From positions 1-64,000 of IMG/VR virus record IMGVR_UViG_3300035670_000164: a stretch of 64,000 nt of DNA. One strand, 5' to 3'. Shown piece by piece: positions 1-64,000 of this stretch (positions within the stretch are counted from its first letter, which is position 1; every line of letters begins with the position of its first letter). The notes under the pieces are model-generated. The model saw only the letters and a list, made by a program, of their open reading frames with translations, was not told where the DNA came from and did no database searches. The stretch comes from a virus. Both the position numbers and the translations under genes were made by a program.

Positions 1-848
1 CACGCAGCCATATAACACTTAAAAGCCCTGTAGGGATTATTGCAGGGTTAGATGGTTCGTATTTGGGCGACCAATCTTGCCTATGGTTGACTATTGAGTT
101 ATTAGCTACAAGCGCAACAAACTACCATCAATGCCAGCTAACTTGGCATAAGTCAGAGCCAACAGGCGGCAGCGCAACAGCCGTGCCGACTAGCACTAAT
201 TCAATTGCAAGCGGTACAACGTCATTTTTTAATACTTCGCTTGTTTCAAGCACGTTTCACTTTTTAGGCGTGTCAACTGGCGAGTTAATAGGTGGGGTTT
301 ATAAAGGTAAAGGTTCATTTTTAGCCCTAGTTTCAACGTCTACGAATTTTACACACGGCATATCTATGTTGCCGATTACGAATAATCGGCAATATAACAA
401 CAAAGATTATCCGTATAATTGTCCGTTTAAAATAAGGGCTTACAATAATTCAAATCTTTTGATTAATTCAATCGGTAATTCATTAAGTGCATTTTATTCT
501 CAATGCTCATCATGGGATATAAACGGCAATACTGCAATTGGAATTGTAAACGGGGCTGTTCCTGTGCTATGTCAAGGAGCTAGTAATTATTATTTAGGCA
601 ACGGAACAACTCCTGAAATAGATGTTGGCGGTTTGCTAGGATATGTGACAGAAAGCAACATCGACATGAATTTATGTTCGAGTAACGTGTCATTTACGAT
701 AGGGCAGATTGCAGATATTACGATTACAGGGGCAAGCATAGCAATAGGCAATGTAGACGCAGCACCGTCCACGATGTATTCAACAGCCGTAGGGGCAAAC
801 GGCGTGACAATATTCCCTAGTAATGTTGCGATAGCATATACGGTGTAA
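1..848 (+). CDS. Tail fibre-like protein, C-terminal part (cut by the left window edge)
   Basis: The reading frame is open from position 3 with no stop, so the true start lies left of the window. A TTG at 63 could be read as a start but has no good ribosome site and is probably internal. The product is rich in Ser, Thr, Gly and Asn with short hydrophobic beta-type stretches, as in phage fibre or receptor-binding proteins; I recognise no named domain. It is followed 2 bases later by another fibre gene. Base composition is clearly richer in G+C (many GCG, CGC, GGC codons) than the next gene, which suggests recent exchange of a host-range module. Confidence 0.6.
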   Translation, partial: RSHITLKSPVGIIAGLDGSYLGDQSCLWLTIELLATSATNYHQCQLTWHKSEPTGGSATAVPTSTNSIASGTTSFFNTSLVSSTFHFLGVSTGELIGGVYKGKGSFLALVSTSTNFTHGISMLPITNNRQYNNKDYPYNCPFKIRAYNNSNLLINSIGNSLSAFYSQCSSWDINGNTAIGIVNGAVPVLCQGASNYYLGNGTTPEIDVGGLLGYVTESNIDMNLCSSNVSFTIGQIADITITGASIAIGNVDAAPSTMYSTAVGANGVTIFPSNVAIAYTV

Positions 849-850
849 TT

Positions 851-1969
851 ATGGCAATTTTCAATAAATCACTATCAACAATTAGCGCAACAATAACAAC
901 TGATAGGCGTTTCTTTATTCAATTTTATAAAGGAGAACCTATTACTAATATTTATACAGTAATGGTTCAATCTAAAGCTTATTACTTACACAGAGCTTGG
1001 TCTCCTGATTTACAGTCTTTTGTTGTATGGTCTGATGATGTTATTAACTTATTTCCAACTACTACTTTACCATCTTGTAATGTTAATAATTTAACTAATA
1101 AACACATATATTTAGATTCTGGAGTTGAATACGTGGATACAAGAAATGAAATACCTACGGGAACAATAAATGGGTCTAATACAGTATTTACATTATCAGA
1201 TACTCCAATTAATAATGATGTTATTATTACTATTAATGGAGTGAAGCAAACTGATAATGGTGGATCACCAGACTATTCCGTAAATGGTTCAACCGTAACC
1301 TTTTCAGTAGCTCCACCTACAGGAAGTTTTATAGAAGCTTTTTATATCACTTCTGGTTCTAGTGTAAGTGTTATAGATGCTTCCCTACTATTTAATGGTA
1401 ATAACGCAGTTAGAAGTGTTTCTGGATATAGAGATTTAATGGGGGAAATTAATCTTAAAGGTTCTGGTGGAGGTATTCCTACTTGGACTCAAATGACTGC
1501 ATTAGGAAGTTTATGGGCTTACGCATTTAACTCAAGTAATACAATGAATGAAGTATGGGTTAATTACCATATAGACCATGATTATAAACCTGGTGGAAAT
1601 GTATTCTTACATGCTCATTGGACTACAAATGGAACTAATACTGGAACAGTTAGATGGAATTTCGAGTATTCCATTGCAAAAGGACATAATCAATCTTCTG
1701 ATAGTACCTTTGGTACTTCTACTACAATATCAGTAGAACAAGCAGGAAGTGGTGTTGCTTATAGACACATGGTTGCTGAAATTAATACGGCTTTACCTAC
1801 AACTAAATTAGAACCAGATAGCTTAATTCTTGTAAGAATTTATAGAGACCCAACTCATGTAAATGATACATTATCTGGTGATACAGTATTTTTATTACAA
1901 GCTGATTGTCATTATGAAACGGATAGATATGCAACACTTAATCGTTCTCCTAATTTCTATGGAAGTTAA
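851..1969 (+). CDS. Tail fibre protein
   Basis: 372 residues. Residues ~95-165 hold a fibre-type segment (PTGTINGSNTVFTLSDTP, then TINGVKQ), a pattern common in phage fibre and baseplate proteins. The C-terminal ~180 residues contain the aromatic and histidine-rich stretch HDYKPGGNVFLHAHW seen in several phage fibre C-termini. It is AT-rich like the main genome, in contrast to the genes on either side. Role inferred from these patterns and the surrounding fibre cluster: virion surface, host recognition. Confidence 0.6.
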   Translation: MAIFNKSLSTISATITTDRRFFIQFYKGEPITNIYTVMVQSKAYYLHRAWSPDLQSFVVWSDDVINLFPTTTLPSCNVNNLTNKHIYLDSGVEYVDTRNEIPTGTINGSNTVFTLSDTPINNDVIITINGVKQTDNGGSPDYSVNGSTVTFSVAPPTGSFIEAFYITSGSSVSVIDASLLFNGNNAVRSVSGYRDLMGEINLKGSGGGIPTWTQMTALGSLWAYAFNSSNTMNEVWVNYHIDHDYKPGGNVFLHAHWTTNGTNTGTVRWNFEYSIAKGHNQSSDSTFGTSTTISVEQAGSGVAYRHMVAEINTALPTTKLEPDSLILVRIYRDPTHVNDTLSGDTVFLLQADCHYETDRYATLNRSPNFYGS

Positions 1970-1971
1970 TT

Positions 1972-2748
1972 ATGAAAGTTAATGCTAATCAATTAACAGG
2001 ACTCAAAGCTGATTTCAATACTGCTTGTACAGACGATAACTTTGCATACAATACTCAGTTATTTGGTAATAGAAATAAAATTATTAATGGTAACTTTAAT
2101 GTAAACCAGAGAGGGTATGTAGCCAGTACAGAATTGACTGCTGGTAATTATGGACATGATAGATGGAAAGCAGGAGCTAGTAATTGTACATATACATTTT
2201 CTACTACTGAAAACGTTACAACAATAAATATAATTAGTGGTAGCTTACAACAAGTTATAGAAGGATCAAACTTAGAATCAGGTACTTATTACTTAACTTG
2301 GACTGGTACAGCACAGGGCAAGATAGGTGGAGGTAGTTATAGTAACTCAGGTGTTTCAGCAACTATAACAGGTGGAAGTAATCTTACTATTGAATTTAAT
2401 ACAGGAACAATTAGTCTAGTTCAGTTTGAAAAAGGAGTAATTACGCCGTTTGAGTATCGCAGTGTACAATGTGAATTGCTTCTATGTCAAAGATATTATG
2501 AAAAAGCAATAAACGTCGCAGCAGGGGTAGCACAGTCTATCTATTCGACTAATGCAGCAGCGTATTATTTCAAAGTAAAAATGCGAGCAGTTCCCACAAT
2601 TAGCAACGCTTCTTTTCCTGATACGGCAGGGAGTGCGGTGCAAATTATAGATTCAACATCTATCAGTTTTGCATTCCAGAATTCAAACGCTAACTTTTCC
2701 GTTGGAGTAGGTCAGAAAATTTCATTTGATGCAAGTGCGGAGCTATAA
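1972..2748 (+). CDS. Tail fibre protein with carbohydrate-binding-like module
   Basis: 258 residues. Residues ~30-65 contain NRNKIINGNFNVNQRG and a following HDRWKAG, the 'inNG.f.vnQRG ... DRW' signature of a module found in many phage tail fibres. LVQFEKGVITPFEYRS follows at ~155-170, also typical of that family. The first two thirds are AT-rich; from about 2445 the DNA becomes richer in GC and stays so to 3165. The gene therefore looks like a mosaic of a resident N-terminal part joined to a foreign C-terminal part. It probably binds the host surface. Confidence 0.65.
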   Translation: MKVNANQLTGLKADFNTACTDDNFAYNTQLFGNRNKIINGNFNVNQRGYVASTELTAGNYGHDRWKAGASNCTYTFSTTENVTTINIISGSLQQVIEGSNLESGTYYLTWTGTAQGKIGGGSYSNSGVSATITGGSNLTIEFNTGTISLVQFEKGVITPFEYRSVQCELLLCQRYYEKAINVAAGVAQSIYSTNAAAYYFKVKMRAVPTISNASFPDTAGSAVQIIDSTSISFAFQNSNANFSVGVGQKISFDASAEL

Positions 2749-3162
2749 ATGTATCAATTACAAAACAATTCGATAAAACGATTAATCGACAATGCCATTA
2801 TCCCACTTGATGAATTAAATTTAGATTATCAGAAATATTTAGAATGGTTAAACGCTGGCAATATTCCACAGCCAGAATTTACAGAGCATGAGCTATTTCA
2901 GCGCAAAGTTAAAAGCTATGAGCAGGCAGTTCAAGCACATTTAGACGGTACAGCACAAACGCGCGGCTATGATAGCATCATTAGCGCGTGTAGCTACGGT
3001 GCAACAGCTAACCATTTTCAAGCAGAGGGGCAAGCTTTCATTGTATGGCGTTCAGAATGTTGGAGAGTTTGTTTTCAAATCCTACAAGAAGTGCAAGCAG
3101 GTACTAGAACAGAACCGACTATCGAAGAATTGATAGCTGAGTTACCTATTTTTAATTATTAA
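2749..3162 (+). CDS. Tail fibre assembly (chaperone)-like protein
   Basis: 137 residues. The N-terminus (LDYQKYLEWLNAGNIPQPE) matches the 'Y..YL.W...GN.P.P' pattern of phage tail-fibre assembly proteins. The C-terminal half (LDGTAQTRGYDSIISACSY, then a W-rich helix) is a segment often encoded right after phage fibre genes. It starts directly after the stop of the preceding fibre gene and shares its higher GC content. Inference: an assembly partner that moved together with the distal part of that fibre. Confidence 0.6.
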   Translation: MYQLQNNSIKRLIDNAIIPLDELNLDYQKYLEWLNAGNIPQPEFTEHELFQRKVKSYEQAVQAHLDGTAQTRGYDSIISACSYGATANHFQAEGQAFIVWRSECWRVCFQILQEVQAGTRTEPTIEELIAELPIFNY

Positions 3163-3171
3163 GGATAAAAG

Positions 3172-3534
3172 ATGGTTGATCCAATTCAAAATGTAGTAGA
3201 TGCTAAATCTGGTTATGAACTAGCTTTAGCAATAATAGGAGTATTTATTTTAGGATTTGCTTGGATTAGTCGTAAATTCTTTGAAATTACTAAAACTCAA
3301 GATGATAAAGAAGTAGTACATATCCAACACATAGAATCAATTAATAAAGCTCATGTAGAACAAATTGAACGTATCTATAAAGAAAATAGTGATAGAGTTG
3401 AAAGGTTAATTGAAGCTCATAGAACAGAAATATTAACTGCTGTAGACAAATTAACAGTTGCATTACATGAATTACATATATCTATTGAGAAACGTTCAGT
3501 AAGATTAACTGATAACAGAACTAATGGTAAATAA
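3172..3534 (+). CDS. Small membrane protein, possible holin or spanin-like
   Basis: 120 residues with one clear transmembrane segment at ~15-35 (ELALAIIGVFILGFAWIS). A long, charged, helical, probably coiled-coil tail follows (~40-105). AAGGA lies 8 bases before the ATG. One N-terminal membrane helix with a long helical soluble part, placed beside the terminase, fits known phage holin or spanin arrangements, but no family signature is visible. The last codons overlap the terminase start. Function is inferred from topology only. Confidence 0.45.
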   Translation: MVDPIQNVVDAKSGYELALAIIGVFILGFAWISRKFFEITKTQDDKEVVHIQHIESINKAHVEQIERIYKENSDRVERLIEAHRTEILTAVDKLTVALHELHISIEKRSVRLTDNRTNGK

Positions 3535-6061
3535 AACTGTAGTAGATTATTTAAATAATATTTCATATAAAGAAGATACTTCTTATGTACCTTCTTTATT
3601 TGCATTACAGTTTATTAATTTTATTAAATTAGTAAATGGTGATTCTCAAGAAGAACATAAAACACCTATTATTCATTATAAAATGTTAGATAAATTAGTA
3701 AACCCAAAGAAAGATATTATTAATTTACTCTTTCGTGGTTCAGCTAAAACTACTGTATTTGCTGAATATATGATTCTTTATTTAGCTATATATCAAGAAT
3801 TACCTAAACTAAAAAACATTGATTTAGGAATATATGTATCAGATTCTATTGAAAATGGTGTAAAAAATATGAGAAAGAATTTAGAATATCGTTGGGATAA
3901 TTCTGAATTTTTAAAACAATTTATACCTAATACTAGGTTTACAGATATTAGATGGGAATTTACTAATATTGAAGGTAAAACTACTATCTTTAAAGGTTAT
4001 GGTGCAGCTACAGGTGTAAGGGGAGCTAAAGAAATGGGTAAAAGACCTATGTTAGCTTTACTCGATGATTTACTTAGTGATGAAGATGCTAAGTCAGATA
4101 CAGTAATTTCAAATATAGAATCTACTGTATATAAAGCTATTGAACATGCTCTTGATCCAAATAAAAGATTAGTTGTATGGAATGGAACTCCATTTAATGC
4201 TAAAGACCCATTATATAAAGCTGTAGAATCTGGTGCTTGGGAAGTAAATGTATTTCCTGTATGTGAAGAATTTCCTTGTACAGAGGAAGAATTTAAAGGA
4301 GCTTGGGAAGATAGGTTTTCATATAGTACAGTTAAAGCTAGATATGATAAAGCATTACAAGTAGGTAAAATAGATTCTTTTAACCAAGAATTAATGTTAA
4401 GAATTATGAGTGATGAAGATAGATTAATTACTGATTCTGATATTAGATGGTATAAGAGAGAAACTTTATTGGAAAATAAAGATTTATATAATTTTTATAT
4501 TACTACTGACTTTGCTACTTCTGAAAAAACTTCAAGAGATTTTAGTGTTATATCTGTTTGGGCTTATAATTCTAATGGAGATTGGTTCTATGTTGATGGA
4601 ATATGTAAAAGACAAACTATGGATAAAAATATAAATGAATTATTTAGATTAGCTCAAATGTATAAACCCCAACAAGTAGGTATAGAAGTATCAGGACAAC
4701 AAGGAGGATTTATTTCATGGATTCAAGAAGAAATGATGAGAAGAAATATATGGTTTACTCTAGCAAGTGATAATAATAAATCTGATCCAGGTATTAGACC
4801 TAATACAAATAAAATGGTAAGATTTAATGTAGTAGTTCCTTGGTTTAAGATGCACAAAATATTCTTCCCTAATGAATTAAAAAAAGATAGTACATTAGTG
4901 GAATGTATGGATGAATTAACTTTAGCAAGTCCTCAAGGGTTTAAATCTAAACATGATGACTTTTGTTTTACTGGGAATACTCAAATTCTTCTTCACGATG
5001 GTTCATTAAAAAAAATAAAAGATATTAAAGAAAATGATTTAGTTATGACGTTAGCATTAGATACTATTGCTATGCCAGCATGTTCTGCTATAATGACTGG
5101 TACTAAAGAAGTTAAAGATTACTTTTTTAGTAATGGAAGTGTTATTTCTGTAACTGAAAATCATCCAATATTGTCAACATTAGGTTGGATTCAAGTTAAA
5201 GATATAACACCAGAAACTAAAATTATCTGGAGTAGTATATGCAAATTGAATTCGATGGATATAAGTGGACTAAATGTAAATCAGGGTATTATCAATCAAG
5301 TTGTAACATCAATGGTAAACGAAGATGGTTACATCAATATGTATGGCAAAAAACTAATGGAGATCAACCTAAAGGATTTGCTATACACCATAAAGATGAA
5401 GATAAAGACAATAACTCTATTGAAAATTTATGCTTACTGTCAAGAAGTAATCATCAAAAACTGCATGGATTTCAAGGAGACTTGGAACAACAAAAAATTC
5501 AGCTTGAAAATATTAGGATTAAGGCAACAGAATGGCATAAATCTGATGAAGGTAGGGCATGGCATAAAGAACATTATGAAAAAACTAAAGAATCTTTACA
5601 TAAAAAAAGATTTACAAGGGAATGCTTTGTCTGCGGAAAATCAATACAATCTCACCTTAAACTCAAAAGAGTCTTTTGCTCTACAAAATGTTCTAATACA
5701 AACCAAACAACAGACACAACAAAATTCAAACTTTTTAAATGTGAATGGTGTAATTCAGAATTCATGTGGCACAGATGGAAACGAAGTTGTTCTAAGGAAT
5801 GCGGAAATAGTTTATCTGGTAAAAAAAGACAACTTAAGATACGAGAATGTGTATAATTTTGAAGTAAAAAGTTCTCACAATTATGTATTAGCTAACGGCA
5901 TTATAGCACATAATTGTGATACTATTTCTATGTTAGCATCATTACAACCTTGGAAACCTTCTGTAGAAGCTAATATAAAAAAGAAAGATAATAATAGTCC
6001 TATTTGGGAATTTGATATTCCAATAGATGAACCTAGTAACCTTCACTCATATATTATATGA
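3524..6061 (+). CDS. terL: Large terminase subunit interrupted by an intein
   Basis: 845 residues as translated. The host protein is residues 1-480 plus 798-845, about 528 residues, a normal size for N4-like TerL. ATPase domain: Walker A-like RGSAKTT at 71-77 and acidic Walker B LLDD ending at 181-182. Nuclease domain: D329 in TTDF, E388 in GIEVSG, and the last acidic pair HDD (477-479). The intein sits exactly after this motif, and removal joins HDDF to CDTISML, the usual terminase sequence. TerL cuts concatemeric DNA and pumps it into the prohead. The stop overlaps the next start as ATGA. An endonuclease gene is nested out of frame inside the intein. Confidence 0.92.
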   Translation: MVNKTVVDYLNNISYKEDTSYVPSLFALQFINFIKLVNGDSQEEHKTPIIHYKMLDKLVNPKKDIINLLFRGSAKTTVFAEYMILYLAIYQELPKLKNIDLGIYVSDSIENGVKNMRKNLEYRWDNSEFLKQFIPNTRFTDIRWEFTNIEGKTTIFKGYGAATGVRGAKEMGKRPMLALLDDLLSDEDAKSDTVISNIESTVYKAIEHALDPNKRLVVWNGTPFNAKDPLYKAVESGAWEVNVFPVCEEFPCTEEEFKGAWEDRFSYSTVKARYDKALQVGKIDSFNQELMLRIMSDEDRLITDSDIRWYKRETLLENKDLYNFYITTDFATSEKTSRDFSVISVWAYNSNGDWFYVDGICKRQTMDKNINELFRLAQMYKPQQVGIEVSGQQGGFISWIQEEMMRRNIWFTLASDNNKSDPGIRPNTNKMVRFNVVVPWFKMHKIFFPNELKKDSTLVECMDELTLASPQGFKSKHDDFCFTGNTQILLHDGSLKKIKDIKENDLVMTLALDTIAMPACSAIMTGTKEVKDYFFSNGSVISVTENHPILSTLGWIQVKDITPETKIIWSSICKLNSMDISGLNVNQGIINQVVTSMVNEDGYINMYGKKLMEINLKDLLYTIKMKIKTITLLKIYAYCQEVIIKNCMDFKETWNNKKFSLKILGLRQQNGINLMKVGHGIKNIMKKLKNLYIKKDLQGNALSAENQYNLTLNSKESFALQNVLIQTKQQTQQNSNFLNVNGVIQNSCGTDGNEVVLRNAEIVYLVKKDNLRYENVYNFEVKSSHNYVLANGIIAHNCDTISMLASLQPWKPSVEANIKKKDNNSPIWEFDIPIDEPSNLHSYII
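4964..5914 (+). mobile_element. Intein inside terminase (317 residues)
   Basis: Residues 481-797 of the terminase reading frame. Block A begins CFTGNTQILLHDGS with catalytic Cys1. Block B contains SVTENHPIL (the T..H motif). Block F is VYNFEVKSSHNYVLANG, and block G ends GIIAHN before a Cys as the +1 extein residue. All residues needed for standard splicing (C1, TxxH, HN, C+1) are present. The middle, ~570-775, has no endonuclease similarity in this frame and is rich in K, N, I and L. That is because the same DNA encodes an HNH protein in another frame. Confidence 0.92.
5239..5856 (+). CDS. HNH homing endonuclease nested out of frame in the terminase intein
   Basis: 205 residues, wholly inside the terminase gene but in a different + frame. 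A GGAG ribosome site lies 7 bases before the ATG. The N-terminal ~80 residues hold an HNH core: WLHQYVWQ, HHKDEDKDNNSIENL (H50-H51, N59) and NHQKLH. The C-terminal ~90 residues have two Cys-pair zinc-finger-like motifs (CFVCGKS ... CSTKC, and CEWCNSE ... CSKEC). Such proteins cut an intein-free allele and so spread the element. That this frame, and not the intein frame, carries the recognisable domain shows it is a real gene and not a chance opening. A DNA-binding or maturase-like accessory role is less likely. Confidence 0.85.
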   Translation: MQIEFDGYKWTKCKSGYYQSSCNINGKRRWLHQYVWQKTNGDQPKGFAIHHKDEDKDNNSIENLCLLSRSNHQKLHGFQGDLEQQKIQLENIRIKATEWHKSDEGRAWHKEHYEKTKESLHKKRFTRECFVCGKSIQSHLKLKRVFCSTKCSNTNQTTDTTKFKLFKCEWCNSEFMWHRWKRSCSKECGNSLSGKKRQLKIRECV

Positions 6062-6684
6062 AAATAATAGATTTCATTAATTTAGTTAAAGATGGTCCTT
6101 TAAGACAAGTAAGTATTAATCAAACTGATTTAGTATCTTATATTAATCTTGGATTACAAGAAGTATATCAAAAGTTTAATTTAGATACTAAAACAGAAAC
6201 AATTACTTTAACTACTGCATTAGAATATGATTTACCTTTGGATTTTACAAGTGTAAATTATATTAGAACTTCTGGTAATTATTACAGAGATGAGCAAGGT
6301 AATTTATATAATTTAAACGAAGACTTTGATTTAGCAATTAATGAACCTAATAATTTTAATAGCATATTTATTAACAATAATCTTACACTTTATGTACCTT
6401 ACCCAGTTGTAGGTCAAGAATTAACTTTAAATTATAAAGCTAGTCCAGTATTAATAGCAGAATTTGAATTAGATACTGATATGCTTGTAGCTAATCAGTA
6501 TTTAAATCCATTAATGATGTATGTAACATATCTTGGATTCTTACAGAATGGTGGAAGTAGTATTCCTGAGATTAAATCTTCATTACAATTATATGAAGAA
6601 GCTTGTAATTCAATTCTAATGTCAGGTAACTATATTAATCATACTGGATATGATAATAAATTTGAAGAAAGAGGATTTGTATAA
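6058..6684 (+). CDS. Head-tail connector / adaptor-like virion protein
   Basis: 208 residues. The N-terminal helical stretch (MKIIDFINLVKDGPLRQ ... YINLGLQEVYQKF), a central beta-rich part (LEYDLPLDFTSVNYIR) and a helical C-terminus resemble phage adaptor or connector proteins that sit beside the terminase in N4-like genomes (N4 gp67 region). It overlaps the terminase stop (ATGA) and the next start (TAATG). The role is inferred from context and overall pattern, without a catalytic or binding motif. Confidence 0.5.
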   Translation: MKIIDFINLVKDGPLRQVSINQTDLVSYINLGLQEVYQKFNLDTKTETITLTTALEYDLPLDFTSVNYIRTSGNYYRDEQGNLYNLNEDFDLAINEPNNFNSIFINNNLTLYVPYPVVGQELTLNYKASPVLIAEFELDTDMLVANQYLNPLMMYVTYLGFLQNGGSSIPEIKSSLQLYEEACNSILMSGNYINHTGYDNKFEERGFV

Positions 6685-7772
6685 TGGCTACATCATCTGA
6701 AAATGCTACATTAGCTAATCAATATGCCACACATGCAGAACAAGATGCTGTTGCTGCATTACAGGCATCAGAAGATGCTTATCAAGCTGCTGCTTTAGAG
6801 GTATCTTTATATTGGGATTTTGAAACTAACGAATTTAAAGCATATAACACTGATACAGCTTCTTGGGAAGTAGTTCATGTAGATTCTTTTCAAGGTTCAA
6901 TAGATGGTGGAACAGTATCAGTTCCAAATCATTTAATTCAAATTAAAAGAGATACTGCTGGAAATTGGTTTAGTAATAATCCAATATTAGCAATAGGTGA
7001 AGTTGGTTTTGAAACAGATACAAAATATTTAAAAGTAGGTAATGGAACATCTGCATGGAATGATTTATCTTATATTCAAATTCCTAGTGCTAATGTTATT
7101 GGATTTGAGAATGTAGATAATACTGCTGATATAGACAAACCAGTATCTACTTTACAACAAACTGCTATTGATGATTCTTTACAATTAGCTAAAGATTATT
7201 CAGATGTATTAAGATTAGAAACATATATTGATAAAGGTGAATATGATGCTTCTGGTGATGTATTTCCTACTACTGCTTTAAGAGGGGATACTTATTTAAT
7301 TTCTGTAGGTGGAACATTAGGCTCATTAATAGTAGAACAAAAAGATACTCTTAGAGCATTAATAGATGATCCAGGTCAATCAGAAAGTAATTGGTTAGTT
7401 ATTCCAGCAAAAGAAAATATAGTTTATCCATATATTGTTAGTGGATTTATATATGATAAACCTCAAGAAAATGATTTAGTATTATTACACGTATTTGTTA
7501 CTAATGTATCTTTTCCACAAGATTTAGTTGGAAGTAAAGTAATTTGTAGAGATGTGATATTAACAACCTCTACTACTAAAGAATTTAAGTTATATAAAAA
7601 TTATTTAGAAATTGGTTCAATTAATTTTACAACAGATAATTTAGAAGCAACATATACTTTTAATAATTCAGTATCATTTATTGCTGGGGATACATTACAA
7701 ATTATGTCTCCAACATCTCAAGACCCAAATTTAAAACATATAGCAATATCACTATTAGGAACGAGAACATGA
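6684..7772 (+). CDS. Tail appendage / fibre protein
   Basis: 362 residues. The Ala-rich helical N-terminus (~1-50) is followed by fibre modules: GEVGFETDTKYLKVGNGTSA at ~112-131, a typical fibre repeat, then ENVDNTADIDKPVSTLQQTA (~145-165), the 'nVdNTsDadKPvS' linker of many phage tail fibres. The C-terminus is beta-rich. It lies in the appendage region of the N4-like gene order. Probable non-contractile appendage or fibre that attaches other receptor-binding parts. Confidence 0.65.
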   Translation: MATSSENATLANQYATHAEQDAVAALQASEDAYQAAALEVSLYWDFETNEFKAYNTDTASWEVVHVDSFQGSIDGGTVSVPNHLIQIKRDTAGNWFSNNPILAIGEVGFETDTKYLKVGNGTSAWNDLSYIQIPSANVIGFENVDNTADIDKPVSTLQQTAIDDSLQLAKDYSDVLRLETYIDKGEYDASGDVFPTTALRGDTYLISVGGTLGSLIVEQKDTLRALIDDPGQSESNWLVIPAKENIVYPYIVSGFIYDKPQENDLVLLHVFVTNVSFPQDLVGSKVICRDVILTTSTTKEFKLYKNYLEIGSINFTTDNLEATYTFNNSVSFIAGDTLQIMSPTSQDPNLKHIAISLLGTRT

Positions 7773-8254
7773 AATTTAGTAAAGAATTAAGAGATTCAAT
7801 GATTGATGCTGCATTCAAAACTTCTGGTTTAGTATTTAATCAATTTGTAATTAGTTTTTATGGACCTGCTACAGATATAACTACAGTTATTCCTACATTA
7901 CCTACAGATTTAGCTGTAGCTGGTGGTAATATATTATTAGGAACATTTACTGTAAATAATGATGGAACTACTCCATTAACTTGGGAAGCTTCTGTAGATG
8001 GTACAGTACAACGTACTGCTAGTGAATCAGTATCTACTACCTGTGTAGCTACAGGTTATCCTAGATTTTGTAGAATACATTTATTAGCTGATACTGGTGG
8101 TAATGCTGCTGATACTACTAAATTAAGAATACAAGGTACTTGTGGTACAGCTATTACAAATGATTTTGTATTAGATAATACATTTTATCCAATGACTGCA
8201 ACACAAACATACTCTTTTGGAAATTTAACTCTTACATTTGGTGCTGGTAGCTAA
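7769..8254 (+). CDS. Tail-associated hypothetical virion protein
   Basis: 161 residues, starting inside the end of the appendage gene (ATGA overlap). The first 15 residues (MKFSKELRDSMIDAAFKTS) are helical and the rest is beta-rich with many Thr and Gly. I do not recognise the family. Its position in a tight run of tail genes makes a small structural or appendage protein likely. Confidence 0.5.
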   Translation: MKFSKELRDSMIDAAFKTSGLVFNQFVISFYGPATDITTVIPTLPTDLAVAGGNILLGTFTVNNDGTTPLTWEASVDGTVQRTASESVSTTCVATGYPRFCRIHLLADTGGNAADTTKLRIQGTCGTAITNDFVLDNTFYPMTATQTYSFGNLTLTFGAGS

Positions 8255-8256
8255 TA

Positions 8257-9174
8257 ATGTCTTGTTTCTGGACTAATGAAGTTAATACTGAATGCTGGGA
8301 AGAAAATATTACTACTATAGGAACTACTTGGATACCTCAACCTAATAGTGGAACTGGGCTTTGGCGAGGAATTTCTTGTTCTAGTGATAGATCAATTATA
8401 CTTGCTTGTGGAATATCAATACCATTAAAACTTTCAACAGATTCTGGCATAACATGGTTTAATAAAGAAACAAGTCGTCTTTGGACTGATGTTGCTGTAT
8501 CTTCTGATGGTACTAAATTATTTGCTATAGTAGCAGGAGGTAAAATATATGTATCAACAGATTCAGGAAATACTTGGGTTGGAAAAGATTCTAATAGAAA
8601 TTGGTTAGGAATAGCTTGTTCAAGTACAGGACAATATGTAGTTGCTACAGTAAATAATGGATATATTTATGTTTCTTCTGATTATGGAAATACTTGGATT
8701 CAAAGAGGTAATTCTTTGCAATATTACAAAGTAGCTATATCTTCTGATGGTTCTAAAATAGTTGCTAGTGTTATAGGTATTCCACAAATTTCATTAGATT
8801 ATGGAAATACTTGGTCTAATATGAATTTAAGTGGGGATTATAGGACAATATCAATATCTAAAGATGGAACATATATTTTTGTTGGTGGTTATAATGCACA
8901 AAAAGGAATTAAAGTTTCATTTACTAATGGAAGTACATGGCAAAGTATTTTTGCAGCATCTAATGTATATGGAATTGCTTGTTCAGAATTTGGACGATAT
9001 ATAGTTGCAGTAACAAGTCAAGGATTTATTTATGTATCAAAAGATTTTGGAGTTTCTTGGGAAGAAACTCAAGGGTATACAGGTTACACTTGGGATGGTG
9101 TTTGTATGTCAAATTCAGGACAATATTTAGCTTCTCCACGGAATAATTATAATATTTATACAAGTGACTATTAA
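8257..9174 (+). CDS. BNR/Asp-box repeat tail protein (beta-propeller-like)
   Basis: 305 residues with at least five Asp-box motifs: STDSGITW, STDSGNTW, SSDYGNTW, SLDYGNTW and SKDFGVSW, about 40 residues apart, interleaved with V/I-A/S-S-S-DG strands. Asp-box repeats mark beta-propellers such as sialidase-like and photosystem assembly-like folds. No sialidase catalytic Arg triad or FRIP motif is evident, so binding to surface sugars is more likely than hydrolysis. It sits where tail-surface proteins are encoded, and its last base is the first of the next ATG. Confidence 0.7.
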   Translation: MSCFWTNEVNTECWEENITTIGTTWIPQPNSGTGLWRGISCSSDRSIILACGISIPLKLSTDSGITWFNKETSRLWTDVAVSSDGTKLFAIVAGGKIYVSTDSGNTWVGKDSNRNWLGIACSSTGQYVVATVNNGYIYVSSDYGNTWIQRGNSLQYYKVAISSDGSKIVASVIGIPQISLDYGNTWSNMNLSGDYRTISISKDGTYIFVGGYNAQKGIKVSFTNGSTWQSIFAASNVYGIACSEFGRYIVAVTSQGFIYVSKDFGVSWEETQGYTGYTWDGVCMSNSGQYLASPRNNYNIYTSDY

Positions 9175-10811
9175 TGCCTAATAATACATTAACTAAAATA
9201 TTTACAGAAGTAACAATACAACCAGAATCTCATCAAGAATATGTACCTGGTTATAGTTATAAAGCTGATGTATCTCAAACTGAGTTATCAGATTCAGGTA
9301 AAATTTATTTAGTTAATCTTCTTAAAAGCCAAGGGTATAAAGTTACTACAGAAAATATTAGTAATTATATTTATATCTTTTATAAGGAAGAACCTGGATC
9401 AATTACAATAGATGGAAATATTTATCTAACATACATTGGATACAATATCTTTTTTACTTATACACCTAAACAAGATGGTTCATTAAGTATTCCTAATCCA
9501 GTATATACTACTAATGCTGGTTACTTTACTATTCCACCAGAAGGTAAAACTATTAATGTACCTGGACAATGGACTACAGTTACTCCAGATAGTTATTTAA
9601 CAAATCAATCCTTAATAGGTTGGAATGGTGGAGCTATATCAGAACAATTATTTAATACAGGAAGTATTTCATTTTCTATTAAACAAACTTCTGTAGGAAT
9701 TGTAATAGGTATAAGTGAACAATCAAGTGCAGTGGCAGATGAATACTATTCAAATATCTTATATGGATTCTACTTTAGTAATAATACATATAAGATATTT
9801 ATTGAAAATTCTTATAAATCTTCTGAAATAGAATTTCAAGAATCTGATGTATTTAAAATTAATGTACTAACAGATAAAGTTTCTTTATACCAAAACAACA
9901 CATTAGTTTATACACAATCAATTAATACTAGTAATAAGATATTCTGTGTAGACTGTAGTATGTACTATAGTGGAGATCAAATAAAGAATATATCTTATGA
10001 AGCTTTAACATCTAGTGATGGTATTAGTTATTCTGTAAGTAATATTATTTCACTAGACTCTTCTACTATTAATACAGCAACAAATATTTTTACTTATACA
10101 AATGGGAATACTTTATATACCGTTCAGAATACATCTCAACAATTAATTTTAAATTTATATAATTTACAAATTATAACTTCTAAAGATAGTATTCTAGTTC
10201 TTGGATTAATTCCAGAATATTTAACTATAGAAACTATAGGTTCAGGAACTAATACAACAATAATAATTACAGATAATATTACTGGAATAGTAATAGTTCT
10301 TTCTAATGTATCTGGAAGTCCTATAATTAATTTTATTGATGGGACTACTTTAACAACTATTACTTTAGAATCTATTTTACAAAATAATATTATTGTATAT
10401 AATTTTGGTGCAGAATCTTATAGTACATTTGTAATAGATGGTAAATCTTATAATAAGATGTTATCATCTGGAGAAATTAACTTTACTGGTTTAGGACAAT
10501 CATTAATATCTGCTTCTGGTACTATTGATATTAATGGTAAAGCATTTAAAGATACTCTTTCTTATGGTGAAATAACCTTTACAGGTTATAGTAATAAATA
10601 TCCAATGTCTGCTTCTGGAATATTTACTATTACAGGCATTGGATTAAATAAAAATGGTTCTGTATCTAGTGGAATAATGTCTTTTACTGGAAAAGGGTTT
10701 GGAGGTGGAATAATCCCATCTATTCCAGCAATTGGTGTAGGACAATTTAATTTTACTGGTTGGAGTAGAGAACGATATAAACTTCCTCCACAAATTATGA
10801 TAAATATGTGA
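9174..10811 (+). CDS. Tail structural protein with C-terminal short repeats
   Basis: 545 residues. The N-terminal ~20-100 region and the central part are beta-rich. Residues ~160-275 read like a lectin or LamG-type jelly roll (FSIKQTSVGIVIGISEQS, IKNISYEA). The C-terminal ~100 residues hold about six degenerate copies of a ~20-25 residue unit with core S-x-G-x-x-x-F/I-T/N-G (SSGEINFTGLG, SYGEITFTGYS, SSGIMSFTGKG, GVGQFNFTGWS). It occupies the place where N4 has its large tail sheath, but is much shorter and not obviously related. Probably a surface-exposed tail component. Confidence 0.55.
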   Translation: MPNNTLTKIFTEVTIQPESHQEYVPGYSYKADVSQTELSDSGKIYLVNLLKSQGYKVTTENISNYIYIFYKEEPGSITIDGNIYLTYIGYNIFFTYTPKQDGSLSIPNPVYTTNAGYFTIPPEGKTINVPGQWTTVTPDSYLTNQSLIGWNGGAISEQLFNTGSISFSIKQTSVGIVIGISEQSSAVADEYYSNILYGFYFSNNTYKIFIENSYKSSEIEFQESDVFKINVLTDKVSLYQNNTLVYTQSINTSNKIFCVDCSMYYSGDQIKNISYEALTSSDGISYSVSNIISLDSSTINTATNIFTYTNGNTLYTVQNTSQQLILNLYNLQIITSKDSILVLGLIPEYLTIETIGSGTNTTIIITDNITGIVIVLSNVSGSPIINFIDGTTLTTITLESILQNNIIVYNFGAESYSTFVIDGKSYNKMLSSGEINFTGLGQSLISASGTIDINGKAFKDTLSYGEITFTGYSNKYPMSASGIFTITGIGLNKNGSVSSGIMSFTGKGFGGGIIPSIPAIGVGQFNFTGWSRERYKLPPQIMINM

Positions 10812-10818
10812 GATATAA

Positions 10819-13059
10819 ATGATAGATTTAGATGAAGTAAAAACTATAAAATTTAATGATTGGAAGAATCCACCTAAGTTAGATGATCTAAAGAATGATT
10901 TATTATCTGCACAATCAGATCATGACAAACAAGTTGCTAAAATAAATACTTGGTTAGATAATCTAAATATTACTGGTTCAGCTAAAGTAAATAATGGAAA
11001 GAATAGAAGTAATGTTGTACCTAAACTTATTCGTAAACAAGCTGAATGGAGATATTCAGCATTAACAGAAGCATTCTTATCTACAGAAGATTTATTTAAT
11101 ACTGACCCAGTTACCTTTGAAGATAGAAAAGCTGCTGTACAGAATGGATTAGTATTGAATAATCAATTTAATACAAAACTTAATAAAACTGCTTTAGTAG
11201 ATGAAGCAGTAAGAACTTTTGTAGATGAAGGAACTCTTATTGGTAGAATTGGTTGGGAATACCAAGAAGAAATAGTAGAAGAAGTTATTAATGATTATGA
11301 ATTTATTCCTTCTAATGATCCAGAATATATACAAAAATTACAAGAGTTAATTCAAGGTAAACAAGATGATCCTATTAACTTTCAACAAACAGTTCCAGAA
11401 GAATTTCAACAAGCAGTAGAATTATCTCTACAAAATAATGTTCCTATTTATCCTAATCTAATTGGTTCTCATATAGAGAAAAATGTAAAAGTTATTAAGA
11501 ACCAACCTACAGTTAAAATATGTGAATATCAAGATATTATTATTGATCCTTCTTGTAGAGGAGATTTAGATAAAGCTAATTTTATTATTTATAAGTTTGA
11601 AACATCTTTATCTGAATTAAAGAAAGAAGGTAAGTATTCTAATTTAGAAGCTATTGAACCAAGTGATGCTTTACCATTACATGATGATTCATATAGGAAG
11701 GAATCTTATACATTTCAATTTAAGGATAAACCAAGACAAAAATTAACTGCTTATGAGTATTGGGGTTATTGGGATATTAATGGTGATGATTTGGTTAAGC
11801 CTATTGTTGTTACCTGGATTAATAATACTATTATTAGAATGGAAGAAAACCCATTCCCTTTTAAAAGTTTACCATTTGAAATAGCACAATACTTACCTGT
11901 AAGAAAGAATTGTTATGGTGAACCTGATGGTTCACTATTAGAAGATAACCAAAAGATTATTGGAGCTATTACAAGAGGAATGATTGATCTTATGGGTAGA
12001 AGTGCTAATGCTCAACAAGGAATTAGTAAAGATGCTTTAGACCCAGTAAACAAAAAGAAATTTAAATCTGGTGATGATTATGAGTTTAATCCTAATAAAC
12101 ATCCATCAGAAGCTTTCTTTATGCACCAATATCCAGAGATTCCTAAATCTGCTGAATATATGATTAACTTTCAAAACTTTGAAGCAGAATCTCTTACAGG
12201 AGTTAAAAGTTTTAATCAAGGTGTAAGTAGTCAATCTCTTGGTGATGTAGCTGCTGGTATTAGAGGAGCATTAGATGCTGCTAGTAAAAGAGAATTAGGA
12301 ATACTTAGAAGATTAGCAGATTGGTTTATTCGTATTGGTAGAAAGTTTGTAGCAATGAATGCTGAATGGCTTTCAGAAGAAGAAGTAATAAGAATTACTA
12401 ATGAAGAGTTTGTAACCATTAGAAGAGATGATTTAGCTGGTAATATAGATATTAAATTAACTATATCTACAGCAGAAGCAGATGAACAAAAAGCTCAAGA
12501 ATTAAGTTTTATGCTTCAAACTATGGGTAATACAATGCCTCAAGATTTCAGTCAAATGATTCTTGTAGAAATTGCTAGACTTAGAAAGATGCCTGATTTA
12601 GCTAAGAAGATTGAGAAATATGTTCCTCAACCTGATCCAATGCAACAACAAATGCAACAATTACAAATGCAATTACTACAAGCTCAAATTGCTGCTGAAC
12701 AAGCTAAAGCTGCTGAGAATCAAGCACAAGCAATGTTACAACAAGCTCAAGCTCAAATGTTAGGTTATAAAGCAGAAAATACTAAAGCTCAAACAGATAA
12801 AACTAATTTAGATTTTGTAGAACAAGAATCTGGAATAGCACACCAAAGAGCTATAGAAACTGCTCAAGCACAAGCTCAAGGTAATATGCAATTAGAAGCT
12901 CAAAAGCATCAACAAGCTATTGAGAAAGATTTACTTAAACATTCTTTAGATAAAGATTTAGAAGCTACTAAAGATGAAATGAACACTAAGAATAAAATGA
13001 TGGATCATATTTCTTCTATGGAACAGATTAAAGCTAAACCTCAACCAAAAGGTAAATAA
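10819..13059 (+). CDS. Portal protein
   Basis: 746 residues, close to the ~760 of the N4 portal. The long acidic/helical N-terminus (~1-60) is followed by TGSAKVNNGKNRSNVVPKLI, then EWRYSALTEAFLSTEDLF, a pattern usual in N4-like portals. The wing/stem region includes LLEDNQKIIGAITRGMIDLM. The C-terminus (~600-735) is a Gln/Ala-rich coiled coil (MQQQMQQLQMQLLQAQ). It forms the dodecameric DNA gate at one vertex. Neighbours (appendage genes before, scaffold and capsid after) agree. Confidence 0.85.
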   Translation: MIDLDEVKTIKFNDWKNPPKLDDLKNDLLSAQSDHDKQVAKINTWLDNLNITGSAKVNNGKNRSNVVPKLIRKQAEWRYSALTEAFLSTEDLFNTDPVTFEDRKAAVQNGLVLNNQFNTKLNKTALVDEAVRTFVDEGTLIGRIGWEYQEEIVEEVINDYEFIPSNDPEYIQKLQELIQGKQDDPINFQQTVPEEFQQAVELSLQNNVPIYPNLIGSHIEKNVKVIKNQPTVKICEYQDIIIDPSCRGDLDKANFIIYKFETSLSELKKEGKYSNLEAIEPSDALPLHDDSYRKESYTFQFKDKPRQKLTAYEYWGYWDINGDDLVKPIVVTWINNTIIRMEENPFPFKSLPFEIAQYLPVRKNCYGEPDGSLLEDNQKIIGAITRGMIDLMGRSANAQQGISKDALDPVNKKKFKSGDDYEFNPNKHPSEAFFMHQYPEIPKSAEYMINFQNFEAESLTGVKSFNQGVSSQSLGDVAAGIRGALDAASKRELGILRRLADWFIRIGRKFVAMNAEWLSEEEVIRITNEEFVTIRRDDLAGNIDIKLTISTAEADEQKAQELSFMLQTMGNTMPQDFSQMILVEIARLRKMPDLAKKIEKYVPQPDPMQQQMQQLQMQLLQAQIAAEQAKAAENQAQAMLQQAQAQMLGYKAENTKAQTDKTNLDFVEQESGIAHQRAIETAQAQAQGNMQLEAQKHQQAIEKDLLKHSLDKDLEATKDEMNTKNKMMDHISSMEQIKAKPQPKGK

Positions 13060-13060
13060 T

Positions 13061-13522
13061 ATGGATTTAACTAAATGGTATGATAAACAAGCATTACTTA
13101 ATACTTTATCTGGGTTTGGTTCACAAACAGGTCCAGGAGGAGCTTCTGTACAAGGAATGTATAATTCTATTACTGATCCATTTAGAATAGCTGCACATGG
13201 TAGTAATAAATTACAAGAACTAACTGGTTTACGATCTAATGCAGAAGCACAAAGAGCTGCAAATCAGATACAACAAGCTTTTACTACAATACCTTTTGTT
13301 TCAGAAAACACTAATAATGTATTTAGACAATCTACAAAAGAATATCCAATTACAAATTTTATTGGTAATGTAACTCCACAATTACTTGGAGGACAATTAT
13401 TACTTAAAAGTGGTTTAAAAGGGTTATCTAAACTAGATCACTATAATGCTTTAAAACAATCTATAAATAGACAATTCTTTGGAGATTCATTAAATGAAGT
13501 ATCCAATAATTCTAATAGATAA
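13061..13522 (+). CDS. Hypothetical virion-associated protein
   Basis: 153 residues, starting one base after the portal stop. It has Gly/Ala-rich helical stretches (TPQLLGGQLLLKSGLKGLSKL at ~110-130) and no recognised domain. Its place between the portal and small capsid genes suggests a minor head or ejected protein; this is inference only. Confidence 0.5.
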   Translation: MDLTKWYDKQALLNTLSGFGSQTGPGGASVQGMYNSITDPFRIAAHGSNKLQELTGLRSNAEAQRAANQIQQAFTTIPFVSENTNNVFRQSTKEYPITNFIGNVTPQLLGGQLLLKSGLKGLSKLDHYNALKQSINRQFFGDSLNEVSNNSNR

Positions 13523-13551
13523 ATACTTTCACTTAACTAAGGAGAACTTCT

Positions 13552-13608
13552 ATGACTAAGAAACCATCTAAACCAATGCCTAAACCAGGTAAATCTAAAA
13601 AATGTTAA
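13552..13608 (+). CDS. Tiny basic peptide, 18 residues
   Basis: MTKKPSKPMPKPGKSKKC. A strong AAGGAGA ribosome site lies 8 bases before the ATG, better than those of many neighbours. The peptide is a run of Lys-Pro units ending in Cys. Very short Lys/Pro-rich peptides near capsid genes occur in other phages. A real translated product is likely from the ribosome site; its role is unknown. Confidence 0.5.
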   Translation: MTKKPSKPMPKPGKSKKC

Positions 13609-13626
13609 TTTATTTAGGAATATAAA

Positions 13627-13995
13627 ATGGAAACAAAACAAAGTATTGATAAAAAAGTAAAACTAAATCTAACCAATTCAGTTGAGAATAATATTACTGC
13701 TCATGCTGGTGGAACTCAAGCTGCTGCATTTGCTTTAGATGCAACTAAAACAGTGCATAATGTAACTGTTGTTGGTACTGCTGCTGATTCAATTAAATTA
13801 CCTTTAGCTACTGGTTCAGGAATCCAACATTGGATTAAAAACTCTGATGCTGCTGAATCATTACAATTATTTGGTTCAGGTACAGATACAATTGATGGTA
13901 TTACAACTGCTACAGGAGTAGCTGTTGGTAATGGTAAATCACGCTTAGTAGTAGATATTGCTCCAGGTAAATGGGTTAGTTTACTAGGTGCTTAA
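13627..13995 (+). CDS. Capsid decoration-like protein
   Basis: 122 residues. The pattern AHAGGTQAAAFALDATKTVHN ... VGTAADSIKLPLATGSG ... TIDGITTATGVAVGNG ... APGKWVSLLGA matches a small all-beta protein often encoded next to capsid genes in phages and thought to decorate heads. Independent ribosome site, no overlap with its neighbours. Assignment as decoration is by pattern and location. Confidence 0.5.
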   Translation: METKQSIDKKVKLNLTNSVENNITAHAGGTQAAAFALDATKTVHNVTVVGTAADSIKLPLATGSGIQHWIKNSDAAESLQLFGSGTDTIDGITTATGVAVGNGKSRLVVDIAPGKWVSLLGA

Positions 13996-14029
13996 TAAAT
14001 AATTATATATCTCTTAATGAGGACACACG

Positions 14030-14395
14030 ATGAATGAAATTAAAGAAATGAAAGAAAAATTAAAATTTGTAAAGAATGAATTAAAAATTAGAGATGCTTT
14101 ACAAAGATTACTTAAAAATAAAGATTTCAAAACTGTATTTCAAGATGAATACTTTGAGAAAGAGCCAGTAAGAATTACTATGTTACAAGCTAGTCCACAA
14201 ATTGATCCTTTAATTAAAGCTCAAATGTTAAATGATTTTCAAGCTATTGGCGCATTGGATCAATTCTTTAGACGTATTATGCAAAGAGGTAATCTTGCTG
14301 AGATTGAATTACAAAGTATTGTAGAATATTTTGATAATCCAGAAGAATATAAAGATTCAGAAGAAGAATTAATTGAATCAGAATTAGAAGGTTAA
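14030..14395 (+). CDS. Conserved phage protein upstream of scaffold
   Basis: 121 residues, mainly helical with a strongly acidic C-terminal tail (~105-121). The central segment ASPQIDPLIKAQMLNDFQAI, then DQFFRRIMQRG, is of a type found next to the portal and scaffold in several podovirus and siphovirus genomes. AATGAGGACAC before the ATG offers a ribosome site. Inference: assembly factor or minor head protein. Confidence 0.5.
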   Translation: MNEIKEMKEKLKFVKNELKIRDALQRLLKNKDFKTVFQDEYFEKEPVRITMLQASPQIDPLIKAQMLNDFQAIGALDQFFRRIMQRGNLAEIELQSIVEYFDNPEEYKDSEEELIESELEG

Positions 14396-14396
14396 T

Positions 14397-15428
14397 ATGA
14401 ACACTGAACAAGATACTACTATTCAAGAAGAAACTACTCAACAAGAGAAAGATTTCTTAAATATGTCTGATGATGAGTTTTTACAACAATCTGAAACAGA
14501 TTCTACTGTTTCTGAATCTAATGAAACAGAAGATGAAAACCAAGAAGAAGAAGAAGAAGTAAGTGATGAATCTAATGAAGAAGTAGAAGAATCTACTGAA
14601 TCAGAAGAAATAGATTATAAAGCTGCTTACGAACGTATTCTTGGTCCTATTAAGGCTAATGGTAAAGAGATTCATGTAAATAATATTGATGATGCTATAA
14701 CTCTTATGCAAAAAGGAGCAGATTATCATCGTAAAACTACAGAACTTAAACCATTAAGAAAAGTGTTAGCAACACTTAAACAAAATGATTTACTAGATCA
14801 GGATAAACTTAATTATTTAATAGACTTAAATAATAAGAATCCAGATGCTATTAAAAAATTAATTAAAGATAGTAATTTAGATGTATTTGAAGAAGATTTA
14901 TCAGAAGTAAATTACAAACCAAATAGTTACCAAGTAGATGATAAAGTAATTGAGTTAGATGAAGTATTAGATAGTATTCAACATACTCCTCAATTTGAAA
15001 CTACAGTACAAATTTTAGCTAATCAATTAGATCAAGTTAGTAAAAATACTTTAAGTGAAAATCCTCAAATAATTCCAGTATTAAATGAACATATTGGTAA
15101 TGGCATTTATAAAACTATTATGGATGTTGTACAAAATGAAAGAACATTTGGACGACTTAATGATGTATCGGATTTAGAAGCATATAGATTAGTTGGTGAT
15201 TGGATTCAAGCCAATGGTGGTTTTAATACTAATACTAATACTGCTACGCAAGAACAACCAGTAAAACAATCCATTAAAGCTAAACCCGTACAAGATAATA
15301 AAGAAAAAAAGAAGGCTGCTAGTATTACTAATACTAAGCCAACACCAAAAATTAATGTAGATTCTATAGACTTTTTAAATATGTCTGATGAAGAATTTGC
15401 TAAACTCGATAAATCATTATTCACATAA
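14397..15428 (+). CDS. Scaffolding-type protein
   Basis: 343 residues. An extremely acidic, low-complexity N-terminus (~25-75, runs of Glu, Ser and Asp) precedes helical segments with a coiled-coil look and a basic linker (~290-315). The motif DFLNMSD-D/E-EF occurs twice, at ~20-30 and again ~14 residues from the C-terminus. Acid-rich helical proteins directly before the major capsid gene are the usual position of the scaffold. It shapes the prohead and is lost during maturation. The duplicated terminal motif could be a capsid- or portal-binding peptide. Confidence 0.65.
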   Translation: MNTEQDTTIQEETTQQEKDFLNMSDDEFLQQSETDSTVSESNETEDENQEEEEEVSDESNEEVEESTESEEIDYKAAYERILGPIKANGKEIHVNNIDDAITLMQKGADYHRKTTELKPLRKVLATLKQNDLLDQDKLNYLIDLNNKNPDAIKKLIKDSNLDVFEEDLSEVNYKPNSYQVDDKVIELDEVLDSIQHTPQFETTVQILANQLDQVSKNTLSENPQIIPVLNEHIGNGIYKTIMDVVQNERTFGRLNDVSDLEAYRLVGDWIQANGGFNTNTNTATQEQPVKQSIKAKPVQDNKEKKKAASITNTKPTPKINVDSIDFLNMSDEEFAKLDKSLFT

Positions 15429-15438
15429 GGAATAAATT

Positions 15439-16926
15439 ATGACACAAGTATACGGTACTGGAAGTAATTCTTCCATTGGTTCTCAAATTAGAACTGATTA
15501 CTATGAAAAACAAGCATTAATTGAAGCTGCTAAAGAAGAAGTATTTGGTCCTTTAGCTTCTACTAAAGAAATGCCTAAAAATATGGGTAAAAAGATTAAA
15601 CAATACCATTTATTACCTATGTTATCTGATGCAAACATTAACGATCAAGGTATTGATGCTAGTGGTGTATCTACCGCTAATGAAGCTACCATTGAACTTC
15701 GTCCACCAGATTTAGAAAATACTGGTAATGAATGGGTATCTTTATGGATTGTAGGTAATGGTACCGATGGTACTGATGCTTTAGGTGCTACTTCATTAGG
15801 TTATGCTTCTAATACTGCTGCTCAATTTGCTTCTGCAAGATGGAAAGCATGGAAAGTATTAACTACTGCTATGGGATTAGATGGTTCTTTAGCTGCTAAT
15901 GATACTTATGCAGAAGTAAAAGTATTAGCAGAAGCTGCTGGTTGGACTGTTACAGAAAATACTGCTGTTAGTGGTGCAGGTAACTTATATGGTTCTAGTA
16001 GAGATGTTGGGTATATTACGGGTAAATTACCTACATTAACTGAAACTGGTGGTGTAGTAAACCAAGTAGGTTTTAAACGTATTGAATTAGAAGGTACATT
16101 TGCTAAATATGGTTTCTTCTATTCTTGGACTCAAGAATCATTAGACTTTGATTCTATGCCAGATTTGTATAGTAAAACTTATACAGAAGCTATTAAAGGT
16201 GCATCTGAAATCCAAGAGGATATGATTCAGATTGATTTATTAAATTCTGCTGGTGTAATTGTTTATGGTGGTACTGCTACATCTAAAGCCACTATTTCAG
16301 GTGAAACTGGTTCAGAATCATTATTAAGTTATGATGATTTTGTACGTTTAGGTGTAACATTAGATAGTAATAGATGTCCTCGTAATACTACTATTGTTAG
16401 TGGTAGCCGTATGACTGATACTAAAACTATTCCTGCTGCTAGATTTATGTATTGTGGTCCAGCATTAGTACCTCAATTAGAGCGTATGGTTGATAACTTT
16501 GGAAACCAAGCATTAATTAAAGTACAACATTATGCTGCTGGTACTAATATCATGAAAAATGAATTAGGTAGTATTGCAGGTTTTAGAATTATTGTATGTC
16601 AAGAAATGTTACATTGGGCTGGTGTAGGTGCTACTGTATCTAATAATGCTGGTTATCGTTCATCTATTGCTTATGGTCAAACTGCTGAGAAATATGATGT
16701 ATATCCTTTGTTAGTTGTAGGTGATCAATCATTTACTACTATTAGCTTTAAATCTGGTGGTCAAGGTAGTAAATTAAATATCCATACTGCTAAACCAGGT
16801 AGTCCAGAAAGTTATGCAAATGATAAATACGGTACTACAGGCTTTACTTCAATTCAATGGTATTATGGATTTATGACACTTAGAAGTGAACGTATTGCTT
16901 TAATGCTAACTGTAGCAGAGATTTAA
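15439..16926 (+). CDS. Major capsid protein
   Basis: 495 residues. It follows the scaffold with an AAGGAATAAATT ribosome site and begins MTQVYGTGSNSSIGSQIRTD. The segment ALIEAAKEEVFGPLASTKEMPKNMGKKIK (~30-55) and later IELEGTFAKYGFFYSW and MIQIDLLNSAGVIVYGG are the pattern of N4-like major capsid proteins (HK97 fold; N4 gp56 is of similar size). Codon use is less AT-driven than its neighbours' (GGT, GCT, CGT), as expected for a highly expressed gene. An intergenic regulatory region follows. Confidence 0.85.
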   Translation: MTQVYGTGSNSSIGSQIRTDYYEKQALIEAAKEEVFGPLASTKEMPKNMGKKIKQYHLLPMLSDANINDQGIDASGVSTANEATIELRPPDLENTGNEWVSLWIVGNGTDGTDALGATSLGYASNTAAQFASARWKAWKVLTTAMGLDGSLAANDTYAEVKVLAEAAGWTVTENTAVSGAGNLYGSSRDVGYITGKLPTLTETGGVVNQVGFKRIELEGTFAKYGFFYSWTQESLDFDSMPDLYSKTYTEAIKGASEIQEDMIQIDLLNSAGVIVYGGTATSKATISGETGSESLLSYDDFVRLGVTLDSNRCPRNTTIVSGSRMTDTKTIPAARFMYCGPALVPQLERMVDNFGNQALIKVQHYAAGTNIMKNELGSIAGFRIIVCQEMLHWAGVGATVSNNAGYRSSIAYGQTAEKYDVYPLLVVGDQSFTTISFKSGGQGSKLNIHTAKPGSPESYANDKYGTTGFTSIQWYYGFMTLRSERIALMLTVAEI

Positions 16927-16943
16927 TTATAAGTACGAGTTCT

Positions 16944-16978
16944 GAGTGCTTCTAAAATGCACCAGGATTCGTTTTAAG
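16944..16978 (-). promoter_or_regulatory. Copy 6 of the recurrent ~34-bp element (- orientation)
   Basis: Read on the + strand, 28 bases here match the copy at 46341-46368 at 25 positions (core GCAC-C/G-AGGATTCG, then TTTAAG). It points back toward the capsid gene. Identity this high between two non-coding sites is not chance, but its function is unknown. Confidence 0.4.
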
Positions 16979-16983
16979 GACAT

Positions 16984-17039
16984 ATCGTTTCTAGGTATAC
17001 AAATAGATAACTTTTTAGCTAACGTTGCTTAGAAACGAT
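16984..17039. repeat. 10-bp inverted repeat in the intergenic region after the capsid gene
   Basis: ATCGTTTCTA at 16984-16993 and its exact complement TAGAAACGAT at 17030-17039, with a 36-base spacer. It ends where the + oriented recurrent element begins. There is no T-run, so it is not a standard terminator. A structured leader or protein-binding site is possible. Confidence 0.5.
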
Positions 17040-17070
17040 TCTCGAATGATTTAGAGGCATATTTAAGAGG
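17037..17070 (+). promoter_or_regulatory. Copy 1 of the recurrent ~34-bp element, candidate promoter
   Basis: ATTCTCG, eleven bases including ATTTAGA, then GGCATATTTAAGAGG, eleven bases before the ATG at 17081. The AGAGG at its end can serve as ribosome site. CTCG and the GGCATATTT core are separated by exactly 11 bases, as in the other copies. The position after the capsid gene and before internal virion genes suits a promoter. Confidence 0.45.
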
Positions 17071-17080
17071 TATTTAAAAC

Positions 17081-17638
17081 ATGAATACAAATGAAGGTTT
17101 AGATTTACTAAAACAACAAGCAAAAGAATTAGGTATTACACATTCACCTAATATTGGTATTGAAGCTTTGCAACAAAAAATATTGGATGCAACTAATATA
17201 CAATCTTCTACTGAAATTAGATTAGTAGATGGTTGGTTAGATAAAGTAAAACATTTAATTGCTTCACCAGAACAAGTAAAAATTATTAAAAAGAAACAAG
17301 CTGAAAAACTTGTACGAGTTAGAGTTACTTGTATGAATCCAGCTAAGTCTACAATGGAAGGTGATATATTTACTGTAAGAAATAAACTTACTGGAGATAT
17401 TAAACGATATATTCCATTTAATGCAGAAGCATGGCATATTCCACAAATTATGTTAGATATGCTTAAAGAAAAAGAATATACACATCACTATCAAGTTAAA
17501 GGTCCTGATGGAACTCCTGTAACTAAATCCAAACAAATGAAAGAATATAATATTGAAATTTTACCTTCTTTAACTAAAGAAGAATTACAAGAATTAGCTA
17601 AAGAACAATTAGCTACTGGTAGAATTGCAAACGCATAA
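17081..17638 (+). CDS. Virion protein with N-terminal HeH/SAP-like helix pair
   Basis: 185 residues. The first ~40 (LDLLKQQAKELGITHSPNIG ... ALQQKIL) resemble the HeH/LEM or SAP-like module seen at the start of many phage capsid-adjacent proteins. The middle contains RVRVTCMNPAKS and the tail is helical (LTKEELQELAKEQL). It is preceded by the candidate promoter at 17037-17070. Possible head-completion or minor capsid protein; no enzyme motif. Confidence 0.5.
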   Translation: MNTNEGLDLLKQQAKELGITHSPNIGIEALQQKILDATNIQSSTEIRLVDGWLDKVKHLIASPEQVKIIKKKQAEKLVRVRVTCMNPAKSTMEGDIFTVRNKLTGDIKRYIPFNAEAWHIPQIMLDMLKEKEYTHHYQVKGPDGTPVTKSKQMKEYNIEILPSLTKEELQELAKEQLATGRIANA

Positions 17639-17647
17639 GGATAAATT

Positions 17648-17968
17648 ATGTTTGTAGTAGGAACACCAATTACAATAACTGCATCAATATCAACAACACC
17701 TAATACCTATATTGTTTCTGATTTTGATATTAGAGTTATGTTACCTAATAAAACTGTAACATATATTAATGCAGTAACAACTATTTCATATACTGCACCA
17801 ACAGTAACAACTACTGGAAGTATATCTTTCTCATATACACCAAATAGTGCAGGATTACATGAAATAGTAATATCAACAGGAACAGCAGATAATCATATTG
17901 TTCGAAGTAAAACTTTATTAAATGTTATTGGTGTTTCAACTACAAAATTATTTAATATTAAACTTTAA
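17648..17968 (+). CDS. Ig-like / beta-sandwich small virion protein
   Basis: 106 residues, almost entirely alternating hydrophobic and Thr/Ser residues. Ends SYTPNSAGLHEIVISTGTA, close to the 'y.p...G.y.v.v' strand pattern of Ig-like bacterial and phage domains. AAGGATAAATT precedes the ATG. Likely a small structural or decoration protein; low certainty. Confidence 0.45.
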   Translation: MFVVGTPITITASISTTPNTYIVSDFDIRVMLPNKTVTYINAVTTISYTAPTVTTTGSISFSYTPNSAGLHEIVISTGTADNHIVRSKTLLNVIGVSTTKLFNIKL

Positions 17969-17977
17969 GGAATTATT

Positions 17978-18913
17978 ATGACAGTATCATACGGAGAAGT
18001 AGCTGCATTATATGATCCATTAATGGAAAATATTAATGCTAAATTAGTTATTGAATTTGAAAAGAATAGACTTAAAGGTGCTGATTATGCTGCTGTATAT
18101 GCTAAAGCATTAGAATCTACTTTAGCAGAAGTAGTTAAATTATTACTTGGAAGAGATGATGATTTAATTGCTGCACAAATAGAAGCTACTTTAGCTGGTG
18201 CAGATAAAACTAAACAAGAAATTACTAATTTATCTCTTGAAGCTAATAATATTCCAAAAGAAGGTTTAATATTAGATGCTAAATTACCTAATACTATTAA
18301 AGAAGGATTAATACTAGATCAACAAAAACTAAATTTAATTGCTGAAAGAGGTAGTATTAATGCAAGTACAGATAAACTTGTTGCTGAATTAACATTAGTA
18401 CCTAAAGAAGGTAATAAATTAGATGCTGAAACAGCTAATATTAATGGTAAAACTGGGTTAATACCAAAAGAATCCGAATTAATGGATGCTAAGATTGTTA
18501 ATCTATTAAGAGAAAATGATAAATTAGAGCTTGAAAAAGATATACTTACAATACAAAAAGATAATTTAACTATTGAAGGTGATAATGCTGAAAAAGTTGG
18601 TAAGAATTTAGACCAAGATTTACTAATTAAAAAAGAAGAAGTTAAAGCTAGTAAAGGTAAGGTAAAACTTACTTGTGCTGAGACATGGCTTAAAAGGGCG
18701 CAAGCATACCAAACAGATAAAGTTACTGCTTTAAAACAATGTCAAGCTGAAACAGGTGTATTAAGTGTTATGGTTGGTGCTTATTCTAGTGCAATGAATC
18801 ATGACCCAGATTTAACTACACCATTTAACCAATATTCTTTAGTATCTTTAGCTGGTCAAGCAGCAGCGTCAGCTAAGAATATGGTAGATACATCAATTCA
18901 ATGTAACGAATGA
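17978..18913 (+). CDS. Helical repeat internal virion protein
   Basis: 311 residues. Residues ~75-215 are built from ~22-residue degenerate units of the form L-x-A-x-x-x-x-I-P/L-K-E-G-x-x-L-D (EANNIPKEGLILDAK, TIKEGLILDQQKL, LVPKEGNKLDAE, LIPKESELMDAK). This predicts a long rod or coiled coil. The C-terminus (CAETWLKRAQAYQTDKV ...) is helical. N4-like genomes carry similarly helical proteins between the capsid and vRNAP genes (gp54-type), thought to leave with the DNA. Overlaps the next start by ATGA. Confidence 0.55.
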   Translation: MTVSYGEVAALYDPLMENINAKLVIEFEKNRLKGADYAAVYAKALESTLAEVVKLLLGRDDDLIAAQIEATLAGADKTKQEITNLSLEANNIPKEGLILDAKLPNTIKEGLILDQQKLNLIAERGSINASTDKLVAELTLVPKEGNKLDAETANINGKTGLIPKESELMDAKIVNLLRENDKLELEKDILTIQKDNLTIEGDNAEKVGKNLDQDLLIKKEEVKASKGKVKLTCAETWLKRAQAYQTDKVTALKQCQAETGVLSVMVGAYSSAMNHDPDLTTPFNQYSLVSLAGQAAASAKNMVDTSIQCNE

Positions 18914-21429
18914 GTTATTTAAAAGAAGAATATCCTATATCTATTACTACAAATATTAATTTATGTAACAATATTAAAAATATAGCAATAGATTCACAAG
19001 AGAGAATCAATAGAGAATCTATTGATTCTCTTTCTGCTTATAACAAAACAGTAAAATATATTAATTTTGCTAATGAACATAAGTTAAGTTATAAATATGA
19101 AGATCAATTTAAAGAACTTCAAGTAAATAAGTTGGAATGTAATGCAACTTATTTAGATGTAAATCTTGATATGGATTTATTAAAGAAAGATTGCTTAACT
19201 TATATTCGTAAACAAATATCTAAAGTATTAAGTAAACAACAAGCTACTAAAACACTTATTCAAACTGAAAAAGAAAAAAGATATACAGAAGATTATATTT
19301 CACAGTTAGAAGCATTGACTGATCCAGATGAAATTATTGAATTTAAAGATGCAGAAAGAGATTCTTATTCTATTTTTATAGATGGATATATAGAAACAAA
19401 TACTTCTTTAATTAATGAACATAAAAATAAAATAAAAGAATATCAAACTAAATTAAATAAAATTGCATATTCTAATGCAGAATTATTAAATAAGTTTGAA
19501 ACTATTCCAGAAGAAAATACTTCTAAAATAAATGAATACCAAACTCTTATTGCTAATTTAGAATTACAAATAGAAGATTTATACTGGCAGAATTATTCTT
19601 ATTCATTAACTAAAGTATGGGCAACACAGCTAGAAGATTTAATTACTACATATAATTCTATTATTAATTCTTATGAAGCATTACTTAAACAAGAATTAAA
19701 TTTTACAATTACAGCTTGTATTAAATCAAAATTCTATGCACCATTTTATGTAATGAAAAGACACTTAGAAAAATATGGTCACATAGCTTATTGGAATAAT
19801 TTACATTTAAATATAGGAAATACTCAATACATATTTCCTTATGAAAACTTATGTACATATACTCCAGATATTATTTATTTAAATGAGCAATGTAGTTCAA
19901 TAATTAAAATAAGAAATCAAAGAAAAGTTTATACTCCAACTGATCCCACAATAACTACTACATCAAATTTTGAAGAAGAGTTCTATGTAGAAGATAAAGA
20001 AGATTTTCTAATTACTATAGAATTTCCAAGCATATATTTAGATTATAATTATGGTTCTCTTAGTTATCCAATCTATTTAACTAGTAAAGACTGTCCATCA
20101 TTGCAAGAACTAGAACAAGATTTAGATTTAAAGTTTCATTCATCTATTCCTATTATTCAAAATAATTCTTATATTTTAAATAAAGATGAATTACAAACTT
20201 TAATTTTAGATAAACTTAATCGAATATTATATGTAAACCAAGATAGAATAAAATCTTCTTGGTTTAAAGAATGTGAACGTACACATGAAATAGAAACTGA
20301 CTTTGATATAACAGAATTAACTTTAGATAATTATATAAATAATCTTTATATAAACTTTGGAATACCATTAACTACAACAGAGTATTCTTCTATCTATTAT
20401 TTATATTCTTTATTTAAATCATTTCCTCAAGGAGATAAAGATTTATTTGATGAATATTTATCTAAAATTGGAACTACATATTTAACTAATCCTGTTCCTT
20501 ATATAAATGAAAGACAGATTATAATAAAAAATAGTTTATATGAAACAATTATTAAATACTCCTATATAGAAGAAGAAACTGAATCTGGAGATATAGAATG
20601 TACTGGTAGACATAAAGGTAATATAGGAAATGCTACAATAGAAGCAGTTCCAGATGAAAGTAAAAATATTCCTTATGCAAAAGATAATAGAAATATTCAT
20701 TTTAGTAGACTTGGTTCATATCCATCTATCATTCATGGAATACCTATTAGTATTAATAAATCTTATTTAGAAATAAAAGTACAAACAGATAAAAATGAAA
20801 TAAGTATTCTAAAAATACATGGTTTAAATATTGAAACAACATATCTACCAGCCATTCCATTAAAGCCAAGAGAGGATTCACAATGGATGATATTTACTTA
20901 TAAACCTCCTGGATTTGATTCTTATACTACTTATAGAAAAGATACTTTTACTTCTTATTTTAATTTAAGTAATCTGTCTGGGTGTGTTATACCTTTAGCA
21001 AATCATGACTTGTATAATAATAGATATAAAGATTCTAACTATTCTCTATTAATTATTGATAGAATGTGTTATGAAGCTTGTAATTTAAATGTAATTACAT
21101 CTCTTACAGATGATCAACGTTATCCATATTTTTTTGGTAAACCTGATCCTTGGATACCTAAAGAATCCAGACAACAAGTATTAGAAGAAATTACTAATAA
21201 TTTTTTACAAGATAATACATTTAAAAATACTAATACTATTGCATATAATATAAATCAATTTAGATATAAACCTTTAAGATTAATAGATAAAGATAATGAA
21301 TCTCTTAAAGAAGTAAGAACACCTATAAACCAAGATAGATTATCTAAAGATTTTGATATATACAAACCTAATGATTTTAGAGAAGTATTAGTATCAAATA
21401 TTTATAAACCAATTAAAGAAGGTAAATGA
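18910..21429 (+). CDS. Large internal virion protein
   Basis: 839 residues. The N-terminal ~270 residues are helical and coiled-coil rich (QKEKRY-, LNKIAYSNAELLNKFE-type heptads). The rest mixes beta and helix with many Tyr, Asn and Ile and no recognisable enzyme motif. It belongs to the run between capsid and vRNAP that in N4 encodes inner-virion proteins ejected or placed around the portal (gp52/gp54-type). Overlaps both neighbours by ATGA-type junctions, so translation is probably coupled. Confidence 0.5.
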   Translation: MSYLKEEYPISITTNINLCNNIKNIAIDSQERINRESIDSLSAYNKTVKYINFANEHKLSYKYEDQFKELQVNKLECNATYLDVNLDMDLLKKDCLTYIRKQISKVLSKQQATKTLIQTEKEKRYTEDYISQLEALTDPDEIIEFKDAERDSYSIFIDGYIETNTSLINEHKNKIKEYQTKLNKIAYSNAELLNKFETIPEENTSKINEYQTLIANLELQIEDLYWQNYSYSLTKVWATQLEDLITTYNSIINSYEALLKQELNFTITACIKSKFYAPFYVMKRHLEKYGHIAYWNNLHLNIGNTQYIFPYENLCTYTPDIIYLNEQCSSIIKIRNQRKVYTPTDPTITTTSNFEEEFYVEDKEDFLITIEFPSIYLDYNYGSLSYPIYLTSKDCPSLQELEQDLDLKFHSSIPIIQNNSYILNKDELQTLILDKLNRILYVNQDRIKSSWFKECERTHEIETDFDITELTLDNYINNLYINFGIPLTTTEYSSIYYLYSLFKSFPQGDKDLFDEYLSKIGTTYLTNPVPYINERQIIIKNSLYETIIKYSYIEEETESGDIECTGRHKGNIGNATIEAVPDESKNIPYAKDNRNIHFSRLGSYPSIIHGIPISINKSYLEIKVQTDKNEISILKIHGLNIETTYLPAIPLKPREDSQWMIFTYKPPGFDSYTTYRKDTFTSYFNLSNLSGCVIPLANHDLYNNRYKDSNYSLLIIDRMCYEACNLNVITSLTDDQRYPYFFGKPDPWIPKESRQQVLEEITNNFLQDNTFKNTNTIAYNINQFRYKPLRLIDKDNESLKEVRTPINQDRLSKDFDIYKPNDFREVLVSNIYKPIKEGK

Positions 21430-21431
21430 TT

Positions 21432-22613
21432 ATGACACCAGAACAATTTAATAAAGCTTGGAAAGAATTTACTAGAGGAAATAGAATATTCACACCAGAT
21501 GAACAACAAAAAGTTAATGCAGCTAAGCAAAGAAGAAAAGCTGCTTTTAAACCAGTAAACATTGCTACACAAGAACCGTCAATATTTAATTCAGTAAAAA
21601 ATTACAGTAAAAATATTTTAAACCATCCTATAACTAAAAATGTAAAAACAGGTTTAGGACCTTTAGGATTAGCTTTAGACACAGCCTATGAAGGTAAATC
21701 CTTGTATGATGATTTACAAGTTTTACCTGATGATAGAAAATGGGATAGAGCAGGTGAAACAGTACTTAATTTAGGAACTACTTTAGGTGGATATAAAGTA
21801 GGAGGTACTTTAGGTGGTATTGTTGGTTCACAACTTCCATCAACTTTTGAAACCTTTACTGGAAGAACTTTTCCATCTACAGAAGGAGATGATATAAGAT
21901 TAAAACAAAGATATAATGAAATTATAAACTCACCTAATTTTGGGATACAAACAGCAAATAATTTATCTAATAAAGAAATGGTTGCTAAAGTACAAGATCA
22001 ATTTGAAATTAACCCATTTATATCAAATGATTTACAAGAGTTAAATAAAAATAAAATATATAATCCAAATCAATTTATAAGTAAAGGCTTAGATAATTTA
22101 AATAATATTAATCAATATACAATTGATAAGCCAAGAGAGGTTAAAAATACATTTACCTCTCAACCATTATTACCTATAGAATTGCAAGGACAAGATACTG
22201 GAATTAAATTAGGAAGTCTTAGTAATGCAGAACGAAATTCTGCTCATTTAGCTAATTTATCTGCATATAAATATAATAACAATGGTAAAACTATTTATAC
22301 TGATAAAGCTTCTATGTCTCCTACAGACACAATACTTACTGGTCCAGTAGATGCACAAGGTAATCCTAGAAGTAAAGAGTGGATAGCTAAACAAGCTCAA
22401 GCTCTTAATAATCTAGGTAAAATAGAGGTAGATGGTAAATTAATGAGTCAAGATGAAATTCAACAACAAAAAGTATTAAATCAATTAGAAGCAGATAGAT
22501 TACCAATCCGTACAGTTAATCCTGGATTACAAGATAAATACTATTATTCTAATCCAAAATCTAATATGAGTAATAAAGATTTATATAATTTAACTAATTA
22601 TAAATGGGTATAA
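21432..22613 (+). CDS. Internal virion protein, hypothetical
   Basis: 393 residues from the ATG at 21432, which has better spacing to GAAGG than the ATG six bases earlier. Gly-rich hydrophobic segments at ~75-140 (GLGPLGLALDTAYEG, LNLGTTLGGYKVGGTLGGIV) could insert in or cross a membrane. The remainder is Gln/Asn-rich and flexible. Position just before vRNAP suggests a protein ejected with the genome, perhaps forming part of a channel. Confidence 0.5.
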   Translation: MTPEQFNKAWKEFTRGNRIFTPDEQQKVNAAKQRRKAAFKPVNIATQEPSIFNSVKNYSKNILNHPITKNVKTGLGPLGLALDTAYEGKSLYDDLQVLPDDRKWDRAGETVLNLGTTLGGYKVGGTLGGIVGSQLPSTFETFTGRTFPSTEGDDIRLKQRYNEIINSPNFGIQTANNLSNKEMVAKVQDQFEINPFISNDLQELNKNKIYNPNQFISKGLDNLNNINQYTIDKPREVKNTFTSQPLLPIELQGQDTGIKLGSLSNAERNSAHLANLSAYKYNNNGKTIYTDKASMSPTDTILTGPVDAQGNPRSKEWIAKQAQALNNLGKIEVDGKLMSQDEIQQQKVLNQLEADRLPIRTVNPGLQDKYYYSNPKSNMSNKDLYNLTNYKWV

Positions 22614-22616
22614 GAC

Positions 22617-23546
22617 ATGAGTAGACAACAACAACAACATCAAGAGCAACAATTACCAGCAGAATTGTCTTATGCTTTACAAGGTGAAGCAGCATTAGCT
22701 AATGAGTTAAATCAAAGACAATTAGATATAGCTAGAATGCGACAAAATGATATATTAGCTTCTCAAGGTATTACTGGTCCAAGTGCATTAGATGCTTGGA
22801 TTACTCGTAATACTCCTAGAATGCAAGCAGAAAGAGAACAAGCTAAACAACAAGGGTATATAAAACAACTAGGTGCTTTACTTAATAATACTAAAGATAA
22901 AGATGGTAATTTTCACACAGATATAGCTATGAATAATGCTATGCAATATGGTAATCCATTGGCTTTAGCTCTAGGCAGTCAACTAATGACAGCTAAACAA
23001 GACGGTTCTCAAAATGATTTTGTTAAAGCAATATTAGAGCATAAACTTAAACTAATAGAAAATGAAAAGAAAGCTGGATATGATATGGAAGTTGAAAAAA
23101 TGAAAGCACAACATGGTGAAGATAAGTTAAATAATAAACCCTATATGGAAATGAAAGATTTAAATGCTTTTATTCAACAATATCAAAATTCAAGAAATTC
23201 AGATGTAACAAATAATGCTATTGCAACTCAAGCAGGTCAAATGAAAACTAGAGCAGACCAAGATGCTTTAGTTCAAGCAATTGCTGCTTCTCAATCAGAC
23301 CCAATAGAATCTGCTGCAATAGATTCTTCTATTGGACTTGGGTTAGGTGGTGGTATTGGTGCAGGTATAAATCAATTTTTACATAATAAAGGTAAATTTA
23401 ACTATAAAGTATTAACCAGTAAAAAAGCTTTAGCAGCAGCAGCATTAGGTGCAGCATTAGGATTTGGCTATGATCGGTTAAGAGGACCATATACAAATGA
23501 AAATAAATTTATGGTAAACCAAGCTGATTTAAATAATTCTAAGTAA
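22617..23546 (+). CDS. Internal virion protein with C-terminal glycine-zipper membrane segments
   Basis: 309 residues. Gln-rich N-terminus (SRQQQQHQEQQ), helical middle with coiled-coil character (~130-175), and two hydrophobic Gly/Ala stretches near the C-terminus (SSIGLGLGGGIGAGINQFL at ~235-255 and KALAAAALGAALGFGY at ~267-283). Glycine-zipper segments are common in phage ejection proteins that act at the host membrane. Function inferred. Confidence 0.5.
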   Translation: MSRQQQQHQEQQLPAELSYALQGEAALANELNQRQLDIARMRQNDILASQGITGPSALDAWITRNTPRMQAEREQAKQQGYIKQLGALLNNTKDKDGNFHTDIAMNNAMQYGNPLALALGSQLMTAKQDGSQNDFVKAILEHKLKLIENEKKAGYDMEVEKMKAQHGEDKLNNKPYMEMKDLNAFIQQYQNSRNSDVTNNAIATQAGQMKTRADQDALVQAIAASQSDPIESAAIDSSIGLGLGGGIGAGINQFLHNKGKFNYKVLTSKKALAAAALGAALGFGYDRLRGPYTNENKFMVNQADLNNSK

Positions 23547-23562
23547 TTAATAGGAAAAATAT

Positions 23563-26500
23563 ATGGCATATATAAATGGTTATGTAAATGGATATAACAA
23601 TGATACCAATACAGAAGAGTTAGATAATTTATTTCAAAATAGTTTAGTAGAAGATAAAAAGAAGTCTTTATTAGATTCTGTATTAGCTAAAAGAACTGAA
23701 TTAGGTTTCTCTACAGCAGATGTAACTGGTAGGTTTGTAGAAGCATTAGATGCAGATACAGTTAAAATACATCCATCTCAAAGAGATTATATTGAAAATC
23801 CAAATGCACAACCATTTAGTGTTAGATTAAAAAGTAATTCACCTATTGAAAGTTATAATTCTTATGAACTTAATCATGGTAATGAATCCGATCCTAAAGT
23901 AGCTGCTAGATTAGCTAAACAAAGACAAGCTATTGAAGATGATGAAATACTTAAAGGTTGGTTTAATCCTGCTACTAATGAAGATGTATATGCTAGAGGT
24001 GAAAAAGCTAAGAAATTACTTCAAGATAAACTTAATCTAGTAAACCAGGGTAAGTCTACATTAAGTATGGCTCTTACTGGTAAACAAGATAAATTTAAAA
24101 GAGAATTAGGTGATATTAAATTTAATAATGAATTACCTATTTCAGATCAACTTAATACACCTGAACTAAACTCTTCATATAATTCTCAATTTAATATAGG
24201 TAAAAGAACTAGAGCTGGTGATAACTTAGAAGGTATGGCTACAGACTTCTTAGGTACAGTAGCTAGTAGATTCCCTACTGTTATGAGTAATATTGGAGTT
24301 GGTACAGTAGATACTATTACTGGATTACAGCAGTATGGTTATAACAAATTAGGTGATTTAGTAGGTGGTGATTCTGGTGAAGTATTAAAGAAAATAGGTA
24401 ATATAGCCAGAGAACCAAGTAATATTCTTCATGGTAGAACACATTACTTAGATGATTATATTAATAGTTTAAATATTTCTGATGCTGCTAAAGATACCTT
24501 TAAAGCTCTTAAATATGATCCAAATGAATTAGATAAGATTACTGCTAATTTATACGAATCAGAAGCTTTAAAACAATCTCGTAGAGATTATGAAGAAATA
24601 GCTTCTAAACCAGAAGAACTTAGAAAAGCATTAGGACATAAAGCTAATACCTTATCAGAACATTTATCTGATTTAGGTGAAGATATGTTTGCTGTAGGTG
24701 AAGGATTTATTAACCATCCTAGATCAATGCTTACAAGTGATTTACCAGCTAATTTACCACAATTATTATTACCTATGGGAATAACAGGTAAAGCAGCAGA
24801 AAGTATTGCTATGAAAGCTGCTGCTAAAGTTGGTGGTATTGAAAACGGTATTATTACTAATGCTGGTAAAAAAGCTATAGCAGAAGAATTTGCTAATAAA
24901 GCTACACAAGATAAATTAATAGCTTTAGGTGCATTAACAGAAGGTACTCAAGCTGCTTCTTCAATTGTAAACCAAGCAGAAGATGCTGGTAGAAAGTTTG
25001 AAGATTATGCTTTACCTGCTATTGCTGGTGGAGCTATTACAGGTCTTATTGGTGGAGCATCTAATAAAATTTTTGGTACAAATGCTGCTGATATGATTAG
25101 AGGTGTTAGAGGTAATTCTAGTATAGCTAAAGCTATTGCTACAGAAGGATTTGCAGAAGAATTACCACAATCTACGAATGAAGCTTTTGCTACTAATTAT
25201 GCTTTAGGTCAAGACCTTTGGAAAGATGTAGGTAGACAAGCTGCTGAGGGAGCTATTCTTGGAGGTTTAATTGGTGGTGGAATGGAATCACCTAAAGCTA
25301 CAGCAGAATCCTTACGAGGATTAGCTAGAAAAGCATTAACTTCTAACCAATCCAATCAATCACCTGAGAATGCTTCAAATCAATCTGAGGCATTCTCGAA
25401 CGATTTAGAGCATGTTTCAGAGACTATTCCAAATGAAGATAACAATTTTGAACTACCAGAAGAAGCTATAGACTATTATGGAATTGATCCAGATAAACAT
25501 AAAGTTGCTCATGATTTAGTATCAGATGAACAAGCATTAAAAGATAGACTTACTGATATTGAATCTAAAAATAATTTAATGGAAGAGGTAGATAGTCTTA
25601 GTATTGGTACAGTAGGTAAAAAAGCTTTAATTGGTTTAAAAGCTATTTCAGATAAATTTGCAAATGATTATGTTGTAAGTGATGAATTTTCTGACCCTTA
25701 TATAGCACAAACTACTGGATTAAATACTGCTTTATTATCTGAACAAGATACTCATATAGCTAAAAGATTAGCTGATAATAATACAGATTCATTGGTTGCA
25801 GATATTACATCTTTAAACGAAAGTTTAGTAGAACCAAGAGATGATGAAGATCAAGTTAATGAAGTGGTAAAGCTTAATAAACAATTATTAAGTAAATTTA
25901 CAGAATCTAATTTAGATACATTATCTGATGTAAAAACACAAGAATTAATTAAAGAAAATTTAAATAGACTTAGAACTATACAAGAAGGAAATATTCCAGT
26001 AATTACAGAAGATACTTCTATAGAAGAATTAGGTAATATTTTACAAAACAATCTTGGTTCTATTAAATTAACTCCAGCAGAAGAAGCTATAGTTAGTAAA
26101 AAGCAAGCAGAATTAGCATCTAAACCAGATAAAACTAAAGAAGAAGATCAATTGTTAAAAAGATATGAGTTATATAAAGGAACTCAACAACAATTAAAAT
26201 CTATTCTTAAAACAGGGGAAGAGGTAAATAATGAAGTAATTAATGGTGGTGGAAATAAATTAGGTGCTAATCAATGGGTAGATTTAATTGATGCTAATTT
26301 ACAATCTAATAGACCTGATTTAGCTAAAGCTGCATTAGACACTTTTACTAATTGGGCAAATTACCATGCAGAGAAAGCTAATCAATTATCTGTAGTAACT
26401 CGAATGCTTCAAAGTGATAAGTATAAAAACTTATCTATGGATGAGTTATATGCTAAAGCTCATAAAGATAAATTTGATCCTCTATATCAAGAATTTAATA

Positions 26501-29500
26501 AATTAAATGCAATCCAAGCACATGGAAATAGTATTGAAATTGATGGAGAACAGGATTGGAGAACTACAACAGGTGTAAATTATCAATTAGTAAGAAAACC
26601 TAGTGATACTTCTTCTGCTGATATGATTGGAAGATTTTCTAATTTAACTTCTCAAGTTAATACTGAATCTGAATACTTAAACAATAGAATTGCAGAAGCT
26701 AATTTAAAGATTAATGGTTCTACTAAACCAACTAAAACTAAAGTTAATAAGAAACCTAGAGTATATAATTTAGCTTTAGATAATCTTGCTAAAAACTTTG
26801 AAAGACGTAAAGGTAATGAAGCTACTAAAGCACAAGTTTCTAAAAATAGAAAAGAAGCTGAAAATGCTGCTAGAAAAGAAAAGCAAGAACAAGAAGAGAG
26901 AAAGAAAAATCCCATACCAGAATCTCCTCCAGTAAAAGATGATGATAAAACTAGGGATATGTTTTCAGAAAATGAAGAAGAATTTAATATAGTTTATGAA
27001 CAAAATGAAAAATATCAAGAATTAAAAAAACTTTTATTTACAAAGGATATTACTTTATATAATGTATTATTATTCATTAGTAATAATAGCAATAGATTAG
27101 GTAAGTTAGCCAAACATTTATTAGAAATAATACCTAAAGACTTAAAGTTTATTGTAAATGAAAGTAAAGAAGATTTAGGATTTGGTGGTACATATATAAA
27201 TAATAATAAAACTATTTACATTAATCCTAATATAGATTTTTATACTAAAGATAAAAATGCTTTTACTAAAATAATGGGAACAATTATTCATGAAACACTT
27301 CATGCAATTACAGAAGATAAGATAGATTCTAACCCTAAAATACAAGATCAACTTAGAGCTATTTTAAATAAATTAGAAGAACATGCAAAAGATGGTTGGA
27401 TTATTAGAACTATTGGTGGTAAACGCTATGAATACAATACTGCTTGGATTTCTAATTATCCACCTATAACAGACATACATGAAATAATTACTCATGGATT
27501 TACTAATTATCATTTAAATATGATTTTAAATGATATTGAAGGAATTGGTAAGGTATCTTTATGGGATAAATTTATTTCAGCAGTATCTCAATTATTAGGA
27601 TTTTCTCCTAAAGAAAATTCATTACTATCAAATTTAATTGAAACATATTTAGAAATAGTAAATGAAGAAGTTTCATCTAATGAAGATCAAAAAGAAGATA
27701 TTAAAGAAGATACTTCTGATAAAGATGAAAAATTAAGTAAATTACAAAAAGACATTATTAATCTTAGAAATAAGATTAAAGATAATTATTCTGATACACG
27801 CAAAGAAATTCAAAATAATATAAATGAACTAAATTCTGAAATTGAAGAATTAAAAAATAAAATTGAAGAATTAGAAAATAATTCAACTAAAGATAATGAT
27901 ACATTTGGTTCTATTAAAAAAAATAAAAAAATAGGTGATAGAGGTACTGGAGAATTTGTCCCAACTAAGGCAACAAATGAACAATTGATTTTGACGTATA
28001 ATTATCAAATAGATAAATTAAATGAAAAACTAGATAAATTAAATAAAAAATTAGATAAATTAAATGAATACCATGAAGAAAACAAAAAAACTTTATTAAG
28101 TAAATATAAGGAAGTCCAACAATTAGATAGTACAGTATTTGATAAAATTATATTTCCATCATTGTTGAAAGATAATAATTATAATACTGCTACTATAGAA
28201 GAATCTGGATTAGAGCTAAATGAAGTACAGCAACAGAAATTATTTGTTAAAGAAAATCCAATAGATAAATTTGATAAAGATGATAGTTTAATTTCTAAAG
28301 CTGTACAGCTTACTAATAAAGAATTTTTAACTAATATTGTTTCACTTGGAAAATCTACTCTATTAAACAAATATAAAAATGTAATTAAAAATTGGTATAA
28401 GATTCCTGAATTAAGCAATAAACTTCAAACAGAAGAAGAACTTTATAGTTTAGAAATAATTCAAAATTTTCAAGAGGATTTTAGGAAAGCATTTTTAAAT
28501 AAAATAAAATTAAATAATCCTTTCCATGATTCTATTGGTTATGTATTACAAGAAAATGGTACTACTCCCAATGAAAATGTAATAGCTGCAATGGCTTTAA
28601 GTAGTTTAGCTTATTTAGTTCAAAATACTAAATCAGTATATAACACTCATGACATGATTCGTTCTATCTTTGGTAAAGATGAAGAATTTAACGTAACAGA
28701 TGAAATGGTAGAATTATTTTCTTCTGTAGGAAAAGTATTAAACCATGAGACCCCTACTCTTGGCAGTAATATTGCTAATTTACTTGGATTTAAAAGAAAA
28801 GATGAACATAAAGGTAAATTACTAGAAGCTGCTTTAGGTAATATGGCATTTCAAACATTAATTGATATGGGATTACTTAATTTACATTTTATCCCTGAAA
28901 ATGTTATGAAAGCTGTTTCAAAAGAAGAAGAAATTCCTTCACAAACTAAACCAGATGCTTCTAATGCTCATTCATTTATTAAGTCTGGTACATATTTTAT
29001 AAGTCCAAGTTCTCAAATAAATGATGAAGGTTATCCAAAAGTAAGTGATGAAATTCAAGAATATATTGATGCAGTAAAAGCAACTAAAGATATATTAGAA
29101 GATACTTTAGAATTAGATTTCTTCTCTAGTACATTTAGCACTAAAGAATTTACTAAAGAAAAGGTGGATAAACTGTTAGGTAATAAATGGAAGAATACCT
29201 TTACAGATTATACAAATTCAGAAAAAGAAGTCTTATTAAAGTATTCTAATACCAAATACACTAATCAAACTAGATTAGCTAAATTAGATTTAGAAGAAAA
29301 TATTCTAAAAGAAATTGGTTTAGGATATAACTTAGATACATTTATTTTAGATGTAAATGAAAAGTCTCACAAAGGATCATTAATACAAGTTACTAGAAAT
29401 ATTGAAGAAGTAAACCAAGCTAAAAAAGCTTTAAGAGATGTAGATGGTTTATATTTCTTTAATGAATTAGTTAAATCAGGTAGAGAACAAATGACTGGTG

Positions 29501-32500
29501 GAGGACAATCTAATAAATATATTAGATGGTTTTTAGTACCAGAAGGTTCTGAAAGAACTCTTACATTTGATCCTAAGGATGAAAATAATTTCTTATTTAA
29601 GATAGCTGTATTAGCTTCATTTGGAGAAAAAGTTCATAAGAAAAATATTAATCAATTAGATACCTTATTTGAAGAACGTATTAATTCAAACCAAGATATG
29701 TATGAATTATATAAATCTTCTAATGGTTTTAAAGAATTAACTTCTGAACAACAAAAAACTCTTAGAAATAGAATATATACATTAGGTGAAGGTTATCACT
29801 CATTAGCTGGATTAACTGAGTTAATGGCTTATATGCAAGCTAAAGAAAATAATGATAAATCTTTTTCTACTACTTTATTAAGAGAAGATGATGGTATAAC
29901 CAATGGACCATTTATAGGATATTTATTGTATGGAGATTTTGATGGTTCAGAAGATAATCAAAAATCATTAAATAGCTTTGCAGTATCTACTACAAACCAT
30001 AATTTTACTTATAGTGACTTTGCTAATAATAGTGGATTAGATTCTTATGAATTAGTTAAAGATGAAATTCTTAATGATACAAGTATAAAGAATGCTGATA
30101 AATCATTACTTAATTTATTAGGTAATATAAATAGAAACTTTACAAAGAATCCAGTAACTAAAAATATTTTTGGAGCAAATATAAATAATATTGCTAAAGC
30201 AATAGGAGATCATTCAATTTATGGAAATGCTTTTTATGATGGTTTATATGATTTCATTCAAAAGAAAGTTAATGAAATTATTAATACATCTGATCAAAAA
30301 ATTAAAAAGGAATTAGTTAATGAAATTCAAGATAAAATACAGCATATAGATAATGTTTTACATACTAAATATGTAGAACAATTATTTATTAACGAACCAA
30401 TTTCAAACTTAAAAGAAAATTTAAAAAAATTTAAATTAACTAAATGGCAAGAAAAAAGATTAAGTAGAGATATACAAGAACTTATTACTAAACCCTTAGA
30501 AAATGCTGTAATTAAGTATTGGGGTTCTGTAATGGAAAATAGACAAGAATTTAATAATGTCTATGCCATAGGAAATGCTGTAGCTAACAAACTTTTAAAA
30601 GAAAAAATAAATGATATTGTAGAATCTAAATTTCAAGAAATGGAATCTAAAGGTTTACTTAATTCTTCTTTTATTGTACTTACTAAAGCTGATTTAGCTA
30701 AAGTTATGGAAGAATTAAAAGATATTCTTCCTCACATGGAGATACCTAATTTTGATAAAACTTCTCACAAGGTGTACTTTTGGGATACAGAGAAAACACC
30801 TAAATACAATAATAAATTTTATATTGCTCAAGTAAAATTTAAAGAAAATAAAGACAAATCGTTTACAGCTTATTATAAAAATTCAAGTGGACAAATTACA
30901 AAATTTAATATAAATAAAAATATTAAATCTCATGCAGCTACAATTTCATCTTTAATATTAGATGATATTAGTGTAAGAGTACCAATTGGGTCTATTCATA
31001 ATTCAGACAGTATCCCTATAAAAGATATTATGGCTAGTATGTATAAAGCATTATTAGTTCATGATGGGCAAAATTCCCCATTTACAGATACAGATGAAAT
31101 CTCTTATGAAATGAATAAATCTATGTTTAATCATATTCAGAGATTTAATCCATATAATTCATTACTTAAATATATTGATGAAATAAATAAATATTTAGAT
31201 AATTCAATGGATGTAGCTATAACTGCACCTGGAACATTAAAAGATGACGTATTACAAGATAGAACTGATCCGAAGAATATAATTAATATGTCTGCATCAG
31301 AGAAATTAACTAAAGTAACTACTTGGGCAAAAGAAAAAGCTATTGCTAAAGATAATAGCATATCTCAAATTAAAGCATTAGGTAATTATGGTGGTAATTT
31401 TCCTTTTAAACCTAAAGTAGCTGAATATGTTAAAACTCATTTAAATGATTCTATTCAAGACTTTATTAAAGAAGAATTTGGTGATAATGAAAATACTATT
31501 TCAATATTAACAGAAGAATTTACTAATAGATATTTGCAGCCTAGACAAAATACTGTTGATATGGTTGTTAATGAATTAGGTAATATTACTAAAAAAGAAT
31601 TAAATGAAAAAATAAGTAATATCGAAAAAAGTATTACTACTATTTTAAATACAGAAGAAGAAGAAAATTCTAAACCTACTCAAGATTCAAATCAAGAATC
31701 TAATATATTTTCAGTTAAAAATCTTTTTACAGTTAATCCAATACAAAAAGCAGATACTAAGGCAATTAGTAAAGCCAGTATTGCTACACAATTTATTGGA
31801 TATGGTTCTGGTATTCCAAACTCTTCTACTGAATTATATAGACAACAAGCAGGGCAATATGCTAATACAGGAAAATATTCATCTAATGATGTAATTTTTG
31901 TTTCAGTACCAGGTAAAAGAGGAAATGAAAACATAAGACATAAACAACAATCTCTTACCATTAAAGAAGCAGAAAAAGCATTATTAGCAGGAGCTACTTT
32001 ATTAACTGATAATAAAGAATATACTGAAAAATCTAACTATAATGAAGGCGAAAAGAGATTACTTAAATACTTTACAAATAAAGGATATTTTTATTCAGAA
32101 ATTAATATAAATAACGAAAAAATAGGTGTATGGAATTTAAACCAAGAATCTAATAAAAATACTTTTGGTTCTATACCAGGTAGTTCTGTATTTACTGGTA
32201 CACCTACAGAATTAAATTCAAGTAATGTAGAATCCACATTAAATGAATTAATAGCTAATGATGATAATCCAGATACACTTAAATTTACTCAAGTACAAGA
32301 TACTCCAGAACATCAATCTTATTTAAAAGATTTAATGAAGAATCTTGTATCTAAAGTGATTAAACCATTAGAGTATTATTACAATGTAGATGGTGATTTA
32401 ACTCATGGTTTCTTTAATATGAATGCTCCAGATAAGCTTAAAGTAGCTGTAACAATTGCTAATAAAGTAAACCATTCATATTCTGGTATTCGTATGACTG

Positions 32501-35500
32501 GAGCTACTACTTATGCTCATGAGTTATTACATGCTGTTACAGGTATAGCTTTAACTGATCCTAATAACTTTCATTTATATAGAGAAGTAGTAAAACTCTT
32601 TAATCATGTAAAAGCTAATCTTACTCCAGAACAATTAGCTAAATATGAATATGTATTCTTAAATGATGAAAATGAAAGAAAGACTTATACAGATACTAAA
32701 GGTCTTTCTCATGAACATATTTATAATCATGGAATATTAGAATTTATTGCTTATGCTAAATCTGAACCAGAATTAATAAAAATAATTGATTCTATTCCAG
32801 ATATGAAAATAGAGAGATTTAAAGACTTACCATTAGGTCACATGGTTACTGATCTTATCAATAGAGTGTTTGATTGGTTTGAGAAAGCTATACTTCATAA
32901 AGGTACTTCTACTAAAGCTAGAATAGATGCTATTACTATTACATTGGCTTATGCTCATGAAAAACGTAAACCAAGTATTATTTCTAAAATACAAATACCA
33001 CAAGAATGGAATGAGGAAGTAAATAAATTAAGAGATAAAGTAATAATAGAACCTTTAAAAGATTTAAATAAACTTATTAATAAAAAGACTTCTAACTCTT
33101 TTGTTAAAGATGTAACTTCTACAATTGATAATATGACTCATTTAAAGTGGAAAGAAATTAATACTTGGATTAGAACTATGACAGGTATTAAAAACCAACT
33201 AAATGATGATTTAGTTAAATCAGTTATATCTGAAATAGCTGGCAATACCCCTGATACAAATAAATTTCATAAACAAGTATCTATTAGAGCTATTCTTAGA
33301 GACCATGTAGTTAATAAAATATTAGAAGTAGTATCTCAATTTCTCAATAATCAAACTTCACGAAAGCTTACTAAACAAGAGAAGAAAGCTCTTACTAAAG
33401 TAGGTATTAAAGGTAGTCTATCAGATTTAAATATGTCTTTAGATCAATTCAATACTCTTCTTACTAATGATGAAGCATTACAAGATGAGATTAGAAATAC
33501 TAAAGATATGTTAGTTGGTTCTCAGTATCAAAGATATTGGAATAACCAAGCTAGAAATTTAGCTTCATATATGATTAATAATACCTTTATAAAAGGGGAA
33601 GAAATTAATGCACATAATGTACATCTAATTGTAAATAATCTTAAATGGTATGATTCTAAAGCAGATATTCCAGATAATATTATTGAAGTATTAACTAAAT
33701 TAAGTAGACTGTATACTATTACTTTTATGGATAAAGAAGATAAAGCTTCTTTTAGTAAATTAATCCAAGAAGAACCTAATGTAGTACAAGCTACCCTTGA
33801 TGGACATGCTTTATACAAAAAGGATTATTTAGAAAGAATACTTAAAGATAATAGTTTATTAGTTATGGATGGTACTATTCATGAAGCTATTAATCCAAGT
33901 ACAGTATTAACTATTGCTTCTATGAAAGAGGGTAAAGAATTAGTTAAACAGGGTTATTATGATAATCCAATTAAATTAAAGAAAAGTCCTGCTGATAATA
34001 CAGATTCAGAATTATATATTTGGTTTGCTGATAGTAAGATGTTGCAAACATATCAACAATCTGGTACTTCATTTACTGAGTTACAAGATTCTCTTTCTAA
34101 TTTTATGTCTGGATATACTTCATCAGAAGGTACTAAGAATATAATGAGTAAACTTGGTTCATCTGCTGTACCTAGAAATGCTATGAGACAAGCTATAACT
34201 AATTCTATTGCTAGAACTAATAGAAATAATCCAGAAGAACAAGCTTCGTTTACTCCTAAGTATAATCATGCTGGAAGAATGGTAGGATTTACTTATTTAC
34301 TTAATGAAAAAGTAAAAGATAAATATCTTGAAAGAGCTATGGATTATGATTATGTATTAAGTTCTATGATGGCTAATATAGAAGATCAATTAGCTTCTAA
34401 ACCAATTAATGAAAAGATGGTAGATGCTTTACTTTTAGATAAAAAAGAGTTTGCTAGGTATCCTAAATTATTTGTAGAGATTGGTCCTAATTCCAAAAAG
34501 AAAGAACATCAAGATATTTGGTTTAGATTACCTACAGCTACTAGAGAATACATTAAAGAGAAAACTGGGCAAGAGTTTATATCAGTTCGTAAAGAAGTAT
34601 TAGATACAGTATTTGGATATAGACAATTATCTATTACTAACTGGATTAGACCTTATACAGTAGATGAATTGAAGAACCATAAACACATTAAACAATTAGG
34701 TGAATGGATATTTAATCATTTAGGTCCTAATAATCCTATTATGAATATGCGTAATCTTCGTAAATTTGAAGCTGGTTGGCAAGAAGCTATTAAGATGGCT
34801 AAAGATACAATTGTAATTAAATTACCAAAAACTCTTATTGCTAATGAAGTAAGTAACTCAGCTACTCTTTTAACTAGAAGTATTCCTTTTAATTTTATTT
34901 CTAAAGAGAAATCAGAAGTATTTAAAAATATGTCTTTATATTTTAAGACTACTAAAGAGATTTCTGAACTAGAATACATGATTCAAGTTAAACCAAGTTT
35001 AAATACTAAAGAGAGTCAAGTAAAGTTAGATCAACTAAAGACTTTACAAAACATGAATCCAGTTCATGAATTAATTGAAGAGGGTAAATTTCAAACTATT
35101 GTAGAAGATATTACTGCTAATGAAGGATTATGGAATTGGAAAAGTAAATATGAAGATAAACTTATAGCTATGGGTGAAAAACTACCTAAAGTAGTTAAAG
35201 AGACAGGTAAATTTATAGCATTAACTCATGATACTAAAATGTATAAATTCTTACATAATGCCACTATGATGAGTGATTTATCTGCTAGATATGTATTGCA
35301 TAAATGGAATATGCAGAATGGTATGAGTAAAGAAGAATCTTTACAAGATATTACAGAAGCTTTTGTAAATTATGAAATACCTACCCATAGATTTATTGAG
35401 TATGGTAATGAAATGGGATTCTTAATGTTTACTAAGTATTTCTTTAGAATACTTAAACCAATGGCTAAAGAAACACTAAAGAATCCAGTAAATGTATTAG

Positions 35501-35643
35501 CATTAAACTTACTACAAATGTTCTATACATTTGAAAATATTCATAATATTGATATTACAGATTTCTTTAATAAAGTTAATAATCCTTTTGGTTCTGTATT
35601 TAGTATTATTGATGCTAATCCTTTTTATGATGCAATGAAATAA
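23563..35643 (+). CDS. Giant virion-encapsulated RNA polymerase (vRNAP), 4026 residues
   Basis: N4-type single-subunit RNA polymerase carried in the virion and injected to transcribe early genes. The polymerase core lies at ~1650-2550. The region SGREQMTGGGQSNKYIRW (1972-1989) corresponds to the Arg-containing motif before motif A. Motif A is REDDGITNG (2107-2115, D2109 or D2110), motif B TKNPVTKNIFG (2194-2204, K2195) and motif C LLVHDG (2497-2502, D2501). The motif-B position that is Tyr in T7 and N4 enzymes is Phe2203 by my alignment. Flanking parts carry two HExxH metallopeptidase-like sites (1243-1247 and 2986-2990), long coiled coils (~1410-1500) and a separate module at ~2735-2855. N4 vRNAP has 3500 residues. 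Last gene of the + arm; its stop lies beside the converging - strand genes. Confidence 0.85.
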   Translation: MAYINGYVNGYNNDTNTEELDNLFQNSLVEDKKKSLLDSVLAKRTELGFSTADVTGRFVEALDADTVKIHPSQRDYIENPNAQPFSVRLKSNSPIESYNSYELNHGNESDPKVAARLAKQRQAIEDDEILKGWFNPATNEDVYARGEKAKKLLQDKLNLVNQGKSTLSMALTGKQDKFKRELGDIKFNNELPISDQLNTPELNSSYNSQFNIGKRTRAGDNLEGMATDFLGTVASRFPTVMSNIGVGTVDTITGLQQYGYNKLGDLVGGDSGEVLKKIGNIAREPSNILHGRTHYLDDYINSLNISDAAKDTFKALKYDPNELDKITANLYESEALKQSRRDYEEIASKPEELRKALGHKANTLSEHLSDLGEDMFAVGEGFINHPRSMLTSDLPANLPQLLLPMGITGKAAESIAMKAAAKVGGIENGIITNAGKKAIAEEFANKATQDKLIALGALTEGTQAASSIVNQAEDAGRKFEDYALPAIAGGAITGLIGGASNKIFGTNAADMIRGVRGNSSIAKAIATEGFAEELPQSTNEAFATNYALGQDLWKDVGRQAAEGAILGGLIGGGMESPKATAESLRGLARKALTSNQSNQSPENASNQSEAFSNDLEHVSETIPNEDNNFELPEEAIDYYGIDPDKHKVAHDLVSDEQALKDRLTDIESKNNLMEEVDSLSIGTVGKKALIGLKAISDKFANDYVVSDEFSDPYIAQTTGLNTALLSEQDTHIAKRLADNNTDSLVADITSLNESLVEPRDDEDQVNEVVKLNKQLLSKFTESNLDTLSDVKTQELIKENLNRLRTIQEGNIPVITEDTSIEELGNILQNNLGSIKLTPAEEAIVSKKQAELASKPDKTKEEDQLLKRYELYKGTQQQLKSILKTGEEVNNEVINGGGNKLGANQWVDLIDANLQSNRPDLAKAALDTFTNWANYHAEKANQLSVVTRMLQSDKYKNLSMDELYAKAHKDKFDPLYQEFNKLNAIQAHGNSIEIDGEQDWRTTTGVNYQLVRKPSDTSSADMIGRFSNLTSQVNTESEYLNNRIAEANLKINGSTKPTKTKVNKKPRVYNLALDNLAKNFERRKGNEATKAQVSKNRKEAENAARKEKQEQEERKKNPIPESPPVKDDDKTRDMFSENEEEFNIVYEQNEKYQELKKLLFTKDITLYNVLLFISNNSNRLGKLAKHLLEIIPKDLKFIVNESKEDLGFGGTYINNNKTIYINPNIDFYTKDKNAFTKIMGTIIHETLHAITEDKIDSNPKIQDQLRAILNKLEEHAKDGWIIRTIGGKRYEYNTAWISNYPPITDIHEIITHGFTNYHLNMILNDIEGIGKVSLWDKFISAVSQLLGFSPKENSLLSNLIETYLEIVNEEVSSNEDQKEDIKEDTSDKDEKLSKLQKDIINLRNKIKDNYSDTRKEIQNNINELNSEIEELKNKIEELENNSTKDNDTFGSIKKNKKIGDRGTGEFVPTKATNEQLILTYNYQIDKLNEKLDKLNKKLDKLNEYHEENKKTLLSKYKEVQQLDSTVFDKIIFPSLLKDNNYNTATIEESGLELNEVQQQKLFVKENPIDKFDKDDSLISKAVQLTNKEFLTNIVSLGKSTLLNKYKNVIKNWYKIPELSNKLQTEEELYSLEIIQNFQEDFRKAFLNKIKLNNPFHDSIGYVLQENGTTPNENVIAAMALSSLAYLVQNTKSVYNTHDMIRSIFGKDEEFNVTDEMVELFSSVGKVLNHETPTLGSNIANLLGFKRKDEHKGKLLEAALGNMAFQTLIDMGLLNLHFIPENVMKAVSKEEEIPSQTKPDASNAHSFIKSGTYFISPSSQINDEGYPKVSDEIQEYIDAVKATKDILEDTLELDFFSSTFSTKEFTKEKVDKLLGNKWKNTFTDYTNSEKEVLLKYSNTKYTNQTRLAKLDLEENILKEIGLGYNLDTFILDVNEKSHKGSLIQVTRNIEEVNQAKKALRDVDGLYFFNELVKSGREQMTGGGQSNKYIRWFLVPEGSERTLTFDPKDENNFLFKIAVLASFGEKVHKKNINQLDTLFEERINSNQDMYELYKSSNGFKELTSEQQKTLRNRIYTLGEGYHSLAGLTELMAYMQAKENNDKSFSTTLLREDDGITNGPFIGYLLYGDFDGSEDNQKSLNSFAVSTTNHNFTYSDFANNSGLDSYELVKDEILNDTSIKNADKSLLNLLGNINRNFTKNPVTKNIFGANINNIAKAIGDHSIYGNAFYDGLYDFIQKKVNEIINTSDQKIKKELVNEIQDKIQHIDNVLHTKYVEQLFINEPISNLKENLKKFKLTKWQEKRLSRDIQELITKPLENAVIKYWGSVMENRQEFNNVYAIGNAVANKLLKEKINDIVESKFQEMESKGLLNSSFIVLTKADLAKVMEELKDILPHMEIPNFDKTSHKVYFWDTEKTPKYNNKFYIAQVKFKENKDKSFTAYYKNSSGQITKFNINKNIKSHAATISSLILDDISVRVPIGSIHNSDSIPIKDIMASMYKALLVHDGQNSPFTDTDEISYEMNKSMFNHIQRFNPYNSLLKYIDEINKYLDNSMDVAITAPGTLKDDVLQDRTDPKNIINMSASEKLTKVTTWAKEKAIAKDNSISQIKALGNYGGNFPFKPKVAEYVKTHLNDSIQDFIKEEFGDNENTISILTEEFTNRYLQPRQNTVDMVVNELGNITKKELNEKISNIEKSITTILNTEEEENSKPTQDSNQESNIFSVKNLFTVNPIQKADTKAISKASIATQFIGYGSGIPNSSTELYRQQAGQYANTGKYSSNDVIFVSVPGKRGNENIRHKQQSLTIKEAEKALLAGATLLTDNKEYTEKSNYNEGEKRLLKYFTNKGYFYSEININNEKIGVWNLNQESNKNTFGSIPGSSVFTGTPTELNSSNVESTLNELIANDDNPDTLKFTQVQDTPEHQSYLKDLMKNLVSKVIKPLEYYYNVDGDLTHGFFNMNAPDKLKVAVTIANKVNHSYSGIRMTGATTYAHELLHAVTGIALTDPNNFHLYREVVKLFNHVKANLTPEQLAKYEYVFLNDENERKTYTDTKGLSHEHIYNHGILEFIAYAKSEPELIKIIDSIPDMKIERFKDLPLGHMVTDLINRVFDWFEKAILHKGTSTKARIDAITITLAYAHEKRKPSIISKIQIPQEWNEEVNKLRDKVIIEPLKDLNKLINKKTSNSFVKDVTSTIDNMTHLKWKEINTWIRTMTGIKNQLNDDLVKSVISEIAGNTPDTNKFHKQVSIRAILRDHVVNKILEVVSQFLNNQTSRKLTKQEKKALTKVGIKGSLSDLNMSLDQFNTLLTNDEALQDEIRNTKDMLVGSQYQRYWNNQARNLASYMINNTFIKGEEINAHNVHLIVNNLKWYDSKADIPDNIIEVLTKLSRLYTITFMDKEDKASFSKLIQEEPNVVQATLDGHALYKKDYLERILKDNSLLVMDGTIHEAINPSTVLTIASMKEGKELVKQGYYDNPIKLKKSPADNTDSELYIWFADSKMLQTYQQSGTSFTELQDSLSNFMSGYTSSEGTKNIMSKLGSSAVPRNAMRQAITNSIARTNRNNPEEQASFTPKYNHAGRMVGFTYLLNEKVKDKYLERAMDYDYVLSSMMANIEDQLASKPINEKMVDALLLDKKEFARYPKLFVEIGPNSKKKEHQDIWFRLPTATREYIKEKTGQEFISVRKEVLDTVFGYRQLSITNWIRPYTVDELKNHKHIKQLGEWIFNHLGPNNPIMNMRNLRKFEAGWQEAIKMAKDTIVIKLPKTLIANEVSNSATLLTRSIPFNFISKEKSEVFKNMSLYFKTTKEISELEYMIQVKPSLNTKESQVKLDQLKTLQNMNPVHELIEEGKFQTIVEDITANEGLWNWKSKYEDKLIAMGEKLPKVVKETGKFIALTHDTKMYKFLHNATMMSDLSARYVLHKWNMQNGMSKEESLQDITEAFVNYEIPTHRFIEYGNEMGFLMFTKYFFRILKPMAKETLKNPVNVLALNLLQMFYTFENIHNIDITDFFNKVNNPFGSVFSIIDANPFYDAMK
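25390..25422 (+). promoter_or_regulatory. Copy 2 of the recurrent ~34-bp element, inside vRNAP coding sequence
   Basis: GCATTCTCG, then ATTTAGAGCATGTTT with the same 11-base spacing as the other copies, but within codons ~610-620 of vRNAP. An 8-bp inverted repeat (GAGAATGC ... GCATTCTC, 25367-25398) overlaps its start. It could be an internal promoter for the 3' part of the gene or a relic of an older gene junction. Confidence 0.35.
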
Positions 35644-35766
35644 TTAACCTTTACTACATTCACTTGGATTAGAAGAAAATTGGCTACAAGGATTAGTAGC
35701 CATAACTTCTATATTAATCCAAAAGCAAAATAGTATTACAATTAAAAATATTAGAAATTCTTTCAT
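35644..35766 (-). CDS. Small secreted or membrane peptide, 40 residues
   Basis: An N-terminal hydrophobic helix (MKEFLIFLIVILFCFWINI) is followed by a short Cys-containing tail (ATNPCSQFSSNPSECSKG). Signal-anchor or signal-peptide type. Its ATG overlaps the stop of the upstream gene (ATGA), which supports translation. It ends one base after the converging vRNAP stop. Role unknown; a lysis-related or membrane peptide is possible. Confidence 0.45.
   Translation of the reverse strand: MKEFLIFLIVILFCFWINIEVMATNPCSQFSSNPSECSKG
35681..35702. terminator. Weak hairpin at the convergent arm junction
   Basis: TGGCTAC and GTAGCCA form a 7-bp stem with an 8-base loop, within the 40-residue peptide gene. 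On the - strand it is followed by ATTTTCTTC, a poor T-run. It may separate the two converging transcription units; weak evidence. Confidence 0.25.
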
Positions 35767-35933
35767 AAAAAGTTCTCATAATTATATGTTTCAAAATTAT
35801 CTAAGTTTAATTCTTGAATGTTAGCTCCATATCTAAATGTACTTTTATTAATCCAAGATTCTGCTAATTCTCTAGTAGAAAATATTCCTACTAAAGCAAT
35901 ATCTCCATCATATACTGCATATATTATTCTCAT
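35763..35933 (-). CDS. Hypothetical protein, 56 residues
   Basis: MRIIYAVYDGDIALVGIFST, then ELAESWINK. This resembles short phage proteins with a 'y.vyd.d..v.g.f.t...A..w' strand-helix pattern. Both ends overlap neighbouring genes as ATGA, so it is part of the same coupled operon. Function unknown. Confidence 0.5.
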   Translation of the reverse strand: MRIIYAVYDGDIALVGIFSTRELAESWINKSTFRYGANIQELNLDNFETYNYENFL

Positions 35934-36193
35934 CTTCTTTGTTCCTCTAGTATTTCTTTAAATACTGCTTCTACTTCAACTATTCTTGGTATATCTAATC
36001 CTTTTAAATATCTATCTTCATAATACTTTGGATCAATACCAATACGTCTACAAGCTTCAATACCATTTTCAATATTACTTCTACTTCTCATTGGATACTG
36101 TTCCATAAGAAATATTACATAAGCAAACTCAAATCTATTTATAGCTTCATCTTGTGTTAGTACTTTAATACTACTTGCACTGTAAGTATCCAT
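35930..36193 (-). CDS. Hypothetical protein, 87 residues
   Basis: Mostly helical, charged (RFEFAYVIFLMEQYPMRS ... IPRIVEVEAVFKEILEEQRR). The ATG falls directly at the end of a copy of the recurrent ~34-bp element, with only a weak AGG as ribosome site 9 bases upstream. No domain recognised. Confidence 0.5.
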   Translation of the reverse strand: MDTYSASSIKVLTQDEAINRFEFAYVIFLMEQYPMRSRSNIENGIEACRRIGIDPKYYEDRYLKGLDIPRIVEVEAVFKEILEEQRR

Positions 36194-36224
36194 TAAATAT
36201 GCCTATAATTCTTACGAGAATGCC
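36191..36224 (-). promoter_or_regulatory. Copy 3 of the recurrent ~34-bp element, candidate promoter
   Basis: On the - strand: GCATTCTCG, eleven bases, GGCATATTT, then the ATG of the 87-residue gene. The sequence upstream (TGTTTCGTT, one base, AATGTAG) is shared with the copy at 57690, so the similarity covers about 50 bases with ~38 identities. Confidence 0.45.
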
Positions 36225-36252
36225 CTACATTGAACGAAACAATGTAAGGCAT
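36220..36252. repeat. 13-bp-arm hairpin with AACGAAA loop
   Basis: ATGCCCTACATTG and CAATGTAAGGCAT pair at 12 of 13 positions around a 7-base loop. There is no T-run on either side, so it is not a standard terminator. It sits immediately upstream of copy 3 and overlaps its first bases, suggesting an operator-like or RNA-structural role. Confidence 0.5.
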
Positions 36253-36267
36253 ACATTTAAGTGTATT

Positions 36268-36447
36268 TTACTTATTCCCTTCTTCTGAGGAATCCTCATC
36301 AGTTTGAATAATATAGAACATACAACTAAAAATAAATAAACCCAGGACTAATGTAATAGCTACTCCAAATATGTAAATACATATTAAAAATGCTAATAAT
36401 AGTCCTGCATAAAAAATAGATTTTAAGCCAGTAAGGAATTTATTCAT
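36268..36447 (-). CDS. Small two-helix membrane protein, 59 residues
   Basis: Two adjacent hydrophobic stretches (IFYAGLLLAFLICIYIFG and VAITLVLGLFIFSCMFYII) followed by an acidic tail (TDEDSSEEGNK). Start overlaps the upstream stop as TAATG. Two membrane helices and a charged C-terminus are holin-like (class II), but small hydrophobic phage proteins of other roles look the same. Confidence 0.5.
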   Translation of the reverse strand: MNKFLTGLKSIFYAGLLLAFLICIYIFGVAITLVLGLFIFSCMFYIIQTDEDSSEEGNK

Positions 36448-36752
36448 TAACCAAATAACTCATCATCATCTTCTGGTTCAATATCTTCTACTTCTTCTTC
36501 ATCTAAAGAAGTTTCTTCTACTTCTTTTTCCTCTTTTGGTAGAATACTCGCATCTATTAGAGGTTTAATTTGCTCTTTAATAGATAAATCTTCTGGTTTT
36601 AAGTCAATAGTTGCATAAGTACCATTATCTTTTCTACCTGCAATGATATTAACTGTAGCAGTCATACCATCAAATTTAACACCATGTTTAGAGGCGTACT
36701 CAATTATTGCTTGTTCTACTTCTTGTTCGTTTAAAGTTACTGTCTGCTGCAT
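36447..36752 (-). CDS. Hypothetical acidic protein, 101 residues
   Basis: N-terminal ~60 residues look folded (VTLNEQEVEQAIIEYASKHG, then a strand-rich TATVNIIAGRKD). The C-terminal third is strongly acidic (EEKEVEETSLDEEEVEDIEP). Acidic tails are common in DNA-mimic and single-strand DNA-binding partner proteins. It lies in the replication operon; function unknown. Confidence 0.5.
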   Translation of the reverse strand: MQQTVTLNEQEVEQAIIEYASKHGVKFDGMTATVNIIAGRKDNGTYATIDLKPEDLSIKEQIKPLIDASILPKEEKEVEETSLDEEEVEDIEPEDDDELFG

Positions 36753-36937
36753 TATTTAGATTCCTCTGTTAAAAATTTACCTGTATTACAAAAATGTACT
36801 AAAGATTTCAATTTCCATTTTTCATGAAAATTAAAATGATCTACTGTACGGTCTAATAGTCTATCTACTATTATTTCTTTTTCTTTTGAACTTAAATAAT
36901 CATTTTCTGGTAAAGTTACTTTATAATCTATTTGCAT
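36752..36937 (-). CDS. Hypothetical protein, 61 residues
   Basis: Charged, helical (SSKEKEIIVDRLLDRTVDHF ... EKWKLKSLVHFC). Starts within the end of the RusA-like gene, indicating coupled translation. No recognisable domain. Confidence 0.45.
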   Translation of the reverse strand: MQIDYKVTLPENDYLSSKEKEIIVDRLLDRTVDHFNFHEKWKLKSLVHFCNTGKFLTEESK

Positions 36938-37311
36938 ATTTCCTCTATTATTATTTCACACCTTGGTTTAAGTTTATCAATATCCCCAAATCTAAATGTA
37001 ACTTCTGGAATAAAATTATAATTATCATCTTCTAAGATATTTAATTCTACAAGAGTATCTTCAAAGAATTTACTTATAACTGATCCATAATTACTTATAT
37101 CTCTATCTCTTTTATCTTTAAAGAAAAAAGTATAAGTAAGTTTGCATTTAGATATTAGAGGTAATTGAATTAATTGAGATTTAACTTCATTCTTGAAATT
37201 AATCTTTGCTTGGTTTAATAAATGGTAATGAAGATTTCTAAATATATTAAGTGATAAAGAAATCTTCTTTTTACCCACTTGGATTTGAAGTGGTACTATT
37301 ATTTTAATCAT
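36928..37311 (-). CDS. RusA-like Holliday junction resolvase
   Basis: 127 residues, the RusA family size. The conserved acidic region is present: KRDRDISNYGSVISKFFEDT (67-86) followed by LNILEDDNYNF (90-100). The spacing of the two Asp-containing segments matches RusA ('D.DN...k...D.L....v..DD'). It would cut four-way junctions to resolve replication or recombination intermediates before packaging. It lies beside SSB in the replication operon. Confidence 0.7.
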   Translation of the reverse strand: MIKIIVPLQIQVGKKKISLSLNIFRNLHYHLLNQAKINFKNEVKSQLIQLPLISKCKLTYTFFFKDKRDRDISNYGSVISKFFEDTLVELNILEDDNYNFIPEVTFRFGDIDKLKPRCEIIIEEICK

Positions 37312-37513
37312 CTATTAATACATCAGTTATTATATTAACTTCTTTAATAACTAATGTTTCATAATGCCTAAGATAATGAAATTTTTCTAACATATCTTGC
37401 ATAAAAAGTTCAGGACTGTAATCTAATTCATCTTGTAGTCCTGAATTTTGAATAGCTAAAATTACATCATAATTACCATCTTCACGTTCTCTACATAAAC
37501 ATTTAAATGACAT
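37304..37513 (-). CDS. Hypothetical protein, 69 residues
   Basis: Located between SSB and the resolvase, sharing the last base of its neighbour's stop. It contains MSFKCLCREREDGNYDVILA and an acidic central part. No family recognised; probably a small replication-associated accessory. Confidence 0.45.
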   Translation of the reverse strand: MSFKCLCREREDGNYDVILAIQNSGLQDELDYSPELFMQDMLEKFHYLRHYETLVIKEVNIITDVLIDD

Positions 37514-38241
37514 TATGCAAATGGATCAAGATTGTTAGAAGAATTTGTAGATGTAGTAGAACTACCAGCTACAGGTTTATAACGGTCAATTAATTGTCCT
37601 TCATATTTTTCTAACCAAGCAGTAGCATATTCTGGAGTAGATACTTTAGTTTCTACTTCTTTAGCAGTTAATCTACCTGGATGATAGACTTTATGAATTT
37701 CATTAATAACCTGTTCTTCTGGACCATCAATCCAAATACCTTGAGAGTTTTGTACTTGTTTATTAACTTTACATTCTTGAATACCTAAAATAATTTTTGC
37801 TGATGGTGCAACTAAATCCATTAACATATCTACTTCTGTAAGAACATCAATTTTTTGACTAAAGTCTCTAATTTTAATTTTCTTTTTAGCTACAGATTTA
37901 TATACTTCTTCTAAAGATTTCCCTACAGATGCTTGACAAATTGAATTGACTTCTAAATATCCAGGTAATGCTACTTTCTTACCAGCATTATTTCCAGATT
38001 TACCAATATAAAATGTTTCACCTTTTTTATTAGTAATATAAATTGTTTGTCTTAAAGATTTTCCATCTTTAGTTTCAAAAGTAAAATTTACTGCTGTTGC
38101 TCCACCTTTAGATTGTGATAGATATGCAAGTTTAATAACCATATCATAGATTCCAGTATCTAAAGTATATTTACCAGAACCTATTCTATCTTGTTCTTGT
38201 TCTACTACTACATCATTATCTAATTTTAAATTTAATTCCAT
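37513..38241 (-). CDS. Single-stranded DNA-binding protein
   Basis: 242 residues. The beta-rich N-terminal two thirds (GTGIYDMVIKLAY-type strands, AVNFTFETKDGKSLRQTIYI) match phage SSBs of the N4-like group. A flexible Ser/Thr/Asn linker leads to the C-terminal tip NNLDPFA, the acidic-aromatic peptide that binds replication partners. In N4, SSB (gp45) also activates late transcription by host RNA polymerase. Neighbours (ATPase, primase, resolvase) support the call. Confidence 0.7.
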   Translation of the reverse strand: MELNLKLDNDVVVEQEQDRIGSGKYTLDTGIYDMVIKLAYLSQSKGGATAVNFTFETKDGKSLRQTIYITNKKGETFYIGKSGNNAGKKVALPGYLEVNSICQASVGKSLEEVYKSVAKKKIKIRDFSQKIDVLTEVDMLMDLVAPSAKIILGIQECKVNKQVQNSQGIWIDGPEEQVINEIHKVYHPGRLTAKEVETKVSTPEYATAWLEKYEGQLIDRYKPVAGSSTTSTNSSNNLDPFA

Positions 38242-38250
38242 AATTTCCTC

Positions 38251-38976
38251 TTAACTGTTTGTATAATATTGATTGATTCTATCTAAAACTAATTGAACGT
38301 CATTATTTATAAAAGTTTCATTGGTTTTCCACAGACCAATATGGCTTCTAATTCTTTCATTGACTGTATCTTTAGTTAATTTAGTTTGAAATACATATTT
38401 ATATCCAAGTATTTCATCTTCTTCTGTAATATCAAGCAATTGGTTTGTATATGAAGCCAATTTAGTTAATGGTAATTTCTTTGCACTAATAACTGTATTA
38501 AAGTAACTTTCTAAACCAACTCCTTTAAGTGAACCTTTGACTGTAGCTTGAGTTTCTGTAACCATTTCTGATTCATTCATTGAATCCATTGTATGGGTAA
38601 GAAATACAATATTCTTTTCAGATAAAGCTACAGATTGATTCATAAGTTTTTTAAAATACTGTGCATAATCTGACCATGCACTCATTTTATTTGCTGCTGT
38701 TAATACATAATTGCTTTCAAACATTTCCATAAGAAAGCTTAGTGAATCAATAACAATTGTATGTATATCTTCTCTTTTAGACCAAGCTTCTATTCCAGTT
38801 GGAACAGTCAATGGATCAGTAACTATTCGTTCATGAAATTTATGTAGAAAGCTTGTTGCTTTTCCTGCTTCACAATTTAAATATAATACTCCTTCTGGAT
38901 TTCTTATATTTCTAAGTGAAGTAGTTTTACCACAACTACTCTTTCCACCTATTAAAATAACATTATTTTTTTGCAT
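38251..38976 (-). CDS. RecA-like P-loop ATPase of the replication module
   Basis: 241 residues. Walker A GGKSSCGKTT at 10-19; Walker B-like HTIVIDSLSFL at ~71-81; later VFLTHTMDS. This is the compact RecA/Sak4-like or AAA_24 type found beside SSB in many phages. In N4 the equivalent gene lies between the primase and SSB. Likely role: loading or annealing factor, or helicase-like ATPase in replication or recombination. Shares one base with the primase stop. Confidence 0.65.
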   Translation of the reverse strand: MQKNNVILIGGKSSCGKTTSLRNIRNPEGVLYLNCEAGKATSFLHKFHERIVTDPLTVPTGIEAWSKREDIHTIVIDSLSFLMEMFESNYVLTAANKMSAWSDYAQYFKKLMNQSVALSEKNIVFLTHTMDSMNESEMVTETQATVKGSLKGVGLESYFNTVISAKKLPLTKLASYTNQLLDITEEDEILGYKYVFQTKLTKDTVNERIRSHIGLWKTNETFINNDVQLVLDRINQYYTNS

Positions 38977-41114
38977 TAATTTCCTCTTTTTGCTATTGCT
39001 TTGATTACTGTCTTCATGATGGTAGTTTGAATTTCTAATTCATCTAGTGGGTTAGATAATTTATTATTAAATCCAATGATTTTAGATTGAATGGTATCTT
39101 CATCTAAATTCATATCTACTAAGAGTAGAGCATATTTAATAAGTACATTATTTCTATTACCTTCTTCCATTTGATTACTAAACCATCTTTCAAGATTAGA
39201 AAGACTAGATGAATCTACATACTTTTTCTTATTTTCATCTGCTTTAGATGTTTTAGGAATAAATTGTAAAGCATCTAATATCTCACCATCATTGTAGTAA
39301 TGAGTTCCTTTATTAGATAGCCATTTCTTACTTCTTTGATGTGTATTATCAACTTCAAATGGAAGCCAATTACATACATTTTTCATGAATTCAGAAAAAT
39401 CTTTATCATTTAATTTTACTTCATGGCTTATAGGTAAGATTAATCTAAATCTATGAGTTTCTTCTGAATGTCTTTTAGTTGTATAAGTTAAAAAAGTATA
39501 ATCTTTTAATAAGATATGAACCAAGTTTAATGAAACTGATCCATCTATATCTAATACAATTATGTTAAATCCAGGAATAGCATTTTTTTCTAGTCTATAG
39601 TCTTCAACAAAGTGATGATTACACCAATGAATATTGTCTGCTTGGAAACCTTTATAAAGTTTATTCCATTCAGTAAATCTTGGCTTATATCCTTCTGCTA
39701 ATTGAGTAGAATAAGATAAAATTATAGAATCCAAATTAGTTTCTTTTAATGATTCACCTAGTAGAAAATCTATACCATCAATTGAAAATCTTTTAATGAT
39801 AATATTATTTTTATAACCATAAGCCGTAGCTAAAGTTATTAATTCTCTTTTTTGTGATTCAGTTCCTTTAAGTACACCAGCTTCAATTAAATCTACTTGA
39901 GTTACTTCTGAATTAATAGAAGATAAATATTTAGCTAATCTTACATAAGGTCTTTCTCTAGTAAGAATTTTTTCAAATGCTTCACCAGAATCTTCTACTA
40001 AACTAATAGCTTGTTGAATATGTTTTATAGATATTTGATATGAACTATCTACAAAAGCATAGGCTCCAGCTAATTTAAGAGTTTTCCAATATCTATGTTC
40101 TAATTCTCTTTTTTTAAGTGTCTCATGTTCTCCTAATGTAAAAGATAAATTTTCACAATCTAATTTATATTGATGTAAAAGGATTTCTGCTTCTTCATCA
40201 ATTAAAATCTTTTTATTGTAATTTAATGGATTAGCTAATATTTCTAATTTTTGAGATATATTATATAAGCTAGTAGAATGTTTTGGGTCTTTAAGATATT
40301 CAAATAACTCTTTAGCAGATAAATCTTTTGGTTTAATGTTTGTTTTACCAAAACCAAAAATACATCTTCTTGCAAATCCAGTACCTAATAAAGTATCAAA
40401 TTCTTCTTCTACTTTATTACCATCTAATAGTTTAGTTGGTTCACCAAAAGCTAATAAATTACATGGAACTCTTCCTTTACGTTCTTTAGTTCTTTGATTA
40501 TCTTTGGTATTCATTTTTAATTTTTCTCTTATTTCTCCTGTATCATAAGCTTCTAAAAATGCAGTTAATAACTCATTATTACCTGAAAGATTACTTCCAA
40601 TTTCATCCATAATTAAGTTTAAACTTCCAATAGGTACAAGAAGCATTTTAGCTCTATATTGTTTGAATGCTGGTTTAGAACCAGAATCAAATGAAGATAA
40701 AAATTCTCCATAACTTTTATATTCTTTTTGTAATTTATCTAACTCTTCTTGTTGATCTGTATTATTTTTAATAGCTTCATTCATAGCTATTTTATTTAAA
40801 GTATCATCAACTATTATTGGAAGAGTTTCTTCAAGAAATCTTTTAGTAAATAAATGAGTAACTTTATCATTAATAATACCTAATGATTTATTCTTACTAT
40901 ATCCTTGGATTGCTAAATTAATTACATAACCATTAATAGGAATATGTGTTCCAAATGATTGAGTATAAATTGTAGCTCTCATCATTGATGCTAATTGCCA
41001 AAATGTAAATGAAACTAAGTTTCTAAAGAAACCTCTATCATCTACTTGTGTAATGGCACATTGAGCATCAACAATTTCTTCTGCAATAGGAAAATAAGTT
41101 TTTTCTTGATTCAT
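38976..41114 (-). CDS. Primase-like replication protein (N4 gp43-like)
   Basis: 712 residues. The N-terminal ~400 residues resemble DUF3987-type phage replication proteins (INGYVINLAIQGYSKNKSLG at ~62-81, MLLVPIGSLNLIMDEIG, LLAFGEPTKLLDG). The C-terminal ~200 residues carry a primase-polymerase-like acid pair in IIVLDIDGS, and later RFRLILPISHEV and HQRSKKWLS. This is the probable primase of the phage; N4 gp43 is the comparison. No classical zinc finger or TOPRIM is visible. Gene order primase-ATPase-SSB matches N4. Confidence 0.6.
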   Translation of the reverse strand: MNQEKTYFPIAEEIVDAQCAITQVDDRGFFRNLVSFTFWQLASMMRATIYTQSFGTHIPINGYVINLAIQGYSKNKSLGIINDKVTHLFTKRFLEETLPIIVDDTLNKIAMNEAIKNNTDQQEELDKLQKEYKSYGEFLSSFDSGSKPAFKQYRAKMLLVPIGSLNLIMDEIGSNLSGNNELLTAFLEAYDTGEIREKLKMNTKDNQRTKERKGRVPCNLLAFGEPTKLLDGNKVEEEFDTLLGTGFARRCIFGFGKTNIKPKDLSAKELFEYLKDPKHSTSLYNISQKLEILANPLNYNKKILIDEEAEILLHQYKLDCENLSFTLGEHETLKKRELEHRYWKTLKLAGAYAFVDSSYQISIKHIQQAISLVEDSGEAFEKILTRERPYVRLAKYLSSINSEVTQVDLIEAGVLKGTESQKRELITLATAYGYKNNIIIKRFSIDGIDFLLGESLKETNLDSIILSYSTQLAEGYKPRFTEWNKLYKGFQADNIHWCNHHFVEDYRLEKNAIPGFNIIVLDIDGSVSLNLVHILLKDYTFLTYTTKRHSEETHRFRLILPISHEVKLNDKDFSEFMKNVCNWLPFEVDNTHQRSKKWLSNKGTHYYNDGEILDALQFIPKTSKADENKKKYVDSSSLSNLERWFSNQMEEGNRNNVLIKYALLLVDMNLDEDTIQSKIIGFNNKLSNPLDELEIQTTIMKTVIKAIAKRGN

Positions 41115-41116
41115 AT

Positions 41117-41452
41117 TTAAAATGGAATTGTAATTTCAGGACCATCAGGTAATTCATCTCTATTTAATTTACCTGTCCATACTTTAGTTAATTTACTTCT
41201 ACTAAAATTAGTACCAAAACACATATTTAAGTAATCACATAATTCCTCTGTAGTTTCATAAAGTTGTGGAGGAATTTTATTGATATTATATTCATCTTGT
41301 TCTTCTTTTTTTAGAAGAATGAAATCATACATTTGTTTAGTAATTTTAGTAGTATCAGATGGCTTTCTATATTTTTTAAATTGTAAGTCAGAAACCGTAG
41401 TTTCAATAGATTTTGGTTTGCTAAACCAAGTAAATGGATTATACCAAGTCAT
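41117..41452 (-). CDS. Hypothetical protein, 111 residues
   Basis: N-terminus MTWYNPFTWFSKPKS, then a basic helical region (LQFKKYRKPSD) and a C-terminal helix pair. The gene ends two bases before the primase start, so it probably shares its mRNA. No domain recognised. Confidence 0.5.
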   Translation of the reverse strand: MTWYNPFTWFSKPKSIETTVSDLQFKKYRKPSDTTKITKQMYDFILLKKEEQDEYNINKIPPQLYETTEELCDYLNMCFGTNFSRSKLTKVWTGKLNRDELPDGPEITIPF

Positions 41453-41484
41453 TTATATACCTCTTTATTTAATGTATTGTAAAA

Positions 41485-41503
41485 AAGCGTCCAAAGGATG
41501 CTT
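41485..41503 (-). terminator. Rho-independent-type terminator
   Basis: An 8-bp stem (one imperfect pair) with a 3-base loop, followed on the - strand by six T's, right after the nuclease gene stop at 41502. Confidence 0.5.
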
Positions 41504-42503
41504 AAATTAAATTTTGAATTAACAATTGTTGAAATTGTTTACATGAAGTTGTTGCAGAACAGTATGAACAATATTTAGCTTTACCTTTAAATTCTACTAC
41601 TTTACCTGAACTACCTTCTTTATGATATTGAGTCCAAGCAGTAACAGAATCTTCATATACTTTTGTAGCTTTAATAGCATTTTTACTTTTATAATATTTC
41701 CATTTAGATTTACTCATCCATAACTCTTCTGGAGTACATTCTGGTAATTCTATTTCTGGATTATCTAAGTAAAATTGTATTTGATTAAGTTTATTCTTAA
41801 TATACTGTTTTGTATCTTCTATAGATTTAAGAATAAGATTTTGATGAAATATTTGTTCAGGATAATTAGGGTCTTTTAAAGATTCTATTTCACTCCAATC
41901 TGTAATATTCCAAATAATTTTCATAACATCAGAAGTAACTATATCTGGATTTAACCATCTATAAATACTTCCTTGAAGAATATCTTTTTCTTTATTAGAA
42001 GAATGTTTATAAGCATAAGCTTTTCTATTCTTTAAATCTTGTATTTCACCATCAATGATAAGATCATATTTACCTGATATAGTCCAACCATTAATTTCTT
42101 TCTCCACTCTTTGTTCTACATATACTGGAATAAAATTTTTATATTTATTAAAGTAGTATTCTAAATCCTCTTGTAAAGGGTTAATAACAACATCTTTCCA
42201 ATTATCAAATCCAAGTGATGCTAATGCTTCATAAGGATTAAGCCAAGCATCTTCTAATGCAGTATGTATTGCTGTACCAATAGTTGAGGGTATACGTTCG
42301 GATATGTCCTGAGAGCCACTAGATTGACTTCTAAGGCTTAAAACTATTTCTCTAATAGACTTTTGTAAAGTGGTAGCAGAAATAGTTTTAGAACCCGTTT
42401 TAACATCATATCTATTAGTTGCTAGTAATACAGCAAATGCTAAAGGAATATTCTTTTTATTCGTATATTTCAACTGAATTAACTCCTTGTTCATATATGT
42501 CAA
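41502..42503 (-). CDS. PD-(D/E)XK exonuclease (Cas4/RecB-type)
   Basis: 333 residues. Motifs in order: GTAIHTALEDAW (early His/Glu helix), YDLIIDGEIQDLKNRKAYAY (Asp ... D-x-K catalytic core), LQGSIYRW, and a Cys cluster KYCSYCSATTSC near the C-terminus that could hold an Fe-S cluster or zinc. It likely degrades or processes DNA during replication or host takeover. The start is uncertain: a TTG further down has the AAGGAG site, while two ATGs lie upstream. Ends before a terminator. Confidence 0.65.
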   Translation of the reverse strand: MTYMNKELIQLKYTNKKNIPLAFAVLLATNRYDVKTGSKTISATTLQKSIREIVLSLRSQSSGSQDISERIPSTIGTAIHTALEDAWLNPYEALASLGFDNWKDVVINPLQEDLEYYFNKYKNFIPVYVEQRVEKEINGWTISGKYDLIIDGEIQDLKNRKAYAYKHSSNKEKDILQGSIYRWLNPDIVTSDVMKIIWNITDWSEIESLKDPNYPEQIFHQNLILKSIEDTKQYIKNKLNQIQFYLDNPEIELPECTPEELWMSKSKWKYYKSKNAIKATKVYEDSVTAWTQYHKEGSSGKVVEFKGKAKYCSYCSATTSCKQFQQLLIQNLI

Positions 42504-42687
42504 TTAACATTTGTTCTAAACAAATTAAAGCTTCTCGTATATCTTCTAAATCACAATAAGAATACATGTCTTCAAGAATTTCTAACTCATTTAATTCTTT
42601 TTTATATTTAACAAAGTCTTCCCAAGTTGTATCTAGGTAAGTATTGAAATATTGCTGTAAAGCATAATCTTGAAATTCTGTATTCAT
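42457..42687 (-). CDS. Hypothetical acidic protein, 76 residues
   Basis: Helical and acidic (LEILEDMYSYCDLEDIREALI). Overlaps the start of the nuclease and the end of the MazG-like gene. No domain recognised. Confidence 0.45.
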   Translation of the reverse strand: MNTEFQDYALQQYFNTYLDTTWEDFVKYKKELNELEILEDMYSYCDLEDIREALICLEQMLIDIYEQGVNSVEIYE

Positions 42688-43058
42688 AATAATTTACGAA
42701 TAGATTCCATCATCTTTTGTTTAGCTAATTTTGAAGCTTCACTTTTTTGTATTTTACCATTTTCATCTTTAACTACAGTTTCATTTACTTTATTCATATT
42801 ATTTGCATGAACCAAATTCCATACATCATTTGGGTTTACACCATGAGACCAAATATAACCTAAAGTAACTACAAGTAAATCTGTAGCTTCTTTAAGTATA
42901 TTTTCATCACCTTCATCATTTTGAATTGCATTAAATAATTCATTAATTTCTTCTTCAATTAATTGAGAATATAAATAGATTTGATCTGGATTATATGTAG
43001 TAGTAGTTTGATTACCCATATACATAAAATCTCTTTGATCTTGTGCCATATCTATCAT
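42684..43058 (-). CDS. MazG-like nucleotide pyrophosphohydrolase
   Basis: 124 residues. The EEEINELFNAI and EATDLLVVTLGYI segments form the EExxE ... ExxD metal-binding helix pair of the MazG / HisE-like all-alpha fold. MazG enzymes hydrolyse nucleoside triphosphates or alarmone-type nucleotides, and phages use them to maintain nucleotide pools. Other nucleotide genes (ThyX, dATP/dGTP hydrolase-like, NrdJ) are nearby. Confidence 0.65.
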   Translation of the reverse strand: MIDMAQDQRDFMYMGNQTTTTYNPDQIYLYSQLIEEEINELFNAIQNDEGDENILKEATDLLVVTLGYIWSHGVNPNDVWNLVHANNMNKVNETVVKDENGKIQKSEASKLAKQKMMESIRKLL

Positions 43059-43294
43059 TATTTATCTCCATAAAGTTTAACAATAATTTGATTTGCAAGA
43101 GTAAAAGAATGTTCTATTGAATGCCCATACCCAATACACTCTGCAATATATACCTTTCTCCAGTATTCTTTTTCTTTTGCTACATTAATTTCTTCTTGTT
43201 GAATTAACATAGATTTAAGTAATTCAGAATTTTCTTTTGCTAAAGCTTTTGCATTAATTTCTGCAAATTCTTGTTGTGATAGTTCATCTGCCAT
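43058..43294 (-). CDS. Hypothetical protein, 78 residues
   Basis: A long charged helix (LSQQEFAEINAKALAKENSE ... EEINVAKEKEYWRKVYIAE), probably coiled coil. Its stop shares a base with the next start. No known family. Confidence 0.45.
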   Translation of the reverse strand: MADELSQQEFAEINAKALAKENSELLKSMLIQQEEINVAKEKEYWRKVYIAECIGYGHSIEHSFTLANQIIVKLYGDK

Positions 43295-43299
43295 AAAAT

Positions 43300-43899
43300 T
43301 TATCCTTTAAATGATGTTCTAAATTTAGTTTTACCTGAACTAGAAGCAAAATACAAAATCTTACTTTTAGTTTTAGGAGAATAATGTTTTACTACTGTAA
43401 GAATTTCTTTATATTTTTTTAAATTTTTAACCGTTCTTAATTTATATGTTTTATAGTGTTTTGAATGGACTACATCACATAAATTAGAACTTTTAGCTTT
43501 AAATTGTTTTGGATGTTTACTACGATTAATTGCCACTTGGTACATATTTTCCCAAGTAGTTTTAGATTCACTTCTACCCTCAAAATAAATTGATTGAGCT
43601 ATACAAATTTCTTCTTGCGGTGTTACAGCTTTAGCTACTTTTCCAAAAGTAAATTCTAAAAGTATTATTGCTATAATCCACCAATATAGAAGATGAAGAA
43701 TTTTTTTATCTAATTTTAATTGAGAAATTTCATCAGATAATTTTTCATTAATTCTTCTTTCAGTAAAAGATTCATTTTTACAGCTTTGAATTATTTGTTT
43801 AGTAATTTGTTGTTCATGGATTATATCTTCATGTTTAACCCATTCACCTGTATTAGATTGTTCCATTAATCCAATAAAACTTCTATGATAGCGATTCAT
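43300..43899 (-). CDS. Membrane-anchored SleB-type cell wall hydrolase (endolysin)
   Basis: 199 residues. One transmembrane or signal-anchor helix at ~70-90 (LLYWWIIAIILLEFTFGKV) separates a helical N-terminal ~65 residues from a C-terminal SleB/CwlJ (Hydrolase_2) domain at ~97-199. That domain carries IAQSIYFEGRSE with the expected catalytic Glu107, then QVAINR and the YFASS pattern. It cuts peptidoglycan at lysis. The membrane helix suggests export and anchoring rather than passive release through a holin. N4 uses a signal-anchored N-acetylmuramidase, so the solution is similar but the enzyme differs. Confidence 0.75.
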   Translation of the reverse strand: MNRYHRSFIGLMEQSNTGEWVKHEDIIHEQQITKQIIQSCKNESFTERRINEKLSDEISQLKLDKKILHLLYWWIIAIILLEFTFGKVAKAVTPQEEICIAQSIYFEGRSESKTTWENMYQVAINRSKHPKQFKAKSSNLCDVVHSKHYKTYKLRTVKNLKKYKEILTVVKHYSPKTKSKILYFASSSGKTKFRTSFKG

Positions 43900-43904
43900 A
43901 ATGT

Positions 43905-44072
43905 TTACTCTATTTTAACTGGAAGTATTCTATACTTATGTTGTGGATCGTTCTCTACATATTCTTTTCTTCTTTGATTAGCTTCTTTTTTATCTTCTTC
44001 TATACAAACGGTTTCCCATTGATGAAAGTTACTAAACCAACCTTGAATATGATATTCATATTCTGTTTTCAT
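43905..44072 (-). CDS. Hypothetical protein, 55 residues
   Basis: MKTEYEYHIQGWFSNFHQWE, then a charged helix (EEDKKEANQRRKEYVEN) and RILPVKIE. The start overlaps the upstream stop (ATGA), which supports it as a real gene. Pattern 'y...g.....w......e..A' is common in small phage proteins of unknown role. Confidence 0.5.
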   Translation of the reverse strand: MKTEYEYHIQGWFSNFHQWETVCIEEDKKEANQRRKEYVENDPQHKYRILPVKIE

Positions 44073-44260
44073 AATAATTTCTCTAATTCTTCTTCAAAGT
44101 TATAGTAAGTAAGTAAAAATTCACACTGTTCTAATAATTTTTTATAAGCTTTAAGTTCTGATTTACTTCTTTCAGAAATACCATTATTTTCTAAACTATT
44201 TAATACTTGTTGTAAATCTTTACTTGTATTTTCAATTTCACAATAACTCATATTACTCAT
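44069..44260 (-). CDS. Hypothetical helical protein, 63 residues
   Basis: Entirely helical with heptad character (SKDLQQVLNSLENNGI ... LKAYKKLLEQCEFLL). Coupled to ThyX upstream by overlap. No function suggested. Confidence 0.45.
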   Translation of the reverse strand: MSNMSYCEIENTSKDLQQVLNSLENNGISERSKSELKAYKKLLEQCEFLLTYYNFEEELEKLL

Positions 44261-45105
44261 TTTTTTAATTCCTCTTCAATTTGATGTCTCATTTGATTCC
44301 AACCTTTAAGATTACCCTTACCAGAATTACCTGGTGTACAAACAAATTCAAAGGGTGAAGCATGAAGTACGTCTGAACCAATCAATTTATTATAAATAGA
44401 TTTAGCTTTTTCAATAGATGTATCTGATGTTCTATATGATGTTTGAGCGCAACAAGATACAGATATTTGTTTAAAATGTTCTAAAGTACAATTTGAAGAA
44501 AATACATAACTTCCTTTATATTTACCAAATTGTTCTCTTGGAAGTGTTACATAAGGGGTATGCCATTCACCATTTTTAAGTAATTCTGGGTTAGATTTAC
44601 TTACTACTTCTTTAATTTGATAAGCTAATTCTTGAAATTCTGGTTGAGCATCTGGATGTAATCTAAGTTTAATCATATTATTAAATGTATTACCTTGGCT
44701 TAAACATTTTACATAAGAAATATATTCACAATTTCTATTAGCAAGTTGTTTATGTAATCCAAGGAATGAATACCACCAACTAAATCCAAGATTGATATAT
44801 CCATTAATAATCCAAGATATTCTAGCAATTCTTTTAATATTGGGATGAACCTCTTTATGAGCTTGCATTCCTTTTTGTTCTTTACCCCAATACCAAGGAA
44901 TGAACATCTTATTGCGAATATTCTTTCTCATGGTTTTAGCTGGTATAGCTCTTGATGAACTTACTGCATTAGAGAACTCTCTATGTCTTAACCATTCACT
45001 ATGAATAATTCTAGGATGTTCATGTTCTATACAAATTACTTCATCACCAGATTCATTAACTGAGTGAGCAATTACTTTTGCTGTTATATGTTTATCTTTT
45101 TTCAT
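44257..45105 (-). CDS. thyX: Flavin-dependent thymidylate synthase
   Basis: 282 residues from the ATG at 45105; a longer version starting at 45135 lies inside the upstream gene and is less likely. The ThyX signature RHR-x5-S-x4-R is clear as RHREFSNAVSSSR near residue 40. Further landmarks: GKEQKGMQ, then CLSQGNTFNN and the C-terminal CCAQTSYR. It makes dTMP from dUMP using FAD and methylenetetrahydrofolate, useful for a genome this rich in A and T. Neighbours also act on deoxynucleotides. Confidence 0.9.
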   Translation of the reverse strand: MKKDKHITAKVIAHSVNESGDEVICIEHEHPRIIHSEWLRHREFSNAVSSSRAIPAKTMRKNIRNKMFIPWYWGKEQKGMQAHKEVHPNIKRIARISWIINGYINLGFSWWYSFLGLHKQLANRNCEYISYVKCLSQGNTFNNMIKLRLHPDAQPEFQELAYQIKEVVSKSNPELLKNGEWHTPYVTLPREQFGKYKGSYVFSSNCTLEHFKQISVSCCAQTSYRTSDTSIEKAKSIYNKLIGSDVLHASPFEFVCTPGNSGKGNLKGWNQMRHQIEEELKK

Positions 45106-45553
45106 TATCTTTAAACCATAGTAAAAATAAAGCATTACAAATTAGATGTGCTAAATGGGGTAAGTTAGATTCTTGATCTAACCACTCTTCATTAAAGTAA
45201 GCTGTAAGATGTCTCATACAAGCTTCTTTATAATCTTCTGGATTACAATTTTTCCAATTATCTTTTGAATACTTTTTAGCACCAAACATCATTACTTGAA
45301 CTACATATTCAAGCTGTTTAAATGGGAGTAAAGTCCAAAGTAATTTATCTTTAGTTTCTTTAATTCCAGCTAATTCAAACCATTTAGCATCTATTAAATT
45401 ATCAAAATTTGAATTAATTTTTATACCTCTTTCACATACAGCGTAAATAATATAAATATCATTATGATTTAAGTGTAAAGCAGTATGAAACCAATCTTCA
45501 TTTAATACTTCTGGTTTAAATTTAACCTTATCCCCAACTTTAAAATTCATCAT
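45092..45553 (-). CDS. dATP/dGTP diphosphohydrolase-like protein
   Basis: 153 residues. The C-terminal ~90 residues fit the phage family once called DUF5664: LLPFKQLEYVVQVMMFGAKK, DNW, EACMRHLTAYFNEE, then SNLPHLAHLICNALFLLW. This all-helical family (MazG-related in outline) is linked to dATP/dGTP diphosphohydrolase activity in other phages. The N-terminal ~45 residues (VGDKVKFKPE ...) look like a small KOW- or SH3-like addition. Its end overlaps the ThyX start. Confidence 0.6.
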   Translation of the reverse strand: MMNFKVGDKVKFKPEVLNEDWFHTALHLNHNDIYIIYAVCERGIKINSNFDNLIDAKWFELAGIKETKDKLLWTLLPFKQLEYVVQVMMFGAKKYSKDNWKNCNPEDYKEACMRHLTAYFNEEWLDQESNLPHLAHLICNALFLLWFKDNEKR

Positions 45554-45770
45554 CTTCTTCCTCGTCTGTTAAACCAAATGCACATCTTTTACACTCGACT
45601 GCATTAAGTAATTTAAGTCTTTCATGTTCAATTAATCTTCCACATTTTTTACATTTTTTATCTTTACCATCCCATTTATTAAATTTTACTCTTTGTTTAT
45701 AACGAAGTTCCATTTCCATAAGTTCATATTGACTTCCTTGGTCTGCTTTTACTATATCTTCAAATGACAT
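45540..45770 (-). CDS. Zinc-ribbon protein, 76 residues
   Basis: KDKKCKKCGRLIEHERLKLL ... VECKRCAF: two CxxC pairs separated by ~20 residues, a zinc ribbon. The N-terminus is helical and the C-terminus acidic (DEEEDDEF). Possible transcription or DNA-binding accessory; exact role unknown. Confidence 0.55.
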   Translation of the reverse strand: MSFEDIVKADQGSQYELMEMELRYKQRVKFNKWDGKDKKCKKCGRLIEHERLKLLNAVECKRCAFGLTDEEEDDEF

Positions 45771-45772
45771 AA

Positions 45773-46021
45773 TTATTCCTCATCAAATTTAATATTTGTT
45801 TCAATATATCCATAAGATAATGATCTAATTATTCTATGAAATTTAATATGAAAAAATGTAAATCCAAATTGTATTTTGTATTTATATCCTAATTGTATTT
45901 TAGCTTCTTCTTCTGTTAAATTAGGTACTCTATCTTCCGATACATAATAAATATCTATCCAAGGAGTAAAGCTTTTAGAGAAGTAGTTTATACATTTTGG
46001 TAAATTATCTTCATTACACAT
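45773..46021 (-). CDS. Hypothetical protein, 82 residues
   Basis: Mixed strands and helices, aromatic-rich (LGYKYKIQFGFTFFHIKFHR). Two bases separate it from the zinc-ribbon gene. No recognised family. Confidence 0.45.
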   Translation of the reverse strand: MCNEDNLPKCINYFSKSFTPWIDIYYVSEDRVPNLTEEEAKIQLGYKYKIQFGFTFFHIKFHRIIRSLSYGYIETNIKFDEE

Positions 46022-46030
46022 TGTTATTTC

Positions 46031-46315
46031 CTAAATTTTATTCCAACCATCTAACATTTCTTTACCATTTAAATACCATATAAAATTTTTTTGTTGGATA
46101 TGGACTCCAGGTATTCCATTTAATCTTTCTTTAGTTGTATTAGTTATATATCCTTGATGATTTACTTCTAAACCTTGAGAAGTTAATCTAGCAATACAAT
46201 TACCATGTAAGTACATCATAGATACCCTTGTAGAATGTTCTACAGATGTATTTCCTTTATGAAAATTATATTTATTTGTAAAAGCATCTATTGCTTCTTG
46301 TGTTATTTTACGCAT
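46031..46315 (-). CDS. Hypothetical protein, 94 residues
   Basis: Begins RKITQEAIDAFTNKYNFHKG and continues STRVSMMYLHGNCIARLT, a pattern found in short phage proteins of unknown role. First gene after the strong terminator at 46418-46443 and the recurrent element copy 4. The element's GAGG 13 bases before the ATG may be the ribosome site. Confidence 0.5.
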   Translation of the reverse strand: MRKITQEAIDAFTNKYNFHKGNTSVEHSTRVSMMYLHGNCIARLTSQGLEVNHQGYITNTTKERLNGIPGVHIQQKNFIWYLNGKEMLDGWNKI

Positions 46316-46328
46316 AGTTTTCTTTATA

Positions 46329-46362
46329 CCTCAAATATAGCTCTAAATTGCACGAGGATTCG
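46329..46362 (-). promoter_or_regulatory. Copy 4 of the recurrent ~34-bp element, candidate promoter
   Basis: On the - strand: GAATCCTCG, eleven bases ending TTTAGA, GCTATATTTGAGG, then the start of the 94-residue gene. A terminator ends the upstream unit 56 bases before, so transcription of the following replication operon must restart near here. This is the best evidence that the element is a promoter. Confidence 0.5.
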
Positions 46363-46417
46363 ATTTAAGCCACTTTATTAATATAAATAATACATTTGAA
46401 TGACTTACATAAAAAAG

Positions 46418-46443
46418 AAAGCCAGTAAGTGATTACTGGCTTT
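46418..46443 (-). terminator. Strong rho-independent terminator
   Basis: AAAGCCAGTAA and TTACTGGCTTT form a perfect 11-bp stem with a 4-base loop, followed on the - strand by CTTTTTTAT. It closes the unit containing the tRNA genes. Confidence 0.75.
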
Positions 46444-46519
46444 GAGTGTGCCTTACGGCAATCTTAGGAGTTTATCATGTATGAGCATGATTCTTGGATT
46501 AGGTATTAACCTAAAAATT

Positions 46520-46596
46520 TGGTACTCCCCATAGGATTTGAACCTACATATTACATATTATGAGTATGCTGCATTAACCTATTATGCTAAAGGAGT
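46520..46596 (-). tRNA. tRNA-Met (anticodon CAT)
   Basis: Full cloverleaf on the - strand, 77 bases with encoded CCA. Acceptor ACTCCTT / GGGGAGT (two G-U pairs), discriminator A. D arm GCAT / ATGC with a GG-containing loop. Anticodon arm GCATA-CTCATAA-TATGT with CAT. Variable loop AATAT. T arm GTAGG-TTCAAAT-CCTAT. CAT is Met, or Ile if the C is lysidine-modified; the acceptor's first A-U pair is not of the initiator type. Confidence 0.85.
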
Positions 46597-46602
46597 TTAA
46601 AT

Positions 46603-46695
46603 TGGTGGATAATAAAAGATTTAAACTTTTAACTCTTAATAAATTAATAGAAATTCTACTAATCCTAAGCGTGTTCTCAATTACACTAATTATCC
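46603..46695 (-). tRNA. Aberrant class-II tRNA-like gene (Leu-type?)
   Basis: Perfect 7-bp acceptor GGATAAT / ATTATCC, discriminator A and encoded CCA. T arm AAAAG-TTTAAAT-CTTTT, where the invariant C of the T loop is T. D arm GTGT / ACAC with AATTGAGA lacking the usual GG. A long variable region (TTAA-TTTA-TTAA hairpin) fits Leu/Ser type. The anticodon arm does not fold normally: the best stem TAGGA / TTCTA leaves a 10-base loop with TAGTAG. Divergent tRNA, pseudogene or other tRNA-like RNA. Confidence 0.45.
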
Positions 46696-46699
46696 AAAT

Positions 46700-46837
46700 T
46701 TAGCTGTATTGATTAGCTACAATACATTAATTGCTGGTTACGTTATCCAGCTTCTTAAGAAACACACACCACTATAAAACTTAAGAACGTATTTACAATA
46801 AAGACACTAATCACAATACATTTATTGTAAAATTAGT
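46700..46837 (-). other. Non-coding stretch with consecutive hairpins
   Basis: No reading frame of note. On the - strand it holds TGTATTG / CAATACA (7 bp), GCTGG / CCAGC (5 bp), two CTTAAG boxes 20 bases apart, and ACAATA / TATTGT enclosed by ATTAGT / ACTAAT. Together with both tRNA genes it makes a gene-free stretch of about 520 bases (46316-46837). It could be a structured leader or processed RNA feeding the tRNAs. Confidence 0.35.
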
Positions 46838-46987
46838 TTACTTTTTACCTTTATTTCTGTCAATACTTCTTTGGTATCTAAAGCTACCTTTAGAACCTTG
46901 TTTCATTGTTCGAGTTCTATTCAAGAAATAATTCTTTCTTGATGAACCATATTTTTGTTTACTACCTTTGCGATTGTCTTTAGCCAT
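46838..46987 (-). CDS. Small basic protein, 49 residues
   Basis: MAKDNRKGSKQKYGSSRKNY, then NRTRTMKQGSKGS and RNKGKK; predicted strongly basic. The start overlaps the upstream stop as TAATG, supporting coupled translation. Likely nucleic-acid binding; it is the last gene before the tRNA region. Function unknown. Confidence 0.5.
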   Translation of the reverse strand: MAKDNRKGSKQKYGSSRKNYFLNRTRTMKQGSKGSFRYQRSIDRNKGKK

Positions 46988-47196
46988 TACAGAATTCTCT
47001 CAATTAATTGTTCTATTTCAAATTGTTCTTTATTTAATAAATTTCTAATAAATAAGTTTAGTCTAATAGACATTGGTTCATAAATACACTCTTGTAGATA
47101 TTCTTTATAATTTCTATTACCAAATTCTATAATTAAACCAATATCTATTAAAATACCTTTTGCTTCTTTAATATCTTCTCTAGTTAATCCTTCCAT
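46987..47196 (-). CDS. Hypothetical protein, 69 residues
   Basis: Helical (GLTREDIKEAKGILIDIGLI ... LLNKEQFEIEQLIERIL). It shares its first base with the end of the polymerase gene, so is translated in the same unit. No domain recognised. Confidence 0.45.
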   Translation of the reverse strand: MEGLTREDIKEAKGILIDIGLIIEFGNRNYKEYLQECIYEPMSIRLNLFIRNLLNKEQFEIEQLIERIL

Positions 47197-48296
47197 TATT
47201 CTCCTTTAGTTAATTTTTGTAATTGTCGTTTAGTTGCATTAATTGGTACTTTAATTGAATAGGACCAATTAGGATAATTTATATCCATTTCTGCATTAAT
47301 TTTTACTATATCATGTTGTAATTCTGGTAATTCATTCCAACACATACATTCAATAAGATTTTTATTAAACCACTCTACACAGCCATAAGTATTTCTAATA
47401 AGAAAATACTGAGCATCATGGATATGTACCATAGGTCTAATATCATACTTGTATTTAGAATTTAATACTCTTTGTTGTAATTCTATTGCTGCTCTATTAT
47501 TAAGTAATCCATAAGATTGTCCACCAATAGCATTACCTACAGTTCTTGCTTCGGATTTAGCTTCATAAGGTGTATTTTTAGAACCAAGAATTACTTGTTT
47601 AAGTATTGGTGTTCTTACTCTTAAACCAAATGCAGTAGTACAATATCCAGTATATGTAGCTTCTTCTATTTGTTTATTAATCCAATCTTCACTTACTTTA
47701 TATAAATTATGATAGTTGGCTTCAATAGCTTTAGCTTCATGTTCTGGAATACCATTATCAGCAAATGTTCTCCATGTTCCACCATATTGTGCTGCAAAAG
47801 AAATTGTTTTAGAATCTTGTCTTATTGTTGAATATTTATCTTTAATTAAATTAATACTTTCTTTTGTATTTTCTATATCTTTTAATTTATCTGGATAATA
47901 GTGATAAGCATTCCAACAATGAGAATCAATACCTTCAATCATAGGTCTAAGTTTATTCGGGTCTTTAGTTAATAAAGCATTAACTACAGACTCGAGAGCG
48001 TTAAAATCACTAGATACCATTAACCAACCTTTAGGTGCTACAAAGCAAGATTTAATTAATTTTGCATGAGTAGATGTGGAAGGTATCTGTTGCATGTTAG
48101 GATCAGATGAACTTAATCTACCTGATACAGTTCCACCTAAATTCATAGAACCATGTAAATAGTAATACCCATCATCTTTTAATATAGACTTGGTTTTAAA
48201 TGCTTCAATGAATGTACCAAGTATTTTTTCTACAGCAGCATATTCTATTAAAGCATCTAATAGTTTAATAATTTCTATTGCTTCTTGTTTATTCAT
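47196..48296 (-). CDS. DNA polymerase A, polymerase half (split gene)
   Basis: 366 residues covering the end of the thumb plus palm and fingers of a family A DNA polymerase. SGRLSSSDPNMQQIP (58-72) is the template-contact motif. Motif A is VSSDFNALE with D97; motif B RQDSKTISFAAQYG with R159, K163 and Y171; motif C VHIHDAQ with D294. The usual HDE of motif C is HDA, as in some N4-like enzymes. It lacks any exonuclease and must work with the product of 49065-50576. It has its own start overlapping the gene before it, so it is a separate polypeptide, not a spliced exon. Confidence 0.85.
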   Translation of the reverse strand: MNKQEAIEIIKLLDALIEYAAVEKILGTFIEAFKTKSILKDDGYYYLHGSMNLGGTVSGRLSSSDPNMQQIPSTSTHAKLIKSCFVAPKGWLMVSSDFNALESVVNALLTKDPNKLRPMIEGIDSHCWNAYHYYPDKLKDIENTKESINLIKDKYSTIRQDSKTISFAAQYGGTWRTFADNGIPEHEAKAIEANYHNLYKVSEDWINKQIEEATYTGYCTTAFGLRVRTPILKQVILGSKNTPYEAKSEARTVGNAIGGQSYGLLNNRAAIELQQRVLNSKYKYDIRPMVHIHDAQYFLIRNTYGCVEWFNKNLIECMCWNELPELQHDIVKINAEMDINYPNWSYSIKVPINATKRQLQKLTKGE

Positions 48297-48471
48297 TTTC
48301 TATAGAATCTTTTAAAAGCCTTGCATACATATAAATATGGTTTACTTTATTTATATTTTCTTTAATCCACTCTATATCTAAACAAGATTCATCTTTACAT
48401 TCTACAGATTCTAAATAATGTTCTTCTTCTGTATAAAGTACATAATCTAAAATATCAGTTAAATATTGCAT
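48289..48471 (-). CDS. Hypothetical acidic protein between polymerase halves, 60 residues
   Basis: Short and acidic (TEEEHYLESVECKDESCLDI). The end overlaps the start of the polymerase half (ATGAATAA). Unknown function. Confidence 0.4.
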   Translation of the reverse strand: MQYLTDILDYVLYTEEEHYLESVECKDESCLDIEWIKENINKVNHIYMYARLLKDSIENE

Positions 48472-48475
48472 TTAT

Positions 48476-48724
48476 TTAAATCCCCTTTTGTAACAAATTT
48501 TGAATAATTTTTTCTTTTAATGAATCATATAAAATAGATTTAATTTCTTCATTAAATTCTTCATTATATTGAATATACTCTTTTACATATTCTTCTAGGT
48601 ATTCTCGAGTAAAAATCTCATTAAATACTCTTAGAACTTCTTTCTCTCTACTTTGAATTTCTTTCTTAATAGTTTTTCGTATTACTTTAACTAAAATAGA
48701 ATTAATTGATTCTTCTATATTCAT
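48476..48724 (-). CDS. Hypothetical protein between polymerase halves, 82 residues
   Basis: Helical and charged throughout (KVIRKTIKKEIQSREKEVLR, then YVKEYIQYNEEFNEEIKS). Overlaps the gene before it (ATGA). No family recognised. Confidence 0.45.
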   Translation of the reverse strand: MNIEESINSILVKVIRKTIKKEIQSREKEVLRVFNEIFTREYLEEYVKEYIQYNEEFNEEIKSILYDSLKEKIIQNLLQKGI

Positions 48725-49071
48725 TCTAAATTCTCTTTTGCAATATTAATTGGTGTCCAAAGTTTATTTAATAAATTCCAATGTTTTTGTAAATACTTTT
48801 CTAATCTTTCACTTTCTGTTTCAGGATTATATGATTTACAACAAACATACCAAAATCTACCTTTACGTTGGTGCATAATAAAAATTTCTACGTAAAGTTT
48901 CGTACTTCTATCATATTCTCTAATATCAAACCTAAAACATAAATTTAAATCTGGATCAGAATATTCCATTTCATTTAAAAATTCTGACACTGAATCATAT
49001 ATCGTTTCTGCTTCATTGGAATAATAGTTACTATCACTACAATAGTATGGGTGTTCAGTTTTTTCTAACAT
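48721..49071 (-). CDS. Hypothetical protein between polymerase halves, 116 residues
   Basis: Central strands FRFDIREYDRSTKLYVEIFI and WYVCCKSYNPE, then a C-terminal helix. Its ATG has a good AAAGAGGA ribosome site that lies within the last codons of the exonuclease half. Unknown role; co-translation with both polymerase halves hints at a replication accessory. Confidence 0.5.
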   Translation of the reverse strand: MLEKTEHPYYCSDSNYYSNEAETIYDSVSEFLNEMEYSDPDLNLCFRFDIREYDRSTKLYVEIFIMHQRKGRFWYVCCKSYNPETESERLEKYLQKHWNLLNKLWTPINIAKENLE

Positions 49072-50576
49072 AAATCCTCTTTTGTAATATCATACTTATT
49101 CATTAATTGTAATTTCTTTTTCTTAATTACATCTGCTCCAGTAGCAGGTAATCCTGTTTCAGTTGTATCTGTAATAGGTAATCCAAGTACATCATAAAGT
49201 AATGTACTTAAATGATTAGGACTATTAGGATTAAATATTACTTTCTTTTTTATAGCTTTAGGAAGAATCTTATCTGGATTCTTAGCTTTACTTTTTCTAT
49301 CTTCATAATCTTTAATCCAAGCTAATTCAGTTAATTGTTCTTCTGTTTGTTTAGTAAATATAGAGTTATTAATAGTATTAAGAGCTTTATCTTTTATTTG
49401 AGATAGTTCCTTTTCTACTTCTAATACTCTACTCATATTTAAACACAATCCAGTTAATTCCATTTGCATAATTACTTTTATAGATGGAATAAAGATTGTG
49501 TTATAGATTTTTAATTGTTGATCTTGAATCATCTTAGGATAATTCTTTTTAAAAAGATACATCGTTGCAAGAGTATCAATTAAATTATAACGTAGTAAAT
49601 CTTGTTTAGGTATTAACCTAATATCATGTATATCTGACATTGCATAATTGCCTGTAAATTCATGAGTATTTGGTTTTAAACCAAGTGTATTACCAGCACA
49701 AGAATTAGTAGCAAGGTATGTAATAAGTTTAGTATCATGAATATTTCTAGTCATAACTTCTAAACCATATAACATACCTTGTTGATCTAAAAGATTATTC
49801 ATAAACAACTCATAACAAAGAACTTTACCATCATAACCAATATTATGATATATGAGTGTTCCTTTATAATTCTCAAAAAATGTACGAAGTACATTCCTTC
49901 TAGGAATATTTTTCTTTGAATGTTTAAGACAATCTATTTGAAATGCAATTCCATTATGTTCATCCCAAGCAAATGCAATAGTACCTATTCCAGCTTTATC
50001 AAAAGATAAACTAAATGCTTCAAGATCGACTGTAAGAGCTTCATATTGATGTAACTTATCCAACCACATTGCTATGTCTTCTAAAGTGTCAGGATAAGCT
50101 TCTGAGTGGATTATATCGCTACCTAATTCTTTATGAGAACCAAGTAAATGATTCTTTAAAGTTTGAAGGGATAAATCTAATTTAGATTGTAAATCTGGAT
50201 TATAAAATAATGCTTGATAATTGATTGATAAAATACAATTAATATGTTCATATCCCTTAATTTTACAAGGAAGAACATAACCATAATAAGGCTCTACTTT
50301 ACCTACACCAGTAAGAAATTTAAAGTATTCACTAGAACATACTAACAATGTAGTAATACCTAATTTATCTAATATTGGTAATAATTGGTTTAAATATGTT
50401 TTACCTTCTGTAGCATTAATTTTATTTCCATTAAATTTAAGATTGAAAGCATAAATAGATTCATTTAAGTTTAATGGATTTATATAGTATTGTTGAATAG
50501 ATTCTTTATGAAGATTTCTAATAAATATTGCAGATGAAGCTGGATTAGTCTTTTGATAATGAATATTCTGTATCAT
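49065..50576 (-). CDS. DNA polymerase A, 3'-5' exonuclease half (split gene)
   Basis: 503 residues. Proofreading motifs are intact: Exo I VDLEAF (D184, E186), Exo II HNIGYDG (N245, D249), Exo III YNLIDT (Y330, D334). After residue ~370 it has the start of the polymerase region (MQMELTGLCLNMSR) and NPNSPNHLSTLLYDVLGLP, ending after TGLPATGADV. That is exactly where the polymerase half takes over, so no known part is missing between the two. Overlaps the YopX-like gene upstream. Confidence 0.85.
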   Translation of the reverse strand: MIQNIHYQKTNPASSAIFIRNLHKESIQQYYINPLNLNESIYAFNLKFNGNKINATEGKTYLNQLLPILDKLGITTLLVCSSEYFKFLTGVGKVEPYYGYVLPCKIKGYEHINCILSINYQALFYNPDLQSKLDLSLQTLKNHLLGSHKELGSDIIHSEAYPDTLEDIAMWLDKLHQYEALTVDLEAFSLSFDKAGIGTIAFAWDEHNGIAFQIDCLKHSKKNIPRRNVLRTFFENYKGTLIYHNIGYDGKVLCYELFMNNLLDQQGMLYGLEVMTRNIHDTKLITYLATNSCAGNTLGLKPNTHEFTGNYAMSDIHDIRLIPKQDLLRYNLIDTLATMYLFKKNYPKMIQDQQLKIYNTIFIPSIKVIMQMELTGLCLNMSRVLEVEKELSQIKDKALNTINNSIFTKQTEEQLTELAWIKDYEDRKSKAKNPDKILPKAIKKKVIFNPNSPNHLSTLLYDVLGLPITDTTETGLPATGADVIKKKKLQLMNKYDITKEDLC

Positions 50577-50991
50577 TTAATAATTCTAAATTTTCATAAA
50601 TATTACCAATAACTATGGCTCTCCCTTTATCTTTTGAAATTTGAATACCAATATGACTATCATATTCACAATTAATATATTTTGCTCTAAATCCTAAATA
50701 TGAATTTTTCCAAAATACAACAAATCTTTCTTTTGATATAGGATGTTCTAATATATCTCCTTCATAAATTTCTTTATCATTTTTATCTTTTAAACCTGTA
50801 TATTGCATTAGTTCAACATCTTCTAATAAACATGCAGAACTCCAATCCCATAATTTTATCCATGTTTTGTTAGTATTAGAAATACTAATTTCTTTTACTT
50901 TACACATTCCATTGATGGTACCAGGATAAAATTCACGTTCTTTGGGCGACCATTCTTTATGCCATGCTCTAAATTTAAATTCTCTATTCAT
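50545..50991 (-). CDS. YopX-like protein
   Basis: 148 residues. EFKFRAWHKE at the start, then LMQYTGLKDKNDKEIYEGDI and AIVIGNIYEN near the end: the complete YopX signature found in many phages and prophages. Molecular role unknown in general. The end overlaps the polymerase start, suggesting co-translation. Confidence 0.8.
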   Translation of the reverse strand: MNREFKFRAWHKEWSPKEREFYPGTINGMCKVKEISISNTNKTWIKLWDWSSACLLEDVELMQYTGLKDKNDKEIYEGDILEHPISKERFVVFWKNSYLGFRAKYINCEYDSHIGIQISKDKGRAIVIGNIYENLELLNDTEYSLSKD

Positions 50992-50993
50992 AA

Positions 50994-51341
50994 TTACTCC
51001 AAAAGTTTTTGTAACATAAATCTTTCTGCTATTAATTCAATTATATTTTCATTTTCCTTTACATATTCATCTATTTCACTTGGATAAGGTACACTTAATT
51101 TCCAACAAAATTTACAATCTTGATGTAAAAATTTAGGAATAATATATTGTACTTGATCAAATTGAGAACATAAAAGAAAACCTATTGAGAAATATTTAGA
51201 TATTCTTTCTTTTAATTGTATTTCTTTATAAGATGTACTTAAAGAATTTAAATCTAAAGATTCTTGAATTATATGTAATAGCATTAAATAAGCTACTTGA
51301 TCTGAGATAGGACTTTCTGAATGTTTTACTTGTATTTTCAT
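50994..51341 (-). CDS. Hypothetical protein, 115 residues
   Basis: The start at 51341 is chosen because AAGGAG lies 5 bases before this ATG. A longer frame reaching 51491 would run through the terminator and into the reductase gene. Mainly helical (PISDQVAYLMLLHIIQESLD), with a Cys pair HQDCKFCWK. Function unknown. Confidence 0.5.
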   Translation of the reverse strand: MKIQVKHSESPISDQVAYLMLLHIIQESLDLNSLSTSYKEIQLKERISKYFSIGFLLCSQFDQVQYIIPKFLHQDCKFCWKLSVPYPSEIDEYVKENENIIELIAERFMLQKLLE

Positions 51342-51416
51342 AAATCTCCTTATGTTATATACATAAAAAATGAGTAGTTTTACTTCATACTCAGGAAGTT
51401 TTATTTCTTGTAAGAA

Positions 51417-51433
51417 ATCGTCCGAAGGACGAT
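51417..51433 (-). terminator. Hairpin terminator with UUCG-type loop
   Basis: On the - strand ATCGTCC-TTC-GGACGAT, i.e. a C(UUCG)G tetraloop hairpin followed by TTTCTT, directly after the reductase stop. The same loop and stem core recur at 61988. Confidence 0.6.
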
Positions 51434-51435
51434 AA

Positions 51436-52446
51436 TTACTTAATGGGACATGCCCCAGAAGCACACTCATCTGAACTAATTTCATTATCATTTGAATCTA
51501 ATTCAGGAAATTTAAATGGTTTAAGTTTAGAAATATAATCTTCATACACTTCTTGTGTTACTACTTCTTGTGGTAAATATAAGTAACCCAAATCTTGTGC
51601 TGTTTTAGTAGGATCAGCTTTATAAAGAAAACTTACACCTACATAAATATCCCAATTATTAAGTAACCAATTAATAATATCTTTTACTTCTTTTGGTTCA
51701 TAAGAAATAGTACAAGATACATTTTGTTGACACCAATGTACCTGATATTTCTTATATCTTTCTAATTGTTCAGTAGCTGTTTCTTGGTTTACTTCTACAA
51801 TACCATGTGAAGTTTTTACTTTAGTAAAAGGTACATTTTCCCATTTAACAGGAAATGTTACTAATACACCTTCTGGGTCTAATGGATTATTCCATACTTT
51901 ATATCCAGCATCTTTTAATGCAGGTAATAGTGGATCATGTTTTCCAAAATTTACATTATTAAAGATATATTTACCTAATGGAGTATGTAACCCTTCTGTA
52001 CAACCAAATATTTTACTTAATGTACCACTAGGTTTAACACAACTTATATTTTTAGGTCTTTGTAAACCTAATTCATCAGCCATTGAATATGCTGCTGATA
52101 TAGCTTCACGTTTCATTAGTTCTAAATCATATTCAGATAAATCAGGTCTTTGTGCAATACCTGTTAATCCAACACCACATAATCTAAAAAACTCATTATT
52201 TAAGTGCCAAGCTTCTTGTAAAATACCATCATTAAGATTAACTAGTGTTTGTCTATAATTAGCTCTAGCAACATAATAAATTGTTTTAAGTAATCCAGAC
52301 GTATCCCCAATAAATTTTGATACATCAATTTCTGTTAGGTTACAAAACCCCTTATTTGGTAACAGTATTTCCATACACGGATTACCTGTATTAAACCAAG
52401 GCGCACGAGTTAATGCTGTTGTTGCACATATCATACCTGGTTCACT
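51436..52446 (-). CDS. nrdJ: Class II ribonucleotide reductase, 3' exon
   Basis: About 336 residues, beginning SEPGMICATTALTRAPWFNT. A frame opening 21 bases earlier starts in the intron and is not the real start. Active-site and fold landmarks: NPCMEILLPNKGFCNLTEID (catalytic Cys, Glu, Cys-type loop), PSGTLSKIFGCTEG, and the C-terminal redox pair CASGAC just before the stop. It belongs with the exon at 53396-54358. The monomeric, adenosylcobalamin-dependent type makes deoxynucleoside triphosphates without oxygen and needs vitamin B12 from the host. Confidence 0.85.
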   Translation of the reverse strand, partial: SEPGMICATTALTRAPWFNTGNPCMEILLPNKGFCNLTEIDVSKFIGDTSGLLKTIYYVARANYRQTLVNLNDGILQEAWHLNNEFFRLCGVGLTGIAQRPDLSEYDLELMKREAISAAYSMADELGLQRPKNISCVKPSGTLSKIFGCTEGLHTPLGKYIFNNVNFGKHDPLLPALKDAGYKVWNNPLDPEGVLVTFPVKWENVPFTKVKTSHGIVEVNQETATEQLERYKKYQVHWCQQNVSCTISYEPKEVKDIINWLLNNWDIYVGVSFLYKADPTKTAQDLGYLYLPQEVVTQEVYEDYISKLKPFKFPELDSNDNEISSDECASGACPIK

Positions 52447-53395
52447 CATCATATCTACTATTTTCATAGTAGGATGGACTATCTCTTCAAATACTTTAAG
52501 TATTTGTCTACTATTTCCATTAACGTACTAATAGTTAATGTACTTCCCTACAAAGGGAATAGTCTCTACACGTTCAAATAACATTTTTATATACTTTATT
52601 ATGTTTAATTTGTGAAATAGTTGTAGCATGAGCATTAAATTGTTTTCCAATTTGAGCATAAGATAAATTAGTTTCTTGTAATAATTTACGAATTTCTCGT
52701 ATATTTTCTACAGTTAATTTTCTATTAGCATGAGATTTAGTTATAGTTTCTGGTTGTAAATGTTTCCAACTTATACCTAACCAAATAGATTCCATACCTG
52801 TCCTTTTTAATAAATGTTTATAATCTTTATAAACACTTGAAAACAATTCATTATTCTCTCTTCTAGTTATAATATCTTTAGCTTGATCTTCTGATAAAGT
52901 TGCATTTCTATTTTTTGCTCCTTCACTTCCAGTATGATCTCCGCCTTTAGTAATATTATATCCATGTTCATGCGATAAAGTTTTTAATTCTTTAATTAAC
53001 TTTATCTCCAACTTCTTACCTTCTTCAATAGATAAATTTTGTTGAATAAGTTCAAATTTAAAATTTTCTATTCCGTACTTTCTAAATGCAGAATAAAGAA
53101 CTTTATTATATTCTTTAGAAGTTGGTACTCTATTTCGTTTATGATACTTCCATCTAACTAAATAGTTATTTGTAATACCAATATAAACTTTTTTATTTAC
53201 TAAATTAGTAATTTTATATACATCCATAGTTATTTGCTTCGTTCGGGATTGTCATGTTATATTTATTATACCAGGTTTTGTTTATAAATCCAGGTTTTTA
53301 ATATAATTTAGATTTCCCCGATGCAATTACACTATTTTTTGCTTGTTGTAATTACAGGCTTAGTTAGCCTTAAATAGATAGTGGCAGTGTTACTT
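52447..53395 (-). ncRNA. Group I intron in the ribonucleotide reductase gene
   Basis: The exon before ends GCAGGTGGT (last base T). The intron ends before AGTGAACCAGGT, or three bases earlier, both with G as last intron base, as group I rules require. Pairing P7 is visible as GACTA (in GTAGAGACTATTCCC) with TAGTC (in AGAGATAGTCC), and GCATCGGGGAAAT near the 5' side fits the Q/P4 region. Splicing restores EAGG-SEPGM and keeps frame. It carries a GIY-YIG gene. The exact 3' end is uncertain by 3 bases. Confidence 0.8.
52574..53227 (-). CDS. GIY-YIG homing endonuclease in the reductase intron
   Basis: 217 residues. Catalytic domain 1-95: VYKITNLVNKKVYIGIT is the GIY-YIG region, with RWKYHKRNR, AFRKYGIENFKFELI and a later GYNITKGG. 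The middle contains a basic linker. The C-terminus (LTVENIREIRKLLQETNLSY, AQIGKQFN, TISQIKHNKVY) is a helix-turn-helix typical of phage GIY-YIG and SegA-type enzymes. It spreads the intron by cutting intron-free alleles. It lies wholly inside the intron, so does not interrupt the reductase once spliced. Confidence 0.88.
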   Translation of the reverse strand: MDVYKITNLVNKKVYIGITNNYLVRWKYHKRNRVPTSKEYNKVLYSAFRKYGIENFKFELIQQNLSIEEGKKLEIKLIKELKTLSHEHGYNITKGGDHTGSEGAKNRNATLSEDQAKDIITRRENNELFSSVYKDYKHLLKRTGMESIWLGISWKHLQPETITKSHANRKLTVENIREIRKLLQETNLSYAQIGKQFNAHATTISQIKHNKVYKNVI

Positions 53396-54358
53396 ACCAC
53401 CTGCTTCTTGCATTAAATTAAAGATATATTCTAATTCTTTCTTAGAAGGTTTTTTATAAAATACTAAAGAATTATTAGATTGACTTCTTTGAATATTTCC
53501 ATTCCAAAATTCTTTTTTAGCTACAGCAAATTCTTCCCACTCAGGTTGATCATATTCAAATAATGCAATTTGTGCTGATCTACGAGAACTAAGAATAGTT
53601 CCAAGCCAATTAATAATATCCAGAATATCTATCCTAGTTAATAATTCTCCAGCTTTTTTATTCATGATTTCTGCAATAGCTACAAATGCTTTAGCAATTG
53701 CTTCATCACCAGAACTAATCCAACCATAGCCTTTTAATCTACTTCCTGCTGGTCTTAATTCAGAGAAGTCAAATACAAGTTTATCTGCTGGATATTTACC
53801 TGCAAGAATTTTACCTATAGACTTACTCCAAGCTTCTGCACTATCTCCAACTTTAATAGTCCATATACCATTTTCAAATGTTTCTACATTATGTTCTAAA
53901 CCCCCTTTAGTAGTTCGTTTAGTTCTAATTACCTCAATATCTTTTATTGGTTTAAAGAAGCCATTAAGAGTACCTACTTTTGGTTTAAAACCTACACCAC
54001 AACCTTGCATTAATAACCATAATACATCAACTACATCATATACTGTTTCAACAACAATACCTGAACAGTTAAACATTGATGATTCTCTTACTTTAGATAA
54101 ATTTGTACCACCTAACCATAGAGTTCTACCAGATACAGAGCATTTTTTTTGAACCATAAGACTATAAAACTCATCTAATTCATTTTCTTCTGTATTAAGT
54201 AGTTCTCTACCTAAAGCTCTTTCCCATAACCATTTTTGATGTTTAAATACTCTCTGACAAATATCTTCCCAAGACTCAAACTTAGTTTCTTCTTCGTTTA
54301 GTGGTCTTGAATATGTTCTTCTAATAATAATTTCACTTCTATCATTTAATGTATTCAA
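53396..54358 (-). CDS. nrdJ: Class II ribonucleotide reductase, 5' exon
   Basis: 321 codons from a TTG at 54358, chosen because AAGGAG lies just upstream; the frame is open to 54385 but that part lies before the ribosome site. Landmarks: GRTLWLGGTNLSKVRESS, MFNCSG, MQGCGVGFKPKVG, HNVETFE and SRRSAQIALFEYDQP. These fit the monomeric B12-dependent RTPR family. Unspliced reading stops two codons after the exon (AAG TAA at 53390-53395). Joined to 51436-52446 it gives ~657 residues. Confidence 0.85.
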
Positions 54359-54368
54359 TAGCTTCTCC

Positions 54369-54566
54369 TTATTCCCAAATACCAATTTCTATAAATTCAC
54401 CATCTTCTGTAAAAACATATTCACAAATAAATCCTGAATACCCTTCTACATTTTTTGTTTTAGTTTCTAAAATAATTTTTATATTTTCCTCTTTAAATTC
54501 TACATTAAAACTTAAAAGTAATTTTTTTAATCTTTCTTTATCAGTCATAATAAATAATATCTCCAA
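54369..54566 (-). CDS. Hypothetical protein, 65 residues
   Basis: Helix-strand pattern (DKERLKKLLLSFNVEFKEEN, then VEGYSGFICEYVFTEDGEFI). The start overlaps the VWA gene end and the stop is within the AAGGAG site of the reductase. Its start could also be the internal ATG at 54548 (MTDKER). Unknown function. Confidence 0.5.
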   Translation of the reverse strand: MEILFIMTDKERLKKLLLSFNVEFKEENIKIILETKTKNVEGYSGFICEYVFTEDGEFIEIGIWE

Positions 54567-55611
54567 ATGTTATTGCTTTATCATAAAACGAAGTAAGAAT
54601 CCAAAGTACAGAATAATTAGGTTTAATATCCATTGGATAAAATTCTCCATCAGTAAATACAATAACTAATGTTGGTTGTTTGGTTTTAAGAAATTCAAAT
54701 ACACATAAAGGTTCAGTACCCCCATACCCTTTAATAGGTTTAAATGGTATATCTTCATGTATTTGAAATGTTTGTTGTTGGGTAATTTTAGTATCAAAAG
54801 ATAGTAAGATAGTTTCTCTTGGGTTAAGCTTTCTTCGTATTTCTTTAAGTTCAGTAATCCCTTTATTAAAATCTTCTTGAGTTATTGATCCAGATACATC
54901 AGAAGCAAATACTAAACAATCTATTCCTTCTGAATATAAACTAGGTAGGTAAATATCTGGTATTCTTTTATTTGGTTTAGACCAAGAGTAATCTTCTTTA
55001 ATAAATGTATCTACATAATTTTGTAGAATTACATTCCAAGGAAGTCTTGGATTAAGATATTCTTCTATTTCTCTACCATATAACCCAGACATAATAGAGG
55101 AAGATTCTTTAGCCATTTTACTAGCTAATGCAGCTTTAGAAATAAGATTCTTTATTTCTTCTGAATTAGAATTTTCTGATTCTATAATATCTATTTCTAT
55201 TTGAGGTAAATCCTCATCAGAAAGTAAGTTATAAACTTGTTCTGTAGTTAAATTATTGTATTGATAATCTAATAATCTACCAGCAGGAAGTTCATACCCA
55301 TCTTTATCTAATAAAAGATTAATTACATAATCTCCAGCAATATTATATTTTTGTTTATTGTAATTTTTACTTCTATGTAGATGATCTAAAGCTATGTGTC
55401 CTGCTTCATGAGCTAATAAACCTATAGCTTGATCTATTGTAAGATTACAAAACCATTCTTCATTAAGAAATAAATTCTTACCATCAACTGCTGCTGTAGG
55501 AATAGAAGTATCCCATACAGTTTTAAGATTAAAAATGATAGTAGAATAGAAGATTGCTTTCTTTTGTACTAAACCAATCTTGGCTTTATTAAGAAATTTG
55601 TCTTTATTCAT
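54541..55611 (-). CDS. VWA-domain protein with N-terminal HExxH (MoxR partner)
   Basis: 356 residues. The N-terminus carries a zincin motif LLAHEAGHIALDHLHR (H68, E69, H72). The C-terminus has a VWA fold with MIDAS residues DVSGS (238-242) and FTDGEF. This 'DUF2201 metallopeptidase plus VWA' layout pairs with MoxR-type AAA ATPases, and N4-like phages keep such a pair (N4 gp24/gp25), though its task is not established. The partner ATPase here lies at 58741-60639, separated by several small genes. Likely a metal-dependent chaperone-type complex. Confidence 0.8.
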   Translation of the reverse strand: MNKDKFLNKAKIGLVQKKAIFYSTIIFNLKTVWDTSIPTAAVDGKNLFLNEEWFCNLTIDQAIGLLAHEAGHIALDHLHRSKNYNKQKYNIAGDYVINLLLDKDGYELPAGRLLDYQYNNLTTEQVYNLLSDEDLPQIEIDIIESENSNSEEIKNLISKAALASKMAKESSSIMSGLYGREIEEYLNPRLPWNVILQNYVDTFIKEDYSWSKPNKRIPDIYLPSLYSEGIDCLVFASDVSGSITQEDFNKGITELKEIRRKLNPRETILLSFDTKITQQQTFQIHEDIPFKPIKGYGGTEPLCVFEFLKTKQPTLVIVFTDGEFYPMDIKPNYSVLWILTSFYDKAITFGDIIYYD

Positions 55612-56053
55612 TTAATTTAATTTGTTGTACTTTTGGTGGGTATTTCATTGTTAATAAAGAAATAGGACAATCAAATTCTTTGTTAAATAGTTTAAATCCA
55701 ATTATTTTGCCTTGTCCTGATGAGCATTTCCATTTTTCAGCATTTGAGAAATCAGCATTTTCTAAAAGTTTTTTGTTGAATAATACCTCGTCACCAGCCT
55801 TAGCACGTTCTAAATTAAAAGGTAATTCAGCAGATTGTTTGATTCTGAATTTGTTAGTAGGAAAATAAGACCATCCTTCACCCATTACTAATACTTCAAC
55901 AATACCATCATCATAATTAGTAATTTCTACTGCATAATCAGCAATATCAAACCATGTATTGTCATCAGCTAATTGTTCAATCATGAATCTAGCATTATCA
56001 CCATAAAGCGTTTTTAGTTCTTCCCATTTTTCAGGGGTTAGTTGTTCTTGCAT
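55604..56053 (-). CDS. Hypothetical protein of the higher-GC island, 149 residues
   Basis: The start at 56053 (GAGGG 10 bases upstream) is preferred over 56125, which lies inside the gene before it. Begins MQEQLTPEKWEELKTLYGDN; later MGEGWSYFPTNKFRIKQS and AGDEVLFNKKLL. A common type of accessory phage protein with no known function. DNA is noticeably richer in GC than the flanking replication genes. Confidence 0.5.
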   Translation of the reverse strand: MQEQLTPEKWEELKTLYGDNARFMIEQLADDNTWFDIADYAVEITNYDDGIVEVLVMGEGWSYFPTNKFRIKQSAELPFNLERAKAGDEVLFNKKLLENADFSNAEKWKCSSGQGKIIGFKLFNKEFDCPISLLTMKYPPKVQQIKLNE

Positions 56054-56055
56054 TT

Positions 56056-56394
56056 TTAACCCTCGAATTTTGGTAGTGGTAGCCATTTTATAGGCTTTAT
56101 TTCCGGTAAATAGTTGGCTAGCCATTTTTTATCAAAATACAAAAGCCGTATTCTATCGTCAGAGCAAAGCATTAAAACTTTTTGTCTTAAAGGCACTGTT
56201 TCAATTGGCTGCCAAGGTGCGAATTGCCACCATTCTTCTGCTGTTGCTGGTCTTGCATGACTAATATCAGTGTCATCGTCTATGACAGCTTTAGTGATTA
56301 CCGCAAAAGGTACTATTTGCCGTAAATTGGTGTCCAAGTTTTTTATTAACATTCCACGATTTGGTATGTTTTCCCACCACTTATCATTACTCAT
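56056..56394 (-). CDS. Hypothetical protein of the higher-GC island, 112 residues
   Basis: Contains RPATAEEWWQFAPWQPIETV, a WQPIET-type motif frequent in small proteins of prophages and temperate phages. Role unknown. Part of the island 55604-57037. Confidence 0.5.
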   Translation of the reverse strand: MSNDKWWENIPNRGMLIKNLDTNLRQIVPFAVITKAVIDDDTDISHARPATAEEWWQFAPWQPIETVPLRQKVLMLCSDDRIRLLYFDKKWLANYLPEIKPIKWLPLPKFEG

Positions 56395-57037
56395 TTTTGC
56401 CTCTCAAAATTTCAAGAATTGCATCAAGCACTGCTTGAGCGTCTTCTTGTGTTGCAAAACAAACACCTAATCCAAGATATTTATAATCAAAATCAAACGT
56501 ACCAGTTCCATGCCATTTATTTTTATCTACCTCATTGTTAGATACGTCCATAAAATAATAATAAGAGCCTTGTTCAGGTGCTATGCGCAAGGGTGCAGGA
56601 TATTCTTTATTGTTGATTGTGATGGTGTCTGGTTTAATGCGGTATAACACTTCTTCTTTAAATTTAGGAGGTTCTTTACAATCAACCCATTCTTGCACAC
56701 CAGAAGTATTACATTTATAAAACCACTGCCATTTAGCATCCGTATTTTTATGAAACAAAATCATAGAATCTGCATGTGGATGGCGGCGGTAATCTACTCC
56801 TTTTTTAAATAACCCAATATCTTTTATATCAATCCATTCATTTTTATTTTTAACTTGCCACAACTGCCATGCATTCAACCCGTCAATACTTTTGCATGTT
56901 TCATTGTCTTTATAATAAAGCTCTTTTAATTCTTTATGCTGGTCATCTTGCTTTAAGCTGTCTAGCTCTTTTTGCAATGCAGTTATTCTGTTTTGCAGTT
57001 CATTAATTTTGCTATCTTCTTGTCCGTAGTTTGTCAT
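56387..57037 (-). CDS. Hypothetical protein of the higher-GC island, 216 residues
   Basis: The N-terminal ~45 residues form a coiled coil (SKINELQNRITALQKELDSL). The remainder has repeated short W-containing modules (WQVKNKNEWIDIKD, WFYKCNTSGVQEWVDCK ... YRIKP). The C-terminus (GLGVCFATQEDAQAVLDAIL) is found in many prophage proteins of unknown role. Composition unlike the neighbours suggests acquisition from another phage. Confidence 0.55.
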   Translation of the reverse strand: MTNYGQEDSKINELQNRITALQKELDSLKQDDQHKELKELYYKDNETCKSIDGLNAWQLWQVKNKNEWIDIKDIGLFKKGVDYRRHPHADSMILFHKNTDAKWQWFYKCNTSGVQEWVDCKEPPKFKEEVLYRIKPDTITINNKEYPAPLRIAPEQGSYYYFMDVSNNEVDKNKWHGTGTFDFDYKYLGLGVCFATQEDAQAVLDAILEILRGKNE

Positions 57038-57044
57038 TTTACAC

Positions 57045-57215
57045 CTACCTTATTTTTATAGATTTATTTATTTCTTTTTCCCAGTATAAACAAGCTGGAC
57101 TAATAGAAGATACATTATTCTTCATAAGTACACATATTCTATTAGGGCTAACTACTTCTAACACTTTAAAGAATCTACAAGTATTACATTGATTTTGTTG
57201 TTTCTTTTTATTCAT
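57045..57215 (-). CDS. Small Cys-rich protein, 56 residues
   Basis: QCNTCRFFKV ... RICVLM ... PACLYWEKE: four Cys in a pattern that could bind zinc or an Fe-S cluster, typical of short phage proteins. GGTGGTGAT provides a ribosome site. It sits between the higher-GC island and the 117-residue gene. Confidence 0.5.
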   Translation of the reverse strand: MNKKKQQNQCNTCRFFKVLEVVSPNRICVLMKNNVSSISPACLYWEKEINKSIKIR

Positions 57216-57216
57216 A

Positions 57217-57570
57217 TCACCACCAAGAGGTATAATAGATAAGATTATCTTTATCTTTTATTAATTCTAATGCTTCATTTACAAAGTTTAAGTCACCACC
57301 CTGATATATCTCTTTATATTCTTGCATATATTCAGTATTACCAAAGAAGAATCCAGAAGTACATTCTAAATTACAATTAAGAATATCTTCTTTTAATTCT
57401 TCTAATAATTCTTTAGTTAAATAAAATCTAATACAATTAAACTTATCTGCATCTATACCTGAATGTTGTTGCATCCAGTTATGTAATGCATTATGTTTTC
57501 TCCAATAGGCAATTTCTGTTGTTTCATCATCATTCTGCTTGTGAAAACAAGCATACATATCTAATCCCAT
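57217..57570 (-). CDS. Conserved phage protein, 117 residues
   Basis: MGLDMYACFHKQND ... EIAYWRKHNALHNWMQQ ... CTSGFFFGNTEY. This is a widespread phage family that databases often label 'phosphoglycerate kinase' without any support; no kinase motif is visible. A strong AGAGGAGAAAT site precedes the ATG, and a long hairpin lies just upstream. Function unknown. Confidence 0.65.
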   Translation of the reverse strand: MGLDMYACFHKQNDDETTEIAYWRKHNALHNWMQQHSGIDADKFNCIRFYLTKELLEELKEDILNCNLECTSGFFFGNTEYMQEYKEIYQGGDLNFVNEALELIKDKDNLIYYTSWW

Positions 57571-57588
57571 TTTTATTTCTCCTCTAAC

Positions 57589-57649
57589 AACAAAAGACTT
57601 ACAGCAACTACGGCTCGTAAACTCGCCTTGTTGCTTACAGTCTTTTGTT
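57589..57649. repeat. Long hairpin upstream of the 117-residue gene
   Basis: Outer arms AACAAAAGACT (57589-57599) and AGTCTTTTGTT (57639-57649), an internal TAC/TAC loop, inner arms AGCAAC and GTTGCT, and a 21-base loop that is GC-rich for this genome. On the - strand it lies in the leader just before the ribosome site. It could end upstream transcription or control translation. Confidence 0.55.
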
Positions 57650-57689
57650 TAAGTATTTATATGAATTTATTTGTTTCGTTGAATGTAGA

Positions 57690-57722
57690 GCATTCTCGTG
57701 CATTCTAGGGGCATATTTGAAG
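57690..57722 (+). promoter_or_regulatory. Copy 5 of the recurrent ~34-bp element, pointing against all local genes
   Basis: GCATTCTCG, eleven bases, GGCATATTTGAAG, preceded by TGTTTCGTT and AATGTAG as in copy 3. The + orientation has no convincing gene downstream. If it is a promoter it would make an antisense RNA across 57730-58740. Confidence 0.4.
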
Positions 57723-57729
57723 ACTATCT

Positions 57730-57975
57730 TTAATTTAGTTGTACAAACCAACTATCTTGAGTTTGAAAATCTAATATATCAGTATAATCCAATAAACATG
57801 AAATCATATTTTCTTGGTACTCTACCCAATATAAAGGTTTTCCAAAACCTTTTGTTTCGTATAGTTTAATTTTTCTTTTTTTATTAATAATTGTATATCC
57901 TTTTGTTAAAGAATTAATAATATTAAAAAATAGAACTAAACTATTTTTAGGATTATATTTAAGTTGTGCTAACAT
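57730..57975 (-). CDS. Hypothetical protein, 81 residues
   Basis: Strand-rich with basic middle (TIINKKRKIKLYETKGFGK). It starts 3 bases after the duplicated MoxR end repeat. No recognised family; probably a phage accessory. Confidence 0.45.
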   Translation of the reverse strand: MLAQLKYNPKNSLVLFFNIINSLTKGYTIINKKRKIKLYETKGFGKPLYWVEYQENMISCLLDYTDILDFQTQDSWFVQLN

Positions 57976-57978
57976 AAT

Positions 57979-58004
57979 TATTCTTCAAGTAACATTTCTT
58001 TAGA
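57979..58004. repeat. 26-bp direct repeat, left copy
   Basis: Identical to 58742-58767. On the - strand it reads as codons for SKEMLLEE followed by a stop, i.e. a second copy of the last residues of the MoxR-type ATPase gene, here without the rest of that gene. It marks one edge of the inserted ATPase cassette. Confidence 0.85.
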
Positions 58005-58009
58005 GAAGT

Positions 58010-58615
58010 TTATCTCATCCAATTATCAATAATTCTTTCTCCACCGTTTCCTCTACCTTTTTTGATAACAGTTTTATGCCCTATATCCTCTGTATTACCT
58101 GTTTTACCTCTAGGAAGTATTGAATCCATATAAATATATTCAGCACAGTTTCTAGCTAAATATTTATTGTCTTTAAATACCCCATCTTTGCCAACATAAT
58201 CCTCTGGATGTCCAATAACAATTACTGTACATTTAAAATTATGTGCTAAATCTTCAAATGCTTTAGCAATCTTTTCCTTAGATTTTTGAGAATCATCGTA
58301 ATCTAATATTTCTGATACTCTTTGATATGTATCAAAGATTATTACATGATTTTCGATTCCCTCAATATCTTTAGTTATTAAACAAGCTTGAACTAATTCT
58401 TTTCCGTATTGATCTGCTCTTAGATTTCCTATAGGAGAATAATCTAAATTAACATGAATTGGGATTATGTTTTCTGAATTTAAAAATTTAATAAGAGAAT
58501 AAGTTTTTCCTGTTCCTGGTAAACCAGCAAGAAGTGTTACTTCATTTTTTGGAATTATTCCACCAATAAAGGTGTAATTTGGGATAACTAATTTAGTCAT
58601 TTTTGATATATCCAT
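58010..58615 (-). CDS. P-loop ATPase (RecA/DnaB-like fold) in a repeat-flanked cassette
   Basis: 201 residues from the ATG at 58615; a GTG at 58627 and an ATG at 58600 are alternatives, and none has a clear ribosome site. Walker A GLPGTGKT near 31-38; Walker B-like NHVIIFDTYQ; then CTVIVIGHPED; late GRGNGGERI. It resembles the compact RecA-like AAA_25/Sak4 ATPases of phages. The gene lies between two 26-bp direct repeats and thus seems to have been inserted at the MoxR gene end. Role unknown: replication, recombination or a competition function. Confidence 0.6.
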   Translation of the reverse strand: MDISKMTKLVIPNYTFIGGIIPKNEVTLLAGLPGTGKTYSLIKFLNSENIIPIHVNLDYSPIGNLRADQYGKELVQACLITKDIEGIENHVIIFDTYQRVSEILDYDDSQKSKEKIAKAFEDLAHNFKCTVIVIGHPEDYVGKDGVFKDNKYLARNCAEYIYMDSILPRGKTGNTEDIGHKTVIKKGRGNGGERIIDNWMR

Positions 58616-58644
58616 TAATAGTCTCACTATTTATTTTATGATAT

Positions 58645-58667
58645 TTATAACCTTCTCAAGGTTATAA
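58645..58667. repeat. Perfect 10-bp hairpin with 3-base loop
   Basis: TTATAACCTT-CTC-AAGGTTATAA. N4 vRNAP promoters are DNA hairpins with short stems and 3-base loops, so this is a possible early promoter for the ATPase gene that starts 30-50 bases later on the - strand. The central loop base on that strand is A, not the G of N4. Confidence 0.35.
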
Positions 58668-58677
58668 TATTTAGATT

Positions 58678-58728
58678 TAAGCTACTGCCTTAGCGTGACA
58701 CGCGGGCGTAGCTTATCTTATTTTTTTT
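58678..58728 (+). terminator. GC-rich hairpin with T-run, oriented against local genes
   Basis: TAAGCTAC / GTAGCTTA enclose GCC / GGC and GCGT / ACGC with a GAC loop, followed on the + strand by ATCTTATTTTTTTT. It is a good intrinsic terminator for + transcription in a region whose genes are all on the - strand. Very GC-rich for this genome. Confidence 0.6.
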
Positions 58729-58740
58729 CAAAAGTCAAGT

Positions 58741-59421
58741 CTATTCTTCAAGTAACATTTCTTTAGAATATTTTTTATTCCATTCTTTAAAAGAAGAATG
58801 AGTCATAAATTTAGGATTCTTTTTAAGAATAGCTTTACCAGTAAGATATTGAAATTCTGTTGGTAATCTACCAAGATATTGCATAATAGGTCCTAAATTG
58901 TCTTCTGTAGTTATATCATAAAGTAAACCATATACTGCATATAGTGTACTTGGTTCATTAGGTACTACTACATCTAGTGGTTTATTAATAATTTCTTCTT
59001 TTGTAGGCAAGTCTGTAAAGATTTGACAATAAGAATAAAACTCTCTTCCTACAGCTTCTCCTATAGCCCCACATATAAGAGCTAACATTGGTTCTTGTAT
59101 TCCTTTAATTAATTTAGATACAAATTCCCAAGTTCTAAGAGTAGGAAATGTACAATCATTATGTATTAGATCAAAGCTAAATAATGAATTTGGTTTAAAT
59201 TCAATATAAGAGATAATTCTATAATCTATATTATTATCTCTAGCCCAAACTAACCATTCTTTATTTTCTACTTCAAGAAACAAGTGAATTAATCTACTTT
59301 GCATTGCAGTAGATAATCTATTAGTAATAGCATTATCTGTAGATTTATTTCCTGCACACATAATGTAACATTTATCATGAAGCTTATGTTGTCCTATTTC
59401 CCTATCTAAGCAAAGTCTATA
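58741..59421 (-). CDS. MoxR-type AAA ATPase, 3' exon
   Basis: 226 codons plus stop. The exon starts YRLCLDREIGQHKLHD and continues CYIMCAGNKSTDNAITNRLS with sensor 1 (AGN) and the Arg-finger region (LSTAMQSRLIHLFLE). The rest is the helical lid. A frame beginning at the Met at 59361 would lack the first 20 residues and is not the real start. Spliced to 60304-60639 it gives a 338-residue protein. The last 8 codons are duplicated at 57979-58004. Confidence 0.85.
   Translation of the reverse strand, partial: YRLCLDREIGQHKLHDKCYIMCAGNKSTDNAITNRLSTAMQSRLIHLFLEVENKEWLVWARDNNIDYRIISYIEFKPNSLFSFDLIHNDCTFPTLRTWEFVSKLIKGIQEPMLALICGAIGEAVGREFYSYCQIFTDLPTKEEIINKPLDVVVPNEPSTLYAVYGLLYDITTEDNLGPIMQYLGRLPTEFQYLTGKAILKKNPKFMTHSSFKEWNKKYSKEMLLEE
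58742..58767. repeat. 26-bp direct repeat, right copy
   Basis: Part of the MoxR-type gene: the last 8 codons and the first two bases of its TAG stop. Matches 57979-58004 at all 26 positions, 763 bases apart. Confidence 0.85.
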
Positions 59422-60303
59422 CCTTTTTGTTCAATAAAGTTCGTTAAGCTTTATCCGTAATAACCGATAGTAAGTTATTACCGCTATACATTTCTGTATA
59501 GAGCAGACCATATCAATCTCTACAACATAACTTGTTTAGAGAGTTACCGTTTCCACTCACTTGAGTGTACACCTTGCTAAAGGTTGGTCGTTAAACATTT
59601 AAGGAAAATTACGCAATCGTTCAGTATCATTTATAGAATCTAAAAGTTCATCTGCATACTTTGCAGCTTCAATTTCAGTCATAAATGTTTTCCAACCGTA
59701 ACTTGATTTACCATTATGTCGAATACATACAGCCCATCGAGCTTTTGCTCTAGGATTATTTATATAAGATACATGGTGATACTTTGATACCCCTTGAGGG
59801 GATTTTAAACCAATTCTTATTGCATGAAGTTGATTATGTGAAGGATTACTTATTTCTAAGTTATTAATAGAATTATTTCCTGGATTTCCATCAATATGAT
59901 TTATTTCCATTCCTTTTATAAAATTTGGTAAAAAAGCTTGAGCTACTAATTGATGAACTGAAAATGTTTTTGTTAATTCACTTGTACAAAGGGTAGCAAT
60001 TATATAACCTCGCTTTTTTATTTGAGGTTTCCTAATTCTTTCTTTTATTAAACGAAATGTATTATCTCTACGTTTAACTTTTCTTTCCAAATTTTTTATT
60101 CTACCTAAATTTGAAACTTGATAATTTCCTTCAAATTCTAAAATATCTTTCCAAATCTCTTGCATAATTTTACCTATTTAGTAATGAATTGTCTTATAGA
60201 TTATACCTGCTTGTACTTATACAAGCAATAATAATTTATGAAGAGTTTTTCATTTTAGGTAACTTTAAATATAAAATTTCTTTTATAAGTGCCTATTTTG
60301 TTA
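59422..60303 (-). ncRNA. Group I intron in the MoxR-type ATPase gene (882 bases)
   Basis: Boundaries follow group I rules exactly: the 5' exon ends GCTGCTGCT (T), the intron starts TAACAAAATAGG and ends CAAAAAGG (G), and the 3' exon starts TATAGACTT. Joining gives QAAA-YRLCLDRE in frame, the expected ATPase sequence. P7 is GACCA / TGGTC. The stretch TTTAACGACCAACCTT ... CACTCAAGTGAGTGGAAACGG and GATATGGTCTG is the classic phage group I core. It carries an HNH gene. Confidence 0.9.
59599..60165 (-). CDS. NUMOD4-HNH-AP2 homing endonuclease in the intron
   Basis: 188 residues. NUMOD4 at 1-20 (WKDILEFEGNYQVSNLGRI). HNH at ~70-115 (SVHQLVAQAFLPN, then INHIDGNPGNNSINNLE and NPSHNQLHA). AP2-like DNA-binding domain at ~125-180 (GVSKYHHVSY ... 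ARWAVCIRHNGKSSYGWKTF, TEIEAAKYADEL). All HNH residues appear intact. It would cut ATPase alleles lacking the intron. This is a different endonuclease class from those of the terminase intein and reductase intron. Confidence 0.9.
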   Translation of the reverse strand: MQEIWKDILEFEGNYQVSNLGRIKNLERKVKRRDNTFRLIKERIRKPQIKKRGYIIATLCTSELTKTFSVHQLVAQAFLPNFIKGMEINHIDGNPGNNSINNLEISNPSHNQLHAIRIGLKSPQGVSKYHHVSYINNPRAKARWAVCIRHNGKSSYGWKTFMTEIEAAKYADELLDSINDTERLRNFP

Positions 60304-60639
60304 AGCAGCAGCTTGTACACTTAATGGTGCAGAATTAAACTCATCAAGAAGTAATAACCATCCTTTATACCCATCAGGAATAGGTGTATTAATTAAAGGA
60401 AATACATCAAAAGGAATCCAAGTAGCAATACCATTTTCTATTTTAGGAAATCCATTTAGATCAACACTATCACATTGAGATAATCTTAAATCTATTAATT
60501 TAAGTTTTTTTTCATCTGCTATTTGTTTAGCAATAGAACTTTTACTACAACCTGGGCTAGATTGTACAAAGGGTACTAATTTATTTTTAAAGCATTGAAT
60601 TAATGCTTCTTTACATTCTTTTATATTAACTGTAATCAT
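60304..60639 (-). CDS. MoxR-type AAA ATPase, 5' exon
   Basis: 112 codons. Walker A is QSSPGCSKSSI (26-36), where the Gly usually before the Lys is Ser. Walker B is LLLLDEFNSAPLSVQAAA (~95-112). Unspliced translation stops right after the exon at 60301. These are MoxR features: a chaperone-like AAA ATPase acting with the VWA protein at 54541-55611. The altered Walker A may change nucleotide binding or may be characteristic of this group. Confidence 0.82.
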
Positions 60640-60661
60640 TTTTTTTTACAACTAACCATTA

Positions 60662-61231
60662 TTAGTTAAAAGTATTGGAAAAAGCTACAAATTTTACTTT
60701 GTCTTTCCAGTATTCATCAAACCATTTACGTTCACCACGTCTGATTGTTACTTCATTATTTTTCTCATTTACCCATTTAATAAAGCAATAACTTCCAGAG
60801 GGTAAACTAGGTATTTCATCATAGTTAGTATTCCAGACAATTTCAGAACACTTAAAAACTTCTGATTCTTCCCAAGTATCTGAACAAGTCCCATCTTTAC
60901 AAACTTCAATACTTTCATTAGTAATAATAAGCCAACTATGAAATTTCCAATCTTTAACGTAATCTTCGAGAAATGTTGGAATGAATTGTTTTCGCAGCTT
61001 TATAAAATCTTTTCGATAGTTATTAGCATTTCTATTATTTACAAGCTTTATGTCTGTAACAGTTACTTCAAGAAAGCCATCATATCTACTTTCAACAAGA
61101 ACTTTATCGCCCATTACAACTTTACAAGGAAGTAAAACATATTCTTCACACATTTCAGCAATAGATTTTCTAGTATGCTCAAATCCACATATTTCACATT
61201 GATATGTATCTGGGTGTTTAATTATTCTCAT
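60662..61231 (-). CDS. Hypothetical protein with N-terminal Cys pair, 189 residues
   Basis: YQCEICGFEHTRKSIAEMCE (10-29) resembles a zinc finger of the C2H2/C2HC type. The remainder is beta-rich with CKDGTCSDT. No enzyme motif. Between the AAA exon and another hypothetical gene; function unknown. Confidence 0.5.
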   Translation of the reverse strand: MRIIKHPDTYQCEICGFEHTRKSIAEMCEEYVLLPCKVVMGDKVLVESRYDGFLEVTVTDIKLVNNRNANNYRKDFIKLRKQFIPTFLEDYVKDWKFHSWLIITNESIEVCKDGTCSDTWEESEVFKCSEIVWNTNYDEIPSLPSGSYCFIKWVNEKNNEVTIRRGERKWFDEYWKDKVKFVAFSNTFN

Positions 61232-61234
61232 TTT

Positions 61235-61855
61235 TCAATCCTCTAAAGGTTTAAAGATAAATTCTTCAATTTCTTCTTTGGTTAAAGGTATTGCAAAGGT
61301 CCAAATATCATTTTCATTAACATCCCTAAAACCGTATGAATCTTTAACAACAATCCCACAATAATTGTATTTTCCTTCATTATTTAATACATCCCCATAC
61401 CAACATAAAGTAGGTTTATTATCATTAAGTTCCCACCATTCTTTTTGTTTTGGTTTGTAGAGTTCAGAAGATGGTTTCCAAACAGTAGGTTCCATAAAAG
61501 ATATATTAGAACTACGATTATTTTTAATATCCCAAAGTTTTCCACCTAATATACTAAGAGTTTCATTATATCCAATACATTCAACAACATTTCCCTCATT
61601 ACTTATAAGAAATTCCCAAACCTCTTTTTGAGTTTTGAAAGGAATTTCATCAATAATTTGAAGTTGTTCTAAAACATGATTTTGTATATATTCTTTTATT
61701 CCTTCTTGAGTATAGCGATAATCTTTTTTATTATCTTCAATTAACACACAATAAATCTTTTTGTTATCTGGAAAGATTTGTAATGATTGTTCTGGTGTAA
61801 CTTCAAACCAAACATTATTTTGATTTAAAGCATTGTTAAGTGTTAAAACTCTCAT
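61235..61855 (-). CDS. Hypothetical protein, 206 residues
   Basis: Beta-rich N-terminal half (VWFEVTPEQSLQIFPDNKK); the centre has PKQKEWWELNDNKPTLCWYG, similar in style to accessory proteins of other phages; acidic C-terminus. Four bases separate it from the gene before it. Function unknown. Confidence 0.5.
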   Translation of the reverse strand: MRVLTLNNALNQNNVWFEVTPEQSLQIFPDNKKIYCVLIEDNKKDYRYTQEGIKEYIQNHVLEQLQIIDEIPFKTQKEVWEFLISNEGNVVECIGYNETLSILGGKLWDIKNNRSSNISFMEPTVWKPSSELYKPKQKEWWELNDNKPTLCWYGDVLNNEGKYNYCGIVVKDSYGFRDVNENDIWTFAIPLTKEEIEEFIFKPLED

Positions 61856-61856
61856 G

Positions 61857-61949
61857 TTAAGCTCCTAATAAAGCAAATAAAAAGATGAATGCTAATATAA
61901 ATACAAACATTAATGGTACAGCACAAATATATAAAAAAAAGTTACGCAT
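61857..61949 (-). CDS. Very small membrane peptide, 30 residues
   Basis: MRNFFLYICAVPLMFVFILA, then FIFLFALLGA: nearly all hydrophobic, one membrane helix. A strong AGGAGTG site lies 7 bases before the ATG and it stops two bases before the next start. A real membrane peptide is likely; the function is open (holin-like, superinfection exclusion and others). Confidence 0.5.
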   Translation of the reverse strand: MRNFFLYICAVPLMFVFILAFIFLFALLGA

Positions 61950-61987
61950 AATACACTCCTATATTTTTCTTTTAATAGTCTACAAAA

Positions 61988-62002
61988 CCGTCCGAAGGAC
62001 GG
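61988..62002 (-). terminator. Hairpin terminator with UUCG-type loop
   Basis: CCGTCC-TTC-GGACGG on the - strand followed by TTTTG, right after the gene ending at 62004. Almost the same stem-loop is used at 51417. Confidence 0.65.
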
Positions 62003-62003
62003 C

Positions 62004-62435
62004 TTAAGATAATGCTATAAAAATAGTTTTTGTAGCATCTGTTTTAGTAATTAATCCATGATAATTAAAGTCATTAATTGTATAAATCTTGAAAGGTTCA
62101 ATAATTAAACTTCTATTTTCTTCCCATAAAATAGTGCTTTTATTACACTTTATAGGTATTAAAATAAATTGTTTAGATTCACTATCCCTATGACTATCAA
62201 TTGTTCCTTCTACAATAATTAACTGTAAATCTAAACTATCTTTATAAAGATGATTTGGTAAACTATCTAATACTTCTTCCTGATATTTTAATAGTTGAGG
62301 AAAATCATTATTAAAATATTGTTTAACAATTCCATTAAAATGGAATGTGTGGCTTGATACATTAGGTAATTTTTTTATTAAACTCTGTATTCCATATAAT
62401 TTAGGTTTATTCTTAAATAAATATTGTCTTAGCAT
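62004..62435 (-). CDS. Possible Fe(II)/2-oxoglutarate oxygenase-like or cupin protein
   Basis: 143 residues. HRDSE near residue 83 and NYHGL near 123 could be the HxD ... H metal-binding set of a double-stranded beta-helix oxygenase; between them lie alternating strands (KQFILIPIKC, SLIIEPFKIYTIND). Such proteins occur in several phages with unknown substrate. The usual Arg for 2-oxoglutarate is not clear (K136 is possible), so the call is tentative. Confidence 0.35.
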   Translation of the reverse strand: MLRQYLFKNKPKLYGIQSLIKKLPNVSSHTFHFNGIVKQYFNNDFPQLLKYQEEVLDSLPNHLYKDSLDLQLIIVEGTIDSHRDSESKQFILIPIKCNKSTILWEENRSLIIEPFKIYTINDFNYHGLITKTDATKTIFIALS

Positions 62436-62499
62436 ATAGTCTATCTATAGTATTTTTTATCAATTTTTAGGAAATTAGTATTTAGGTTTTTGAAAAAAT

Positions 62500-62523
62500 A
62501 ATAGACCTCAAAAGAGGTCTATT
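62500..62523 (-). terminator. Perfect 10-bp terminator after RNA polymerase II
   Basis: AATAGACCTC and GAGGTCTATT with a 4-base loop; T-rich on both sides, so it works in either direction (- strand ATTATTTTTTC, + strand TTTTTAG). It lies just downstream of the RNAP gene stop at 62532. Confidence 0.75.
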
Positions 62524-62531
62524 TTTAGTGA

Positions 62532-63536
62532 TTAGCAGATAGGATAATCTGCTTCTAAGATTAAATCTTCTAAGCCATATTCCATTTTTTCTACTTCAAC
62601 TTCATAACCTAAAAGTTGAGTAGCTATATCTTGAAGTAGATTACTTTTACAAATCTCATAACAGATTTGTAAGTAGTTTCTTCTCATTTTGTTTGCATTA
62701 TTTACATGACAATACATTGCGTCATGTATTGTTAAAATATGAAACCCATCTTTATGACATCTTCCAATCATTTCTTGACAAACATACGCATCAATGGATT
62801 GAATTATGTTAGCTATGATAGGTGTATCATAATTACTACAAATACCTATCTTTGTGTACTGATATGTGAAGGTTATTCCCATACCATATACTTCATGGAT
62901 TCTTAATTTAGTTGGTTCTTGGTCCTTAACCATACATTTTGCTGTATGACCATTAGGTAAAGTCCATGTATATTCAGGACTATTACTATTCCATAGACTT
63001 CTTATGTCATCTGAAACTATAATAGTTCCAGGTAATAAGTTTTGTCTAGCTTTATAAAAAGCCTTAAGTTCTGGAGTATTTTCTCCAAAGAACAACTTAG
63101 GACTAGCTTTACTACCATATCCTAATGGCATAAGAACATACTTAATATCTTCCCTATCGTACTCAATTTCACTACCAAGTAATCTATTTAATTCAACAGT
63201 TACATTGGTATACGGGTCTTGAACTTTACCAGTATTAATCAAATTGGTTTGTTCAAGAGTCTTACGACAACCAATTAATAGTCCCATGATACTTATGCCA
63301 CTAGCACAAGCATCCAAACCAATTAAATGATTGGTTTGTTTATCTGCGTGTACTGTATTCAAAGCATTAATAGCTTTAGCAAATAAATATGGTTTCTTTG
63401 CAGAATCTATCATATCTTCTAATACATCGAAATTACTAAGAGTCCATTCAATCCTTTCTTCCCATAATAATTTATCTTTACCATATTGATTAGCAATATC
63501 AATAAGGATATATTCATATCCACTAAATTCTTGCAT
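62532..63536 (-). CDS. RNA polymerase II, catalytic subunit (N4 RNAP2-like)
   Basis: 334 residues holding the catalytic palm of a T7-like RNA polymerase. Motif A GLDACASG with D75; motif B KYVLMPLGYG with K132 and Y140; motif C TIHDAMYC with D272. The N-terminal motif with the T/DxxGR Arg is absent because it is encoded by the next gene. N4 RNAPII is a heterodimer made by two genes (gp15 and gp16) and transcribes middle genes. The K-x7-Y spacing in motif B is a useful internal reference for vRNAP. Confidence 0.85.
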   Translation of the reverse strand: MQEFSGYEYILIDIANQYGKDKLLWEERIEWTLSNFDVLEDMIDSAKKPYLFAKAINALNTVHADKQTNHLIGLDACASGISIMGLLIGCRKTLEQTNLINTGKVQDPYTNVTVELNRLLGSEIEYDREDIKYVLMPLGYGSKASPKLFFGENTPELKAFYKARQNLLPGTIIVSDDIRSLWNSNSPEYTWTLPNGHTAKCMVKDQEPTKLRIHEVYGMGITFTYQYTKIGICSNYDTPIIANIIQSIDAYVCQEMIGRCHKDGFHILTIHDAMYCHVNNANKMRRNYLQICYEICKSNLLQDIATQLLGYEVEVEKMEYGLEDLILEADYPIC

Positions 63537-63556
63537 GATAAATCTCCTAATAATTA

Positions 63557-64000
63557 TTATTTATATTTTTCTGGAATACTTACTTCTTCATAAATATTCA
63601 TAGATACCAATGCTCTGTCATACTCACCACTCTGATAATTAATTTGAAATCCTTTACAATACATTCTTCCTCTACTATCAAACCTATGAAGTAGATAAAA
63701 TTGTTTATAGCTTAATAATTCATTATATGTTTCAACAAATTCTTTTTGTTGATTTATGAATGCTTCTTTAATTAATTGCAATTCTATTTCATCTTTATCT
63801 GAGTATTTTTCTTCTTTAAATTCCTTTTCAAACTGTAAGATAAACTCATCTAAGATAAGTGGAATAGAATTTTGAATGTTTAAAACATTCAAATTAATTG
63901 GAAGATCATGTTGATTGTATGATTTAAGAACACAATGTTCTCTAATAGTTATAAATCCAGCATTACTATTACTTCTAATGGGTTCTGGTTTAACTATCAT
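63557..64000 (-). CDS. RNA polymerase II, small subunit (N4 RNAP1-like), cut by the window edge
   Basis: Only the C-terminal 147 residues are visible. The ATG at the very edge matches an internal position (MIVKPEPIRS resembles the 'PP.PW' region of T7-like enzymes), so the gene continues beyond 64000. It contains HRFDSRGRMY, the Arg-containing core motif before motif A. It ends 20 bases before the catalytic subunit's start. The two products must combine to make a working polymerase. Confidence 0.8.
   Translation of the reverse strand: MIVKPEPIRSNSNAGFITIREHCVLKSYNQHDLPINLNVLNIQNSIPLILDEFILQFEKEFKEEKYSDKDEIELQLIKEAFINQQKEFVETYNELLSYKQFYLLHRFDSRGRMYCKGFQINYQSGEYDRALVSMNIYEEVSIPEKYK

Follow-up and report, generated by a model that had tools for sequence, protein, structure and literature searches.

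A predicted terminase intein of an N4-like phage that shares its DNA with an HNH endonuclease gene in a second reading frame

Introduction

In textbook inteins the endonuclease is an in-frame domain and forms part of the excised protein. Another layout reportedly characterizes the fractured phage genes described by Dassa in 2009, where a free-standing endonuclease gene is said to lie between the two halves of an intein, the cases being mainly Vsr-like endonucleases and replication genes.

Two further systems bear on the arrangement reported below. In ShiLan, an HNH gene lies out of frame within an open phage methylase gene (PMC11855218), with a further case in Applejack (PMC12613952); the ShiLan authors found no splicing domains and thought that the protein keeps the in-frame translation (PMC11855218). 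Inteins in the large terminase (TerL) of mycobacteriophages are placed in the ATPase domain, and a search of that source brought up no mention of an out-of-frame endonuclease in them (PMC5050341). A preprint on actinobacteriophage inteins of non-canonical architecture (Gosselin 2025, doi 10.1101/2025.01.02.630785) may, to judge from its title and its citation in PMC11855218, describe overlapping frames in inteins. The initial annotation of the DNA analyzed here knew of no common description of an endonuclease placed out of frame within an unbroken intein; the open-access literature likewise yielded no such case, priority being uncertain, and the statement has to be tempered by ShiLan, a close published analogue (PMC11855218) although not in an intein.

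We analyzed a stretch of 64,000 nucleotides (hereafter the window) that is part of a 70,355-base IMG/VR virus record (IMGVR_UViG_3300035670_000164) and covers the late region of an N4-like phage. Its terminase locus stands closest to the fractured split-intein genes and to the out-of-frame HNH gene of ShiLan. It shares with the latter a zinc-finger HNH gene placed out of frame inside an open host gene, as well as a mobile distribution; unlike in ShiLan, terL is the host gene, complete splicing motifs stand on both sides of the insert and a Shine-Dalgarno (SD) motif is often present, so that the window, with an out-of-frame HNH gene plus splicing domains, falls outside the ShiLan type of insertion without such domains. 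The fractured form is taken by 25 non-redundant loci of the window's own HNH family, in which the intein halves occupy separate reading frames; this is not so in the window and 61 other loci. A split intein must act in trans, whereas here the intein stays in one piece through the removal of stops from the overlapping frame. Conventional LAGLIDADG or HNH inteins likewise bring an endonuclease with them, and here too it is encoded between blocks B and F, the usual position. Like the TerL inteins of mycobacteriophages (PMC5050341), the element sits in TerL and carries an endonuclease, but it lies in the nuclease rather than the ATPase domain. The nuclease core and fold are those of I-HmuI, other HNH_3 phage homing endonucleases and PHROG 15471; the I-HmuI gene lies within a group I intron, whereas Rfam searches found no intron RNA at the window locus.

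Results

The window's terL gene (3524-6058; all positions are on the plus strand unless stated otherwise) is a single open frame for an 845-residue precursor that includes the intein. Its N-extein (3524-4963, 480 residues) is 61-69% identical to N4-like TerLs and ends in KHDDF, exactly where tblastn alignments to intein-free TerL relatives stop; the C-extein (5915-6058) starts with CDTISML, and the two are joined as DDF-xDTISML, intein-free, in 78 of 80 relatives. The segment between them (4964-5914) is predicted to encode a complete class-1-type intein of 317 residues, which runs from Cys481 of TerL (4964) to a terminal HN at about residue 797 (5914) and is followed by Cys+1. It exceeds the curated NCBIfam cutoffs at both ends (intein_Nterm, 30 bits against 24.5; intein_Cterm, 26.6 against 15.6), matches Pfam Intein_splicing with E 5e-11 and carries the class 1 hallmarks of Cys1, a block B TxxH, a C-terminal HN and a +1 nucleophile, with C1, the TxxH residues T64 and H67, and N317 invariant or nearly so across 47-50 nested inteins. 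The intein frame is continuous with both exteins and contains zero stops.

An N-terminal splicing domain with blocks A and B (4964-5230; IntN profile E 2e-30) and a C-terminal one with blocks F and G (5801-5914; IntC profile E 2e-15) make up the two ends of the intein. AlphaFold2 models these halves with pLDDT values of 81-97, and the insert between them mostly at 35-80, with long low-confidence stretches. A Foldseek search with the intein model returns the Ssp DnaB mini-intein (1mi8, E 1.4e-6) and groups the window protein with the DnaB and RecA mini-inteins. The intein-frame insert has no Pfam endonuclease match; where a canonical large intein has its endonuclease in the intein frame, here the nuclease sits in the -1 frame. 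A group I or II intron inside the intein was also considered and rejected: Rfam gives no match at gathering thresholds and none up to E 1 within 4900-6000, and there is no spare sequence between IntN, HNH and IntC.

The nested gene (5239-5856) starts with ATG and encodes a 205-residue HNH protein in the -1 frame relative to the intein, whose codons start at HNH codon position 2; its 3' end overlaps the start of the C-terminal splicing domain. Both the catalytic motif and the fold of an HNH endonuclease are recognizable in the product: Pfam HNH_3 matches with E 2e-15 (core, residues 29-73), two Cys-pair zinc fingers follow (C129/C132/C147/C151 and C168/C171/C184/C188), AlphaFold2 models the protein at pLDDT 90 and the top Foldseek match of that model is I-HmuI (1u3e, probability 1.00, E 1.6e-3). 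The start context reads GGAG TAG TAT ATG, with an SD-like GGAG (5229-5232) located 6 nt 5' of the ATG, in a context that is conserved in L003, a nested locus among the nearest TerL relatives, and a TAG stop of the HNH frame (5233-5235) two codons 5' of the ATG. The reading frames, coordinates and SD site given in the initial annotation thus hold, with the TerL frame open throughout and the HNH frame intact across it, and its central proposal, that one stretch of DNA encodes two proteins, agrees with an HNH_3 match in one frame beneath a stop-free predicted intein in the other.

To place the locus among its relatives, we scanned IMG/VR, GTDB genomes and phage records by tblastn and profiles and classed the loci using profiles for both intein halves. 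The scans yielded 121 loci with a good HNH of the window family, or 110 after removal of rows at least 92% identical; single-protein scans with two of the loci (L013 and L017) as queries gave few matches. In 61 of the 110 the HNH is nested within an unbroken, stop-free intein and has the relative frame found in the window, and one more is nested in the other frame (L086/L093); 25 have split halves around the HNH, 20 lack an intein and three are cut off by contig ends. All nested inteins occupy one TerL site in the nuclease motif, 5' of a conserved C/S-D-A-x-R-Y motif and after a D/H-rich stretch; one of them (L051) has no N-extein, as its contig begins inside the intein. The host proteins are varied, with Pfam Terminase_3 in 28 and Terminase_6N in 25 of 60 TerLs, some having both. 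The nested arrangement hence recurs at the same spot in about 60 other diverse phage lineages, and is neither a one-off nor a sequencing error; the case for it is stronger than the initial annotation supposed. A pair of sequencing or assembly frameshifts, which could have displaced an in-frame HNH domain, is ruled out by the 60-plus independent loci with the same relative frame, and as for homologs with the HNH in frame at the same place, the sole HNH-like matches in the intein frame, in L097 and L129, are weak, partial and from another family member.

Three isolate or complete phage genomes have the arrangement, namely Tetrasphaera phage TJE1 (L016), Acinetobacter phage Highwayman (L017) and Rhodobacteraceae phage LS06-2018-MD07 (L018), and in all three the HNH gene is unannotated, an indication that gene callers miss such nested nucleases. 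The pair nested in the other register, rel2 (L086:4694-5569 and L093:3183-4058), has 0 intein-frame stops against 14-15 expected. A nested TerL intein also lies on a contig binned with an archaeon (L105, a Thermoplasmatales MAG), which is perhaps a provirus or a mis-binned phage.

Stop depletion was assessed with null models that keep the HNH protein and either permute its own synonymous codons or redraw codons from local usage. For the window HNH core, the intein frame should hold 3.7 stops under permutation, with a probability of 0.0005 for zero, and 5.3 under host codon usage (0 of 2000 draws stop-free), against none observed; the third frame of the same region has 33 stops and is not depleted in the survey either. 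Across 60 non-redundant nested loci, 0 intein-frame stops stand against 117 (permutation) or 236 (usage) expected, whereas split loci have 153 (143 and 129 expected) and free-standing loci 79 (84 and 80 expected). Because a locus counts as nested only if it has zero stops, the informative test spans all 82 loci with both intein halves, among which 60 are stop-free where 10.9 or 2.4 would be expected; the corresponding chance probabilities of 1e-72 and 1e-109 are nominal and too small, since they treat related loci as independent, although the end branches of the HNH tree are long (median 0.53). The stop histogram is bimodal, with 60 loci at zero, none at one and the rest near the neutral number, and the empty one-stop class suggests that intermediates are short-lived. 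Selection against intein-frame stops inside the HNH gene, a check proposed at the outset, is thereby borne out.

Substitution patterns between the window and L003 point the same way. Omega is 0.15 in the HNH frame and 1.13 for the same bases read in the intein frame, and amounts to 0.21 in IntN, 0.07 in IntC and 0.21 in the N-extein; other nested pairs have a similar pattern. The endonuclease is therefore conserved, and its intein-frame shadow is neutral apart from having to stay open, so that selection acts jointly on both frames.

With regard to mobility, 78 of the 80 nearest TerL relatives are intein-free at the site, L003 has the nested form and the remaining close relative, L148, carries at exactly the same TerL position a 141-residue mini-intein without an endonuclease (L148:4926-5348). 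Where intein-bearing genes have Cys+1, intein-free TerLs mostly have Ile, with Ala and Leu also occurring. Nucleotide identity between the window and L003, a single phage pair, rises from 78% in the N-extein to 88% over IntN and HNH, and is 81% at the short IntC end and 58% in both the C-extein and the next gene, while the L003 N-extein is 86% identical to those of the intein-free L140 and L194 as compared to 78% with the window. This sporadic distribution, together with apparent movement of the intein and HNH as a unit, looks homing-like and is what homing with occasional loss would predict, the identity jump coming from that one pair.

The same HNH family is found in three states: free-standing beside terL, between the halves of a split intein, and nested, where it overlaps an unbroken intein in another frame. 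The terL gene adjoins a free-standing HNH in the isolates PAE1, FBPa53, SN1 and an Exiguobacterium phage, and the neighbor is a terminase by Pfam in eight of nine tested metagenomic loci, a count that leaves out L021, whose tested neighbor is no terminase and lies 1.4 kb away. Split halves flank the HNH in Lactobacillus phage CL2, among others, and in split loci the IntC half begins inside the HNH 3' end and usually keeps the relative frame of the nested loci (rel1 in 18 of 25 in the two commonest classes, plus 2 more), which suggests a 3' junction common to split and nested loci. The HNH tree (18 of 107 inner branches starred) gives no readable direction between nested-to-split and split-to-nested change. 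In Vibrio phage 1.245.O (L015), TerL has one intein at the Walker A motif, and the site studied here holds a split intein with an unannotated HNH between its halves.

Discussion

The window locus is very probably a mobile intein of TerL, with a homing endonuclease supplied by an HNH gene that overlaps it in the -1 frame and is translated separately. The intein would have inserted into a conserved nuclease motif of TerL, with the endonuclease as a gene of its own rather than an intein domain. Translation of the long frame would give a TerL precursor that tolerates the insert, about 195 residues long, as a linker with little structure; the splicing halves on either side, their motifs being intact, would excise the whole intein to release TerL. 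Ribosomes would start independently at the internal ATG and SD site of the HNH gene, and the resulting protein would cut intein-free terL at the insertion site, so that repair copies the intein and HNH as a unit. Selection keeps the HNH protein, and intein-frame stops are purged through synonymous choice in the HNH frame.

The recurrence of the -1 frame is explained by the nuclease reading with few stops there: local codon usage predicts about 4 stops per HNH gene in this frame against about 18 in the other, because a -1-frame stop arises only where an NTA or NTG codon precedes a suitable base, which synonymous choice can mostly avoid. Descent from a common ancestor could also account for the shared frame, a cause that the poorly resolved HNH tree does not separate from stop content, and the L086/L093 lineage indicates that the frame rule is not absolute. 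All but one of the 62 non-redundant nested loci use the -1 frame, and as the commonest recoding goes the same way, the bias would also suit programmed -1 frameshifting, in which ribosomes slip from the intein into the HNH frame to give an IntN-HNH fusion, the nuclease then being in effect an intein domain reached by recoding. We consider this very unlikely, since the bias is accounted for by stop content and one lineage uses the other frame, and since stops just 5' of the HNH start oppose frameshifting in general: the TAG in the window and L003 closes entry from upstream, and an HNH-frame stop lies between the IntN end and the HNH in 31 of 69 nested loci. ATG starts with SD-like motifs of at least 4 bases are moreover enriched near the HNH start (37 of 66 ATGs, as compared to 118 of 739 in the HNH body), with about 44% of nested loci having no such motif at the likely start. 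Upstream stops and SD enrichment together favor separate initiation of the HNH. A consensus promoter scan of 3400-6800 found fewer sites than in shuffled sequence.

Other readings concern what the HNH protein does and whether the overlap matters. It might be a DNA-packaging protein, similar to the terminase-associated HNH of HK97-type phages, that merely sits in the intein, and the frequent position of free-standing members beside terL, in the metagenomic loci as in PAE1 and the Exiguobacterium phage, would fit such a role. That the HNH belongs to the HNH_3 family with an I-HmuI-like fold, moves with the intein and, L003 aside, is absent within about 3.5 kb of terL in the 79 nearest TerL relatives makes the packaging role improbable. 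Alternatively, the HNH gene or the intein of the window phage could have lost its activity, the overlap being a relic caught in decay toward a split intein; the 25 non-redundant split loci attest to such an end state, whereas the intactness of every invariant HNH, Cys and splicing residue and the purifying selection between the window and L003 leave this reading with only a slight chance. As for an incidentally open frame, kept free of stops by composition and in the absence of joint selection, the -1 frame is indeed naturally stop-poor, and a few GC-rich loci reach a probability of up to 0.4 for a stop-free intein frame; the excess of zero-stop loci and the neutral stop numbers of free and split relatives nonetheless refute it at the family level, and we regard it as next to impossible.

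The preferred reading, a mobile intein with a separately encoded nuclease, means that the two functions overlap in DNA and use different frames; the endonuclease could then be made without splicing and the intein could splice without folding around an enzyme. The overlap at the same time couples them, as neither frame can acquire a stop codon without damage to the element or to the essential terminase. On a broader scale, frame-sharing inteins may form a large, previously unrecognized class that constitutes a TerL-specific homing system, with one HNH family in three states across much of tailed-phage diversity and a nested state that is kept by purging stops and links continuous and split inteins; we offer this as a tentative proposal, for which the case falls just short of evenly balanced. 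Since a single nuclease family takes the free, nested and split forms at one gene site, it offers a direct test of how split inteins and intein endonucleases arose.

Elsewhere in the window, a tandem pair of tRNA genes lies on the minus strand (46523-46695), and an N4-type ATPase gene (PHROG 1297; 58741-60639, minus strand) appears to be interrupted by a second HNH gene (PHROG 59; 59599-60165), different from the first, which separates its N half (60301-60639) from its C half (58741-59361). A search for intron RNA at this gene gave nothing up to E 1, bar one chance miRNA match, and the break resembles the gene splitting described in Vibrio phage JA1 (PMC3670811).
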